Source: Ulota crispa (taxonomy: Eukaryota > Streptophyta > Bryopsida > Orthotrichales > Orthotrichaceae). Taken from it: DNA of 64,000 bases. A program made the translations under genes and the position numbers. The notes under the pieces are model-generated. The model was not told where the DNA came from and did no database searches. It was given only the letters and a program-made list of their open reading frames with translations. The stretch covers positions 870,501 to 934,500 of the forward strand of contig OY987245.1 in the NCBI GenBank assembly GCA_963920765.1. Reading direction: 5' to 3'. Shown piece by piece: positions 1 through 64,000 of this stretch (within the stretch, counting starts at the first letter, position 1; every line of letters begins with the position of its first letter).

Positions 1-56
1 GTGAGAAGTTCAAAGGCCATATTTTATGTTTGAAACCCCCTATTGATGATCGATGG

Positions 57-500
57 GTTGAGGCTCAATTCAGACCAGGACGTCCGGAGCCACCGGACAA
101 AGGCCCCTCTCCAGTGTTTCATCCTATGGGTTTTGGAGGGGAAATTGCCATGTCATCATGGTTTTGTTTGTTCAGTGGATGCTGTGCCCGGACGTCTGGT
201 GGAGGAGCACTTTTATTCTTTCTATTCTTAATTAACTTCATTTTGTCTTTACCTCACATGAAGTGAGAGGAAGTGTTTTGTGCAAAGGAGAAGATTTGAC
301 CCCACCTCCCAATGTGACCTCAAATCTTCTCCACCACAAGTGAGCTCCTCTCAAATTTTAAGGGGAAAAATGATGACATGGACTCATCCTACACTTTGAT
401 GTGAATATCATACTGAACAAAACTTTGAAATTGACCAATGAGATTGCTTACGGCTTTGTCCTGTGGTTGTGGACGTCCTGGTCTGAATCGGGCCATGAGG
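57..500. repeat. Inverted repeat with about 45-bp arms
   Basis: The left arm (about 57-105) and right arm (about 449-500) are imperfect reverse complements; both contain GGACGTCCTGGTCTGAAT on one strand or the other. About 340 bp lie between them. This looks like a short terminal-inverted-repeat element. The open reading frames across it (for example 401-829) are rich in repeat sequence and match nothing I recognise. I see no clear target duplication. Confidence 0.5.
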
Positions 501-826
501 GCTTGAGGCAGCTTTCCCACGGCCTTAGGCCTTCTACGAGACCACTGCCGCCTCTGACTGACTGCTGGTTTCTTCGCCAGCCCACCATATCCACCTCCTC
601 CCGAGTCCCTTCTCTGACGTGGCGTTCCTGTTCAACGACAGGGTCTGACCAATGGGGTTCCCGGTTCCTCGGCTGGGTTCTGCTCATGGCGCCCACGTTG
701 CGATTGGTGAGCTTCGCATTACATCATGATGCGCCCAGGATATCCCCCATGGCCGTGCACCACTGCTCCCGAGTCCTGATTCTTGAATCTCCTGGCTCAG
801 TCATGAGACCTGATGAGAGTTCTATT

Positions 827-1144
827 TAAGATAGGAGCACCCATAAGCGTCAATCTAAGGGTTTTGAAAATGACTAGTATTAGTAAATAGCTAGCAAATT
901 ATAGGATCTTATTAGGAATAGAAAAATAATGAGTTTGCAATTTTGAATTTATTATTTGGATACCGTGTGAATAAGTTGTGAATTTTTAAAAAGCAAACTG
1001 CCATTGTACCCATAACCACTTATAAGATTTCATGTTCACACATTGTACATCCTTGTCATTACATCTATTTACTTCCAAAGATTTTTCAAGCTTTTAGAGC
1101 TGACAGTTATGGGGATAGCGTCGCTTATGGGTGCTCCTACTTTA
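827..1144 (-). mobile_element. MITE family A, copy 1 (TA-flanked)
   Basis: This 318-bp element begins TAAGATAGGAGCACCCATAA and ends with the inverted form GGGTGCTCCTACTTTA. It is in the opposite orientation to copies 2 and 3 just downstream. The flanking TA on both sides suits a Tc1/mariner-like (TA) duplication. An 18-bp direct repeat (TGATGAGAGTTCTATTTA) lies at 811-828 and again at 1146-1163, bracketing this copy. It has no coding capacity. Confidence 0.8.
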
Positions 1145-1161
1145 ATGATGAGAGTTCTATT

Positions 1162-1479
1162 TAAGGTAGGAACACCCATAAGCGTCATTGTTCCCATAAC
1201 CGTCACCTCTTAAATCTTGGAAAATCTATGGAAATGAATAGATGTAATTACAAGGATGTACAACATGTGAACATGAAATCTTATAAGTGGTTATGGGTGC
1301 AATGGCAATTTGCTCTTTAAAAATTCACAACTTATTCACATGGTATCCAAATAATACATTCAAAAGTGCAAATTGAATATTTTTCTGTTCCTAATAAGAT
1401 CCCATAATTTGCTAGCTGCTTATTGATACTCATCATGTTGAAAACCCTTAGTTTGAAGCTTATGGGTGCTCTTACCTTA
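1162..1479 (+). mobile_element. MITE family A, copy 2
   Basis: A 318-bp copy whose sequence is the reverse complement of copy 1 (about 85-90% by eye) and parallel to copy 3. Its ends are TAAGGTAGGAACACCCATAA and GGGTGCTCTTACCTTA. The right end runs straight into TTAACCCCTAAACG (1477-1490), which resembles the terminus of the TTAA-flanked family found elsewhere in the window and may be a truncated remnant. Confidence 0.8.
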
Positions 1480-1519
1480 ACCCCTAAACGCTGAAGGAGA
1501 CCAAAAAAAAAACGTCCAC

Positions 1520-1836
1520 TAAAGTAGGAGCACCCACAAACGTCAGTGTCCCCATAACCGTCACCTTTGAAATCTTGGAAAGTTTGTGGAAGTGAAAAGA
1601 TGTACTAATAAGGATGTACAACATGTGAACATGAAATCTTAAAAGTGGTTATGGATGCAATGGCAGTTTGCTCTTTAAAAATTCACAAATTATTTTCAGA
1701 GTATCCAAATAATACATTCAAAAGTGCAAACTCATATTTTTTTGTTCCTAATAGGATCCTATAATTTGCTAGTTGTTTATTAAAAGTCATCATGTTCAAA
1801 ACCCTTAGTTTGACGTTTATGGGTGCTCCTACTTTA
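1520..1836 (+). mobile_element. MITE family A, copy 3
   Basis: A 317-bp copy with ends TAAAGTAGGAGCACCCACAA and GGGTGCTCCTACTTTA, in the same orientation as copy 2. The three copies lie within 1 kb in the order reverse, forward, forward. The TA at both edges is the likely target duplication. It has no open reading frame of note. Confidence 0.8.
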
Positions 1837-1841
1837 GTCAA

Positions 1842-1915
1842 GTTTTTTTTTCTTTTTTTCTTTTTTTTCTTTTTTTTCTTTTTTTTTCTTTTTTTTCTTT
1901 TTTTTTTTCTTTTTT
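1842..1915. repeat. Polypyrimidine (T8-9C)n tract
   Basis: A run of T broken by single C residues every 8-10 bases, directly after MITE A copy 3. The minus-strand reading frame crossing it encodes only lysine and arginine here and is not a gene. Confidence 0.9.
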
Positions 1916-2028
1916 GGGCAGGGTAGACCAATTGACACCCCAAATGAACACATGTAAGAAAAAATTGGCTAAAGTTGGAATGAATGAACAATTTGCACAC
2001 AATCATCCAATAAGTTTACTTATATAAG

Positions 2029-2282
2029 AAACACCATGTTAGGTAAATTGGGAAAAAAGGGTGTCCCAATTTGTACTTCACCTACATCTGAGAAAGTCAC
2101 CTAAAACCATATTTGAAGGTATCAAATTCAATCTGAGCCACTAAGATTTTTCCCTCTCAAATTCCTCCTCTCAGGTGAGGGCACGTGTACAAAAAAAACG
2201 TTGAGCTCAGTTGTACATGATCATGTACAACCTACAAAAGTCCCAAAATGTACCCTTTTTCCCAATTTACCTAATATGGTGT
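2029..2282 (+). mobile_element. MITE family B, copy 1 (AACACCAT ends)
   Basis: This 254-bp element has about 28-bp terminal inverted repeats: AACACCATGTTAGGTAAATT at the left and the reverse complement (AATTTACCTAATATGGTGTT) at the right. Internally it carries the family signature CTCAGGTGAGGGCACGTGTA. Four more copies or fragments occur at 9.8, 10.7, 13.3 and 45.8 kb. It is non-coding. Confidence 0.85.
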
Positions 2283-2479
2283 TAAGCTGCTTACATCCAA
2301 ATTCTAGCAAACATGGTGTTGGAGCAAGGAAGAATGAGACGATTTCATCCACTTTTTCACACAAATTTCTTAGTGTATTGGTTGCCAACGCCAATTTGAG
2401 GTAAGATTTAGGCAAAAATTGGCCAAGAAAAAAAACCATGCCCTTGGGTACCAAAAAGAACACTTAGCACTACCCAAAA

Positions 2480-2810
2480 AAGTCCTTTTCATTTGAATTT
2501 TTAGGAGTGATCATAAATAGTGCATCATAAAAGGCAAACTACAACCTCACCAAACACACTCATAATTTTAGGTAACCCAAATTGTGAGAAGATTTAAAAA
2601 CACGTGTTAGGTCCCATGCTGCCATTTCTTACAATGTTCATGAGAACAACATGCACTGTTGATTTTGCAACTTTAAGAAGCAACAAAGGTAGTCACACCT
2701 TCTCTAAGAATGAAACTTCTGTGAAGAACAAGAAGTGGTGGAGTGAAATTAGGAGACAATGGGAGCGCTTCTTCATGGAAGAAGGTGTAACACCTCACAT
2801 GTTATAAATT
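2480..2810. repeat. Dispersed repeat shared with 39.3-39.5 kb
   Basis: The stretch containing AATTGTGAGAAGATT, then a 'catgctgcc / ttcatgag-acaac / atgcaactttgaga'-like series, is a diverged copy of sequence at about 39360-39530. The boundaries are unclear. The 67-aa open frame here (2604-2807) is not recognisable. Confidence 0.45.
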
Positions 2811-2892
2811 GGAAGTAGAAAAGCAAGAAGGTTGAATGGCAATGTTGCATGCCTCACGTGAGCAAAAAAAGTTGCAACAAAAATCAAATAGC

Positions 2893-3292
2893 TAAGGTAG
2901 TCGGCTCAAAAACTGACCATCTAAGGTTTATTCCCCTTTTTTGTGGTATTCCGTGGATGGGAGGACTTTAGTTCACTTTTCATACAAAGAGAAAGAGACG
3001 CACAATGTAACACAAGTCGTTTCATGTTTTTTGAAGCATTTTTGAGTAACTTATGAATTTCAAAGTGCATGTGTCATAAGTCTCTACTTATGATCCTAGA
3101 CCTTCCAAGAACAATTCACTTGTAAGTTGTGAAGAGATTTGAGAAAGCAAGGAGAAAGATTGGCTTTTGCAATTAAAAACAACTTTTCTTTCATGCATTC
3201 AATGATTGTAAGAGGACCACCTCATGTCCATTTCTTCACTATCTACATGGACAATTCAAAATGAGCAAACACTTTTTGAACCGACTACCTTA
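2893..3292 (+). mobile_element. MITE family E, copy 1 (TAAGGTAG ends)
   Basis: A 400-bp element whose ends are inverted: TAAGGTAGTCGGCTCAAAAA at the left and TTTTTGAACCGACTACCTTA at the right. TA at both edges suggests a TA duplication. Related copies lie at 19.2 kb (split by a nested element) and 50.7 kb. Confidence 0.75.
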
Positions 3293-3618
3293 CACTTCAA
3301 GAGGCTGTCATAGTTGCACACATTTGTTATTTTTTAATAAGAGCATTGATCTCAAGTGGAACATGAAACTGCTTCTAAAGCTTCTAGAATGCCAATGGAA
3401 GGCAAATTAATATAGCCCTTGCAATAGTGTTGTATCTTGCATTGCAAGTTCCTAAGACCGGCTTTTCTACTTTTTGAGATTGTTAACATTGAGTTTGTGC
3501 AAAGGTACTATTTAGCCTTACTTTTTAATTTTGACAACTATCTAAATTTTAATGAACAATGCCCAAAAAATTGCATTAATGATGTGTAGTACTTGTCTAT
3601 AGTGCCAATAATCATATG

Positions 3619-3915
3619 AGAATTTTTTTGTGGATACCCTTGAAGTTTGCCATATTGGTATCGATACCCTTGGTTTTTCAGAAATTGCACAAATAGTGTT
3701 GGATCATAATTTTCAGGCGTTTGTTCCATTATGTATGTCAATTCTTCTCCCTTGTGCATATGTTGTTTCTTTTCCATTCTATTACACATCTTGCTTTAAC
3801 ATTTGTCATGAAGAAAATAGAGTGAATAACAAAGCAACAGTTTAAAATTAGGGTCCAAGGGTATTTCTGAAAAACTAGGGGTATCCATACAAATATGGAA
3901 ACCACAAAATTTCCC
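3619..3915 (+). mobile_element. Mutator-like MITE family C, copy 1
   Basis: The ends read TTTTTTTGTGGATACCCTTG and, inverted, GGGTATCCATA..AAATTTCCC. They match the better preserved copies at 32.4 kb and 36.6 kb. The 9-bp flanks TAATCATAT and TTATTATAT differ at two positions, consistent with an old 9-bp duplication. It is non-coding. Confidence 0.65.
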
Positions 3916-4197
3916 TTATTATATTTACTTGCACCATTGCAACAATAGTGTAGGAACAAAGTCTTGGAAAACCACTAGCCCGTAAAAGGCTCTACTTTGT
4001 AACTTTATATCTTATTCCACTGGAGGTGTTGCAAGATGCATAGTCAAAATTCTTGAGGGTAACTTCTCCGGACCAGAGCCAATAATCATGTGGATGTATG
4101 TGAAAACAATTAATAGTAATTGCTTCCCAGTCTGCTTCCACTAGCAAAAGGACAACATGATGACCCTTCAAAATATAGTGGTATGTCATTCTTTTAA

Positions 4198-5125
4198 CCC
4201 CTATACGACTATTGTCCCTTTGGGGGACAATGGGGATTTTGGGCATGTACCTATGGTTAAACTACTTTGTGTAATTTTCTGAAACTTTTATGGAAGCAGG
4301 GGAATTCAAAGATTTATGTGGGCATCTAATTTCTTCCTCATTTTGACATTTGACAAAGAAGTTATGCAAAAATTTGTGCTACCCGCGGGTGGGAGGGCAA
4401 TCCAAGCAGCCCAAAAACTTCTTTAAAATTTAATATTTTCTAAAATTAAAATTTGAAATTGGTTCTTTTGATTTTGTTTACATGTGGGAAGCTTTGAATC
4501 ATTCCATTTCAATCAATGAGATGAAAGTTTTGAGATGTTTTAGTTTGTGGGCAGTTACGGATCCTCTAGTCTAAAATAAACTTTGAAGTCCTTTACTTTT
4601 CACAATTTTCAATATTTTGGAAAAAAACTAAACCAAAAGAAGTAGATTGTTTATTACAACATTATAACTGTGAGGATTTGCATTTTTCATTTCAATAATT
4701 AAATTCTAAACGATTTAGTGATTTGACTCATTCTTTTCTTCTTACTTACTATTTTTTTCTCATGTGTTGTATAGTTCTAATTGATTTGAAAATTCTCCCA
4801 CACATGCCTAACTTGGTCTTCTACATGGAAAAAATAAACCTCAACTTTGTGTAGAGCAATTTTTTTCATGTAAGAGTGCTCAAAGGCTTCTAAATTTTTT
4901 GGATAGCACGGAAAAAAACCTTAATTTTCACTTCAAGTGTAAATATCTCCCTCATCTCTATCTAGAATGATCTGAGTTTTTTCCCACAAGTACCTCTTCT
5001 AGCCTAAGGCAAGATCCTATGGTTGGATTTCCCAAAAAAGAAAAAAGAACCGACCTTCTAACTCATCCCCTAAAAGTGGCAATTTTCAGTGATTTTGACA
5101 GAAAAAGGGCTCAGTCCTTTAGGGG
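4198..5125 (+). mobile_element. TTAA-flanked (piggyBac-like) element a
   Basis: A 928-bp element with CCCCTATACG at the left end and CCTTTAGGGG at the right. It is bounded by TTAA at 4194-4197 and 5126-5129. A small subterminal palindrome (TGTCCCTTTGGGGGACA) follows the left end, as in most members. It shows the family interior 'gtgggcatctaattt..ttgacatttgacaaagaagtta' and the 'cctcaactttgtgtagagcaa' block. This copy serves as the empty-site reference for the insertion at 35.2 kb. It encodes no transposase. Confidence 0.8.
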
Positions 5126-5216
5126 TTAACGAGTGTTTAAAAGTGAAGGGCCCATACTTCTTATGGAGGAGGCTTAGTCTAGGCAAGACAACTTTCTCCA
5201 TATACCCTAAGCTTAA

Positions 5217-6103
5217 CCCCTAAATCCTTGAGTGTCCCCTTGGGGGACAAATGAGATTTTGGGCAAGTACCTACAGCCTCAATTTCTGTCCAGATTTTTT
5301 GAAACATTTTTTGAAGATAGGAAAACACACTAGCTTTTGGGGAATTTAATTTTTATTCCAATCCATGCCCAAAAGCAAAAGTTATGCCTAGATAAGCAAA
5401 AAATTATGGAGATTGGGCAGCAAAAAAAAATTACAAAAAAATTGATTTGATTTTGATTTTGATTTCTTCTCATAGGTTATAGTTATGCTTACATTTGAAG
5501 CTTTGATTCATTCCATTTGGATTAGGGCAATTCAAGCATCTTCTTAAAAAAATAACTTATAAACTTCATTTTTGGATGCAAGTTTAACATTTTTTCAAAA
5601 AAAGTGTTGAGGAGGGTGAAGTTTGCTTTTTAGAACAATCTCACTGTTGGGATTATTGTGTTTCAATTCCATTTCTGGGTTATTAACAATTTAAGTTTTT
5701 GTTCAATCTCAGACCTTCACCCACCTAATGATTTTTTTAAGAATGAAAATCAAGTATTTTTGGTTTTCATTTTTTCAAGATTCTTAACTCAATTTCCCAC
5801 CATAAAAAAATAAACCTCAAAACTCTGTAGTGCAAAAAAATTAAGTTAGAAAAGCTCAAAATCAAATAATCTAGTCATGTAAGGTGCAAAAAAGGTTGTT
5901 TTTTACAATTCAATTGCAAATGTCTTGCAATCTGTGTGGTCAAAGTTTATAGATTTTTGTGTGCACATTTCCATACAAGTCTAATATAAGATCCTATGGT
6001 TAGATATACAAAAAGACCAATTTTCAAACTTTTGTGTGTTTTGCAATAAAAATGACAATTTTGGATGTCTTTTGACAAAATAAAGGCCCGAGGGATTTAG
6101 GGG
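5217..6103 (+). mobile_element. TTAA-flanked (piggyBac-like) element b
   Basis: This 887-bp element starts CCCCTAAATCCTTGAGTGTC and ends GAGGGATTTAGGGG, bounded by TTAA at 5213-5216 and 6104-6107. Its interior differs from element a but matches element i at 45.46-46.28 kb in reverse orientation, which defines a second subfamily. Elements a and b are only 91 bp apart. No open reading frame of note. Confidence 0.8.
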
Positions 6104-6194
6104 TTAAGCTTACAATAGATATTTCCAGGTCAACAAGTAACTTAAGTTTACTACAACGCCATGGTTCAGTACACCTGTACGCTGCAATACCCGA

Positions 6195-6234
6195 CCCCAC
6201 CCCACCCCACCCCACCCCACCCCACCCCACCCCA
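6195..6234. repeat. (CCCCA)n microsatellite
   Basis: Eight tandem CCCCA/CCCAC units. The minus-strand frames read it as Gly-Trp/Gly-Val repeats and are artefacts. Confidence 0.9.
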
Positions 6235-6239
6235 GTAAA

Positions 6240-7855
6240 GCCACAAAAAAAGTAATCGTATTGTAGACCACGGTGACACGCTCCAAAGTTGGAAAAATCG
6301 TCACTCCGTCAGTTCAAACAGACGGGTCCCACCCACTTGGGAAGGACCTGGATATGACGCCAATCACGGCACGACGCATCCTTGCTCCGTCGTGTGGATG
6401 CTCCATGTCCGCGCCGTCGCGCCCAAGCCCCAAGCCCCGCCCACTCGCCCAGCGCCATCAAGGGCACCATCATAGCACTTACTACCTTGTAGTTAACGTA
6501 CCACCCAAGGCAGGTCGCAAATTTGCATCTGTCACTGTCATCGTACATGTACCATAACTTACTAGTTACCACTCCAGACGCCGCAGTCACTACCGTTGTC
6601 GTCCTCATCACTTGCTGCTTCAACCACTAGCCTTGACACGGCCAATCCTTCGTCACCCCCGCCGAGATCATTGCAGTCCGTACTGTCTGTATTAATTGCC
6701 GTTCTTACAATCGCATCAGCAGCCGCGTCATAGCAACCACGTCGCAGCCGCCTTCGTTGAAGAGTAGTTTTGTGATTTGCTTGATATCAATCCGGGGTGT
6801 TTGATGATCATTTGCGCATCTGCTTTGTTTATATTGCGGTTATTGGCAATTCGGAGAATTTCGTGACGAGTGCACTTTGGTGATTGATTGCTTTGCTCTA
6901 GTACAGGAGGAGAGTGGTTCTCTTTAGAGGATTGTTGTGATTTTTGCGTGAGTGGCGGGTAGAACACTGCAATCTTAGAGTGGCCAATTTCTTGAGGTGA
7001 AGGGGCCTTGGATTGCGCCATTGTTATGTGCTAATTCCAGTTTCACCTCACTTCAACAGCCACCTATTAGCCGCAGGAGCAGCAGCAGTAGCCTCCTTGG
7101 TTGAAAAATAGTTTTGTGGTTCAATTCCGTCTGACATTCGGTGATTGTTTTGTGCGTCTGCTTTGGCTACTACAGTTATTGGCGATTTGGAGTTCGCTAC
7201 ATGCTTGACCAGTGCTCTTTGGGATTTGGATCCTCTGCTGTACTGCGACTGGGTCTGATTTTGTTAGGAGGTTTGTTACGGCTTTCGTGGATTGCATATT
7301 GTGATCTCGGATTGGCCTGTTTCTTGATGCAAAGGAGCTTTCGATTACTCGAGTGCTTGAATTTTAGTTTCGACCACACGGTCCTGAGTGGTTGGCAAAG
7401 GTTCAGTGTTGCGGTGCTCGTTAGCAGGTGGATTTGGAATAGAGTATGCAGTGGAGGAGGGCACTCGAACAGCCTGTAATCCTTGGCAGTACACTTACTT
7501 TTATCAGGCATCTCATCGTATCGAACACTATATTTTGAGTTTGATCTGGACGAGTTTAGCATCTGCGGAGATATTAGTCTAACTGGTTGAGTTGGCATTT
7601 TGTCTTGACCAAGCCGCATACGGGCCAGTGAGAATATCCGTGAGTAGGATTTTGAAGAAGTTTTGCCTGCTTGGGCACACATTTGTAGTGGAAGACCATA
7701 TTTACTGGTTATCTATAATAGTACGCGCATGCACATTGCACACGCCGTGAACGTGTTTGTGACTTATACAGGAGGAAAACTTCGTACGGGTCAATGAAAA
7801 GCCAGAAACAATACGTACCTTAGTATTACCCGGGTTTACATTAGGAAATGTTAGC
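6240..7855 (+). promoter_or_regulatory. Upstream/5' leader region of the kinase pseudogene, with internal duplication
   Basis: A GC-richer stretch (especially about 6290-6740) between element b and the first kinase exon. About 6741-6860 and 7080-7200 are diverged direct copies: both have 'gttga-ga-tagttttgtg..', '..gcg(c/t)ctgctttg..' and 'ttattggc(a/g)att(c/t)ggag', spaced about 338 bp. Short frames such as 6273-6557 and 7197-7682 match no protein I know. I read this as promoter and 5' leader. No TATA box or transcription start can be fixed by eye. Confidence 0.4.
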
Positions 7856-8679
7856 ATGTACTTCAACGACAATGGGGTTGGATTGCTATACTACATTGAA
7901 AAGAGGAATGGATTATCGTTGGAGGTGGCGAGGAGCAATGGTGTGGCCAAATTTGATCAACAACTGTGTTGTGGGGAGGCATTGCAAGCTGCTGATTGCC
8001 ATAGCCAATACGACGACACTGATTGCAGCAGCCAAGAGGACAACACTTCTAATAGTTCCTCGTCGCAAGGATCTTCGGATCAAATGGAAGGCAACCTCCA
8101 TGACTGGAGCCGCGGAAAATTGTCATCGTCTTTGAAGGCTCTGGAAACCGTGGTGATGCAAGTGTTGGAGAGCGTGCGGGAATCTGGCTATGATGAGGAG
8201 GTGTGCAGTGAGTTTCGTGAGCACTTCGGCCGACTTCCCTCTCGGTACACTATCTCCTCCTAGTGTTACAGTTTTCTTTGTTGTGCCACGCTTATTTCTT
8301 ATCCTCTCTTTAGGTTTACGTTAAACCAACATCAGGCCATTGAGCTCTTCATCTATTTCCTAGTCCATTCTGCTCCTTTCATGTGTGGTCCAGTGTAGTA
8401 ATTCAAGCCACGCAATTTAGTACTTTGTTCTACTTGAGTTTCCTATTTTCAAGCCTATTTGTTGGACACTTAGATTTCATTTGCACTGCTCTTCTCCCTT
8501 GCCACTGTGGTGAAAGTTGTCAAACTGATTCAAATTGAGATTATGAGCAATCGAGGACATAGAGTTTCGCGGGTAGATTTTCTGGTGATCAAGGTTAGCC
8601 CACAACAATGATAACACTATTATTTGATTGGTTTATTGGAGCTCAAACCTATTTTCCTAAATATATGATATATATACAT

Positions 8680-9400
8680 AGGGAACTGCTAAAGCCACAC
8701 CCCTATACGTGTGTATTTTGCAAATTTAATGCTATTTTTTTATTCAAGTGGTCCATCATTCATTCAATCAAGGCATTACCATCTTCTTGATAGAAAGAAA
8801 AACAGATAATTTTTTTTGTTGAACTTTTATTGCACCATTGCTATTTTTATATATATTTTTGCTTTAAATATTTCAAAAATCTTGTAATTTTAGTTTCAAA
8901 TTCAAGCACCTTTAATTGAAACAAATCTACCAATCCAAATTTAAAAATCAACATTAAATTCTCATAGTTCATGGTCAAAGAACACATTGGTGTGTGGCGT
9001 TAGCATTTTGGGTGTGGCTTTAGCAANNNNNNNNNNNNNNNNNNNNNNNNNNNNNNNNNNNNNNNNNNNNNNNNNNNNNNNNNNNNNNNNNNNNNNNNNN
9101 NNNNNNNNNNNNNNNNNNNNNNNNNNNNNNNNNNNNNNNNNNNNNNNNNNNNNNNNNNNNNNNNNNNNNNNNNNNNNNNNNNNNNNNNNNNNNNNNNNNN
9201 NNNNNNNNNNNNNNNNNNNNNNNNNNCTCAACAAAAAATTGTAGTTGTTTTTTTTCTCTTTCAAGAAGGTGGTAATGCCTTGATTGAATGATTGATGGAC
9301 CGCTTGAATAAAAAGCATAGCATTAAATTTGCAAACTACATGCTTACAGGGGTGTGGCGTTAGCAATTTAGGGTGTGGCGTTAGCAAATTAGGGTGTGGC
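8680..9400. mobile_element. Foldback element with about 160-bp arms, in kinase intron 1
   Basis: The left arm (about 8684-8835) and right arm (about 9230-9370) are reverse complements. Both carry a GCCACACCCCT end, then GCAAATTTAATGCTAT, TTCAATCAAGGCATTACCA and a poly-T/AG stretch. The outer edge repeats the motif GGGTGTGGCGTTAGCAAA several times (about 8991-9026 and 9352-9400). The loop holds the assembly gap. This resembles a foldback or long-TIR MITE. Confidence 0.75.
9027..9226. other. Assembly gap (200 N)
   Basis: Exactly 200 unknown bases, so the length may be a placeholder. The gap sits in the loop between long inverted-repeat arms, a structure that often breaks short-read assembly. 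Confidence 0.98.
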
Positions 9401-9777
9401 TACAAGCTACTGCACTGACGTGATATCCAATATTAGATAACATCTACGCATCCACCGTAACATTATTAGAATATTACGTGTTGCATGTTGTGGATTTTCG
9501 ACCTCGAGACGGGATGTGTCTTAGCTTTTGAATCTCGATCAAACAGGGTTTTCAAATTCAAGAAAGAAATGTCCTTAATGCCCATCCATGGACTGTTGTG
9601 TGATTTGCGATTTACTTCATCTCCGGCCTTCATCAATTCTGTTGTGATTTATGGGATTAAAATACCATTTTCCGAAGGCAAGTGTAGTAAAGGGCAGTGG
9701 AAGGACTCGGGATCCAGGATTTTGATTAAACTATGTCTTTTGTGGTTAAGTTGTGAAGTAGTGGAAACTTTGTTGTG

Positions 9778-10046
9778 AACACCATATTCGTTAATTTGGG
9801 GAAAACGGTACATTTTGGGATTTTTAAATTTTGAGGTGAAGGTTTTAGGTGATCACCTAAAACCGAGCTCAGCTTTTTTTTGTACACGTGTCCTCACTCA
9901 CCTGAGAGGAGGAATTTGCGAGGGAAAAAATCTTACTGGCTCAGACTGAATTTGATACCTTCAAATCTAGTTTAAGTAACTTTTTGGGTTAAAGGTGGAG
10001 TACAAAGTGAGACTCGTGTTTTTCCCAAATTAACTAATATGGTGTT
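9778..10046 (-). mobile_element. MITE family B, copy 2 (kinase intron 1)
   Basis: A 269-bp copy, inverted relative to copy 1, beginning AACACCATATTCGTTAATTT and ending AATTAACTAATATGGTGTT. It contains the reverse of the CACGTGTAC / CCTGAGAGGAGG block. It ends 81 bp before the exon 2 acceptor. Confidence 0.85.
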
Positions 10047-10715
10047 TGTGGTTGTTAGAGAGGCCTCATATAACTACAGCTGCACTTAATGCTTTCAAGC
10101 GCTCATTCTACTAGCAAATGCCTGGAGGTACGCCTTCAATATTGATCCTCAACGACACAAGGACATCCTCCTTCACATGGAGTTACTGATGGAGGCGCGA
10201 GACGCGGAATATGCCACAAGCTGCAGTAGTTACGTGATTCTGCTGTTCCTACTCCTCAGGTGCATGTGCGGAAAGTGCAACTAGCGGGGCTCAGTTCTCC
10301 TTCTGGCAATGCTCCCTCACCCGGACCCTTGTCAAGAGAAAGTGCTCTACGCAAGGATGGATTATAGATCTCAAAGCCGGCTTTTGGGTCTGGATCAAAT
10401 CTAGTTGGGCTGGGATTAGGTGGTAGCAAAAAACTTAATATGTTTGGGCCAAGACTAGGCAGATTGTTGTCGACGCCTCGTCTTTCAAATCTTGGGGAAG
10501 CACCAATTAGCTGCAGTGACAAGTATCATGAGATTCCCAGTCCTGCATTTGGAAATTCTACACGTAACATGCATATCGATGATGGATACATTTGGGAAGA
10601 AGACAATCCTTTTCCTCTTTTTGGATACTAGATTACGATTGCCACCATCGATAGACAAGGGCTTCTTAAGTATTTCACATCTGCAATTAAACATCAAGGT
10701 ACATCGACTATTCGA

Positions 10716-11016
10716 AACATCATATTAGGTATATTGGGGAAAACAATACATTCTGGGACTTTCACTATTTCTGTCTTTATGTACAATATAGCATATCACA
10801 AAAAAGTAAGCGTGCACTTTCTTGTACAATAGTGAAGTCTCAGTGATTGCCTCCAAGAATTTCAAATAATTACAACTTTGAGCTATAGCTATGCCTACAT
10901 TTACTGTATGTAAGCTATGCCTACATTTACTGTATGTAAGATTAAGGTGGAGTACAAACTGGTCCCTCCATTTTTCCCAATTTACTTAATATGGTGTATT
11001 TACTTAATATGGTGTA
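10716..11016 (-). mobile_element. MITE family B, copy 3, diverged (kinase intron 2)
   Basis: The ends AACATCATATTAGGTATATT and AATTTACTTAATATGGTGT match the family, while the interior is mostly replaced. It includes a tandem 'ctatgcctacatttactgtatgtaag' duplication (about 10889-10941), and the right end is duplicated ('tttacttaatatggtgt' twice, to 11016). Confidence 0.7.
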
Positions 11017-13280
11017 GGATTATTAAGTTTCAAGGTACTTCCTTGTAACTGCTGAACTTGAGGCTTGTTAAGGCTGTCTTACATAGCTTTTTCCTGGGTT
11101 GATTACAGGAAGCTCACGTTTTCAGCACAACAAATGGAATGGCTTTGGAGGTTTTTGTAATAGAAGGTTGGCTTGGAGATGAGGTGAGCTCTATTTCTAG
11201 TTTTGTGTTATTTTTGAGGATCATGAACTTTGATTTGAATTGCAATTGACTTAATGTTGGTTTGTTTGTATAGAAAGAGTAGGTTCTGTAGTATTTATGT
11301 GTTCTGATGTTTTGAGTTTGCATGGGCCTACAGGCTGAAGAACTCAGACAAGCGGTTTTAACTGCCCTTGACGAAAAGTCTGAAACAAGAGGTTATCGTT
11401 CTGAGGGTTCGAGGTTGCAAATGGTTGCTGAAGCTATTCAGTATGAAGACTGGGCTGTGGACTTTAATCTGGTATGCTTGTGATTGTATACATGTGTATG
11501 ATGAATAGACTGTATGGAATGGTACGAGCTGAGGACATGACACCAGTCTTAATATACTCTACCTTATGTTCTGCGCAGCTTGAACTTGGCGATAAGCTCG
11601 GAAATGAATCGACAGGCAGGTTGTATAAGGGGACTTACCTATCTCAAGCTGTAGCAATCAAAATTATTGAGATAGATGATTGTTGCAATAGTGGTTCCGA
11701 CTCCGTTACCCATAGATCTTCTCCTGCATCCGAGCGGCTACAGATATTCAAACAAGAGGTTTCCATCATGAGGTAGGGAGAAGGCGATCTGTTGTTGTGA
11801 AGCAGTGGACATGTGCCCTCTGTTAGTGATAAGGAGGTTAAGTCTCTGGTCTCTTGCATGTGTTCATTGCCATCTGGTTATAGTTCTGTTAATATGCTGG
11901 GGTAGACACTTACAATATGCTTTTCCTAGTACTTCAATTTTGAGAATTTTGAAGGCCCATAAATCTGTAATGCCGTTTAACGTGCTCAGTAAACTCTTGC
12001 ATGCAATTAGTGAGACATAAGAACGTGGTGCAGTTCATTGGCGCTTGCTCAAAATGGCCGAAGCTCTACATTGTTACTGAACTGATGGCAGGTGGCAGGT
12101 AAAGTATTTTTTGAACTGTATGTTGTAACGAGGTTTGCCAACTTATTTGTCTTCAATTTAAAACGGCATTTTCAAGGGACTGACATAACAACAGCTATCT
12201 GCTATTATGTTTTTGTCGAAGTTCAATGGTATTAATTACAGTACCACTAGTCCACTACAGCTGAGATACTACTGATAGCTAGTTTTTATCCCTAACATTC
12301 AAATACCTCTAAAAACTTATTTTGGATTTTTTGCATGTTTGCAGTGTCCGGGACCTTCTGGATCAAAAAGGTTGTGGCTTGGACTGATTGCATCAGCAAT
12401 TAAAATCTTACGTGATGCAGCTAAAGGAATGGACCTTCTACACAAGTAAGCGGCATTGTGCCCTAAAATGCAGCAGAGATCTATAAATACCCAAATTACT
12501 TTTATGAAAATTGTGTAATTGAAATTTGGATTATAATGATGCTGAGACATAGCAAAGTGGTTACTTGTAGTTTATTTAGAGATGGAAAGGGTTTGTTGAT
12601 TTTCGGTTGAAACCGCTCAATCCATGACTGTCTAATGAAACAAGCCGGTTTTCTCCTTCAACTGTCATAGTTGGAGCCGTTTACAATGAATCACTGTGTG
12701 TGTGCGCGCGCGAGTGTGCACATAAGTATGTAGATAGCTAGAGTTTTTTTCGTGAAATCTGGATATGTTAGATACTTGGAGACTTTGGGTGCAATGGTGT
12801 GTCATATGTTGTTTAGATGAAAACTTGCTATGAGATACTCTCAGCTATTGAGATGCAGTTGACAATCCTGGTATTTGTTGTTATGATTGTTTCAGTTGTT
12901 GTATTCAGCTCATACCTTCTAACTTGTCCATTGGAACAGGAGAGGGATTGTACACAGAGATATGAAAGCTGCAAACCTATTAATTGATGAATATGATGTA
13001 AGTTCCCTTGTCCCCGTGATTTTGTTTACTTGTTTCTATGCAGATGGAGTGAGATTATGGAGTCGTGATAGGTTTCTGACTTGAGAGACAATAATTACTC
13101 TGCTACAGGTTGTCAAAGTTTGTGACTTCGGTGTAGCCCGTCGTAAGCTTACCTTAATAAACTCTGTTGAGAAAGGTAGCGGTTATTCTACTAAGATGAC
13201 GGCAGAGACGGGAACATACCGGTGGATGTCTCTCCTGAGGTATACCTCTCACCAATATGATATCTATCTTGAATTCTATG

Positions 13281-13527
13281 AACGTCATATTAGGTAAAGT
13301 GAGAAAAACAAATAAAGGTACCATTTTGTACTCCACCTCAAACCCAAAAAGTTACCTCAAACCAGATTCAAAAGTATCAGATTTAGTCTAAGCCACTATG
13401 ATTTTTTCCCTCACAAATTCCTTCTCTCAGGTGAGGGCACGTGTACAAAAAAAAACGCTGGAGCTCACCCCAAACCCAGAAGTCCCAAAATGTCCACTTT
13501 CGCTCAATTTACCTGATATGAGGTTTA
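13281..13527 (+). mobile_element. MITE family B, copy 4 (kinase intron 9)
   Basis: About 247 bp, in the same orientation as copy 1. It begins AACGTCATATTAGGTAAAGT, contains CTCAGGTGAGGGCACGTGTA, and ends with a degraded inverse (CAATTTACCTGATATGAGGT). It lies between the exons encoding TYRWM and EHKSYDHKAD. Confidence 0.8.
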
Positions 13528-14622
13528 TGGGCCTTTTTGTTACGTTACACCGGGATCATTTTATTTTGTTTCTGGTAATTTTCAGAAAGTCTTTTGCATA
13601 CTGTGATCATGACTGGGAGTTTGAAACCCTTGTTGACGTTCTCCCTTTTTATTCGACATAAGGTGTTGGAGCATAAATCTTACGACCACAAAGCAGACAT
13701 CTACTCCTTCGCTATCACAATGTGGTTTGTTTTTACCCCTAAAGCAGATATCAAAATAGCTGTTTCTGCTAGTACTCTAGTTATGTTATAATTTAGTCAG
13801 CCGCACTGGTTTCTATATCCATAGCTTGATTAAATCCATATTAATCGGACACATGTGCATGTGGTGGGGAGCAGGGAGGTTTTGACTAGTGACATACCTT
13901 ATGCTGGCCTAACGCCTTTGCAAGCTACAGTTGGCGTTGTCCAAAGGTGCATTTTCATCCCTTATGCTCAGTTACATGAATTATATTTATTTTCAAATGT
14001 TTTTATTGTGACGGGCAATCAAATTGGGTACATCCCGTTTGAAGGGATGAGAGAAAAGCGGAGTTTCTGAACTCGCATGAAGAGATGCATGTCAACTACT
14101 TCAATTCAAATATATATATCGTTATTGACAATTGCATCTATAATTCCATATGTGGCTCCAGGAGGCTCCGTCCGGAGATTCCGTCATATGTGCCTAAAGT
14201 CGTGGCTGCCCTAATGCAAAGATGCTGGCACGAAGACCCAAATGAGAGACCAGAATTCAGCGAGGTATTGAAAGTTGTTTCTTTTGTGTCCCTTATAATA
14301 CCTGCAACTTATTTGGGTCCTTTGCAATTGCATCTGTGAATAGTTGAGACTGATAATACAGTCTGTTTACTCCGTTGAGAAGGTTCTTTGTCTTTGCGTT
14401 GTCTAGGCACTTTCTATCTAGTCAGATTCTTACAATCACCATCTAGCTTACTGACTGGTGCTTTCAAAATTGCGAAATCTGTGTCAAAACTGACATATTG
14501 ATGATTATTCAAAATTTGAGCAGGTACTTAGCATACTTGAGGAGATGATTGTTACCCCACCGGCTTTGAGGGGAGTAATGGTCTCAAGGAGGAGGACGAC
14601 AAACGCGTCCTTTTGCTCTTGA

Positions 14623-15803
14623 TAACTTGAAAGTCACATGGAACCATTCAATTTTGTAAGTTTATAGTCTCGGATTTCTTTTCTGCGATCTTCAAGGTAG
14701 CCTACTTGAGATCTTCCCATTTCAACATTCGATTTGGGTTAGTCTTAAGATTTCTCAGTATTAGGCTGCAAGGTGAAACATTCCTGATGGTGCGTTCCTG
14801 TAAAGAACTAATTCTCTAAGTAGAGTAGTCTTTTCATTGGAGTCGTAGGAAACGTCTCTCATCTGGCTTAGGTGTGTGAGATATTGTGTGAATATGAGGC
14901 GTATGGTGCATAGCTTACATGTAGAAAAGGTTGAGAATCGGATCTTGGTTTGGAATCATGTTTGCAATTGTGGCATGTGCTGAAAACAAAGCCACACCAG
15001 AATTTTTTACTTCCCTGAAAAGGAAATTGGAAGGGATGAGCAATTTTAGATGTACAAGACTCAAGTTGTGAATCACCTGATTACTAATGTGCTAGTAGTA
15101 CAGTCAGGAGGCAAATCTAAGTCTATGTTGGATCATTTCAAAGATCTAGAGTAGCTTCTTTCCTTGGTATATATTGTGTGCATGTGAACCTTGTAGTCCA
15201 TACTCTTGTCGTTGCCACCTCTGCTATTTCCTCTTTCATGCAAGCATCATCTGTGTACACACAACATGCTGCAATTGTAAGTTAGCTACTCCTGTCGCTC
15301 TTAGCTCTGTTGTTGTGATGTGGGCCATCCTCTATTGAAAATTAGACACTTTACTTCATTTGTGTTGGTTCCAATAATTGTTAGGTTTAAGAGGCGGTAG
15401 TTGGAGTCGAAAGGTTATTAAGCTCATTGGATGCGCTAGTGAGGAGCAAAGAGTTACCTTTACTTTCAAAGTGACTTTTACTTTTAAAGTGATATTTACC
15501 TTTAAAATGACTTTTATCTTTAAAATTTTTTACTTTCAAAGTGACTTTTATTTTAGGTGACTTTTACTTTAGGAGATTAAACCCGTAGTCTACTTAAAGG
15601 GGAAACTATGACACCTTTTGGGTATCATCTTTTTATATTTGGATTTTTGATATCTTCTGTTATTTCCCCCTTGCATAAAACTTTACTGCTGCCAAGAGCC
15701 CCGTGCTTTTCTAGATCTAGGCATAAAAACCTCACGACATCTTTGGTGAAACTGAGGTGAAACATCAGTAGTAGAGTTTGTGAATTGTAGGGTTTGAGGT
15801 GAG
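14623..15803. other. Intergenic stretch, no gene seen
   Basis: Lies between the kinase pseudogene and the CRNKL1 retrocopy. The first few hundred bases are probably the old kinase 3' untranslated region. I see no conserved open frame and no recognisable element except the tandem array at 15455-15572. Confidence 0.6.
15455..15572. repeat. Tandem ACTTT(T/C)AAAGTGACTTTT array
   Basis: About six degenerate units of roughly 18-21 bases built on ACTTTCAAAGTGACTTTTA. Plus-strand translation gives a V-T-F-T-F-K periodicity that reflects the repeat and not a protein. Confidence 0.8.
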
Positions 15804-17275
15804 ATGGCGAATGAGGTAGACACTGCCTTTGGAGTTCTAGTGAAACTGCCTCGCCCCACGCGGGTCAATAACAAAACTCCCGCACCCGTGCAGATTACGG
15901 CGGAGCAGATTCTACGGGAGGCTCGAGAAAGACAGGAAGCTGAGATTCGACCGCCGAAGCAGAAGATCACCGACGCGGAAGAGCTGGCGGAGTATCAGTT
16001 GCGGAAGCGGAAGGAGTTCGAAGACCTGATTCAGCGCATGCAATGGAACAGCAGCGTGTGGGTAAAGTATGCGCAATGGGAAGGGAGTCAGCGGGACTTG
16101 GCTTGCGCCAGGTCCATTTGGGAACGCGCCATTGAGGTAGATTACACAAATGCCACATTGTGGTTGAAATACAACGAAATGGAAATGAAGAATAAGTGTG
16201 TTAATCGTGCCAGAAATGTGTGGGATCGAGCCGTGTCATTGCTTCCTCGAATTGATCAGCTTTGGTACAAATACATCCACATGGAGGAGGTGTTGGGGAA
16301 TATCGGTGGAGCTCGGCAAATCTTCGAGCGGTGGATGACTTGGGAGCCCAATCACCATGGCTGGGCTGCTTACATCAAGTTTGAGCTTCGGTACAATGAG
16401 ATCAACAGGGCGAGGTCAATTTACGACAGGTATGTGGAATATCATCCCGGTGATAAAGCTTGGATTCGGTATGCAAAATTCGAAGTGAAGAATGGAGACA
16501 TTGTCAGAGCAAGACAGTGCTACGAGCGTGCTATGGAGCAGTTGGGCGACAATGGCTAGACGGAGGAACTATATGTTGCTTTTGCACAATTTGAGTAGAG
16601 GTGCAAAGAGTTGGAACGTGCAAGAGTGATATACAAGTATGCCTTGGATCATATTGCGAAGGGTCAGGCTGAGACTCTGTATCAGAAGTTTGTCCAGTTC
16701 GAGAAGCAATACGGTTACAGACAGAGAGGGTAATTAGTGAGAATGTGATTGTGGGATGAAGGCCTACGTTGTTCTTTCAGTACGAAGAAGAGGTGAAGAA
16801 GAATCCGTTGAATTATTATGATTCTTGGTTTGACTGCATGCGCTCGCTTGGAAGAGACTGGGGGTGATAAGGAAAATTAAGGTTTGAGAGGTTTACGAGA
16901 GAGCGATTACTAATGTGCCTCCAGCAGAGCAGTACTGGCAATGCTACATTTATCTTTAGATCAACTAATATGCTCTTTATGAGGAGCTAGAAGCTAACGT
17001 TTTCAGGGCTTGCATGGGAATTATTCCTCACTACACCGCTAGAAAGCTCCCTTTTGTTGATTTTAAACGTTCAGAAAATGTCTATCACGTTCAATTTTCT
17101 CTCAACTAATATGCTCTTTATGAGGAGCTGGAAGCTAACGTTTTCAGGGCTTGCTTGGGAATTATTCCTCACTACACCGCTAGAAAGCTCCCTTTTGTTG
17201 ATTTCAAACATTGAGAAAACATTGAGAAAATGTCTACCATGTTCAATGTTCTCATGGGGCAAGTTAAGCCATTAG
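15804..17275 (+). pseudogene. CRNKL1/Clf1 (crooked neck) spliceosome factor, intronless broken copy
   Basis: The parent protein (Crooked neck-like 1, yeast Clf1/Syf3) is a HAT-repeat scaffold of the NineTeen/Prp19-associated spliceosome complex. The frame from 15804 to 16559 gives 251 residues. It contains the family N-terminus (VKLPRPTRVNNKTPAPVQIT, then EQILREARERQEAEIRPPKQ) and successive HAT repeats with W..Y..E signatures (WVKYAQWE, ARSIWERAIE, WLKYNEMEMKNK). A TAG stops it at 16557-16559. The same frame continues as HAT sequence (EELYVAFAQFE) to a second TAG near 16595, then decays by frameshift. Recognisable pieces include KKNPLNYYDSWFD and VPPAEQYWQCYIYL. The true protein is about 700 aa; this copy lacks the C-terminal half. 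The absence of introns suggests a processed retrocopy. A truncated 251-aa product could still be made. Confidence 0.85.
16961..17240 (+). repeat. 141-bp tandem duplication inside the CRNKL1 copy
   Basis: The block beginning TCAACTAATATGCTCTTTAT at 16961 recurs at 17102 with the same downstream sequence ('gaggagct-gaagctaacgttttcagggcttgc..'), so it is a direct repeat with 141-bp spacing. The two copies differ at few positions, so the duplication is younger than the pseudogene. Confidence 0.9.
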
Positions 17276-19193
17276 AGAGTGTTCCTCTCCTAGCAAGCTT
17301 GGCCTTGTCCATATGAGGTATCATTGTTGCTAATAATCTTTAAATCATCAATAATGAGGAATTGGCAACATGTACAACTATGATATTTTTTGCATGGAAT
17401 TTGGGTGCCCAAACAACGACATCAAAGTTGAAGATTTTGCATACATTTGGCAGATGATATAATGATTCTAGAATGCATGTGTCACTAGCACAAAGACTAA
17501 AAACACAGTTAATCCTTTGCAAGGAAACTTTTTGAACATTTTTAAAGGACAGAGGGAGTAGGGAAAGAGATGGATTTGAAGAAAAATCACGACACCATGC
17601 TTGGATACCAGCAAGTATAGCTAAAGGTTCATACCTCCAGAATTGCCAATTTTGTTGTTGAAGCATGTATAGGATTAATTTCCCGTGGTTAGAACAAAAG
17701 TTACAAAACAACTAAGGCCTCTTTGATATCACTTTCTCTAGTCTTACCAAATCCTAGAGACACACATCTCCAGATGTCAAGTTTGGCTTTACTCTATCAC
17801 ATTCTATCACAAGAAGTTGCATACAATTGTTGTAACAAAAAGTCTTCATAAGTGTGAACATAATAAGGGCTATAAACATATCCTTTATAGTGCAGACTCA
17901 TAGTCTACTTTAACCATGTTTTAAGGATATGTAAAAACCTTTGAAAAAGTGCTAATAGTGACCAGGATTTTGGAGTCCATGTTTGAATAAGAATTGTAGA
18001 ATTTGAAGTTTAGATTGTATCAGCATGGAAGAATTTATCAACTCAATTATAAACATATTAATTTTAAAACTTGAAACTCTAAGTTTGTGAACATTTGCAA
18101 GATGAATTTTGAAACAAAGTGTTAATATTTTTGGAATAGAATTTGTTGAAGTACTCAAAATGTGATGTTATTTTCATTACAATTTTAAGATATTTTTGTT
18201 ATTTTAATCTACAATCCCATTTTTTCAAAGACACTTCAAAACTAAAGAAACAACTCAAATCCATTTGGATGTTACAAAGTGCAATTACCTAGTTATATTG
18301 AAATTTACTTTTTGATTGTGAGTAGTGAAAGATTAAAGTCATCCATTGACATGGTCAGGGTCAATTTGATGTGTTTAGGATTAATGTCACTTCAATACTT
18401 TACATTGATATTTGCAACCCCACATTTTTTGTAATGCTGCTTTTACTTGTAATGATAATTTATAACAATGATATATCATTTCATATCATCTTTTGCATTT
18501 AGGTGCTCTAATTTCAAATGTTGGAGGTGTAATTTTCATTACTAGGTGTTCCATTTTTTATTTTCACACTGTTCCTATCCAAATACAACATGGGTGTACT
18601 ATTCAAATACAAATAATGTATAAATTAGGTTGTTAGATTTGGTGGAAGCCATAGTAGAACTACTTCTTATATAGTCTTTGTTCATAAATGGTCTTAGAAC
18701 CAATATCACCTTATATGAATATTAATTTTGAATAATCACAATGAAATGTTTTTGTTTTTATGTTGTATACATGGAATAATACTTCCAAAAATTTATTTTG
18801 TGGCAATGATCTTTGACTTCTGTGGAGTGATGTTCTCAATCAACCATTAGTAGGATTTAAACATTGTCAATATGAGTTGATTATATATGAACTAAAAATC
18901 CATGTAAGATTATTTTTTTTCTAAAATGGTCTAGAGTTAGCAAAACTATTGAATTCAAAGGGTAAATAGAATCCAGAGAAATGCATTAATTTGAAATAAA
19001 GAGAAATTTTTTACAACTCAGTTTTCATATGTTTTATTATGCTCAAATTTTTGTAGTGTTTATGTATTTTGATTATTTTGAATGTATGAATGGTCTTTCC
19101 ACTATAATGCTCAATTATCCTATAACATGTGAAACTAATTTCCTAAAGGCATTATTTATAACATATGTAATTTATTGCAAGCTGAACCATGAC
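17276..19193. other. AT-rich intergenic stretch, nothing recognised
   Basis: About 1.9 kb of AT-rich sequence. The longest frame (minus strand, 17340-17711, 123 aa) shows no motif I recognise and no biased composition. No inverted-repeat element is evident. Confidence 0.5.
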
Positions 19194-19568
19194 TAAGGTA
19201 GGTAGCTTGAATTGCTACCCCTTTCTTAAAAAGAGTCCCATAGATAGCTCAAGAATGGATATGAGGTGGTTCTTGAACGGACCCGCTTTAGTCATAGAAA
19301 AAATGCATATTCTACTGTAAAAACCAATCATACTTCTAGATTTCACCTCATCTATTTACAAGTTACAGAAGAATAGTTTAGGGAAGACCTAGAATTATAA
19401 ATAGGTGCATATTCCAAAAAACTTTGAAAATTCATCAACAATTCAATAATGCTTTAAAAAAACATGAAAAAAATGTGTTACACTTGCCATTCATTTCTAT
19501 TTATTTGGAAAATTAGACAAAAATCTGCTTGTCTCAAGATGCCCATGAGAAGGCAGATTAGCCGTTTA

Positions 19569-22390
19569 CCCCTAGAGGCTCAAGCCCTTTCTTTTGTGAA
19601 AATCATTGAAAACTGCCACTTTTTGGGGAATGAGTAGAAAGGTAGGAAAAAAGTTCATTTTTGGAAATCCAACCATAGGATCTTGCTGTGGACTATGGGA
19701 GGTATTGTGGGAAAAATGTGAGCTCATTCTAAATGTAGAGGAGTGAGATATTGACATCTGAAGTAGAAAAAAAAAAAAAAAATTTATGCAGCCCAAAAAT
19801 TTCAAAAGCCTTTGACCGCTCATGTATCAAAAAAATTGCTCTACACAAAGTTGAGGTTTATATTTTCCATGTAGAAGATCAAATTAGGTATGTGAGGGAG
19901 AATTTTCAAATGAATTGGAGGTGTGAATCATACTTTGTAAAGCCTTACAATGGTGTAACGCTATGAAATTTGCATACACTAGGCAACATTGGAGGATTTA
20001 TGTCAAATTGAGAAATCTGGAAAAGAATGTTGTTCTGGTACCTCCCAAGCTGAATTTGGGCTTTTATCTTAGCTTTCTAAAGTTGAAAAGATTCTTATTG
20101 GAGCTATTATACGCTGATCTAGTCAAAGTTCAAGGAGTATTTTTTGAGAGTTTTTTGTATAGATACCAAAGCAGTCTATCAGCAGTATAGTCATATTGGA
20201 GCAAGTGTGCATCTTTCTATACTCAAGTTAACAGATAAGTTCGGATACAAGCACCATGACAGGGTTGATTCTACTTCGAGAACTTGCTTGCACAGAGTCC
20301 AAGTCTTTGTATCATTAGGAGAATACAAAGGGTCAAAAGTTTGCCTTTTAATCAAAAGAATTTTTTGGCATCTCTCGTGACTCGTGAGGCATTGAGGCAG
20401 TAATGTACATCAGTGATAGTGCAACATCAAGCCTATCAAAATTTTGAGAAAAACAACTTTTTTCAAAAGGACCAGAGTCACTAGACCAACCCGTGTATAA
20501 TCAGGCTTAGTCATGACAAAGCGACCATATGGAATTCCAATATAGTAATGTTTCCTGGGTAGTCCCGAAGACTGTAAAAAAACATTTTTATAGTTGAAAA
20601 GCATGTGTCCTCAAATAAGCAAAAACCAGCGTAGATATTGAAGTTTACAAGCAAGATTTGTCCCTCTAAAAAAAGCATAGTTTCTAGAGTTATAAAGGTT
20701 TAAGAAAGTAGTAGAATAGAGCTAGAAAATCGCCAATTTCTCCAAGAGGTCCAAGGCCTCACATGTACCCATCTCAAACAATCGAACAACCCAATGTTAG
20801 TTGAGAGAGGTTGCACAAGATGTTTACAGTCCTAGGACGCGTGTTATTGCTTTCACAAGGAGAAAATTTAGCAAAGCACAAAACTCCTACTCCAAACCTA
20901 AGCAAATATTGAACCTGTGAAGCATTCTGTGAAAAGCCCATGATTGTGTGAAAGATAGCTCCGAGCTCAAGTGGTTGGTTGCCGTAGAGTTAGCACCAAT
21001 GAGTATATAGTATTCACTCTGAGACTTGTGGGGTGAGCAAACATCAGCTTTGCCTCTGCAGTATTGGTATTCCTCTAAGAGTAACAGCGTACAGTCAAAG
21101 AGCTAATTACTCAGAGGTCCAAGAAGAGAGGCCATAACCAGAGGTCCTGGTTGAGAAGTTTAGACTGTTGGTGCCTTGGTGGTAGGCCAGAAGCCGTGCC
21201 TCCCAAAAATTTTGAAAAAGCCATGCCTAATTTTGCTTAGCAATAGATTAGCTGCTACTCATTAAAGCAACCTTCTTAATTATTGGTCGGCTTGTAAAAA
21301 GCTCAAGGGCTTTACCATAGTAGTATTTACTAAGCCAACGTATACGGATCTTGTGACCAATCTACACCTGCCCATTAGTAAATGGTGAGTTCAGATCGAG
21401 ATTGTTGAATATATTTGTTTATCCTTGCCTTGTCAACGTGAAAGACTGAAAAGCGTGTTTTTATAGAAAGGAATGCTAAAAGAAAATTTTAAAGAAATTC
21501 TAAAGAGCTTCTAAAGAACATGTAAGTATATATAGCCTCATGTTTATAAGCATTTATCAATAGATAGTTTTTATGCTTAAATAGGTCTTATGCAAATAGA
21601 TGGTCATTATTGTATGAAAAGTAAATAAGTATACTTTACATACCATAGTATAGGATGAGTTAGTTTTAGGACCTTACTATTCAATGCCTTTAGCCCAAAG
21701 TATAAGAGGTAGTAGAACCTACTTATATGTCAAGTAGAGTCTTGCCGTTCATAGTGGCATCTAGGGTGTATACTCTATAGGAGTCCCTCTCAATAACCAA
21801 TTAGATAGTTTGACGTGATACATGATCATGGAGTCAATCACTAGTCATTTGACCTTCTAGCAAGAGGTTTATGCTCAAGCAATATTTGCTATGCTTGTAA
21901 CTTAGAATCTATGAGCAAAGTCTTTAAGGTAGAAGTTTGCATAGAAATCTTGAAAAAAGAAAAAAGAAAAACACAAAGAGCTCAAAAAAGTAAAGCACCA
22001 AATTTTACAAGGGGCAAAAGGAATGGAGGTTTGGGAGTCCCATACCTACCGCAAACTAAAACTTCTCATAACTTTCATCTCATCAATCAAAATTGAATGA
22101 TTCAAAGCTTCCCACGTGTATAAAAGTCTAAGAACCAATTTCAAATTATTATTATAAAAAAATGCAATTTTTAAAGAAGTTTTTGGGCTGCCTGCCCTCC
22201 CCTGTTCTTCAAAAATTCATGCATAACTTCTTCAATAAATGTTGGAATGAAGAAAAAATTAGATATCCACGTAGATGTTTGAATTCCCTATCTTCCATAA
22301 AAGTTTCAAAGAATCACACAAAGTAGTTTAGCCATAGGTACATGCCCAAAACCCCAATTGTCCCCAAGGGGCCACTTGGGCCTTTAGGGG
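19569..22390 (-). mobile_element. TTAA-flanked (piggyBac-like) element c, 2.8 kb, nested
   Basis: The left end is CCCCTAGAGGCTCAAGCCC and the right end is GGGCCTTTAGGGG. The flanks are TTTA (19565-19568, one change from TTAA) and TTAA (22391-22394). Outer parts align with elements a, d, e and f ('gaaaactgccact', 'gcaaaagttgaggttta', 'acacaaagagctcaaaaaagtaaagcacc'). An unaligned insert occupies roughly 20021-21945. It has no transposase-length frame; the longest are 71-78 aa. Confidence 0.75.
20021..21945. other. Unidentified 1.9-kb insert inside element c
   Basis: Relative to element f at 36.5-37.0 kb, alignment of c stops near 20020 and resumes near 21945. The intervening sequence has no homologue elsewhere in the window, no obvious terminal repeats and only short frames. 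It could be the ancestral interior lost from smaller copies or a separate old insertion. Confidence 0.45.
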
Positions 22391-22415
22391 TTAAAGTGTT
22401 GCTTTTCAAGCTACA

Positions 22416-24149
22416 TAATTGACACAAGTATTTCAATCAATACAAGACTTTTAATAGTTCAAAGACCCCTTTACACTAATTTGGGTAAAAAAAAACTATT
22501 CAATATAAAAACACAACTTCCCTACTTCCAAATGCAATTTGGGCACAACCTTGTATTGCTCCTTAAATATAGACTTAATAACAACATCTTTTACACAATC
22601 TCTCATTGAAATATGTGCTTGCAAAATCTTCTTCAAATTTTGGTCACTTGAATCACACAATTTGAGATAATATTTAGATACAATAACATCTATATTCTAA
22701 ATTAACCTAAATTGTCATGAATTAATTTATTATTGTGCCTTGAGTTAATGCAAGTCAGCATTATTAGTTTGAAGCACAGTAACTGAAGTAACTTGTGTGC
22801 CAATCAGGAGAAATCCGTTCAAGAATCTAATAAAGAAATATTTAATGCATCAGGTGATTTGTTACAAAAGATCTAATATAGGAAATCTAAATCATAGGAC
22901 GTTAAGCAACCACATAAGAAGTAATGGGTGTTACCTTCATGATGAGGCTATTCCAATCAAGCTCAATCAAGGACTTGAGAAGGACCTCATAATGCAAAAG
23001 GACAAGACCATGGGATAAAAATCAAGAGCTCCATACCCAATGCTTGGTTGCCGTCCCCATAGAAAAGGGCCCCATCAAGGTTGTGTCTGTTCATTAGCAA
23101 AAATGTCCCCAGAAAACAGTGGCATAGCCTTCATATATAAATGTTACTTAGTAGAGCCTTTATGTATGATTGTTAGTTAGCAGAAAACTGTAACGATGAA
23201 GGGTCTGGACTTGCCTGGACCTGAAACATTTGTAACACCTGTGAGCATAAATCAATACACATTGTAGGGAATGTGCGAAGAAGATCAAATGATGCTCCTC
23301 GATCCTTAAGGAAGCCCTTCATCCTAAACCCTAATTACTGCATACTACAGAAGCATAAGAATATCAGTGAACATCAACAAAGAACAAAGAAGACAGAGAA
23401 TCGATGTTATCAATTTAATACTAGATTTCAAAAGCAGATTGTGCAAACCAATTAAGACACAAAACCAGGTACACAACGATATGAAAAAGCCGGCGACAGA
23501 TACTTGCGTGCATTGAAGGTACATTACAACCCACGAGATGGACTTGAGTGAAAGTCCTCACCTAAATTGAAGAAAAATAAATTGAAAACCGACTGTTAAG
23601 ATGAAGGATGACTACAAATGTTCAACAGTGTACCTCTGAAGCGCATTCACTGCTGCCGTTTCTACTACTCCACCCCCCACAGACTAGGCATATGTTAGCA
23701 CGTCATTACAAAATGCCAGAAACGCTGAGTTACTAGACGTGCCAATGGAGGAGCTGTGGACCAAGTCAAAGGGACTAAGATGGTTTTAAGAATAGATGAT
23801 GACTCTACTAAAATAATCTAACTCATCTACAATCTGTGCATGGACTTGCCTCTGGAGCAATAGGACGTCCCACCCTGTACTAATACAAAGGTCAACCCAC
23901 ATTCATCCACAGGTCTTTCAAAATCTTATGCCACTAGGAATGGAAACCTCACGACCTGAGACTTGATGAACCGCCTCCTTCGTCAACAAGCGAACTACCT
24001 CTTGTGGAAACGTGACAAACGAAGTTGCGAGATCGTACAAAAAAAAACCTTTGCCCAAGAGTACATGCAGAGGCTCCAGGTAGTAGTGGAGATCAATGGA
24101 GTGGCCACACTCCAATTTGCGTATCTGTAATTCTGTACAAGTTGGCGCC
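22416..24149. other. Intergenic stretch downstream of SERK, no gene seen
   Basis: AT-rich with only short frames (73 aa or less). The last few hundred bases (about 23.9-24.15 kb) probably hold the SERK 3' untranslated region, since that gene ends at 24150 on the minus strand. No TIR element was recognised. Confidence 0.5.
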
Positions 24150-27100
24150 TTATCTCGGACCAGAAAGCTCCACAGCGTGCAGGTTGTCCGTTGAATCCAC
24201 AATCCATTCGGATGTTCGGTGGGGTGGTAAGTCCATATCCATGTTTCGTACCACTTCCACTTTCTGCCACTCCTCCCAGCGCTCGGCTAGACCATCTCCC
24301 TCTAGCATCCGCACAACATCGCCCATCTTCGGTCGATCCAAAGGAGACCCTTGTGTGCACAGCAGTGCAACCTGCAAGTCCATGTCAATTAATTGCCACT
24401 CAATATTCAGGACAAGCCTGTCTCATGAGGTAGAGAATACTAAAACCGTAAGGAACCTGATTCCGTCTCCTTACTCACCCCCGTTACCACTACTAACTCG
24501 TATCTTCGAAAACTTAATTGCACTTGTAAGCAAGTGCATAAGCAGTATCTGACTAAAGGTTCATGGCCACTGATCTCTGAATGGAATTGAGTATCTAATA
24601 TCACAGTCATTTACAACCTCGAACTTCGAAATTGCATGAGAAATTTTACATAATGACAACTCAAAAGATTTGACTCTCGCGCCCAAAGATCTATCCATGA
24701 CTCTATAGATCTCCCAGAAATCACTCCTACATCCGAAAAATGCTAAACCTAAGGTAAACGGAATCCTCTGACTTAGTGGCGCATTTGATAATAAATTTCA
24801 GCCCTAGAATAGGGGTTTCCAACACTACAGAACTTACTAATTTGAGACGATGATGCTTTGGAACACCTCAACACAAACTCTATACACTGCCAGTTTTAGC
24901 ATAACAAACAATTTGGACTCTGTAATTCAGTCTAGGGTATGGTACCTGCTGAAAATACAAAAGGTCAAAAGTCACAAATTTACCTGAATAAGCTCTTCAA
25001 CTTCCTTCTGATCATAATTCTGCTTCAGATCGGGATCTACCAGAAGATCAACCTTGCGTTCACTCAACAATCCCTTCACCTGATCGCACGTCATTTAAGA
25101 AAAATACATCTACGTCAGACCGATGCTCATAACAGGTCTGCTGACAACTGGTATTCTTCATTTAGCTGAGTGGCCTGACATAGAAGCGGAGAATGACAGA
25201 AATATGCAAAACTCACCCAATCCAAGAGCATGACATCGTCGTCGTTGGCCAGACGAGCCAAGTCAAACGCACGCTGGCCAGTAATGAGTTCCAATAACAT
25301 GATCCCAAACCCAAACACATCTGTTTTCTCAGACGATTTTCCCGTGGAAAGATACTCTGGTGCGATATGGCCAATTGTCCCCCGCACAGCTGTCGTGACA
25401 TGGGTATCTTTGTAGTCCATAAGTTTTGCAAGACCAAAATCTCCCACAACAGCCTCAAATTCCTCATCCAAGAGAATGTTGGCAGCCTTTACATCACGAT
25501 GGATGATTTTTGGATCGCAGTGATCGTGCAAGTATGACAGCCCTCGGGCAGCTCCCAGCGCAATTTGCTTCCTCGTGCGCCAAGTTAGAGCAGGCTCCCC
25601 ATCTACACGTTCTGCACAGAACAGTATTAATTCAGAGAAGGTACACCACGTGCTTTGCTCACAAAAAGCATCATTGACAGGTTGAACCATCGTTTATAAA
25701 TATAGCATCTGTCAATGTTGTTGACCTATGACGATCCAGAATGATTGGGTTTTGTACGATTTGGATTATGTAAGAGCAAGGTAGCTTTTCAAAACCTCTC
25801 ACAAAAACTAAAGAAACAATGACAATTCAGTTACCAGGACGGATTACATTCAAGATGACAACAAGCTGAAATAAAGGACGATAGCCTGTTTACAGAGAAT
25901 ACTTGAAAGCACTGGAATCAGACCTCTCAGTCGAGAAGCAACGCTTCCATTAGGCATGTACGGATACACAAGCAACCGTTCCGTAGGGGTCATACAAAAG
26001 CCACGAAGTCGCAGCAAATTCCGGTGCACCGCCATACTAATCATCTCAACCTGATGCACAGCGCAACTTTGATGTTGGTACCAAGTCAAAAAGAAGAGTC
26101 TTGTAAGCACTACGACAACACTCTTCTGTCATGGGACTGGTGATAGAATTTCAAACAAATACAAAACTTGTAGTATACTCAGAAAATTCTAGGTAGCCAG
26201 AGATTTATATTGGAACTGGCTTATCAACAGTTCTTTTATAAATACCTCAGTTTGAAACTGCAGCTCTCCTCCAGGACTGCGCTCTTCTTTCAGGCGCTTG
26301 ATAGCTACAAGTGTTCCATCTGCAAGTCGCCCTTTGTAGACCTTTCCAAATCCACCTCGACCTAGGATATTCCTGTTGCTGAAATTGTCTGACGCTACCT
26401 GGAGCTCCCTCAAGTTAAAGCGCTTGAGCTGTCCTAAGTGCACCTCTGGATCCTCCTCCGCTGCAATAGAGGGAAAATTTCAAATTAGAATGATAAAGAT
26501 TAGTAAGAAAAAAAATAGCATCGTCAGCTAAATTCTATGGCATGCCTGATGTATCGGAGAAAGAACTATGGAACAGGCATCATCAATTGTAACTCCTCTA
26601 AAGCAAGACTCTGGCAGAAATCAAACCGAAAGCAAATAATCAGCATATAAGCAAGAAGTGTCCCCATGGTGTTCTAAAACCTTTTTTCCCAAATTTCCAA
26701 TGCTTACCAGGGACATCAAAGAAAGCTTCAATGGGCCTCCGACGACGCCACCAGGCGAAGCCAATGGCCGGAGCAGCAAATAGCAAAGCAGCACCTGCAG
26801 CAACTCCACCTGCAATAGCTCCTGTGCTCGTTGTTTGCTGGCTCTTTGCTGCAGATCACATATGTGTTGTAATTGCCAGTTATCTAGCAAAGGAGACTAG
26901 AGGTGTAATAAAAATTTAAGTCTCTGCAGGAATTGACATTATCGTTCATCCCTGCAGGAGCTGTGAAGTTCAGGACTCCATGATTAAAACTAAAGACAGA
27001 GAATGATTCCAATGCACGTCTAGACTGCTCAACAATAAAACAATTGGCACGCCTTGTTCATTTCCTAGAATAGCCCTCATACGACCTTATCTGATTATGA

Positions 27101-30100
27101 TCCACACATGAACTTCTTGCTAATTCACACCTTGCTGCCCATTCACATTTGCTGGAGGTGGTGGTGTAAATGGAGGAGGAGGTGGGAACGGGGGCTGTCC
27201 AGGACACTGTTTACTGACAACTGCCCCACACATGTCGTTGTTTCCCAAAAAACTGCACATGACAGTTAATCCTTTCCAATGAAATACAAACACAGTAATA
27301 AATAAGATATTTCATGGTTGTAAGAGAGACATGTGCACAACTCGCATTGACTTGAGTTAAACAATCTAAACTATACCGCAGTCACTTGGTTTCTATGTAT
27401 AAGAGTGATCTCAGTTGCTAAAGATTAATATCACTGAGGCACACGAACAGAAACTTAATTGAATATTCATATAGAAATTGATCACTAATATACCGGCGCA
27501 TCAGCACACATGAGCTTGATAATCAGTTCTCTCGACTCAAACTCAACAATCATCTTAAATATCAAACACATCGGAAGCAGCTAGTACAAAGCTAAGCAGA
27601 AAGTACTACAGAATATAACAGTACCTAATGGGCGTGAAGAGCGAAAAAGAACCATTCGTGGGAACGTCTCCAGATAACTTATTGTACGACAGATCCCTGC
27701 AAAAGGTTGTACCAAGTGCAATGGTTACGATCATAAAATGCACTCTCAATAATTCCATGGAATCTGTACATGGAGAAAATTAGCAAAACCAGAGAAGGAC
27801 TCTAAAAAGGAAGAAAAGGTAAGGTGATTTACGATCATGGAGAACTTACAGCACTTGCAGTCCTGAAATGGTGGTAAGAGAAACAGGAATGGAACCGGTC
27901 AAACTATTGTTGTTTAGTCGACTGTCCAGCATCCATAAGCAACACGTGTTAAAAGCCAGAAGTAGGAAGTTTATATTTTGAAATTTAAAAAAAAATACCC
28001 AAAGCAAAGGGTAGAATTACAAAGGATTGTACACGATTGGATGAAATACTGGATTAGGCGACTGTAACAATTCAGTTCTGACAAGGTGCATAAACTAGTA
28101 CTTGATCAAACAAGAAGAACAAAGACATCATCAATTTGGTGTATTCCATAAACAGAGGGTGCATGCAAGAATACTGTAAAACTCCACTACAGTGCCTCTC
28201 TTGAGGATATGAAGGAGAGGATATGAAGAGCATATGTGTCCATTTGACTAAACAAACAACGAGTAACCAAATTCTGGATAATAGGACATACAGAAATCGC
28301 AGCTCACGTAGCTGCCCAAGACTATCTGGAATGGTGCCAGTAAAACTATTTTGATAAAGATCCAGGCTGACAAGACTGGTGATATTTCCCAGCTCTTTAG
28401 GTATCGTCCCAGAAAGGTTGTTACTATACAACTCCCTGCAATGGTGACCAAAAAAAATTCATTATAAGCTAATTAGTCATCAGCTTCTAGTATGACAGCA
28501 AAGTAACAGCCTGAGTTAAGCAAACTGAACCTCATCCCTCTCAGTGACAGTAAGGACCTACTGAAAAGGCTACCTCTACATGAGACTAATTTTCTGACAC
28601 TCAGAGAACCTATGAAGTAATCATGTCCTGGAAAAGTTTCTGACAATATGATGAAAATCTGACAGCTGTTACTTACAAGTATTGCAGATTCGTAAGAACC
28701 CCAAGTTGAGGCACTAATTGTCCTGCCAGGCCAGCATTTCCCAAATCCCTGTAAAAAACGAAATGAATCGTTAATTTCAAAATATAGATTTGCGGCTCTC
28801 TCAATAGATAATTCCGGTACACAGAATAAGGTTAATCAGGTTACGAGACAAAAGCCAACAACTGCAGCAAAGAGATATAAAACGAAATGGACTTACACTC
28901 GAGTAACACTATATTCCTGATTGCAGGAAACATGGAACCAAGTGCAGGGATTCACAAGTGTAGGATCCCAACTCTGCAGCACGTTGCTAGAATCAATCAA
29001 ACTCTGCCGGAAAGCATTAAGAGCATCGCCTGCACAGATACAATCGCAGTTCACATCATAATCAAACTTCATACAAAAAAATGAGAATTTTTAACGTTTG
29101 AGCCGCAGGCAACCCAAGCCAATTCATTTAAACTAGCAAACCGTTTCAACCTAACCATATACCAAAAGGTCGCCAGTGCTTGACATAGAATATTAAAACA
29201 AGTTCAAAACACAAAGGGATCGTTTGGATCAAACAAGGTAGGGAATCTATCTATGTGAGTTAGAAGGTTATCCATTTATAATGCAAGTGCCATCCAGAAA
29301 CGTGACTTGTAAAAATGAGATTATTACTAGGTTCTCTTGCAGAAAGATTCTTCCATGAGACTCGTCGGAGATGCAATGTTCATGGTTCGAGGACATTCTA
29401 GGCTAGTGATTGGGGCCTACCAGTTCAAAGTTCAATAATTCAGAACTTATTCTCACAGCATCAAATGATAGCCAATTTAACGCATTAGATAAGGTCAAAA
29501 GAGTACAGTTTCCACTCTATCTCTTATGGTATCCGCAGAAGGCACAAAAAGTAAAGAGCAAATTTGAAGACACCTACCATGAGGACAACAGCTGAACTGC
29601 AAACTTTAGCTCAAATATGAAAAACAGATTATCCCTTTAAGGTCCAAGTGTGCAAATTTGAATAACAAATGAATGCAAATATGTCTCCAAGGGTTCGTTA
29701 TTTTTAATCCATCCAAATGTTCTTTATGTCATCTTTTAAACATTTGTACAATATACATTTGCAATCCCATTCTAGGTAAACGCTTTATAGTTCAAAGAGT
29801 AAAAAATCCTCCGCTTCAAGAAGTCACCTATCCAGTTCAAAATGGAGTTCAAAACTTAAAATCGATAAAACAAACACTATAAAAATTCTTCAAGATCACA
29901 TTAGAAATTTAAATTCAAAAGTTTAACAACAAGATATTTGCGAACGATACATAACCAACTATTCGAAGAAAATTTTGATCATTTTTTTTCAATTGGAGAA
30001 TGTACCGGTAGATCCAACTGTATATTTGCATGATCACATAGCTTGCAATTCTTTTGTTTCAAAATCACTAAACGCTTCTAAGTTGCACTTAATGATATAT

Positions 30101-31198
30101 CTCGATCTTCTAAAAACTTAGATCACCTCTTCTTCCTTAAGTTGTTAAACAATGACTTGCAAAATCATACGTCGAAACTATTACACTTGTAGAAAGATCA
30201 CATAGAGAGCGACCATGTAATTTCAAACGATGCACCCTCATGGTTCAACTATAAAGAAAGAAAGGAAAAAAGAATAGACATTATAGAGTGTAACGCTGTC
30301 TCGTTAAAAAAGCGCCTCAACCATATGGTACGACCTAATGCAAATGCTAGTAGACTACAATTTCTAACCTCCCCTGCGCGTTCAAGGTTCAAGGGCATGA
30401 TTTGAAGGAGAAACAATCTGCAATTCGAACTATTGTTGATGCCTTCACATGAGTAGTATAGTACCGCAAATTCATGCAGTAGCTCATACATAAACGTGGT
30501 GACTAGAGCAATCTCACTGCATCGCATAAACTTTTCTATACACAGAGAAAGCAATTCTACTTTTAATTTCAGCTCCGACGCGACATTTCTGACTGAGTTG
30601 GCCGTCCGTGTATCGCAAGCTACATGAGGCCAGCAGAACGGGCCGAATTTGAACTAAGTCGTTTTTCCTTCGACTGGTTTGTTGCACGCGTAAGTAGAGC
30701 GGAATATCTAAACCCTAGACAACGCGAGCAAGATACCACCGGGTTATTCAATCTCTCTTTCTCTCCCTCTCTCCATGCCTAACGAGTTAACTTACGGGTG
30801 ATGCCGGTCAGTCAGCAAGACACTAGTGTATTCAATCGGGATTCGTTCAAAATCTAGGAAGTGCTCTGCTCTGGTCCTCGAACGTTTACAAACACCATCA
30901 CATCAAGCACGTATTTCCAATCATTTGCCAGACAGTTTTTTTCTCATTACGGACCTAGCTAGCATCCATTCCGATCGCCATAACCTCCCAACCTTCCACG
31001 GTGCGTTTAATCCCTTTAAGAAATCGAGTCAGTCATCGACGTGACATGAAGGATGTGTGTGTTACCGCAGGAAGAACTGAGGTTGAGAGATAGATAGGGA
31101 GAGAGCCGGAACAGACCTTCAAGGTTGCCCAGTATGCCAATGGGCATGAGCGCAATCAGGAAAACCGGACGCCACCATGCCACTTCCCGAGGCGCCAT
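24150..31198 (-). CDS. SERK: SERK-type LRR receptor-like kinase, 13 exons, 630 aa
   Basis: Somatic embryogenesis receptor kinases are plasma-membrane co-receptors for LRR receptors in brassinosteroid, peptide and immune signalling. Exons (minus strand, high to low): 31198-31117, 29029-28897, 28748-28677, 28435-28292, 27921-27850, 27696-27625, 27252-27131, 26848-26708, 26460-26246, 26050-25924, 25611-25217, 25079-24984 and 24371-24150. All junctions are GT..AG and the sum is 1893 nt. Protein order: signal peptide (residues 1-26, [13 protein letters not shown] core); N-terminal [20 protein letters not shown]; five LRRs mostly on 72-nt phase-matched exons; Ser-Pro-Pro spacer ([16 protein letters not shown]); TM ([19 protein letters not shown]); kinase with [33 protein letters not shown] and activation loop [17 protein letters not shown]; and the typical C-terminal ELSGPR. 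It is an RD kinase with all catalytic residues. The ATG at 31198 gives a normal signal peptide; an in-frame ATG at 31228 would add ten residues. Intron 1 is 2.1 kb and holds a GA/CT-rich tract at about 30751-30776. No lesion was seen. Confidence 0.95.
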
Positions 31199-32399
31199 GG
31201 ATAGAGCCAAGGGTAACTCACGACGCACTCGACTCCCCCTGGATCCTCCTACAGCGGCAGCACCAGCCCCGGCGCATGTAGGACTACCTCACCATTCCCC
31301 GCAGCACCCGATTCCATCAAGTGCGACATAGCATGCCCCTGTTCACACACCTCGCCCTGTTCACACGTGCCAACCCTTATCTGCCATTCCATGGCTTCCC
31401 TCCCATGCTCCACCTTTATTTTCTCATGTGCAGCCTCGCCATGCCTAACTTACTCCCTGCCTTTCAAAATTGTACACTCCTTTCGCTCCTTTCTCTTTTC
31501 TAACCCTGACATGTGTGACACCCCGCTAGCCCGCGCTCTACCACTAGATTGCAACTCCTCTCACAATCGTCGTCGCTACCACGCCCTTAGAAACAAAGAA
31601 CGCACCGCCATGTCCTGCTTAACAAAGGATGCACCCTACGAGTACCCTAGCAATGCCGCTGCAGGATCAAAATAGCGCCCGCTTCACCAGCTACGAAGCA
31701 TCACGTGAGCTGAAGGGCGGCGTACCAGTACCGACATTGAGAGCCCTCCACCGACTGAACTAGCAAACAACGTGGGAGAAACAGGACGGCATGGCATCGT
31801 GAAGTGGAGAACGAGTGAAACGATTTCGGAAAAGGCTCCCGGGGCGATGAAAGCATCCCGTAAGCTGCAGCACGAGGAGTGAGAAAGCAAAAGGGCGAAG
31901 AAGGCGACGCGAAGGAAGGAAGGAAGGGGAGGAAGAACCAGGCTACAATGGAAGCAGGCCCGCTTGCTCGCCTGCCTGCCTGCCTGCCTGGGCCCTGTAG
32001 CAATGGTGGTGGAGTAGCTATGAGTATGAGAGATGACTGCTGCGGAGTGCGGACAGAACAAAAGCAGCTGCGGCAGAGCCTGCAGGAGCCTTGCCCCACT
32101 GGAGGGGAGGCCGGGACGAAGACATCCTCGACGACGACGGAAAATCGTTCGTCGGAGATGACGCTTCCTCCTTTCGTCCGTTTCCCTCCACGGGACGACG
32201 ACGTCGACGAAGCCTTCTGTCGCATTCGGTCAACGATGGGACGATGACCGGCCCTGGGCTCTCTGGCTCTCTGGCTCTCTGCGCACCAAAGGAACAGGGA
32301 GTTCAGTTCAAACCATGTGTTTCGCCCACCTGCCGGTAACTTGCACCCTGCCCTCTCTAATTGCACAATTTATAAGCTTAGCTACACTAATATTATGTT
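31199..32399 (-). promoter_or_regulatory. GC-rich upstream/5' leader region of SERK
   Basis: This region is markedly richer in G+C than the surrounding sequence. It has short microsatellites: (CCTG)n near 31972-31990, (GAAG)n near 31912-31925, and GGCTCTCT repeated near 32257-32281. Minus-strand frames of 125 and 221 aa (31684-32366) are low-complexity Arg/Ser/Pro sequence without a known domain. I read them as leader or promoter sequence. The transcription start is not identifiable by eye. Confidence 0.5.
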
Positions 32400-32781
32400 G
32401 GGAATATTTCATGGATATCCCTAAATTTTGCAATATTTACATGGATACCCCTAAAGTTTGCAATTTCTACATGGACACCCCTAAAGTTTTCAATATTTAC
32501 ATGGATACCCCTGCTTTTTCAAAAACTGCACAAATATCCTTGGATCAAAATTTTTGAGCAATTTGTTTTGTTGTGCATGCTACTTCTCTTCTTCCTTTGT
32601 GCACATGTTGCTCCATTTTTGTTTCATTACATTCCCTTCTTCAACATTGATCATGAAGGAAGTACAAGCACAACAAATAAATGCCTAAAATTATGGTCCA
32701 AGGATATTTGTATAATTTCTGGAAAAGCAAGGATATCTATGTGAATATTGCTAACTTCAGGGCTATCCATGAAATCTTCCT
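32400..32781 (+). mobile_element. Mutator-like MITE family C, copy 2, with perfect 9-bp duplication
   Basis: A 382-bp element, left end GGGAATATTTCATGGATATC, right end inverted (GGCTATCCATGAAATCTTCC). The 9-bp TATTATGTT occurs at 32391-32399 and 32782-32790. Nine-base duplications are typical of Mutator-like elements. The left end carries about three extra tandem copies of a 33-36-bp unit (CATGGATACCCCTAAAGTTT). It lies about 1.2 kb upstream of the SERK start codon. Confidence 0.85.
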
Positions 32782-32790
32782 TATTATGTT

Positions 32791-34590
32791 ATGCATTGTG
32801 TCATGTTGTGTCAATTGAATGGCCATTTTTCATCCAAAACATTAAATACACTCTTGCAACGCTAAAGGGAGTTGGATTCAAAATTCTCTTGGCTTGAGCT
32901 TCTCTATACAAAAGTTCACTAGTACAAGGTTTCAAAGTTAGAAAAATTTATCATTCAATACTTGCTTGATGGGGGTATAGGTTTTATCCCGATAGAAAAA
33001 ATATATATTGTGGAAGAGAGTTAATATTTGGAACCTTGGGTCAATAATGAATTATTGGGCATATTTAGGGTATTTCAATCTTTGTGTTGGTTGTAATATG
33101 CCTGGAAGTTTTGTACAGTGATCTCCCTTACCAAGGTAGTTGAGAAAAAGTAACCAATAAAAAAAAACTGTCAAGCTATTTTATCCCATGATAAGCAATT
33201 GGCTTTCATTGATAAAATTTACATGATACAAGGCTTTCCTTATCTTGATTTTGAAGCCTTCTATTGTTACAAATTCTCCACATGTTATATTAGTTTTCAA
33301 CATTTGAGATCATTTTGTGTTAAACATAAATGTGATTGGAAATTTTCCAAAAGTCTTGACCTCTTTTTACATACTTGTTTTGAACTTTTCAAGGCTTGTA
33401 AGAGGATAAATATTTACTAAAGCTATTTACTAAAGCTAGTCTAGTCATATTTCTCCATTTACAAAAGTGGACTAGATTTCTTTCAATATTCATTGGTTAT
33501 CTTTTTACCCAACAAAAAAATTGGATTATTTCCTACGACATCATTTTTGCACTAGCAAATTATTTTGTAATCTTTAAAAACTATAGATTTTAATCCTTTA
33601 ATGCTATTGAATTGTTACTTTGGAGCCAAAAATATTCATATATGTTGCATTTTTTGAACTAGCATAGCTTTTCATCATAAGAAGGTTAACTTAAAGATCC
33701 TTTCAATGTTCTTGAGATTGATAATGGAATTTTCCACAAAACTGTATCAAAGAAGTTTAGAGTTACGGTTCAACTATTTTGCCTTTTTGAAGTAGTTTCA
33801 AACAAAGCATTCGCAAATAAGTACCAATTATTTGTGAGATTCTTCCACAAACAACGACATTTGCTTGTATGAACTCAATGTTATTGGTTAATTCTTTGTA
33901 GCCACTTGCACTAAACTACTCAAATCTATTGTTGTCATGCAATTTTGATGTTTTTATTGAAACAATTCTACAACAAAAGAGAAAAAAACACACACACATA
34001 CTCAACTCTTTGGTATAGGACTAAAAGAGCGAAGCAGAAGGTGCAAGAACAATATTGACCATAAAAAAAAGGCAAATCACAATTGACAAGGAAAAATCAT
34101 ATTGAAGCACTGCTTGGCCTCCAATCACCTAAAATTCAAAACGTGAGGAAAGATGAGTAAATAAAATTCGCCGTATATGGATAAAGAGAGTTCGAAGATT
34201 CCTGAAGGTTTTTCCATCTCACCAATTAAAATTTGAAGTCCCACTTTCTTTAAAGCCAAAACTTCCAAAAAGTGATGCCATGTAAGCAAACAAAACTTGA
34301 GACTTGGGACATAGTGTGAAATGCCAGGTCCCAACATTTGACTTTATACCGATCATATTCTCGGATTTCAATGGGACTTAGGATGTGGAACGCAGTTTGA
34401 ACCACTCCTAAGTTCCACATCTTGGTTACTCACATATTAGCCCTTTTGGAAATTTTGGCACCAACAAAGGTGAGCTTTTACTCAAAATTTGATTTCATCA
34501 TTTTACTAAACCCAACTTTTAGCCCAAGTCCCACAATTTTTTTTGCATACAATACTCATGGCTTTTATTTGTACTTGTTTTTGCTCTTAT
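32791..34590. other. AT-rich intergenic stretch with a dispersed repeat
   Basis: No gene is seen and the frames are 73 aa or less. About 34090-34335 resembles 57650-57960; both contain 'cacaaagtgatgccatg-aa-caaa' and 'gagacttgg-a-atagtg'. This indicates another dispersed repeat of unknown type. Confidence 0.45.
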
Positions 34591-36180
34591 CCCCTAAAGG
34601 ACCACTATCCTCTTAGGGGATAATTGGGATTTTGGGCATATAGTTGTACTATTTTTTATGATTTTTTGAAATTTTTATTAATGGTGCATAATTCCAATAC
34701 CTACAAGGGCATCTTACATTTTCTTCATTGTGACATTTAACAAAGAAGCTATGTAAGAATTTATCAAAATTAGGGGAGGACAAGCAATTTGGGCATGGCC
34801 TCTTCTTTGTAAGTGGGAATTGACTCCAAAGAGGGTTAGCCCTTCCAGGCACAATGTGTGACCACTTGGGCAAAGGGTAGTGAAAGGGGCGTGTATTGGG
34901 GGATTCGCAACTCATTCCTTTTGCCCCTTGTAAAATTTGGTACTTCAATTTTTTGAGTTGTTTGTGTACTTTTTATTTTATTTTAATTTTCCAAGTTGTC
35001 ACAAGCTAAAATCCTTTAGTTTTCACTATTTGGATCACTAGAATTCACATACTTGAAATGCACATAATGCCTCCAATTTTGCCTAATGTATATGCAAATT
35101 TCATGAGCTTCTGGCATTGCAAGATTTTATATTATATGTAGTACAAATCCAATCCATTTGAAAATTCTCCTACACATACCTAACTTGGTTTTCTACATGG
35201 AAGACTTAACCCCTAAAGGCCCGAGCCCTTTTTTCCGTGAAAGTCACTGAAAACTGCCACTTTGGGGGGAATGAGTAGAAAAGTAGGAAATAAAGTTTGT
35301 TTTGCAAATCCAACCGCTAGATCTTGCCTTAGACTAGAAGAGGCACTTGTGGGAAAAATTTTAGCTCATCCTAGATGGAGAGGAGGGAGATATTTTCATC
35401 TGAAGTGAAAAATAGGTTTTTTCCATGTTGTTCAAAAAATTCAGAAGCCTTTGACCACTCTTACATGGAAAATATTGCTCTACACAAAGTTGAGGTTTAC
35501 TTTTTCCATGTAGAAGACAAAGTTAGGTATGTGTGGGAGAATTTTCAAATCAATTGGAACTATACAACACATGGGGGAAAATAGTAAGTAAAAAGAAGTA
35601 AAGAATGAGTCAAATCACAAAATTGTTAAGAATTTAATTATTGAAATGAAAAATGCAAATTCCAACAATTTAAATGTTGTAATAAACAATCTACTTCCTT
35701 AGGTGTAGTTTTTTTCCAAAATATCAAAAATTGTGAAAAATCAAGGACTTCAAAGTTTACTTTGTCAAATGTGAGAATGAAGAAAACATTAGATGCTGCT
35801 TAGGTCTTGGAATTCCCTACCTTCAACAAAAGTTTCAAAAAATCACAAAAACAAGATTAACTATAGGTACATGCCCAAAATCCATTTGTCCCCCTAGGGG
35901 ACAATTGGGCCTTTAGGGGTTAAACCTCAACTTTGTGTAGAGCAATTTTATTATTGTAAGAGTGATCAAAGGCTTGTGAAAATTTTAGGTACAAAGGAAA
36001 AAAAAAATTCTTTAGTTTGGATGTCAATATCTCACTCATCATCATCTAAAATGAGTTGATCTTTGCCAACAACTACCTTCCATAATCTAGGGCAAGATCC
36101 TATGGTTGGGTTTTTAAAAATATATAATTCATACCTTTCTACTCATTTCTTAGAAAATGATAAATTATAGTGATTTTTAC
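34591..36180 (+). mobile_element. TTAA-family element d, interrupted by element e and truncated
   Basis: Begins CCCCTAAAGGACCACTATCC after TTAT (a decayed TTAA). The interior parallels element a through 'taacttggttttctacatgga'. It is broken at 35206-35209 by element e and continues at 35924 with CCTCAACTTTGTGTAGAGCA as in a. It lacks its own right end: after 'gtgatttttac' element f begins immediately. Confidence 0.75.
35210..35919 (+). mobile_element. TTAA-flanked (piggyBac-like) element e, nested in d
   Basis: A 710-bp element from CCCCTAAAGGCCCGAGCCC to GGGCCTTTAGGGG, with TTAA at 35206-35209 and 35920-35923. Removing it and one TTAA joins 'ggaagac' to 'TTAAacctcaactttg'. That matches the uninterrupted sequence in element a at about 4826-4850 ('ggaaaaaataaacctcaacttt'). 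Confidence 0.85.
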
Positions 36181-36184
36181 ATAA

Positions 36185-37461
36185 CCCCTAAAGGACCAAG
36201 CTCTTTTCTCTGTGAAAGTCACTGAAAACTGCCACTTTTGGGGGAATGCATAGAAAGGTAGGAAAAAAATGGTAATTCAACCATAAGATCTTGCCTTAGA
36301 TTATGGGAGGTACTTGTGGGAAACAAATTAGCTCATTTTAGATGTGGAGGTGAGATATTGACATCAGAAGTGGAAAAAAAAATCTATGTTGCCCAGAAAC
36401 TTCAGAAGCATTTGATCGCCCCTATATCAAAAAAGTTGCTTTACACAAAGTTGAGGTTTATTTTTTCCATGTAGAAGACCAAGTTAGGTAAGTGTGGGAG
36501 AATTTTCAAATGAATTGGAGGTGTGAATCATACTTTGTAAAATCTTGCAATGCCGTTAGGCCCTAAAATTTCCATATACACTGGGCAAATTTTGAGGATT
36601 AATGTAAAATTCAGAAATTTGAATCACTTTAATTCAAGGGAAAATTTCTTGGATACCCCTAAAGTTTGCAATATTTTCATAAATACCCTTGCTTTTTTCA
36701 GAAATATCACAAATACCCTTTGACCAAAATATTTAGGCGTCGTTTTTTTGTTGTGCATGCCACTTCCCTTCTTCCGTTGTGTGCACGCATAACAAGAAAG
36801 AAGTAGTGTGTGCACAAAGGGAAAAAGAAGTGACATGCATAATACAAAAAACTCTTAAGTTTTTTAGTCCAAGGGTGTTTGTGATATTTCTAAAAAAGCA
36901 AGGGTATCTATGAAAATATTTCAAACTTCAAGGGTATCCATAAAATTTTCCCTTTATTCAAATGGTGAAAACCAAGGAATCTTAGTCTACTACAACTTGG
37001 AAAAAAACAATAAAAAAACAAATACACAAAGAGCTCAAAAAAGTAAAGCACCAAATTTTACAAGAGGCAAAAAGAATGGAGATTTGGGAGTCCCATACCT
37101 ACCCGCAAATAGAAACTTCTCACTCATCAATCAAAATTGAAAGATTCAAAGCTTCCCACATATGCATAAACCTAAAGAACCAATTTCAAATTTTCATTTT
37201 TGAAAAGTAAAATTTTAAAAAAAGTTTTTGGGCTGCCTGCCAAACCCCGTTTTTTAGAAGTTCATGCATAACTTCTTCAATAGATGTTGAAATGAAGAAA
37301 AATTTAGGTGCCCACGTAGATGTTTGAATTCCCCATCTTCCATAAAAGTTTCAAAAAATCACACAAAATAGTTTGGTCATAGGTACATGCCCGAGGTCCA
37401 TTTATCTCTCGAGGAGACAATGGTCCTCTTGGGGATAAGAAAAGGCTTGATCCTTTAGTGG
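36185..37461 (+). mobile_element. TTAA-family element f, hosting a Mutator-like MITE
   Basis: Begins CCCCTAAAGGACCAAGCTCT after ATAA (36181-36184) and ends GATCCTTTAGTGG before TTAA (37462-37465). Total length is 1277 bp, of which 315 bp is a family C MITE. The interior matches elements c and e. No coding capacity. Confidence 0.75.
36638..36952 (+). mobile_element. Mutator-like MITE family C, copy 3, nested in f
   Basis: A 315-bp element with ends GGGAAAATTTCTTGGATACC and GGTATCCATAAAATTTTCCC. The flanking 9-mers TTAATTCAA (36629-36637) and TTTATTCAA (36953-36961) differ at one base, supporting a 9-bp target duplication. It is younger than its host element f. Confidence 0.85.
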
Positions 37462-37465
37462 TTAA

Positions 37466-37954
37466 AAACCAAAATTCGATTGGGATGTCACATTGAGGTA
37501 GGACTCACAAAGATGGGACGTGAGACATATTGTGAATCACCTCTACTGAGTATTTTAGACTTTAGACTGTTCTTGCGGCCAAATTTACATTTTATTTTAT
37601 TTACTGATTTCAAGCAGCCCGTAATATTGATGGCCTCTAGTCCTTGGATAAATCAGTCAGAAACCAAAGATTATCCAAATTCAGATTCCATCCAGGTGGA
37701 TTGCCAAACACTTGGGCAATCCAGCTTGCTTGCCCCGGGAAAGTTGGGTTCAACCTTAGAACTTGGAAAGCCAGTCAAATCTTTGACTCCAGAAATCCGG
37801 TTGAACCCAAGAATTTGGTAGGACCCAGGCAATTGGTTGGAGTCGTTGGACCTAGGAAATTGTTGGATTATTTGAGCTCAGGAACGATGGTTGAACACTT
37901 GGTAATTCAGTGATTGAATACAGAATTTTTGGAAGAATACACTGGTTTTGAGTG
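37466..37954. other. Unclassified stretch, no gene seen
   Basis: About 490 bp. The plus-strand frame 37480-37821 (113 aa) matches nothing I recognise. The sequence has short internal echoes (TTGGTAGGACC / TTGGA-CCTAGG) but no clear element ends. Confidence 0.4.
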
Positions 37955-38844
37955 TAAGAGCATCTCCACTCCAGCACGTAAGGAGAGTCGGAACCGCAAT
38001 TTGTGCATATTAACCCCAAAGGACCAAAGTTCCCTCGGGGGACTTTCAAGATTTTGGGCATGTATAGGGACTTTAAGGATTTTGGGCGTGTATTTATGGC
38101 TAAATTACGTAATTTTTTGAAATTTTTATGGAAGATGGGGAATTCAAAGATCTGTGTGGGCATCTAATTTTTACCTCATTTCGACATTTATTGAAGAAGT
38201 TAAAAATGAATTTATGAGAATTTTAGTTTGGCGGGCATCCCAAAAACTTCTTTAAAAATTGCATTAAAAAATATAAAAATTCAAGGTTAGTTCTTTAGAC
38301 TTACGTATATGTGGGAAGCTTTGAATCATTCAATTCTAATTGATGAGATGAAAGTTATGAGAAGTTTTAGTTTGCAAGTAGGTGTGGAGAATCTCAAAAC
38401 AATGCCTACATGCAAACTAAAACTTCTCATAACTTTCCTCTCATTAATTAGAATTGAATGATTCAAAGCTTCCCATATATACATAAGTTTAAAGAACTAA
38501 CTTCAAATTTTTATTTTAAAAAAATGCAATGTTTAAAGAAACTTTTGGGCTGCCCGCCAAATTAAAATTCTCATAAATTCATTTTTAACTTCTTCAATAA
38601 ATGTCGGAATGAGGAAAAAAATTGGATGCCCACATAGATCTTTGAATTCCTCATCTCCCATAAAATTTTCAAAAAATCACGTAAAGTAGTTTAGCCATAA
38701 GTCCGTGCCCAAAATCCCATTTGTCCCTGAAAAGGGGGCTTGGTCCTTTGGGGGTTAAGAGCCATCAGATCATGATCTGATGGCTCTTAATATGCGCAGA
38801 TTGCGGTTCCGACTCTCCTTACGTGCTGGAGTGGAGATGCTCTA
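37955..38844 (+). mobile_element. GAGCATCTCC foldback MITE, split by element g
   Basis: Two arms, 37955-38013 and 38759-38844, are near-perfect reverse complements over about 55 bp (AAGAGCATCTCCACTCCAGC end). Without element g, the host is an almost perfect palindrome of about 146 bp centred on GATCATGATC. AGAGCATCTCC ends recur at 38.84, 49.4, 61.4 and 61.8 kb. Confidence 0.85.
38014..38754 (+). mobile_element. TTAA-flanked (piggyBac-like) element g, nested in a palindrome
   Basis: A 741-bp element from CCCCAAAGGACCAAAG to CTTGGTCCTTTGGGGG, with TTAA at 38010-38013 and 38755-38758. The host is a palindrome, so its other arm (TATTAAGAGCC read on the opposite strand) gives the exact pre-insertion sequence: a single TTAA. 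The element itself has a long internal inverted repeat around 38380 (CCTACATGCAAACTAAAACT against the left half). Confidence 0.9.
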
Positions 38845-39230
38845 AGAGCATTTGCACCTTGCACAAAACTTGGAGCACTCAAAAGCATGTGTCTAGGGTG
38901 TATTTATGATCACAAGCTCGCTCTAATTTTTGATGCCCCATCCTAGCCCTCAAGCAGGTACAAGAAAGCACGGAGAGCATATTACGAAGGACATGTGTTG
39001 AGCTTCAATTGTAGGCCTCTTGTGTTGACCAATCAACAAATTTTGATTGTCTTGAATTTGGACCTACTAATGATTTACCAAACCCTAAATGTTCCAAAGT
39101 TTGAGCTACAATTGAGCGAGCCTTGGCTTGCATACAACATTGGTGCATTTGCAATGAGGCACGCCAAACAGAGCGGCCACGCCAAGTGCTATTGAAGGCA
39201 TGTTTTGCGTACAATAGTGCAAATGCTCTA
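38844..39230 (+). mobile_element. GAGCATTTGCAC-ended element
   Basis: Begins AAGAGCATTTGCACCTTG and ends inverted as AGTGCAAATGCTCT. It abuts the preceding foldback. It is about 387 bp with no recognisable protein. Confidence 0.55.
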
Positions 39231-39239
39231 ATAGATAAT

Positions 39240-39560
39240 CAATCCTTAACCCTTTATACACAAGGGGCGGACATTTTTTGAGCAACGTATGACAAAAAGG
39301 CAGTTTGATGGATGCAAGAAAGTTGTTTTCATATACTTCTTTTTAGAGTGATTATGGAAACATGGTCCTTCATGGAAGGCAAAAATTAACCTCATTAAAT
39401 GGGCTCATATTTTTAAGTACCAAAATTGTGAGAAGATTCACAAAAATGGATGCCCTTCTTGGTGCTTTCATGAGGATAGCATTGCATGTTGGTTTATGCA
39501 ACTTTGAGAGGTATTAAATTTTGTGAACACTTTTTCACACCCACTGCACCATTGTAACAA
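39240..39560. repeat. Dispersed repeat, second copy of the 2.5-2.8 kb sequence
   Basis: Shares 'tttttaagta-c-aaattgtgagaagatt' and the following 'tgctttcatgaggatagcat..atgcaactttgag' with about 2560-2680. Element edges were not resolved. Confidence 0.4.
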
Positions 39561-39858
39561 GCAATCATGGTGACTAGCCCATCTTTTAAGGGTCAAGTAA
39601 CATTCCTAACAATGGGAGCAAGATGTAAATCTTTTGCGTTTATTCTATAAAGAAAAATCAATTTATTGGCTCTCAACCAATTTGAAAGAGGTTTTGCATT
39701 AACACAAGCTATATAAGAGGGAATTGTGTAGGATTTTTTTCTAAGAACCAGGTTGAATTTAATGAGTAAGAATGAAAAGCTAGTCAAATACAATTATTCA
39801 CTTTTTGTTCTTTGCTATTCAAGACAAGCATAGATGCTCATAAATGACGAGTTGTTAA

Positions 39859-39943
39859 CCCCTAAAGGACCAAAGGGATGTTTTTGGTCCCTGCTCATAC
39901 TTAGGGGCCTTTGTAGGCACGGTGATCCCCTAGCACTTAAGGG
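39859..39943 (+). mobile_element. Miniature TTAA-flanked element h (85 bp)
   Basis: Starts CCCCTAAAGGACCAAAGGG after TTAA (39855-39858) and ends ..GCACTTAAGGG before TTAA (39944-39947). The left end matches the family over 14 bases; the right end is weaker. It would be an extreme deletion derivative. Confidence 0.55.
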
Positions 39944-39947
39944 TTAA

Positions 39948-42884
39948 TTAACTAGATTAACCAACCATGTGTGGAAGCTTGTAGGTGTACAGTTGTTGTA
40001 TTGTAAGGTTAATAGGCTAAATTGGGCTATTATAATTCTTATTCTACTCCAAACAATATTTAGTCTTTTGGTAGAATAAACAACATGTTTTCAAAACCAC
40101 TTCAAAATTAAATTAGATATGTATAAATATAAATTATACTAATTTATGCCTTATTTTTAATTTTATTTTTGTTTTTTGATGTATTGAATCAATCATTCAT
40201 ATTTTGCAAGTACCCCAAATAACTCATGCATTGTTTTTAGTAACTCAAACACTCAATGTTCAAATCGACCCCATTAATGTATGTAGCAGGTTAAATTTAT
40301 TTATATTATTTTAATTTTGGACATAATTATGAATTTCAAATTAATTGAAATTCAATAAGAGGATGAGTGCTTTGCATTGAAAACAGCTATATGTGAAAAA
40401 AATTGAGTAGGACATTACTATAAATGAATCCAATGTTACAGGAAAAAAATCTATCATAGCATAGTTCTTTGTTGGCTAATATGGAGAAATTTTGGTAATA
40501 ACTATCATTTACAATAAATTTAGATGTTTTTGCACTAGATAGAAGTTTCACAAACTCTTTGGTTGCATTATGTTGGAGATATTTTCTTCAATTTACACTT
40601 GATGTGGATTTTTATGTTAGGTTGTTTATAAAAATAAAAATAAACTTTTTTCTTTTGTAAATCACAGCGTTGGGTTGAAAAGGCAACAATACACAATGCA
40701 ATTGTTATTCAATCAAGAATAAAGCAACTTGCTACAAAACCACCTTGTATAGATGATTATCTAAAATGTACACCTTCTAAAAATAGGTTTTTGGGATTGA
40801 ATTTGGATATAGAAACAAGTGCAAAATTTACATATTTTTTTCATACACTTTCTCAAAAATGAACGCCAAAAAAACTAGAAGTCCCTTCTTTAATTTCTAA
40901 TAAGATTCAACAGCAATTGATACAAGTTATAATAAGAATTGTGACCAAATGCTTATTTGCATTGTTTGAAGTGTCATCAATTTACTTTCAGGTTTTACCA
41001 AATTAAAACATATTTCCATGAAATATGTTCCAACCTGAGGAATTGCCCATAATTAAACAACATTGTAGACTTGAATAATTTATAACTTACTTAAGCAACA
41101 CCCAAAATTACATTTTTTTAACGTTTTTGAATACAAGAACAAGAAAAAATCTAATGTCCAGTTTCACAATGACAATTCTCATTTTACAATACATGAAAGG
41201 CCTATGATAATTTTTACAGCATAGTCAATGGAAAGGAGATATTGCATCAATACAAACAAGTCATTAATTTTTTGTGTAGGTCTTTATAGACAATTTTGTT
41301 GCTACCCAGAAGTCAAGGTCTAATTTTTTAACACGAAATAAGCAACATTACAGTACAAATAGCGAAACAAGCTCCAAGATCTTTTATAGTTTTGTTGCAA
41401 CATTACAAAATAGTTAGAAACTCTTATTGAACAGTTGAAGTTTAACACATAGATAAAGACTTTAATTGTTTGTAGATTCATAATATCTTATTCACTTAAA
41501 AATGATCAAGGTACGATTCTTTTTAGGTATCGATGGTAAATCAATTTAGTTCCAAGCCTATTTCATTTTTAAAAATAAGATACAAAAAGGCAGTTTTAAA
41601 CATCCATTTAAAATAATCTACTTTTGAATCAACGCTTGAAATTTTGAACACCTATTTCAATTTACATTACTATTGAGATTTTGACTTCATATTCTTCAAC
41701 ATGAATTACAATACCTCAAAACAAACGTCAGAACAAAAATCTAGAAGGAACGTTTGAAGGTAACTCTTAAATTAATGAATATATGAAAAAAAAACAATTT
41801 TTACATAATAAAAATAAAAATTGTATAGGGCCAAGAGTGTACCATTTGCTCTTTGTAACCTCAAGCGTTGCATTATTCATCAATTGTCACTACTGGTGTT
41901 TTAGACATGTATACAGAAAGGTTAATTTGTTTACCAACATAGAGAAAATCATAGGTAGCAAAAACCATTTGTAACTAGTGTCATTTTATTTTTTTTGTTT
42001 TTATAGATACAAGTGTGCTTTGCATGCATATTATGTTGTCTCTCTCTTAAATTTTAATGATTTTTAAGTGACTTTTCATCCTCTCTCCCTACCTCCTCCT
42101 CTCCCTTCCTTTTTGAATTTCAAATTTTGGATGATTGACACACAGTTAATGTTTGACATTGAATGCTTTATGATATTAAAAAAAAACTGAACTCCTTGTG
42201 TTAATAGAGAATTTTGAATATCTTATGACACACAAACACTTGAGGGCTGAGACTTTATAATACACATTTACATTCACTATGATTACACGATGTTGGTGGC
42301 TATTGAATTTTCCAACTTGTGATAATTGCAAAGTGTTCTATCTGTTTCAGTCATTTTATTTCTAGATAGCCGCGGATACGTCCAATCATGTTATGAAAGT
42401 GAGAACCAGTAGCATTTTAAATCCAAATACCATTTTTGATTCTCCAATTTCACAAAATTATACCAACCACATGATGGCACGGGATATGATCAAAATTTGA
42501 ATTTTGTATGCCAGAGCTGACAGTCACCTTCAACCTGCACCCACTAGTTTTGCTCATAAGCTTATAACTTATCTGTTGGCCACACTGTTTGCAAACTTTG
42601 TGTTTTCAGTTTTATATAAGTAATAATTTGGCTGGGATAACATTAGTTTTGCTACCTAAACTAATGTCAGTATGGCAAAAACAGTGTGACCTCCGGTCTT
42701 TCAAAAGATTTTAATAGTAGAATGACTGCGTAGCAGCAATCCTAAGCCATACATATTCAAATGTACAGTACACTACAATACAAACATGTGTATAATAAAA
42801 GGGTGGTTTTCGGTGTCCATTTAAGATGTTTATAATTATAATTGAAACATGATCATTGTTGACTAAGTTATAAGACCTCGTATA
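39948..42884. other. AT-rich intergenic stretch, nothing recognised
   Basis: Nearly 3 kb of very AT-rich DNA with no frame above about 63 aa, no TIR element noticed and no homology to the rest of the window. Confidence 0.5.
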
Positions 42885-42936
42885 AGACTCACATTTGGTC
42901 TAACTTGTCATGACAAGTTAGACCAAGTGTGAGTCT
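42885..42936. repeat. 52-bp palindrome without spacer
   Basis: Two 26-base arms meeting at TTGTCA|TGACAA, with one mismatch (CACATTTGG against CACACTTGG). The outer ends are AGACTC and GAGTCT. It may form a cruciform, be a remnant of a foldback element, or arise from replication template switching. Confidence 0.9.
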
Positions 42937-43046
42937 CAAAAGCTTAATCTAAGCTGATCAGATTTTGATCAGATTTTAATGATAATTAGCACAATACGAT
43001 TTTATTGTTATAATTCTAAAAATCATTGATCATTTTGAAGAATATG

Positions 43047-43300
43047 TTTAAGCATTTAGTGTATTACAATAGCATAATCAATTTAAGCATTTAGTCATGT
43101 GTAATAGTATGACCCATTTAAACATATAGCTTATTGCAATAGCATGATTCATTTAAGCATTTAGTGTTGTGCAATAGCATAATCACTTTAAGCATTTAGT
43201 GTAGTGCAATAATAGAATCAGTTTAAACATTTAATTACCTACAATAGCATGGTACATTTAAACATTTAATGTATGGCAATAATACTAACATACTACATTA
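43047..43300. repeat. 35-bp tandem array
   Basis: TTTA(A)GCATTTAG units begin at 43047, 43082, 43117, 43152, 43187, 43222 and 43257, each exactly 35 bp apart, followed by a looser copy near 43311. The unit reads roughly TTTAAGCATTTAGTG..GCAATAGCATAATCA. It is diverged, so it is an old array. Confidence 0.9.
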
Positions 43301-43329
43301 GCAATGTATGTTTAAACATCTAGTTTATT

Positions 43330-43923
43330 ACTCCCTCTATTGTTGAAAGAAACCTAGATTCATGTTTTTTTTTTTTTTTTCTGTTTCAAAAAAAAAACCG
43401 TGTTTGTCTCTTGAGTTTTTTTTTAAAAAATAAAAAAAATCCTACGCTTATCTCTAAATTGAAATGAACTACTTAGCATGTTTGGTGATATTTTTTGGGC
43501 TTTTCATACTCATTGATTCCTAATGTTAGCATTACAAATTTGATTTAGTGCTTTTTGTTTGCAAATTTTGCCTATCATTAAGCTAGAATCATCAATAATA
43601 TCAACAAAAAGATTTGGTTTTTTTTATAAATGGGACTACTTGGGCAACTAGGCTAACTTGTTCTTTACTTACAATTGCATTGACAAACTTCATATCAATC
43701 ATTTTTCTAACCATTTGTGACAATACCAAAACACTTGAAATTTTAAAACTTTGGTACTAATTTTCTCTCTTTTTAAAAAAACCTTAATTTTAGAAAAAAC
43801 TAAAATTAGATTTGGAATGGTTTAAGCCTAATATCCAATAATTTCCAATTACAATTTGTTGTTAGTATTCATTAATTCCTCACAAATTCTCAAATACGGG
43901 TTTCTTTCAAAAACAGAGGGAGT
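43330..43923 (+). mobile_element. Stowaway-like MITE (CTCCCTC ends)
   Basis: About 594 bp. The left end CTCCCTCTATTGTTGAAAGA is inverted at the right end (TCTTTCAAAAACAGAGGGAG). CTCCCTC-type ends are well known from plant Stowaway (Tc1/mariner) MITEs. Left flank TA, right flank TG, so the TA duplication would carry one change. The interior has poly-T and poly-A runs near 43366-43440. Confidence 0.75.
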
Positions 43924-45454
43924 GTAACATTAACAACAAATCCAAACAATTGAAATCTCACTTCCCGTAACAATAGGTTAACAACAATATCACATTAACG
44001 TGTTGTTGTTGCAAAACAATCACCAATCTGGCCTGTACTAAATAAGGATTAAGAAGGCCCCTCCTAAATTTGAGCCCACACTAATTTTCCTCACACACCC
44101 TATGTGAAAACTGGTGTACTGGACCAATCATATACGGCAGAGTTCCAGCTGGGCCACAAACTCAGAAAGGTGAACTCACATGGTCACAGATGGTATGCGC
44201 AACCAAAAAACGTAAGGTGATAGTGACTTCAAATTCCATTGCCTTACATCCACTAAACTCTGAGCTGGCAAAAAAGCAAGGACTCAAACATATAACTTAT
44301 CAACCAGAGGTTCCATAACTTATATCCTTCCCTGGCTTTCTTTAACTGGATTAGTCTGCTGCAGGTAAGCCATAAAAACTCATCCAATGATGAATGTGAT
44401 TGGGTATGTACACTCCATCTAGATTCTCGGTTCAAAAAATACACCTTTTAAATATAAAAACCTAAGGTTGATTTTTGTTCCTTCATCTAAAATAAAATTG
44501 TGGACACCTTTGTAAAATTTATTTGAGAATTATGGGACTCTTGGATCGGTAGGTTTTGCACTAAAGATTACCGAGTGAATCCTCCAATGGTTGAAGGAGA
44601 ACCAGTAAAAGCCACAATGTAGACTAAGTTGCCCTAAATTTTTGTTTTATGGAAGCATGTGTGTGGTACATGCAAAGGGAAAAAATCAGCATTTAAAATA
44701 TTCATAGATGTACTTGTAGGATCCATAAATCACATACTAAGAGAACGTTGTAATTTCTTTCAATTATTAATAAGACTCACCCAATATTTGAGGTGGTTTA
44801 ATCCTCAAGTGACTTGGAATATGAGTTTGGTTGTAAGGGACCAAAAAATAACCTTTGCATATAAATGCACTATAATTTTTTTTGCAATTACATACTTTAG
44901 TAAAGTAACCATATGAGCTTGAAGAAGATCCATTTATTTACAATTCTACGAGGCTTACTCTATATCCAAAATTGTGAAATCTTATGTCACGATTATAATG
45001 GTTATAGTGAATTGAAACAGTAAAAAACGAGCTACCATAAACGAAGCATATGGTTCAATAAATCCAAAATCTTCTACGATCTAGCATATGATAGTTTTGA
45101 ACATTTTAGTACAAAAGCAATGTAAGCTTAAAACAAAACTAAAAAATTTCAAGGAATTTTGGAGACCTGGCATGGAAAACAAATATTCCTAGATTTATTT
45201 GGTTGAAGTTTTTAGAGTTCTTCATGCAAAGTGGCAATCTTTGATTGTGTTTGGGACATGTTTAGTAAGAAGAGAAAGGTTTTTTTGGATTTCCTTGGAA
45301 TTCTGTATAAAAAGTCAGTTGATTTATTGACGCAATTGTGTTCTACCATAATGTAGAGAACCTTTTAGCTTTCCGAGAGCATTTTCATATTTTTTTCTAC
45401 TTGTTAATGAGTTACAAAGATATTAGTCCTTCCTATACAACTTCTCACTATGCA
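43924..45454. other. Intergenic stretch, no gene seen
   Basis: AT-rich. The longest frame (44659-44916, 85 aa) has no recognisable motif. No terminal inverted repeat was found. Confidence 0.45.
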
Positions 45455-45458
45455 TTAA

Positions 45459-46276
45459 CCCCTAAATCCCTGGGGTCATTATTTTGTCAAAAGATACTCA
45501 AAACTGCCTTTTCTATTGCAAAAAGTAAAAAAGTTTGAAAATTTGTCTTTTTGCATATCTGACTATAGGATCTTGTACTAGACTAATATGAAATTGTGGA
45601 AACAAAAATTCAAAACTTTTGATCGCTAAGATTGCAAGATTTTTTGCGTTAAAAGTGTAGAAAACAAACTTTTTTGCACCTTGCATGATTAGATTATTTG
45701 ACTTTGAACTATTTTAACTTCAAATTTTTGCACCACAGAGTTTGGGACTTTATTTTTTGATGGTGGAAATTTGAGTTGAGAATCTTTAAAAACAAACCAA
45801 AACAAAACTACTTAATTTTCATTCTTAAAAAAACATAAGAACACCATATTCATTAATTTGGGAAAAATGGTACATTTTGGGACTTTCAAATTTTGAGGTG
45901 AAGGTTTTAGGTGATCACCTAAAAGTCTAAAATTGAGCTTAGCGTTTTTTGAGGTGCCCAAAAAACAAGATTGTCCATAACTTTCTCATAACTAGTCCAA
46001 ATGGAATGAATCAAAGCTTTAGATGAAGAAAAAACTATAACCTATGAAATGAAGTATGTATATATATATATATGGCCTGATTTCCATAAATTTTTGCTTA
46101 TCTAGGCATAACTTTATCTCCCGGACATAGATAGGAGTAAAATATATATTCCCTAAAAGCTAATGTGCTTTTCTATCTTCAAAAAAAGTTTCAAAAAATC
46201 AAGACAAAAATTGAGGCCGTAGGTACCTGCCCAAAATCCCATCTGTTCCTTGAGGGGACAGTTAGGGATTTAGGGG
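45459..46276 (-). mobile_element. TTAA-flanked (piggyBac-like) element i
   Basis: An 818-bp element, left CCCCTAAATCCCTGGGGTCA, right GTTAGGGATTTAGGGG, flanked by TTAA (45455-45458 and 46277-46280). It is the reverse-orientation sibling of element b. A fragment of MITE family B replaces part of its middle. Confidence 0.85.
45840..45945 (-). mobile_element. MITE family B fragment inside element i
   Basis: Starts AACACCATATTCATTAATTT and runs through the family block 'ttttgaggtgaaggttttaggtgatcaccta', almost identical to copy 2 at 9.78 kb, then ends abruptly near GAGCTTAGCG. About 150 bp of the host, as seen in element b, is missing here. Confidence 0.8.
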
Positions 46277-46280
46277 TTAA

Positions 46281-49200
46281 AGAACTTAGGCATGCTCTAA
46301 AAACATTAATTTTTTGTGCAAAGAATGTGAGCATGCATATCAATGCTCAATCACACAATGGTATTGCCCCTCTACGTGTTCATTCCAATGTACTCAAACA
46401 TGTCTTATTTGAATTTCACACACAAAAAGTAAACACCTATAATAAAATACTGCCCACATTGTAACAACAATCAAACAAGCAAGATAGCATAACTAGCCAA
46501 TTCTATAGCCATTTATACTATCACAACAAGGATATTTTAGTTGTACATACAAGCTCAATATCCAAACCTTTTATAAAGGCCTTGGATATTTTCTAATGCA
46601 GTAAAAAGAATGATCACTTTGATCCATAGGTGGAAAGAGATTAATACAAGGAACCATGCTCAATTTGCTAATGTGTGACAATCTAAAGTGTAGTTACATG
46701 TAGACTTTTGTGGATGCTGTATGAGCAACTTAAGATGTGGTTACATGTAGATTTTAGAAGGTATTATGTTCTCTTGTTAACATGCAATTCTTTTGTTTTG
46801 AGCTTGTCAAGAGGCACATTGCATTAAAATTATTTTGCATAAACAATTTAGACTTGAAATTTTATTTTTAAAAAATCAACTCTTATTTTTTCTACATCTA
46901 ATCAAGGTTGTTATTTTGGGCAAGTTTTGGTCATTGAACAAGACAGGCGGCCCGGATGGTATGAACCAACAGTCTTGTCCAATGTTGCATTTTAGGGTTT
47001 TTGACTTTGGAAAGTAAGAAAAATTTACCATGTTTTACCTTTATTGCATGACATGATTTTTGATTTGGCAATGTAGCTATCTATGCTAAATTGAGCAAAG
47101 TTATGGTCAAACAACCACGCTAAGGCGCAAACTTAAGGTTGGGCAATTTCACCAAGGCACAAACTTAGAGTTTGGGCAACAATGTCCATGCCTAAACAAC
47201 ATTTGCGCTTGCCCTAGAGTCTTTGCCCATGTGCAAAGTTGGCGCTCTGGCGGCTACTACGTCCTTGCCACAACCATGTGTTTGTGCTTTTGCATATGAT
47301 TCCGCGCCCTAACTTCATATAAGCAGCCAAATATGTAACCAACGTATACAAAGTAAATCCAAATTTACTTTTTTTATTATAATTATTGAAGTCAACTACA
47401 AGTTAACTATGGACAAAAGCTCCATTGGATAGATGCAGTGGACAACCACTTGTCCAATGAGATAACCTTACACCTAATACCCCAATTTTGCCTTTGTGAC
47501 CCATAATTTCTCATGAATTTCACTAAAATTGTCAAATTTTGGGAGATTGTTCCTATAATACTAGAAAAAGTTCATAATTAGAAGTCTAAAGTACAAAAAT
47601 TTCAAATTTGGTATTTTATAGGAAAAATCCAAGAAATCAATTACCTCCTATTCAAAAAAACAAAAAGAAAACTATTCTATAGAAAATGGAATCAGGAATT
47701 TTGATTTGAAAGAAATTGGAGTCCATATTTTTTAAGATATTACATTGCATCTTCCTCACAGGCAGTTAGTAGAGTGAGAAACCAAATTTCACTAAGTTTG
47801 GTAGTTACACATAGACGTGGTTCTATAATCTAGGATACCATGTTCTAATATCTAGATTATCAAGAGTGCACTTACATGTACCCTTGTGAGGGTACCATAT
47901 TGTTATTGTATTTGGACAATGTAAGGTGTCAACAATGACATGTTACACTGACACATTTGGACAAATCTAAGGTGCAGTTACATGTGGGTATGAAGACGAT
48001 GGAGGATACATTCAATGGCACCTTGGAGGGTGAGAGTGTGAGAGAGGCAGGGTGGAGGTGCAGTCATGAATGTGGCAAGCAAGTGATTAATGGGGGTCTT
48101 CAAGTCAAACGGTGTCAGCTGGAGTGAGGAGGGAAGGACTGAAGGAGGGATTGAGCCAGTGAGGGACTGAAGAAGCGGGGAGAGAGACTGGGAGATCGAG
48201 AGCGAAACTGAGCTTCAGCAGCAATGCCAGGAATAAGGGACTGAAGCAGGGTAATTATTTGGTTTTCTGACCAATGGCTGTGTGGCATTCTTTAAAAATG
48301 GTCTGTACCTTGCTGATTTCATCCTATTTTTGGTTGGAGTTGGAGGTGGCCCCTATGCATGGACCATTGTAGCATCATTGCTAATTTAATAATAAAATTA
48401 AGGAAAAGCTAGCACAATCAACTTATTTGACAATGTTTTTGGATTGGTCTCATCATGAAACAATAATTCAATGATTCTTAGTTTGATAAGAATTTTATGG
48501 AAACCTAGGTTGTAATGCAATTTTCATTATTGCAATCTGGCATTTTTTGAATATTTCCCCCCCCTTTTTTTCTATAGCCTTGAAGCTCACCTGCTCTTTT
48601 GAGGCAATTGGGCCTTAAATTGCCCAAAAAGAACCCTAGACTGAAGGGAGTGCAAGGGAGTGGAGTGGAGTGTTGAAGGGAATGTCGGAAGAGCATGAGC
48701 GGGAGTTATGTGATGATCCATCGCCCAGCATGTCAGGGCCTCAGGGGCGGACCCTTGCGTCAAAACATCCTGCTTGCTGTCCTGCTCCAGACAGGGCTCT
48801 GGACTCCGGACTCATGTGCAACTTCACTGCAAGGCAAGCAAGGCAAGCAAGAGCCGGATCCGTTGCAACTGGCGGTGCCGTTCAACTGATACAACAGCAG
48901 CTTCAATGGTAGATTCAATGGCAGGTGGACTGCTGCCACCGTCGCTGAGCTTGTCAGCCTTGCAGATTATTGCGCTCTAAGTTAATTCCCAGCCCAGCCC
49001 ATCCCAACCATGGAGGAAGGCTCATACTAGTGAAAATATTTTGGATGAAGTGACCTTAGCTTTTTTTTCTAACCCAAAAATGGTTGAGTAGCAAGAATGA
49101 TTATATTTTTTTTACAAATGTAAAGTTGGATGTTTTTAGCCTTTAATCAAAGCTAAATCTCATGATGGTTTTGTGAGAAATTAGAATATTGCACCAATAG

Positions 49201-49390
49201 GGTGAGGTGACATCAAGTGGAATTCTAAAAACTAGGCTCCTACTCTCAAACTTGTGTATAAAAGTTGGCTAAATATTTTACATTTTTTCAAAAAATACTA
49301 TAGAGCAATTAGCCACACCAATTTTGGTGTAGCAAAAAACAAAAATAAGCACAAAATTAATTTCACTAAGGCTCACACCTCCATCACATT
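46281..49390. other. Intergenic stretch with a GC-rich patch at about 47990-48980
   Basis: Mostly AT-rich and without genes. Around 47990-48240 is a purine-rich (GGGA/GAGG) segment. Around 48640-48980 are overlapping plus-strand frames of 64-80 aa, rich in Ser/Ala/Arg and unrecognised. The composition resembles the GC-rich gene-flanking DNA at 31-32 kb, so a transcribed or captured fragment is possible. Confidence 0.4.
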
Positions 49391-50576
49391 AGAGCATCTC
49401 TAACCTTACTTGCCAAATTTTATTGGTCAGGAGATTACATCTATTTTTGAAGAATTCTCAAAATTCTTGTCCCCATCCTTGTTCACCATGCGGGTAAGGT
49501 TTTTCTTTTTTTTTTAATAAATATTTGTCCAAATCTTACCTCAATTTGACACTTGGTTCCACTACACTAAGTAATTTGGATTTGCCAAATCCCTCCCCAT
49601 GCAAACACCTTGTTTGTTGTATTTTGGATGAGAGTAGCTAAAACTAGTAAATTTATTGGATGAACATGCGCATATTGTTCATTTTTTCCAATTTTAGCCA
49701 ATTTTTTCTTATTTGCTTGCATTCTTGGATGCAAGTCGCTCTATCATGCCCCAAACTAAAAATATCACAGGGAGGTCACTCAATGTGTTCTTTGGAGGTC
49801 ACTCAATGTGTTCTTTGGAGGTCACATGCGATCAAGTAAATTTTCCACCCCTATTTACCTTTCAGTAAAATTTGATTTAGCTCCAAAATTTTGGGTGGTA
49901 TCACAAATTCATTACATCTTTTATCTGAAAAAGATTTGGATTCAAATGAATTAAACAAGATATCCAAAATTGCAATTGAAAATTGCACTAAAATGGTTGA
50001 ATTTTCACTTCAAATATTTATCAAGATTGCGTTTGAATGACAATTATATCCAATTTTTAGTATACACAAACCATAACCAAGCCTTCATTTATTGGCAATT
50101 AATTTTTTTTTTACCACATAATCTAGGAGGTCAAAAAAAATTTCTAGCTATATAGTGTATTGATTTTCTTCCAAAATTTGTAAGTAATTATTTAGAATAC
50201 AAAAAAATTTCAATAATTCATAGAGTAAACTTTCAATATAGAAGAACACACCATAGTTTTTTCAAACTATTTAATTAATTTCTTACAACATAAAGATAGG
50301 GGTCAAAGATTTTGATTGCATGTGTACCACAAGAAAATGGGGAGTGCACCCCCGTGAAAAATATATAGCAACCATGTCCCAAAAATAGTTGATTGGCCAT
50401 CCAACAAGGGGAATATAGGATGGAGCTCACTAAACTCACGGTGAGTAGTGTTTTGAAGGACCATTACTTGACACATTAGGTTTAAGTGCCATGGGAATAT
50501 TTTGAGGGACCATGAGCACTTATCATCCAAGTATGAAATGTGTTAAACCCTTGGAGCCCATTGCTGAAGATGCTCT
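49391..50576 (+). mobile_element. Possible GAGCATCTC-ended element, about 1.2 kb
   Basis: TTAGAGCATCTCTAACCTTA at the left and ..GCTGAAGATGCTCTTA at the right form a weak inverted pair of the type seen at 38.0 and 61.4 kb. The interior is AT-rich without a coding frame. The pairing over this distance may be chance. Confidence 0.35.
49771..49826. repeat. 23-bp direct repeats
   Basis: GGAGGTCACTCAATGTGTTC units start at 49771, 49794 and (partial) 49817. The first two are identical. Confidence 0.9.
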
Positions 50577-50686
50577 TATGCAACAACCAACAATAGCACA
50601 ATGTTTTTGGGGGTTAAATTTGTTAGAAGTGCAAGCAGCTACACTACAAGCAGATTGTAGTAGCAATGGCTCACTTCCTGAATAGA

Positions 50687-51090
50687 TAAGGTAGGAGGCT
50701 CAAAAAGCAATCCTTGTCAAATAATGAGTCCCATAGGTAACCCAAGAATGGATATGAGGTGATTTTTGAATGGACCCTCCTTAGTCTTAAAAGAAAAGCT
50801 GTTTTTAATTACAAGAGCCAATCACAAGTCTTGAATTCACCTAATTGCTTTATACATTACGAGGGAACGGTTTATGGAGATCTAGAATCCTAAATAGGTA
50901 CATACTATAAAAAAACTTTGAAAATTCATCAACAATTCAATAATGCCTCAAAAAATATGAAAAAAATTAAGTTACATTTAGCATCCATTTCTCTTTGTCT
51001 GAAAATTACACAAAAAATCTTCTCGTTTGGTGAAGACCATGAAAAAACAGATCAGCCCTTAAAGGGTCGCTTTTCGAGCCTCCTACCTTA
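50687..51090 (+). mobile_element. MITE family E, copy 3 (intact)
   Basis: A 404-bp element from TAAGGTAGGAGGCTCAAAAA to TTTTCGAGCCTCCTACCTTA. It contains CAGCCCTTAAAGGGTCGC near 51050-51070, the unoccupied TTAA site that is filled by element c in the copy at 19.2 kb. Confidence 0.85.
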
Positions 51091-52116
51091 CCTGCTCAGA
51101 CTTCCTTGGGATATATTCTCTTGATGCAAAGCCTCCATTGCTGTATAAAGCCAATAAATATTATATAAAAAGGTATACTCGTTGGTGAAGAGCACCACCT
51201 TCAACATGCACATCTGTGACAAGTGTTTTGTTTTTTCAAAATTAGTTGTCTTATAATGGCCCCTTTGAGCAAAGAAGAGCATATCAAATCTTACGATGTG
51301 TCACAAGACATTTAGAGTTTAGCATAAGGTAGAGCCGCCTTTATCTGATCATTTAAGTTCCTACATGACAGCACATTAGAGCAATAATGTGGCACAAATT
51401 TTTCTTTGGTGACTTCATACAAAACATTGCAGCTCAAATTTTTTCAGAATTTTTCATGCAAAATTGAGTTTTATACAAATTTTGAAATGCATAAAGTGTT
51501 TTAAAACCCATACCCAATCATTAAACTCTCCTAATCTTGATCATAGCCAAAACACTTCTCGCTCACTACTTCCTACCTTCTTTTGAGACACATGTCATGA
51601 CTTCATTTGTCTCAATCTTAAAAAGGGAAAAAATGCATTTCAAGAAATAGAAATAGGCTGATTGGACCCAAAACACCCTAATAGTTGGGAATAGAACCCC
51701 GGTTGGGAATGGGCGTCTCCACCTTAAACCATCATGCGGTACTGTTGGTTGCCTAATGTCAACACCTGTGACATGGCACTTGCAAAACTTTGGCTTCATG
51801 AACAACATGGACAAGCATTCAAAATAAGCTTTGTGGCTCATGAAAAGTTTTGTCCTCGTGGATAAGCAATTTTTCGGTTTGTTTTTTTCTGTATGTAGAT
51901 ACATTGAAGTTATCTTAAACTTCAAACCTAATTTGGTAGCAAATCATATTGTGTTTTTTTTCTTTCCTAAAATAACCAAATTTAAATGCAAAACGATTAT
52001 CATGGTGAAAAGGGAGGGGGTGTCAAAGTTATGTCACGTGTCCCTCAAAAAAAGGGTGTCATCTCAATGATTTGGCCTTCGCAAACTTGGGATCAAACTC
52101 AACTTATCACCTCTAT
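51091..52116. other. Intergenic stretch, no gene seen
   Basis: The longest frame (minus, 51566-51925, 119 aa) is not recognisable. No repeat family was assigned. Confidence 0.4.
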
Positions 52117-52120
52117 TTAA

Positions 52121-53031
52121 CCCCTAAAGGCCCAAGGAGCCCACTTTGGGCTTTAAGAGAACTTGGGCAAGCTCTATTGACTTCATAATTTGGAATTTTT
52201 TTATGAAATTTTTAGGATGGATGCTACTCATCATGATCTACATGTGAAGCTTTATTTCATGTCATCCCGATAAGTAATGCAAAAGTTATAAGGTTTTTTC
52301 AATTTCAATGTCAAACCAGGTAGTAAAAAATATATTCTAAATTTTTTATTTTTATTTTTATAAAATTGTATAGAATGATACCTACTCAAAAAAAATTGAA
52401 TCACTCAATTCCAAATGATGAGGTAAGAGTTAAAAGGGATTTTATTTTGCGAGCAATGAAGGTAGGAAGAGGGTAGAAAAAACATATAAAGTTATCTTTT
52501 ACTCTCAATTTTGAAAAATTTCAAATTAAAATTAAAATTAAAGTTACTAATTGTCTGTTGGAGCATTCTCACCATTGGGATTAACAATTTTCAAATTCTT
52601 CCAAAACTTATTAGCATATAAGTTACATCTTTCATTCATCAATACCTTTCACTTTACAATTTTTGTAAAAATGAATCCAAATTTTTTTTGGTTAATTTTT
52701 TTATATATACTTTCAACCCATTTTCCAACATATTGCAAAAATTGCACAAGGAATACAACATACGTGTTTTTCTCTAAAAAGTTTGAAAAACAAAACTTCA
52801 CCTTCTAAAAGGATTAGAAAAGCCTACATTTTGAAATTTGGGCACATTGATCTTGCAATTGGTGGGGATATTCATTCTAAAATTTTGGGACAATGTAGTT
52901 GTGCAAGTCAACTAAAGGATCCTACAATTCAGATTAGTGAAAAAATAAGTTTCAATGAATATTTTGACCCTAATTTGGGGACTAGTATTTGAAGAAGTTT
53001 TGGGCCTCTAAACACAAAAGAATTTTAAGGG
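52121..53031 (+). mobile_element. TTAA-flanked (piggyBac-like) element j
   Basis: A 911-bp element, left CCCCTAAAGGCCCAAGGAGC, right GAATTTTAAGG(G), flanked by TTAA (52117-52120 and 53032-53035). The interior ('ggatggatgctactcatca', 'gtgaagctttatttcatgtc') matches only element k at 63.2 kb and defines a third subfamily. Confidence 0.75.
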
Positions 53032-53035
53032 TTAA

Positions 53036-54901
53036 TGGTGGTTTATATATGGTCACTAGTTCTTTTTCAAACTTTTGGAAAATAATCCTCTCTTTATGTG
53101 AAATGGGAGTTATAAACCCAGGTTATAAGTACTTTTAGGATAGCGATATTAAGTTCAGCACTTGAATTTGTTTGTTGAAACCCTTTGTTTTTCTTTGCAA
53201 AAAATACTTTGTTTTAGAAAAAATAATGTTTTCCAAAAATAATCATCTATTCTTTGTAATGTTTTTGAGGGAATTGTTGTTTGCTCACGGTATTGAACCG
53301 GGACAAGTGGGTAGAAGGTGGAAGGCCGTTCAAAAAACAGATGCTGAAGTTTTGAAAATTACAACGGTTTATTATTCTTGTTTTTAGTGAGGAAAACCAA
53401 TTGAAATAAAAAATCAGAACTTGGATGGTTGCAGTGCGAGTTGGGTTTGCAATGGACATTTTCAATGTTCAAAGAGTGCAAATAAGGAGTTTGGTGGATG
53501 GGTAAGAATCTAGAGTATTATGACATTGTGCAAGCCGTAACATGACCTGGAATTTTGAGAGAACAACAAACCTACATCAACACAGAAGAATAGAAATTCA
53601 TATTAGTTCTATGTAGAATCCAAAGTGAAACTTCACTCATAAGTTACAAGCAAACGAATAGATTGTTGCACGTAATTTTCCAACATCCAACTCTAGACTT
53701 AAATCTATGCTATTTTGAAGTATTGTTCAAACACCATTTAAACCAAAAGGAAAGGTTTCCACAAGAACTGCTAAACTTATTGGGGTGTACTCAGTTCTAT
53801 TGGACTTCTATAGCTATAAGTTACACACTACTAGCCAAATTCTCATAGAACAAGGCGTGCAAGGTGTGTACGACAGAGAATAAAACATGATTTGTTTTGA
53901 ATTTTATTGGCAACTATACTCTTGGTATATTAGGCTCAAATCATCGTCGTACCCCATTATAATGGCTGTCTTCTGTAATTCACTATTCCACTACTTATTA
54001 TTTCAATATCACAGTATTATTGTATAATACTGCCATTCTTCTTACATTACTGGTCGAACATGACCAACCCATATCCGTACTCGGTTCTGGCAGTCACTGT
54101 ACCTCGAAAACCATCCGGAATAATGCCGCCCTGCACATCTGATACTCGAATTCTTCGTCGATTTTATGCCTCAAGGAGTTCAGAACAGCTTCATCTCTGA
54201 CATCCTTAGCTCAATTCCAGTCCCAATGGTTGACTTGGCGAACATCCAAGCAAAAACTCCATCCCTTACGGTTGAAGTAAAGCATCACATGAACTGCAGA
54301 TTGCTTGATTAATAAATAACTGCGCAAGCTTTCCCTTAGAGACTGACCACTCCACGGTATCCCTTGCAATACAGTACGTTTCCCATTGACAGTATCTATA
54401 TACAATGGGACATACAATGGTCTGGATACACTTCAATCCAATAGATCGATAGACCTCTCACAGGAGCTTGAATTAAAACAAACAATGTTTGCAACGACGA
54501 ACAGCCTATGCTGTGGCCGGTATACCACAAAATGATGTATACGATGATCCGTTCAGCAACTACAAAATTTGAGGCTCCATCGTTGAACTTGTTAAGGACA
54601 TAGCAAAAAAACTCTGCTCAATAATAGAGATCCAGTCATTGTGATCCTGAACTATGTATATACAACTGGGAAATTCCAAAGAATTGATCCATTCACAATC
54701 ACAGACCCGGAGAAGAAATGAAATAAGGTTGGGCTAGCCATACCCTAGACTGAGAGCATACGTGTTCACATCGGCCTTCTGGTCCACCGGTGTTCGTCCA
54801 AAGTGAGCGAGCAACGATCCACACCCACTTGAGCCTTACTGTGCCATGCTCGCCATTTGCAGATTGTAAATATAATAACAATTGAAAAATTACAGTAGAT
54901 T
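53036..54901. other. Intergenic stretch downstream of VHA-c''
   Basis: No gene is recognised. Composition becomes more balanced after about 54.0 kb. The final few hundred bases before 54902 probably include the 3' untranslated region of the minus-strand V-ATPase gene. Confidence 0.45.
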
Positions 54902-56300
54902 TCAGGCTATGGCTGATGGCCAAGTAGCTTGAGACGACATGATGATGCCGACAATAACTCCAAACAGACCTAGCGCACTTCCAAAAATTTCAATAACTAG
55001 GATCTTGACGAACAATGTGGAGTTCTGAGCATCTGAAAGTGCACAGCTGCTGCCGATGATACCCACACATAGCCTGCCAGAAGAAAAAGAGTAAAGAAGC
55101 TTGGATCATGAATCAGCAATTAAAAGCGCAAAGCCTCGTGATAAATCATGATTCATAATACGAATCCTGGAGGTATTGCTAGTTCACTACCTCCAATTGA
55201 AGTAAAATCCAAAATATCGATTTCACATACTGGCTAAGAAAACAGGGAAAATTTCAAAGAGCTGATTGGGGGGTTGAGACTACTGTAGTGACTAACCCGC
55301 AGAGCAGATTTGCGAAGCCAACAATAATCCCTGAAGCGAATAATGAGTAACCGGCACGCATGGAATCAGGATGGAACGGTTGCTTTGTAGCTTCCAATTT
55401 GGTCTGCAATATGATGGCTACAATCACTCCGTAGATAGCCACCGCCTCGCAAAAGATCACACTACACGAGCTCCATCAGTAATAAGAGGTAACACTTGCT
55501 TCTTTGGATTATATCAAAAAGAAATCACAACAAAGTACAGAGAACTTCAATTCACCTGATGAGATTCTTTGACGTAATCCTAGGAGCCTTGATTGCTGCA
55601 CCAATGAGACTGCTCCCGGTAATGTAAATTCCCCTGCAGCAGAATACACGTCAAAATAAGCCCAAGCATACAACGTTATGGAGGGACTCTCGAAATTGCC
55701 AACACCACTTGATCAGATGCTCAGCTAAACCACATCCCCTTAATCAACATGTAAGAAGCAATTTTTGGACGTCTACCAGTAAGATTCCAATCCTTCGTAA
55801 TTTTTGCATACAACAACTCACTCTTTCGTGTATTAAAATCCTCTGTCGCTCTCTGAATTTGAACAATCTAATAATAGGAGTTATGATCTCAACAGCGAAA
55901 ATGGCGATTTCGAGTGTTCCTACCCGAGAGATCTCCCACGCTACCTAAGCTCTAGGGGAAAAACCTCGTGATTAATAGCAACCCTAAAGTAGCTCTCACG
56001 CAAGCGTACCGCAAAAGATGGACGGGATTGCATCTCGAATCTTCACAACAAAAGTAGTAGCTCGAACGAGCTCTACGTGGACGTGTGTGACCGATTCTTT
56101 TTCCATAATGGCACCATCGCCACACTCAAGAAGCTAAGAGTAAGAGGAACAATTAACAGCGATAGGAATTCGTGAATTTACCATGAAGCTCCCAGGACCG
56201 ACACTCCGATAGAGACCGCAATTCCGATAGCAGAGAACACGTAGGGCGACATATACAGCAACGCATGTGTCCACGCGTACCACCAGGCCACGAACCCCAT
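54902..56300 (-). CDS. VHA-c'': V-type H+-ATPase V0 proteolipid subunit c'' (177 aa, 4 exons)
   Basis: Subunit c'' (yeast Vma16) is one of the proteolipids of the proton-carrying V0 ring of the endomembrane V-ATPase. Exons (minus): 56300-56182, 55633-55556, 55461-55297 and 55073-54902, joined by GT..AG introns. The total of 534 nt gives 177 aa, close to the roughly 180 aa of plant homologues. The protein starts [22 protein letters not shown]1 follows ([20 protein letters not shown]), then [20 protein letters not shown], and TM2 with the proton-binding glutamate in [21 protein letters not shown]3 is [18 protein letters not shown] and TM4 includes [20 protein letters not shown], ending [11 protein letters not shown]. 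The start was chosen at the ATG matching family N-termini; an in-frame ATG at 56405 would add 35 non-conserved residues. The TTAA element l lies about 320 bp upstream. Confidence 0.93.
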
Positions 56301-56617
56301 CCCTGCAGATCTGCCGCTGTGATCCTCCGAAACAGATCGATTTGACACTGGGCCAAATTCCTTGCGAGAAGCTGAGATCCGGTGCATACAGACCGTGATC
56401 GGCACAAATCCAAACCCTAAAAACGAGCTCCTCTTCCGAAATGAAGAAGCTCGGCAAGAGCAAGGCTTCCACAGAACGGGCTTCGAAGTACAGCGGTTCC
56501 GGTGTTCTGGATGAACGATTTATGGATGAATGTATCAATGCATAGATGAGCGGCAAAGTGAGGTATTGCTACTCGGGGCAGGACCAGCAAGAGAAATGTC
56601 CTTGACATGACGCTTAA

Positions 56618-57644
56618 CCCCTAAATGCCCATAAGTGTTTTTCTCGTTTTTGAAATGTAGTTTTGAAGTTTGTGATTGGTTCATGTAAGATCAATATTAA
56701 CATCAAAATTGTAGCCGTAGAATCTTGAACTTCAAGGTTTCTAGCTTGAACTTCAAGGCTTCTAGCTTGAACTTCAAGGCTTCTAGCTTGAACTTCAAGG
56801 CTTCTAGCTTGAACTTCAAGGCTTCTAGCTTGAACTTCAAGGCTTCTAGCTTGAACTTCAAGGCTTCTAGATAGCATTATCCAAAAAAATCCAAAACGGT
56901 CACGTGGTTTTAGATATTTGTATTTGAATGTGGATGATTATGGGATTTTTTGCTTTTTTTTTGAAACGCCCAAAACTTCTAATGTAAATTGGTAACTTTT
57001 GGATACAATATTGAGAAACAACAATTTAGAATGCTTTAGTGTTTGTTGTTGTTACTTGAAAACTAATGACTTCCCTTCCAAATTCATGACCATAGTTTCA
57101 CAAATGAGCTTGCAATGCAACTGTCAAAACAAAACCACCTAATACAAGGACATTTTTTAGCTTTGGTTATTGACCAAAAATCATCATGAATGAAAGAAAT
57201 TCAACTGTGAATGAATTCTAAATTTTATAACAAAGAAGTTCCAAGTGGAATTAGTCCAAAAGCACTTTTAGATTTGGTTAGATAACAAAATTTTAGTAAA
57301 AGAGCCCTAATGCCCAAGGGAGTGCCCATATGAAATCTTCATTTTTTTCTCAACTTGATGCATGTCTTTTCAATGTGGCAACTTGTCATAGACTGTATGA
57401 CACTATTCATGACACTATTCACAACACTATCCATAACACAAAAGGTATACTTGTAGTTTAGCTTTCACCAAAAATAACTGAAATATGGTATGGAGGAAAT
57501 GAAAATTGAACTCTAAAACTAACTTCAATCCATAACCTCTCCTAAAAAAATCCTAAAAACAATCAAATTTGTGCCTTCAATACAATTTCAAAATTTCCCA
57601 AAATTTTTTGAGCACCAAAATTTGGTGCCTTGGGCATTTAGGGG
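56618..57644 (-). mobile_element. TTAA-flanked (piggyBac-like) element l
   Basis: A 1027-bp element from CCCCTAAATGCCCATAAGTG to CTTGGGCATTTAGGGG, with TTAA at 56614-56617 and 57645-57648. The interior is unlike the other subfamilies and includes the 21-bp array. It separates the V-ATPase c'' gene from the GULLO gene and lies in the c'' upstream region. Confidence 0.85.
56724..56870. repeat. 21-bp minisatellite (7 units)
   Basis: Seven consecutive copies of CTTGAACTTCAAGGCTTCTAG. The first has one change and the rest are essentially identical. The unit holds the palindrome CTTGAACTTCAAG. The minus-strand frame reads it as a seven-residue repeat (ARSLEVQ). It lies inside element l, near one end. 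Confidence 0.95.
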
Positions 57645-57649
57645 TTAAC

Positions 57650-57970
57650 TAAAAAGCAAGATTGAATCATGCAATATGGCCAACCCAAACCTTTAGTGAA
57701 AGCCCCCACCATTTAGGCACCAAAACTTTCACAAAGTGATGCCATGCAAACAAAATGCAATGGACCGAGACAGGAGACTTGGAGCATAGTGGAATTATCA
57801 ATTCCCAATTCTTTGGTCTTGACCAATGGGAGAATGAGATTTTAGTGGGAGGTGAGACATAAGTTAGTGTGAATTGCTCCTTAACGCAATAGCAATGCAC
57901 CTTTGAGTCATTTAGTTTAATTTTGAAAATCTTGGTGCTTTCATACTTGGTGTCACAATTAGGTGACAAT
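57650..57970. repeat. Dispersed repeat shared with 34.1-34.3 kb
   Basis: Shares 'cacaaagtgatgccatg-aaacaaa' and neighbouring phrases with about 34260-34330. The edges are unclear. It lies just downstream of the GULLO stop codon. Confidence 0.4.
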
Positions 57971-58033
57971 TAAAGTCTTCTAAGCTTACAGTGTTTCTAG
58001 AACTGATCAGAACTTCGATGGAGATTGGTCCGA

Positions 58034-60022
58034 TCAGAATTCGTCATGTTGGTTGCTGGTGGGCGAATTAGGGTTAGGGTTTAGCCTACAGATGTTATAC
58101 TCCGGGAAGACGGGCGATGGCTGGCACGAGTGGCCAATTGCGCAGTGCTCATCAGCGTCGCAGTAACACCACATCTGGAGCGCGCACAGCTCGGAGTATT
58201 CATTCCCGCTCTTACGAATCACATGCCGAAAGAGTTCGGGCTCGAAGATCCGTTTCGGATCGTGCAGGTCTTGCAAGGCCACCATCTGCTCAACATTCTC
58301 ACGAGGGTAACTCTCTCGCAAAGGGCATTTCGGATGTCGGAAAAGGCGCTCGTGGTTCTTCCCCCAGTGAGGCCGGGCTCCGTACTTGCACAAGCTCAGC
58401 TGCTCCACCGTGTCCGACATCGTGGCTTGTTTGCCCGGACTCCGCGGCGTCCGGGCTGAAGTCATCATCGTCCATTGTACGAACACCACGTCGTCGGTAC
58501 CCGTGTTTGTCGAAAGCAGCGTGTCGGTTCCTTTACCGAATCGCAACCAGAAAGCTCCGGGAGGTAGGCAGCTCTTCTTAATCGTGCCACGGAGGCGAGC
58601 TGCGAGCTCTGTTTTCACTATTGCTTTCACATCCTGCACCCACTCCTCGAACTGGGAGAATTTGATCGAGAGCTCCGTGTCCTCGGAGACGCCGCCCATG
58701 TGCGCTTGTTGATGGGAGCACTTAGGGCTGCATTCGGCAGCCAGCATTGCTCGATGGGTGTGAAGTGTAGCGTGGCTCACTGGGGATCCGTTCCCATCGA
58801 TTAGGAACGGAATTGTCGTCACAGTTGCAGCTGCCGCATTACAGGCATCTGCTCACATCCAAGACGATCTTCATCGGCACAGGAAAGCAACAGCGATCAT
58901 CTAGATTACGTAAAGCAATGTTTAGCTTCGAGGGGAAGAGAGAATTAGGGTTTGCAATCGACCTGCATTCAAAGAAGCCGCGGAATCGGGATCTATGGCC
59001 GAGTCGTTCCCCCAGGCAGCCATCATGTCGCTCCAAGTGCTGGCGATCCGATCATCGACAGGCCCCATGAACACGGTGCGAGCCTTGGGATCGAAAGGAG
59101 GAGCTGAAGCAGGGAGCGTCTCCTCCGAGCCCACATGCGTAAACAGATTGGCTCTGTACTTTCCGATGTCCGGTCGCCAAAAGCTTATCACATGTGGCGT
59201 CTCTTGTTTCAGCATGGCCGTCAATTCCTTCACGATGTTTGTGTCGTCCAAGTCTTTTCGACTTTCTACGATAGTCCGTGATGGCGGGTGCAGCTGGAAC
59301 GTGAACTCCGTGATGATTCCGAGTACCCCTAACCCTCCCACTAGCGCCTTCACCTCATCTCCTTCACTTACAAGGATCTCCCCCCTCGCATTCACCCACT
59401 TCACTTTCGTGACCAAATCACCGAGGCTGCATGTGGTGCCTAACCCCGATCCGTGAGCAGAGGTTGATATTATTCCGCCTAAAGTTAAACTCCCGTAGAT
59501 GGAGAACGCCCCTGCGAGTACTGACATGTTATGTGCTTCGGCCGCCTCTGCCAGGTCGTGCTGCGCCATGCCTGCCTCCACTGTAATCTGATGTCGCTCT
59601 GCGTTGACAGAGACGACGTGGTTCATGCGGTGCAGCAGCACCGTGATTGATGTCACATGGGATGCCTCATCGACTATCATCTCCGTTGCATCTTCTTCTA
59701 ACTTCGTGCTGCCTCTTGCTCCTGGGCACGCGAACCCTGCCGTGGAGTGGAACCCGCGCCGTGAAGCACGAATCTTCACGGGTTTGTCACCATCGTGCAG
59801 CTTGATGAGGCTGCTTATCTCCTCCGTGCTGGTCGGGGTGATGTGGAGGTCAGACACGCATTTGAGGAACCCGTCGGCGGAATACAGAGTAGTACTCTCG
59901 TCTGCACGCTGCGACAATGCCTCGCTCACAAGCTCCTGCTCAGCCATGGCTAGCAGAGCTGACCATATCTGCAGTAACACCAGAACTCTAAACACCGCTC
60001 CTCGAAACATTCTGAACCACAC
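58034..60022 (-). CDS. GULLO: L-gulonolactone oxidase-like FAD enzyme (GULLO), 618 aa, 2 exons
   Basis: Aldonolactone oxidoreductases of this group oxidise L-gulono-1,4-lactone and related lactones toward ascorbate; plant GULLOs are secreted or vesicular. Exons (minus): 60022-58963 and 58830-58034, with a 132-nt GT..AG intron; 1857 nt in all. A hydrophobic signal peptide covers residues 1-27 (FRVLVLLQIWSALLAMA). The FAD-binding (PCMH-type) domain includes KIRASRRGFHSTAGFACPG, an ITVEAGMAQHDLAEAAE helix and GGIISTSAHGSGLG. The ALO C-terminal domain ends with HWGKN, as in the family. The extreme C-terminus has the plant-type cysteine-rich stretch (CALQMWCYCDADEHCAIG, then C..S.VFPEYNIC). The N-terminal Cys-rich stretch common in angiosperm GULLOs looks shorter here (one CVSD motif). 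The length is slightly above the usual 570-600 aa. No lesion was seen. Whether it is specific for gulonolactone cannot be told from sequence. Confidence 0.92.
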
Positions 60023-60582
60023 CAGCGGCCAGGTTCGGCAACTTCACCGCCTTGGTTTCTCTGCTGTTGTGCGATTCTATCCTTGGAGACTCGACGTCTC
60101 CATGACTTCTAAGTTATCGAATTTCACATGCCCTTTTAACATTGAAGTACAGAATTAGAAGCTTGGAGCCATGGCCACCTGGAAGCCTTTCAATAGATCC
60201 TGAATGATGGCACTCAATCTACTGTGTAAAAATCTTGTGGATTCAAATGCCCTATGTTTCTGTACAGTACCTTGTCGTGTATATTTTGGACTGAAATAGA
60301 TCCCATTGGCACGTGTCTGTTTGAGAGAATGAGGGATAGTAGTCATTATTCGAGTTGTACACGGTCTTGTTGATTACTCTACTTCGTAGGTTTGAAACCT
60401 GAAAGACCTTTGAAGGTACCGTCGGGACTGTGAATTTGCTTCGAGACGTGTATTACGAAGTAGAATCTAATTTGCCAGCCTTCACTGTGTCTGAGTTTGT
60501 TGTCGTTTGTGGTGAATGCAATGTATTTTGCTGGGAATCTGTCAAAACATGCAGTTCATTCATCCCTGCAACGGAGGCAGCC
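60023..60582 (-). promoter_or_regulatory. Upstream region of GULLO
   Basis: About 560 bp between the GULLO start codon and the next repeat element. It presumably holds the promoter and 5' leader. No distinctive box could be assigned with confidence. Confidence 0.35.
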
Positions 60583-61178
60583 ATTAGGGGTTTCAAATAT
60601 GCCGTTCACCACCAATTTCGTTCACGTGAATGAAATTGGTGAACAAGTTAGTCAAGCCACCATTCATGTCCTTGCGTTCACCCATTCAAACATTCGATTT
60701 GTAGTGAACTACTCATCACCTTTTCAACTTTGCCCACAATCAACAATCCCGTAAGCTAATCTGGATCCCTTGGACTCCATCATCGTTGCTTCTAATCTGA
60801 AACCCTTTGGCTTTACAATTGTCCACTTCAAATCAGGATCTCTTCAGCTCCACCATTGTCGCTTCTTGCACATTGCGATTCCTTGAATGATCTTGACTTG
60901 GCAATCAACTTTGCATCCAAACTGTCTAAAGGCGCAGAGCAAGAGCCGAGAGACGAGCATCAACACAAACAAGCGCAAGAGCGACAGGAACACGAGCATA
61001 GCTAGTAGGAGAGGCGAGGAGGGAGAGGCTTCAAGTCGTTCACGCGTGAACGAGCCATGAGGACCTCCTGGAAGTCCTCATAGCTAGTTCACTTCTGTGA
61101 CTTCATGTGCACCAGTGAATGAAAACTCGTTCACAACAATTCGTTCACCGTTTTTTTGAGATATCTGAAACCCCTATT
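60583..61178. mobile_element. Inverted-repeat element with GTTCAC motifs
   Basis: The ends ATTAGGGGTTTCAAATAT and (inverted) GATATCTGAAACCCCTATT bracket 596 bp. Subterminal GTTCACGTGAA-type motifs (near 60608-60645 and 61033-61150) are repeated and palindromic. Short frames here are unrecognised. Confidence 0.6.
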
Positions 61179-61395
61179 GTACAGAATAATGGTGAATGGG
61201 GATTGCAATTTTGTGAGAAGTTTTTTGTGTGAGAAATGGTTCTACACTGTAAAACTTGCCTTATTTTGCTGTTGTGTCTTCCGTAGTACCCCTAATAGCA
61301 AAGCCAGCTTTATTAGCTCACTCAATACACACACAGGACTTCATTCAGAGAATCTCCATTACTGGCAATACCGCTGCTGAATTTAGAAAGGGACT

Positions 61396-61756
61396 CAGAG
61401 CATCTCCTGCCAAATGAGCCCTTTGTGTTGCACCCGTAACGTCTTTTGCAAATTGAGTTTTCAAGAGTATTGTACTCGTCGATGTGCACGGGCGGGCTTG
61501 TTTAGGTTTAGCCACTTTCATGTCAAATTCAAAGTTTCTCTAGGCCTCCTTCACAGTCTCTGCCAAGTATTGTTTAGGCACTGTTCACGCTGCGTAGCCA
61601 GATGTACCCGTATGATTTTGTTGTAACACAAGTGCAGGCCCTGAAACCTTCTGGACTGCTGGAGCACTTTAGGCTCTGTTGCGCTACTTACTGCTCATGT
61701 CCCCTCCAAATCTAGTTTCCAAGGTCTTCATTTGACCATTGGTAGGAGATGCTCTC
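61396..61756 (+). mobile_element. GAGCATCTCC-ended MITE
   Basis: CAGAGCATCTCCTGCCAAAT at the left and TTGGTAGGAGATGCTCTC at the right give about 361 bp. It lies 12 bp from a related element. Confidence 0.65.
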
Positions 61757-61768
61757 ACTTGTTTGGCT

Positions 61769-62201
61769 TGTTAGAGCATCTGCACCTTGCCCGCAAGCCC
61801 GACTTGCAATGCCGGCTTGGCGGGTCAAAGGCAAGAAAGCATTTTCCACCCTACGCCTACAATGCAAGGCCAAGAGGCACATTAATGCTTGGGACGCTGC
61901 ATGTCCTATTAATAAATGCCACGTGGCTTTCCACCATTGGTTGTGGCCCTAATTTCTCGGGCATAGGAGGGGCCACCAGAATGGCCACACGTGGTAGCGT
62001 TTTACAAGCTAGGGCACTGAGAGCTAGGAGGAGATTTTGGGTTTGCCATGGCAAGGAGGGACACGGAATTCATTTTCACCAAGGCGCCACCGGTTGGGGT
62101 GAGGCGCACAAGCCACCTCGCTGCCTTGTTGTTGATTGAGCCCCGGCCTCTTGCCAGGTTGCACACCTTGGCCTAGCGGCCAAGGTGGAGATGCTCTTAC
62201 A
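61769..62201 (+). mobile_element. GAGCATCTGCACC-ended MITE, GC-rich
   Basis: TGTTAGAGCATCTGCACCTT at the left is inverted at the right (AAGGTGGAGATGCTCTTACA). It is about 433 bp and unusually GC-rich for the region. The 135-aa frame 61732-62139 spans it and shows no known domain. Confidence 0.65.
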
Positions 62202-62379
62202 ACATCTCCATGCGCATTACAAGATACTGGGAGTCTAGGATAAGGAGACTTTTGGATGAAAATAAAGCAATCAATGCATGGACCCGTCAAAATATTCTCC
62301 TTGGTATAGCAAAAATTATGATTTAGCAATGCACAACAACTCCTTTGAATATAATCTATCATTTTTTTAACAAGGCATT

Positions 62380-62635
62380 AGAAGAGATTTGGACCCAAGA
62401 AGGGGTTGTGAGTTTGGATGCTCCCAATAATGGGAACCAGCGCGTGCTAGTCATTAAAAAAATTTAATTAAAAAATAAGATTTTTTTTCTTACAATAAAA
62501 TAATACTATCTGATGTGATTGCCTCAATGCCATGTTAAACTATTGCAGACTGCCCACATGGAAGGTGTTTCCAAAATTCCCATGAATTCGAGAGAAGAGG
62601 CCTATTCTTGGGTCCAAATCCCTCCTATTGAGGGT
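62380..62635. mobile_element. Short element with GATTTGGACCCAAGAA ends
   Basis: GATTTGGACCCAAGAAGGGG at the left and CCTATTCTTGGGTCCAAATC at the right are inverted repeats enclosing about 256 bp. The target duplication was not resolved. Confidence 0.65.
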
Positions 62636-63101
62636 TGCTATTGGTTGAATGCTTTTACCATTTGAACGGATGAGGGAAATTATTGTCCAACATTGGAAAT
62701 AAGAAACACTATGTTTCTCCGAAGATGGAATTCTAGAGGTCGCCTGGTGATGCTCTTCTGATGCATAATAAACTCTCGCACTATTCAAAAGCGACAAAAC
62801 ATATAACATCAACTATTGAGGCATTTCACACATGGTAAAGGAAAAATATGAATGTGCTAGAATTGTCGGATCTTCAAGAATTGATGGTGGGTCCAAGCAT
62901 TAACAAAGTAGTTTCCATATTCAAAACTTGGAAATTCCAAGGTTTTCTGACACTGTTGCCAATGTTCTCACTACCTATATTCTTTTTGGCCGTGGTACTT
63001 TTCCTTTTACAATTTTTTTTCTACAAATGCAAAGTTTTTACAAATTCTCTTCATTTCTCATGAACTTCACAAGGTTAACAATCTTGTTTCCAATCACTTA
63101 A

Positions 63102-63172
63102 CCTCTAAGCGCCCAAGCGGACCGTTTTGGTCAAGGATCCTGTCTTATTGTGAAAAGTTGGGCTCTCAAGGG
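63102..63172 (+). mobile_element. Miniature TTAA-flanked element m (71 bp)
   Basis: CCTCTAAGCGCCCAAGCGG to GGGCTCTCAAGGG between TTAA at 63098-63101 and 63173-63176. The ends match each other imperfectly. It shares its right TTAA with element k. Confidence 0.5.
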
Positions 63173-63176
63173 TTAA

Positions 63177-64000
63177 CCCCTAAAGGACCAAGGAGCCCTC
63201 TTTGGGTTTTATGAGAACTTGGGCAGGCTCTCTTGATTTCATAATTTGGAAATTTTTCATGAGATTTTTAGGATGGATGCTACTCATCATAATCTACATG
63301 TGAAGCTTTATTTCATGTCGTTCCAATAAGTAATGCAAAAGTTAGAAGGTTTTTTCAATTTCAATGCCAAACTGGGCAACAAAAAATATGTTTGAAATTT
63401 TTTAATTTTTTTTATTGAGTTGTATAGATTAATACCTACTCAAAAAAGATTGAAACACTCAATTCCAAATAATGAGGCATTAGGAAAAATATGGGGCCCT
63501 AATAAGGCCCTGAGTTTGGGGGGGTCCCTAGCCATGGGAACCCGGTTCCCAATAAAATCATGCAGAGGTTGAGGTGGCATCTTTGATGCCACATCAGCTT
63601 TTTTGATTTTTTTAATTTACAAAAATCAAAAAATCAAAAAAGTCAAAAAAAAATCTTATTTTTTTCTAAGACTTTTTTTTGGATTTTTGGATTTTTGGAT
63701 TAATTTTTTCTAACCATCAGCAAGGGCTGGTTCCCCACATTGGGAACCAAAAAAATGAAGGGCTGGAATTGTTTATAAAGGCCTTCTTGAGGCCCCATAT
63801 TTTTCCTAATGTAAGAGTTAAGAGGAGTTTTATTTTGTGGGCAATGAAGGTAGGAAGAGGGTAGAAAAAACATATAAAGTTATCTTTTACTCTCAATTTC
63901 AAAAATTTTCAAATGAAAATGAAAATTTAAGTTACTAATTATCTGTTAAAGCATTCTCACCATTGGGATTAACAATTTTCAAATTCTTCCAAAACTTATT
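63177..64000 (+). mobile_element. TTAA-family element k (runs off the window)
   Basis: Starts CCCCTAAAGGACCAAGGAGC after TTAA (63173-63176) and is a close sibling of element j throughout. It is interrupted by another element at about 63478-63811. Its right end is beyond the window. Confidence 0.75.
63478..63811. mobile_element. MITE with CATTAGGAAAAATATGGGGC ends, nested in k
   Basis: The left end CATTAGGAAAAATATGGGGC and right end GCCCCATATTTTTCCTAATG are perfectly inverted. A second inner inverted pair (GGGAACC..GGTTCCC) follows. Comparison with the uninterrupted sibling j ('aatgatgaggtaagagtt') shows the join, but little or no target duplication is left. The interior is low-complexity A/T. 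Confidence 0.8.

Follow-up and report, generated by a model that had tools for sequence, protein, structure and literature searches.

What are the many short, TTAA-flanked repeats in the 64,000-nucleotide stretch of Ulota crispa DNA analysed here (the window), and where is the transposase that moved them? The original prediction, made from the letters of the window, read them as a transposon family with piggyBac hallmarks. piggyBac is a genome-engineering workhorse that has been studied chiefly in animals. We find that the window elements are almost certainly non-autonomous, MITE-like members of piggyBac in a moss, internally deleted from 5-8.3 kb elements that encoded a DDE_Tnp_1_7 transposase, and that the moss genome holds thousands of short, decayed piggyBac-type fragments along with decayed full-length elements of the source kind.

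Terminal motifs and their TTAA flanks

Exact pattern counting across the genome returned 15,477 + 15,495 copies of the terminal motif TTAACCCCTAAA on the two strands, as compared to 41 + 36 for a reversed-pattern control, and TTAA stood directly before 4,486 of the 5,341 copies (84%) of the longer terminus CCCCTAAAGGMCCAAG. These counts come from the genome-wide search for termini and TTAA that had been proposed with the original prediction, and they bear out in substance its claim of a TTAA-flanked family with piggyBac hallmarks. Within the window, TTAACCCCTAAA was read eight times and TTTAGGGGTTAA six times, with neither found in any of 60 first-order Markov simulations. The definition of piggyBac used here, as worded in the accessible text of PMC2872659, is that of 12-19 bp terminal inverted repeats with a CC[C/T]T tip; repeats of this kind are present, for instance in the transposase-bearing element L012 (see below), whose two terminal repeats CCCCTAAATGCCTAAA and CCCCTAAATGCCTAAG agree at 15 of 16 positions.

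Could the terminal motif simply be telomere-like CCCTAAA sequence scattered by repair? The tip reads CCCCTAAA, and a CCCTAAA telomere array does stand at the sole readable chromosome start of the three examined. In the window, however, where CCCCTAAA and TTTAGGGG words number 21, the motif is a single unit, is joined straight to TTAA in 14 of those cases and is paired with an inverted copy, and element interiors are homologous across many copies, such that we regard a telomeric origin as exceedingly improbable.

Elements in the window

Thirteen elements or fragments had been listed, of which 12 are two-ended. Nine of the 12 bear TTAA on both sides (4198-5125, 5217-6103, 35210-35919, 38014-38754, 39859-39943, 45459-46276, 52121-53031, 56618-57644 and 63102-63172), and decayed flanks of the reported kinds remain, with TTTA at the left of 19569-22390 (TTAA at right), ATAA at the left of 36185-37461 (TTAA at right) and TTAT at the left of 34591-36180. 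The list does not hold for the right end of this last element, ..GATTTTTAC followed by ATAA, which is no terminus; its homology to a relative (4835-5103) ends 26 bp before the relative's own end (5129), and we therefore consider its right terminus lost. Likewise, the claim that elements start with CCCCTAAA and end with TTTAGGGG is literally true of just four of the 12 (5217, 35210, 45459 and 56618), with tip variants among the remaining window elements (e.g., CCCCTATA, CCCCAAAGG, TTTAGTGG, TTTTAAGGG, CTCAAGGG). Elements make up 12,065 of the 64,000 bases (18.9%), and the window, where coding sequence for a BAK1-like kinase and a GULLO2-like protein also lies, has about twice the genome-mean density (8 exact left ends where 3.6 would be expected).

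From left to right, with flanking tetranucleotides counted in and no strand assigned unless stated, an unlisted and unpaired left end, TTAA plus CCCCTAAACGCTGAAGG, lies at 1477-1497. Two non-autonomous elements with both TTAA copies follow, one at 4194-5129, which has a left-end palindrome (TGTCCC..GGGGACA) and matches both ends of the transposase-bearing L038 (1-175 to L038 1530-1705 at 77%; 588-936 to L038 9436-9784 at 78%), and one at 5213-6107, which possesses a perfect 20 nt inverted repeat, TTAA flanks included, and lies beside a CCCCA tandem array at ~6195-6234. L038 is also matched at both ends by a related 2.8 kb element at 19565-22394 and by the element at 36181-37465, each with the decayed left flank noted above. 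A decayed host element (34587-36184) holds a nested one with TTAA on each side (35206-35923), whose ends match L038 over 353 bp at 76% and ~150 bp at 75%. At 38010-38758 is a fold-back element with TTAA on each side, which consists of a single end present twice in opposite orientation and sits within an arm of a different, palindromic repeat (~37957-38843). Further along, a non-autonomous element with TTAA on each side (45455-46280) matches L013 137-410, as does 5213-6107, and another TTAA-flanked element (52117-53035) is less certainly paired, with a left tip of CCCCTAAAGGCCCAAG and a divergent right tip of CCCTTAAAATTC. On the minus strand, 56614-57648 would be an internal-deletion derivative of an L012-like element, both L012 ends being matched (1-129 and 237-670 to the L012 3' end at 81% and 80%; 975-1035 to the L012 5' end at 80%). 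Inside it, ~56724-56870 is a 21-bp tandem repeat expansion that looks private to the window copy, since the 39 other main matches start only beyond it (query ~237). The last feature, at 63173-64000, is the left end of an element leaving the window, CCCCTAAAGGACCAAG, with its terminus read directly.

Mini-elements with tips of this same type, ~79-93 bp long, were seen at 39855-39947 (93 bp, with its TTAA copies both present and 87% identity over the first 75 bp to the mini-element abutting L038), at 63098-63176 (79 bp) and at 1450-1533 in L038 joined coordinates. Those in L038 and at 63098 each lie directly against a larger element, the latter meeting its neighbor at a common TTAA. Genome-wide, elements abutting at a single common TTAA (GGGGTTAACCCCTAAA) number 594 + 595, with 0 for the control and a naive expectation of ~190 if right ends are taken to number 20,000 and TTAA to be as dense as in the window; this may reflect a preference for the elements' own ends or plain clustering.

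Empty sites

The palindromic repeat around the fold-back element offers a filled and an empty site side by side. Its mirror arm, read on the matching strand, runs ..GCGCATATTAAGAGCC.. with one TTAA, whereas the filled arm (38014-38754) has two, so one TTAA was doubled upon insertion. For the nested element (35210-35919), scoring of the best 40 of 4,728 candidates gave 42 rows; in 40 of these the joined flanks were uninterrupted (39 at 78-81% and one at 76%), and the remaining two are the flanks in the window itself. Related copies inspected there carry a TTAA variant, and the nested site thus shows an absent insertion more than it shows TTAA; the mirror arm is the cleaner empty-site proof.

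These observations bear on a second alternative, in which the repeats are PIF/Harbinger (Tourist-like) or Tc1/mariner (Stowaway-like) MITEs whose AT-rich flanks read TTAA by chance. PIF/Harbinger duplicates a 3-bp TTA/TAA and Tc1/mariner duplicates TA. Both are among the five superfamilies of a 207-genome plant MITE survey (PMC12550479, main text), and a 3-bp TTA/TAA target might pass for TTAA. On the other hand, an exact TTAA sits outside the CCCC tip in the 84% of long termini given above, the doubling between the mirror and filled arms is of the whole four-base TTAA rather than of TTA/TAA or TA, and the transposase linked to these ends is DDE_Tnp_1_7; we find such a MITE origin scarcely credible.

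Transposase genes and their decay

If the window elements are piggyBac derivatives, a transposase should be found elsewhere in the genome, and the original prediction had called for one that is active or recently lost. A profile search returned at least 120 matches to PF13843 (DDE_Tnp_1_7; best E 1.3e-73), a lower bound in that 116 of 527 candidates were scored, with some rows being pieces of one locus. One moss copy matches both piggyBat (9c0f, E 1.2e-21) and Trichoplusia ni piggyBac (6x67, 1.1e-16), the alignment to 6x67 spanning the first two catalytic motifs and that to 9c0f the third as well. We take the catalytic aspartates of T. ni piggyBac to be D268, D346 and D447. Aligning 32 transposase frames (the 30 best matches plus two added for being without stops), we observed aspartate at the four motif positions in 29, 24, 27 and 27 frames, with the catalytic aspartates recognizable. 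Where motif aspartates are lost, 16 of 21 have become asparagine, which fits G-to-A change (C-to-T on the opposite strand) and may reflect methylation decay. Pairwise identity among the 32 ranges from 26 to 81% (median 34%), indicating many old lineages side by side.

The transposase half of the expectation was therefore borne out, at loci that share these termini (see below), and the copies found are decayed. In-domain stops interrupt 29 of the 32 translated transposases, and no intact transposase was found among the at least 120 PF13843 rows; ten have no stop in the match, and two of those ten cover more than 90% of the model. Among stop-free copies at that coverage, L039 has asparagine at the third catalytic position and L019/L040 is without recognizable ends in 8.8 kb. 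Inside the 64,000-nt window no convincing transposase remnant was found (best E 0.082). A C-terminal Cys/His spacing is visible by eye in L011, L012 and L015, and Pfam gave no zinc-domain family in those three tails.

Linking the ends to the transposase loci

Around the 30 best transposase matches, a search within 1.5 kb recovered a GGG-type right end at one of 30 and a CCC-type left end at none, a result that misleads because the elements are 5-8 kb. With long flanks, paired TTAA plus CC[C/T]-type inverted ends were assigned at nine of 15 transposase loci, so that DDE_Tnp_1_7 genes are observed inside elements with these ends: L010 (6.0 kb), L011 (8.0 kb), L012 (5.7 kb), L013 (5.6 kb), L014 (5.1 kb), L038 (8.3 kb), L039 (6.6 kb), L041 (5.0 kb) and L042 (5.3 kb). 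The other six gave no confident pair, with no ends at L015 and L040, one side at L018, L021 and L075, and a weak pair at L076. For L011, L038 and L039 the assigned left end differs from the top-scoring one, L011 end 2005 and L038 end 1530 having been picked by subterminal homology and L039 position 29 by eye.

How well do these ends belong together? Under a strict test (at least 12 of 16 letters, ungapped, C-rich tips) five of 13 loci pass. Summed over the 10 loci where both types of end are present, the within-locus terminal-repeat score was 92, a value reached by 0 of 20,000 partner permutations, and individual scores overlap the range of mismatched pairings: 25 of 122 cross-locus pairs reach 9, as compared to 5 of 10 own pairs. 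The strongest link between window elements and transposase is sequence shared at both ends, spanning ~60-470 bp: five window elements, four against L038 (4194, 19565, 35206 and 36181) and one against L012 (56614), match both ends as internal deletions would.

This linkage bears on a further alternative, in which the elements belong to another TTAA-duplicating superfamily and the piggyBac transposases are mere neighbors. Kolobok and Sola3 are TTAA-specific superfamilies that duplicate TTAA as well, and the transposase search was run with the PF13843 model. Yet termini of this same type border the transposase loci, the within-locus repeat match goes beyond all 20,000 permutations, and homology joins window elements to the transposase-bearing L038 and L012 at both ends, making a Kolobok or Sola3 origin highly unlikely. 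Nor, within that choice of models, did we see TA or TTA/TAA flanks genome-wide or another superfamily's transposase at these termini, either of which had been named as grounds for rejecting piggyBac. The reading as non-autonomous piggyBac-like elements thus gains support from the paired ends and the both-end homology alike.

Subterminal palindromes and a proposed mechanism

As had been claimed, several elements share a subterminal palindrome. Clear copies of TGTCCC(C)..GGGGACA stand at 4194, at 5213 and at the right end of 35206, and weaker ones at 38010 and at the right end of 45455. Among the nine transposase-bearing elements, 5' ends are enriched for a short palindrome immediately internal to the terminal repeat, relative to the interior (sum 52, reached by 0 of 20,000 resamples), and 3' ends are not (sum 35; 7,398 of 20,000 resamples), in an exploratory test devised after the ends had been inspected. 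Taken singly, 5' ends gave p <0.05 in three of nine and p >=0.197 in five of nine, with none at L014, and the L038 3' end also scored high (0.023). The palindrome sequence varies by family.

By analogy with known systems, the transposase would recognize the ~16 bp terminal repeats (CCCCTAAAGGMCCAAG and relatives) and, at the 5' end, the family-specific subterminal palindrome, and would then excise the element at TTAA and reinsert it into a new TTAA site, so that TTAA again stands on either side. In piggyBac and piggyBat, according to the accessible text of PMC11707139, the transposase dimer uses its cysteine-rich domains to bind a palindrome of this sort, and the same binding by a C-terminal cysteine-rich domain, along with hairpin cut-and-paste and seamless excision, may be presumed for the moss elements from known piggyBac biochemistry.

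Age and abundance

We evaluated age for two families. Besides the window's own copy, 5213-6107 has 39 copies at 84-88% and one partial at 76% (best 40 of 4,249 candidates), and 56614-57648 has 39 other main matches at 79-83% and 38 shorter end pieces at 74-85% (best 40 of 2,314 candidates). With their best-matching copies only 79-88% alike, the burst is old, and neither of these two families is likely to have moved recently. As a rough estimate, with ~15,500 exact left ends on each strand and a length of 0.9 kb assumed for every element, such elements would amount to ~5% of the genome.

Relation to known elements and significance

The kind of element is already known, and what is notable is the moss host and the copy number rather than the mechanism. 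With piggyBac (Trichoplusia ni) and piggyBat (Myotis lucifugus) the moss elements share a related transposase, the TTAA target and CC[C/T]-type tips, as well as near-tip palindromes and unlike ends (PMC11707139, in part). They differ in their moss host, in lengths of 5-8.3 kb, in decayed transposases and in end sequences, with a zinc tail seen by eye only. The coral CMITEs, piggyBac/TTAA MITEs of Acropora, are likewise short, non-autonomous and TTAA-duplicating, have links to piggyBac-like transposons in their own genome, and at ~100 bp resemble the moss mini-elements, as far as the accessible text of PMC2872659 describes them. The corals' ~1,600 estimated copies in 200 Mb (same text) contrast with the 275 Mb moss genome, where each strand has ~15,500 exact left ends, and the window elements, unlike CMITEs, range from 79 bp to 2.8 kb. 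The usual five-superfamily plant MITEs are also high-copy, short, non-autonomous and plant-hosted (PMC12550479, main text), whereas the moss elements add the TTAA duplication and the piggyBac linkage.

The original prediction held such elements to be rarely described from land plants, which is fairer than calling them absent, as plants are named, in passing, among the hosts of piggyBac-like elements in the accessible portions of a 2021 paper (PMC8086355) and of PMC10813416. A fern genome table lists PiggyBac at 1,230 hits and 0.00% (PMC6890710, table), the main text of the cbUloCris4.1 genome paper has neither 'transpos' nor 'repeat' (PMC11803377), and the main text of the 207-genome survey uses 'piggyBac' and 'TTAA' zero times each (PMC12550479). 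Titles and abstract openings on piggyBac in plants and related topics, with subscription literature mostly outside that scope, yielded no description of native piggyBac in a moss. A Niphotrichum match was rejected, the word there being 'piggybacking'.

piggyBac is a major component of this land-plant genome. The genome offers ends and transposases of plant piggyBac as a natural collection, and it suggests that TTAA elements may fall into a blind spot of MITE surveys in plants. More tentatively, and with somewhat less confidence than an even balance would allow, we propose that in this moss lineage piggyBac fills the niche that Tourist and Stowaway MITEs occupy in flowering plants, having persisted as many anciently diverged lineages, each retaining a distinct 5' subterminal palindrome that may co-evolve with the zinc domain by which it is read. 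If this is true, plant MITE annotation built on five superfamilies would overlook or misfile piggyBac MITEs.
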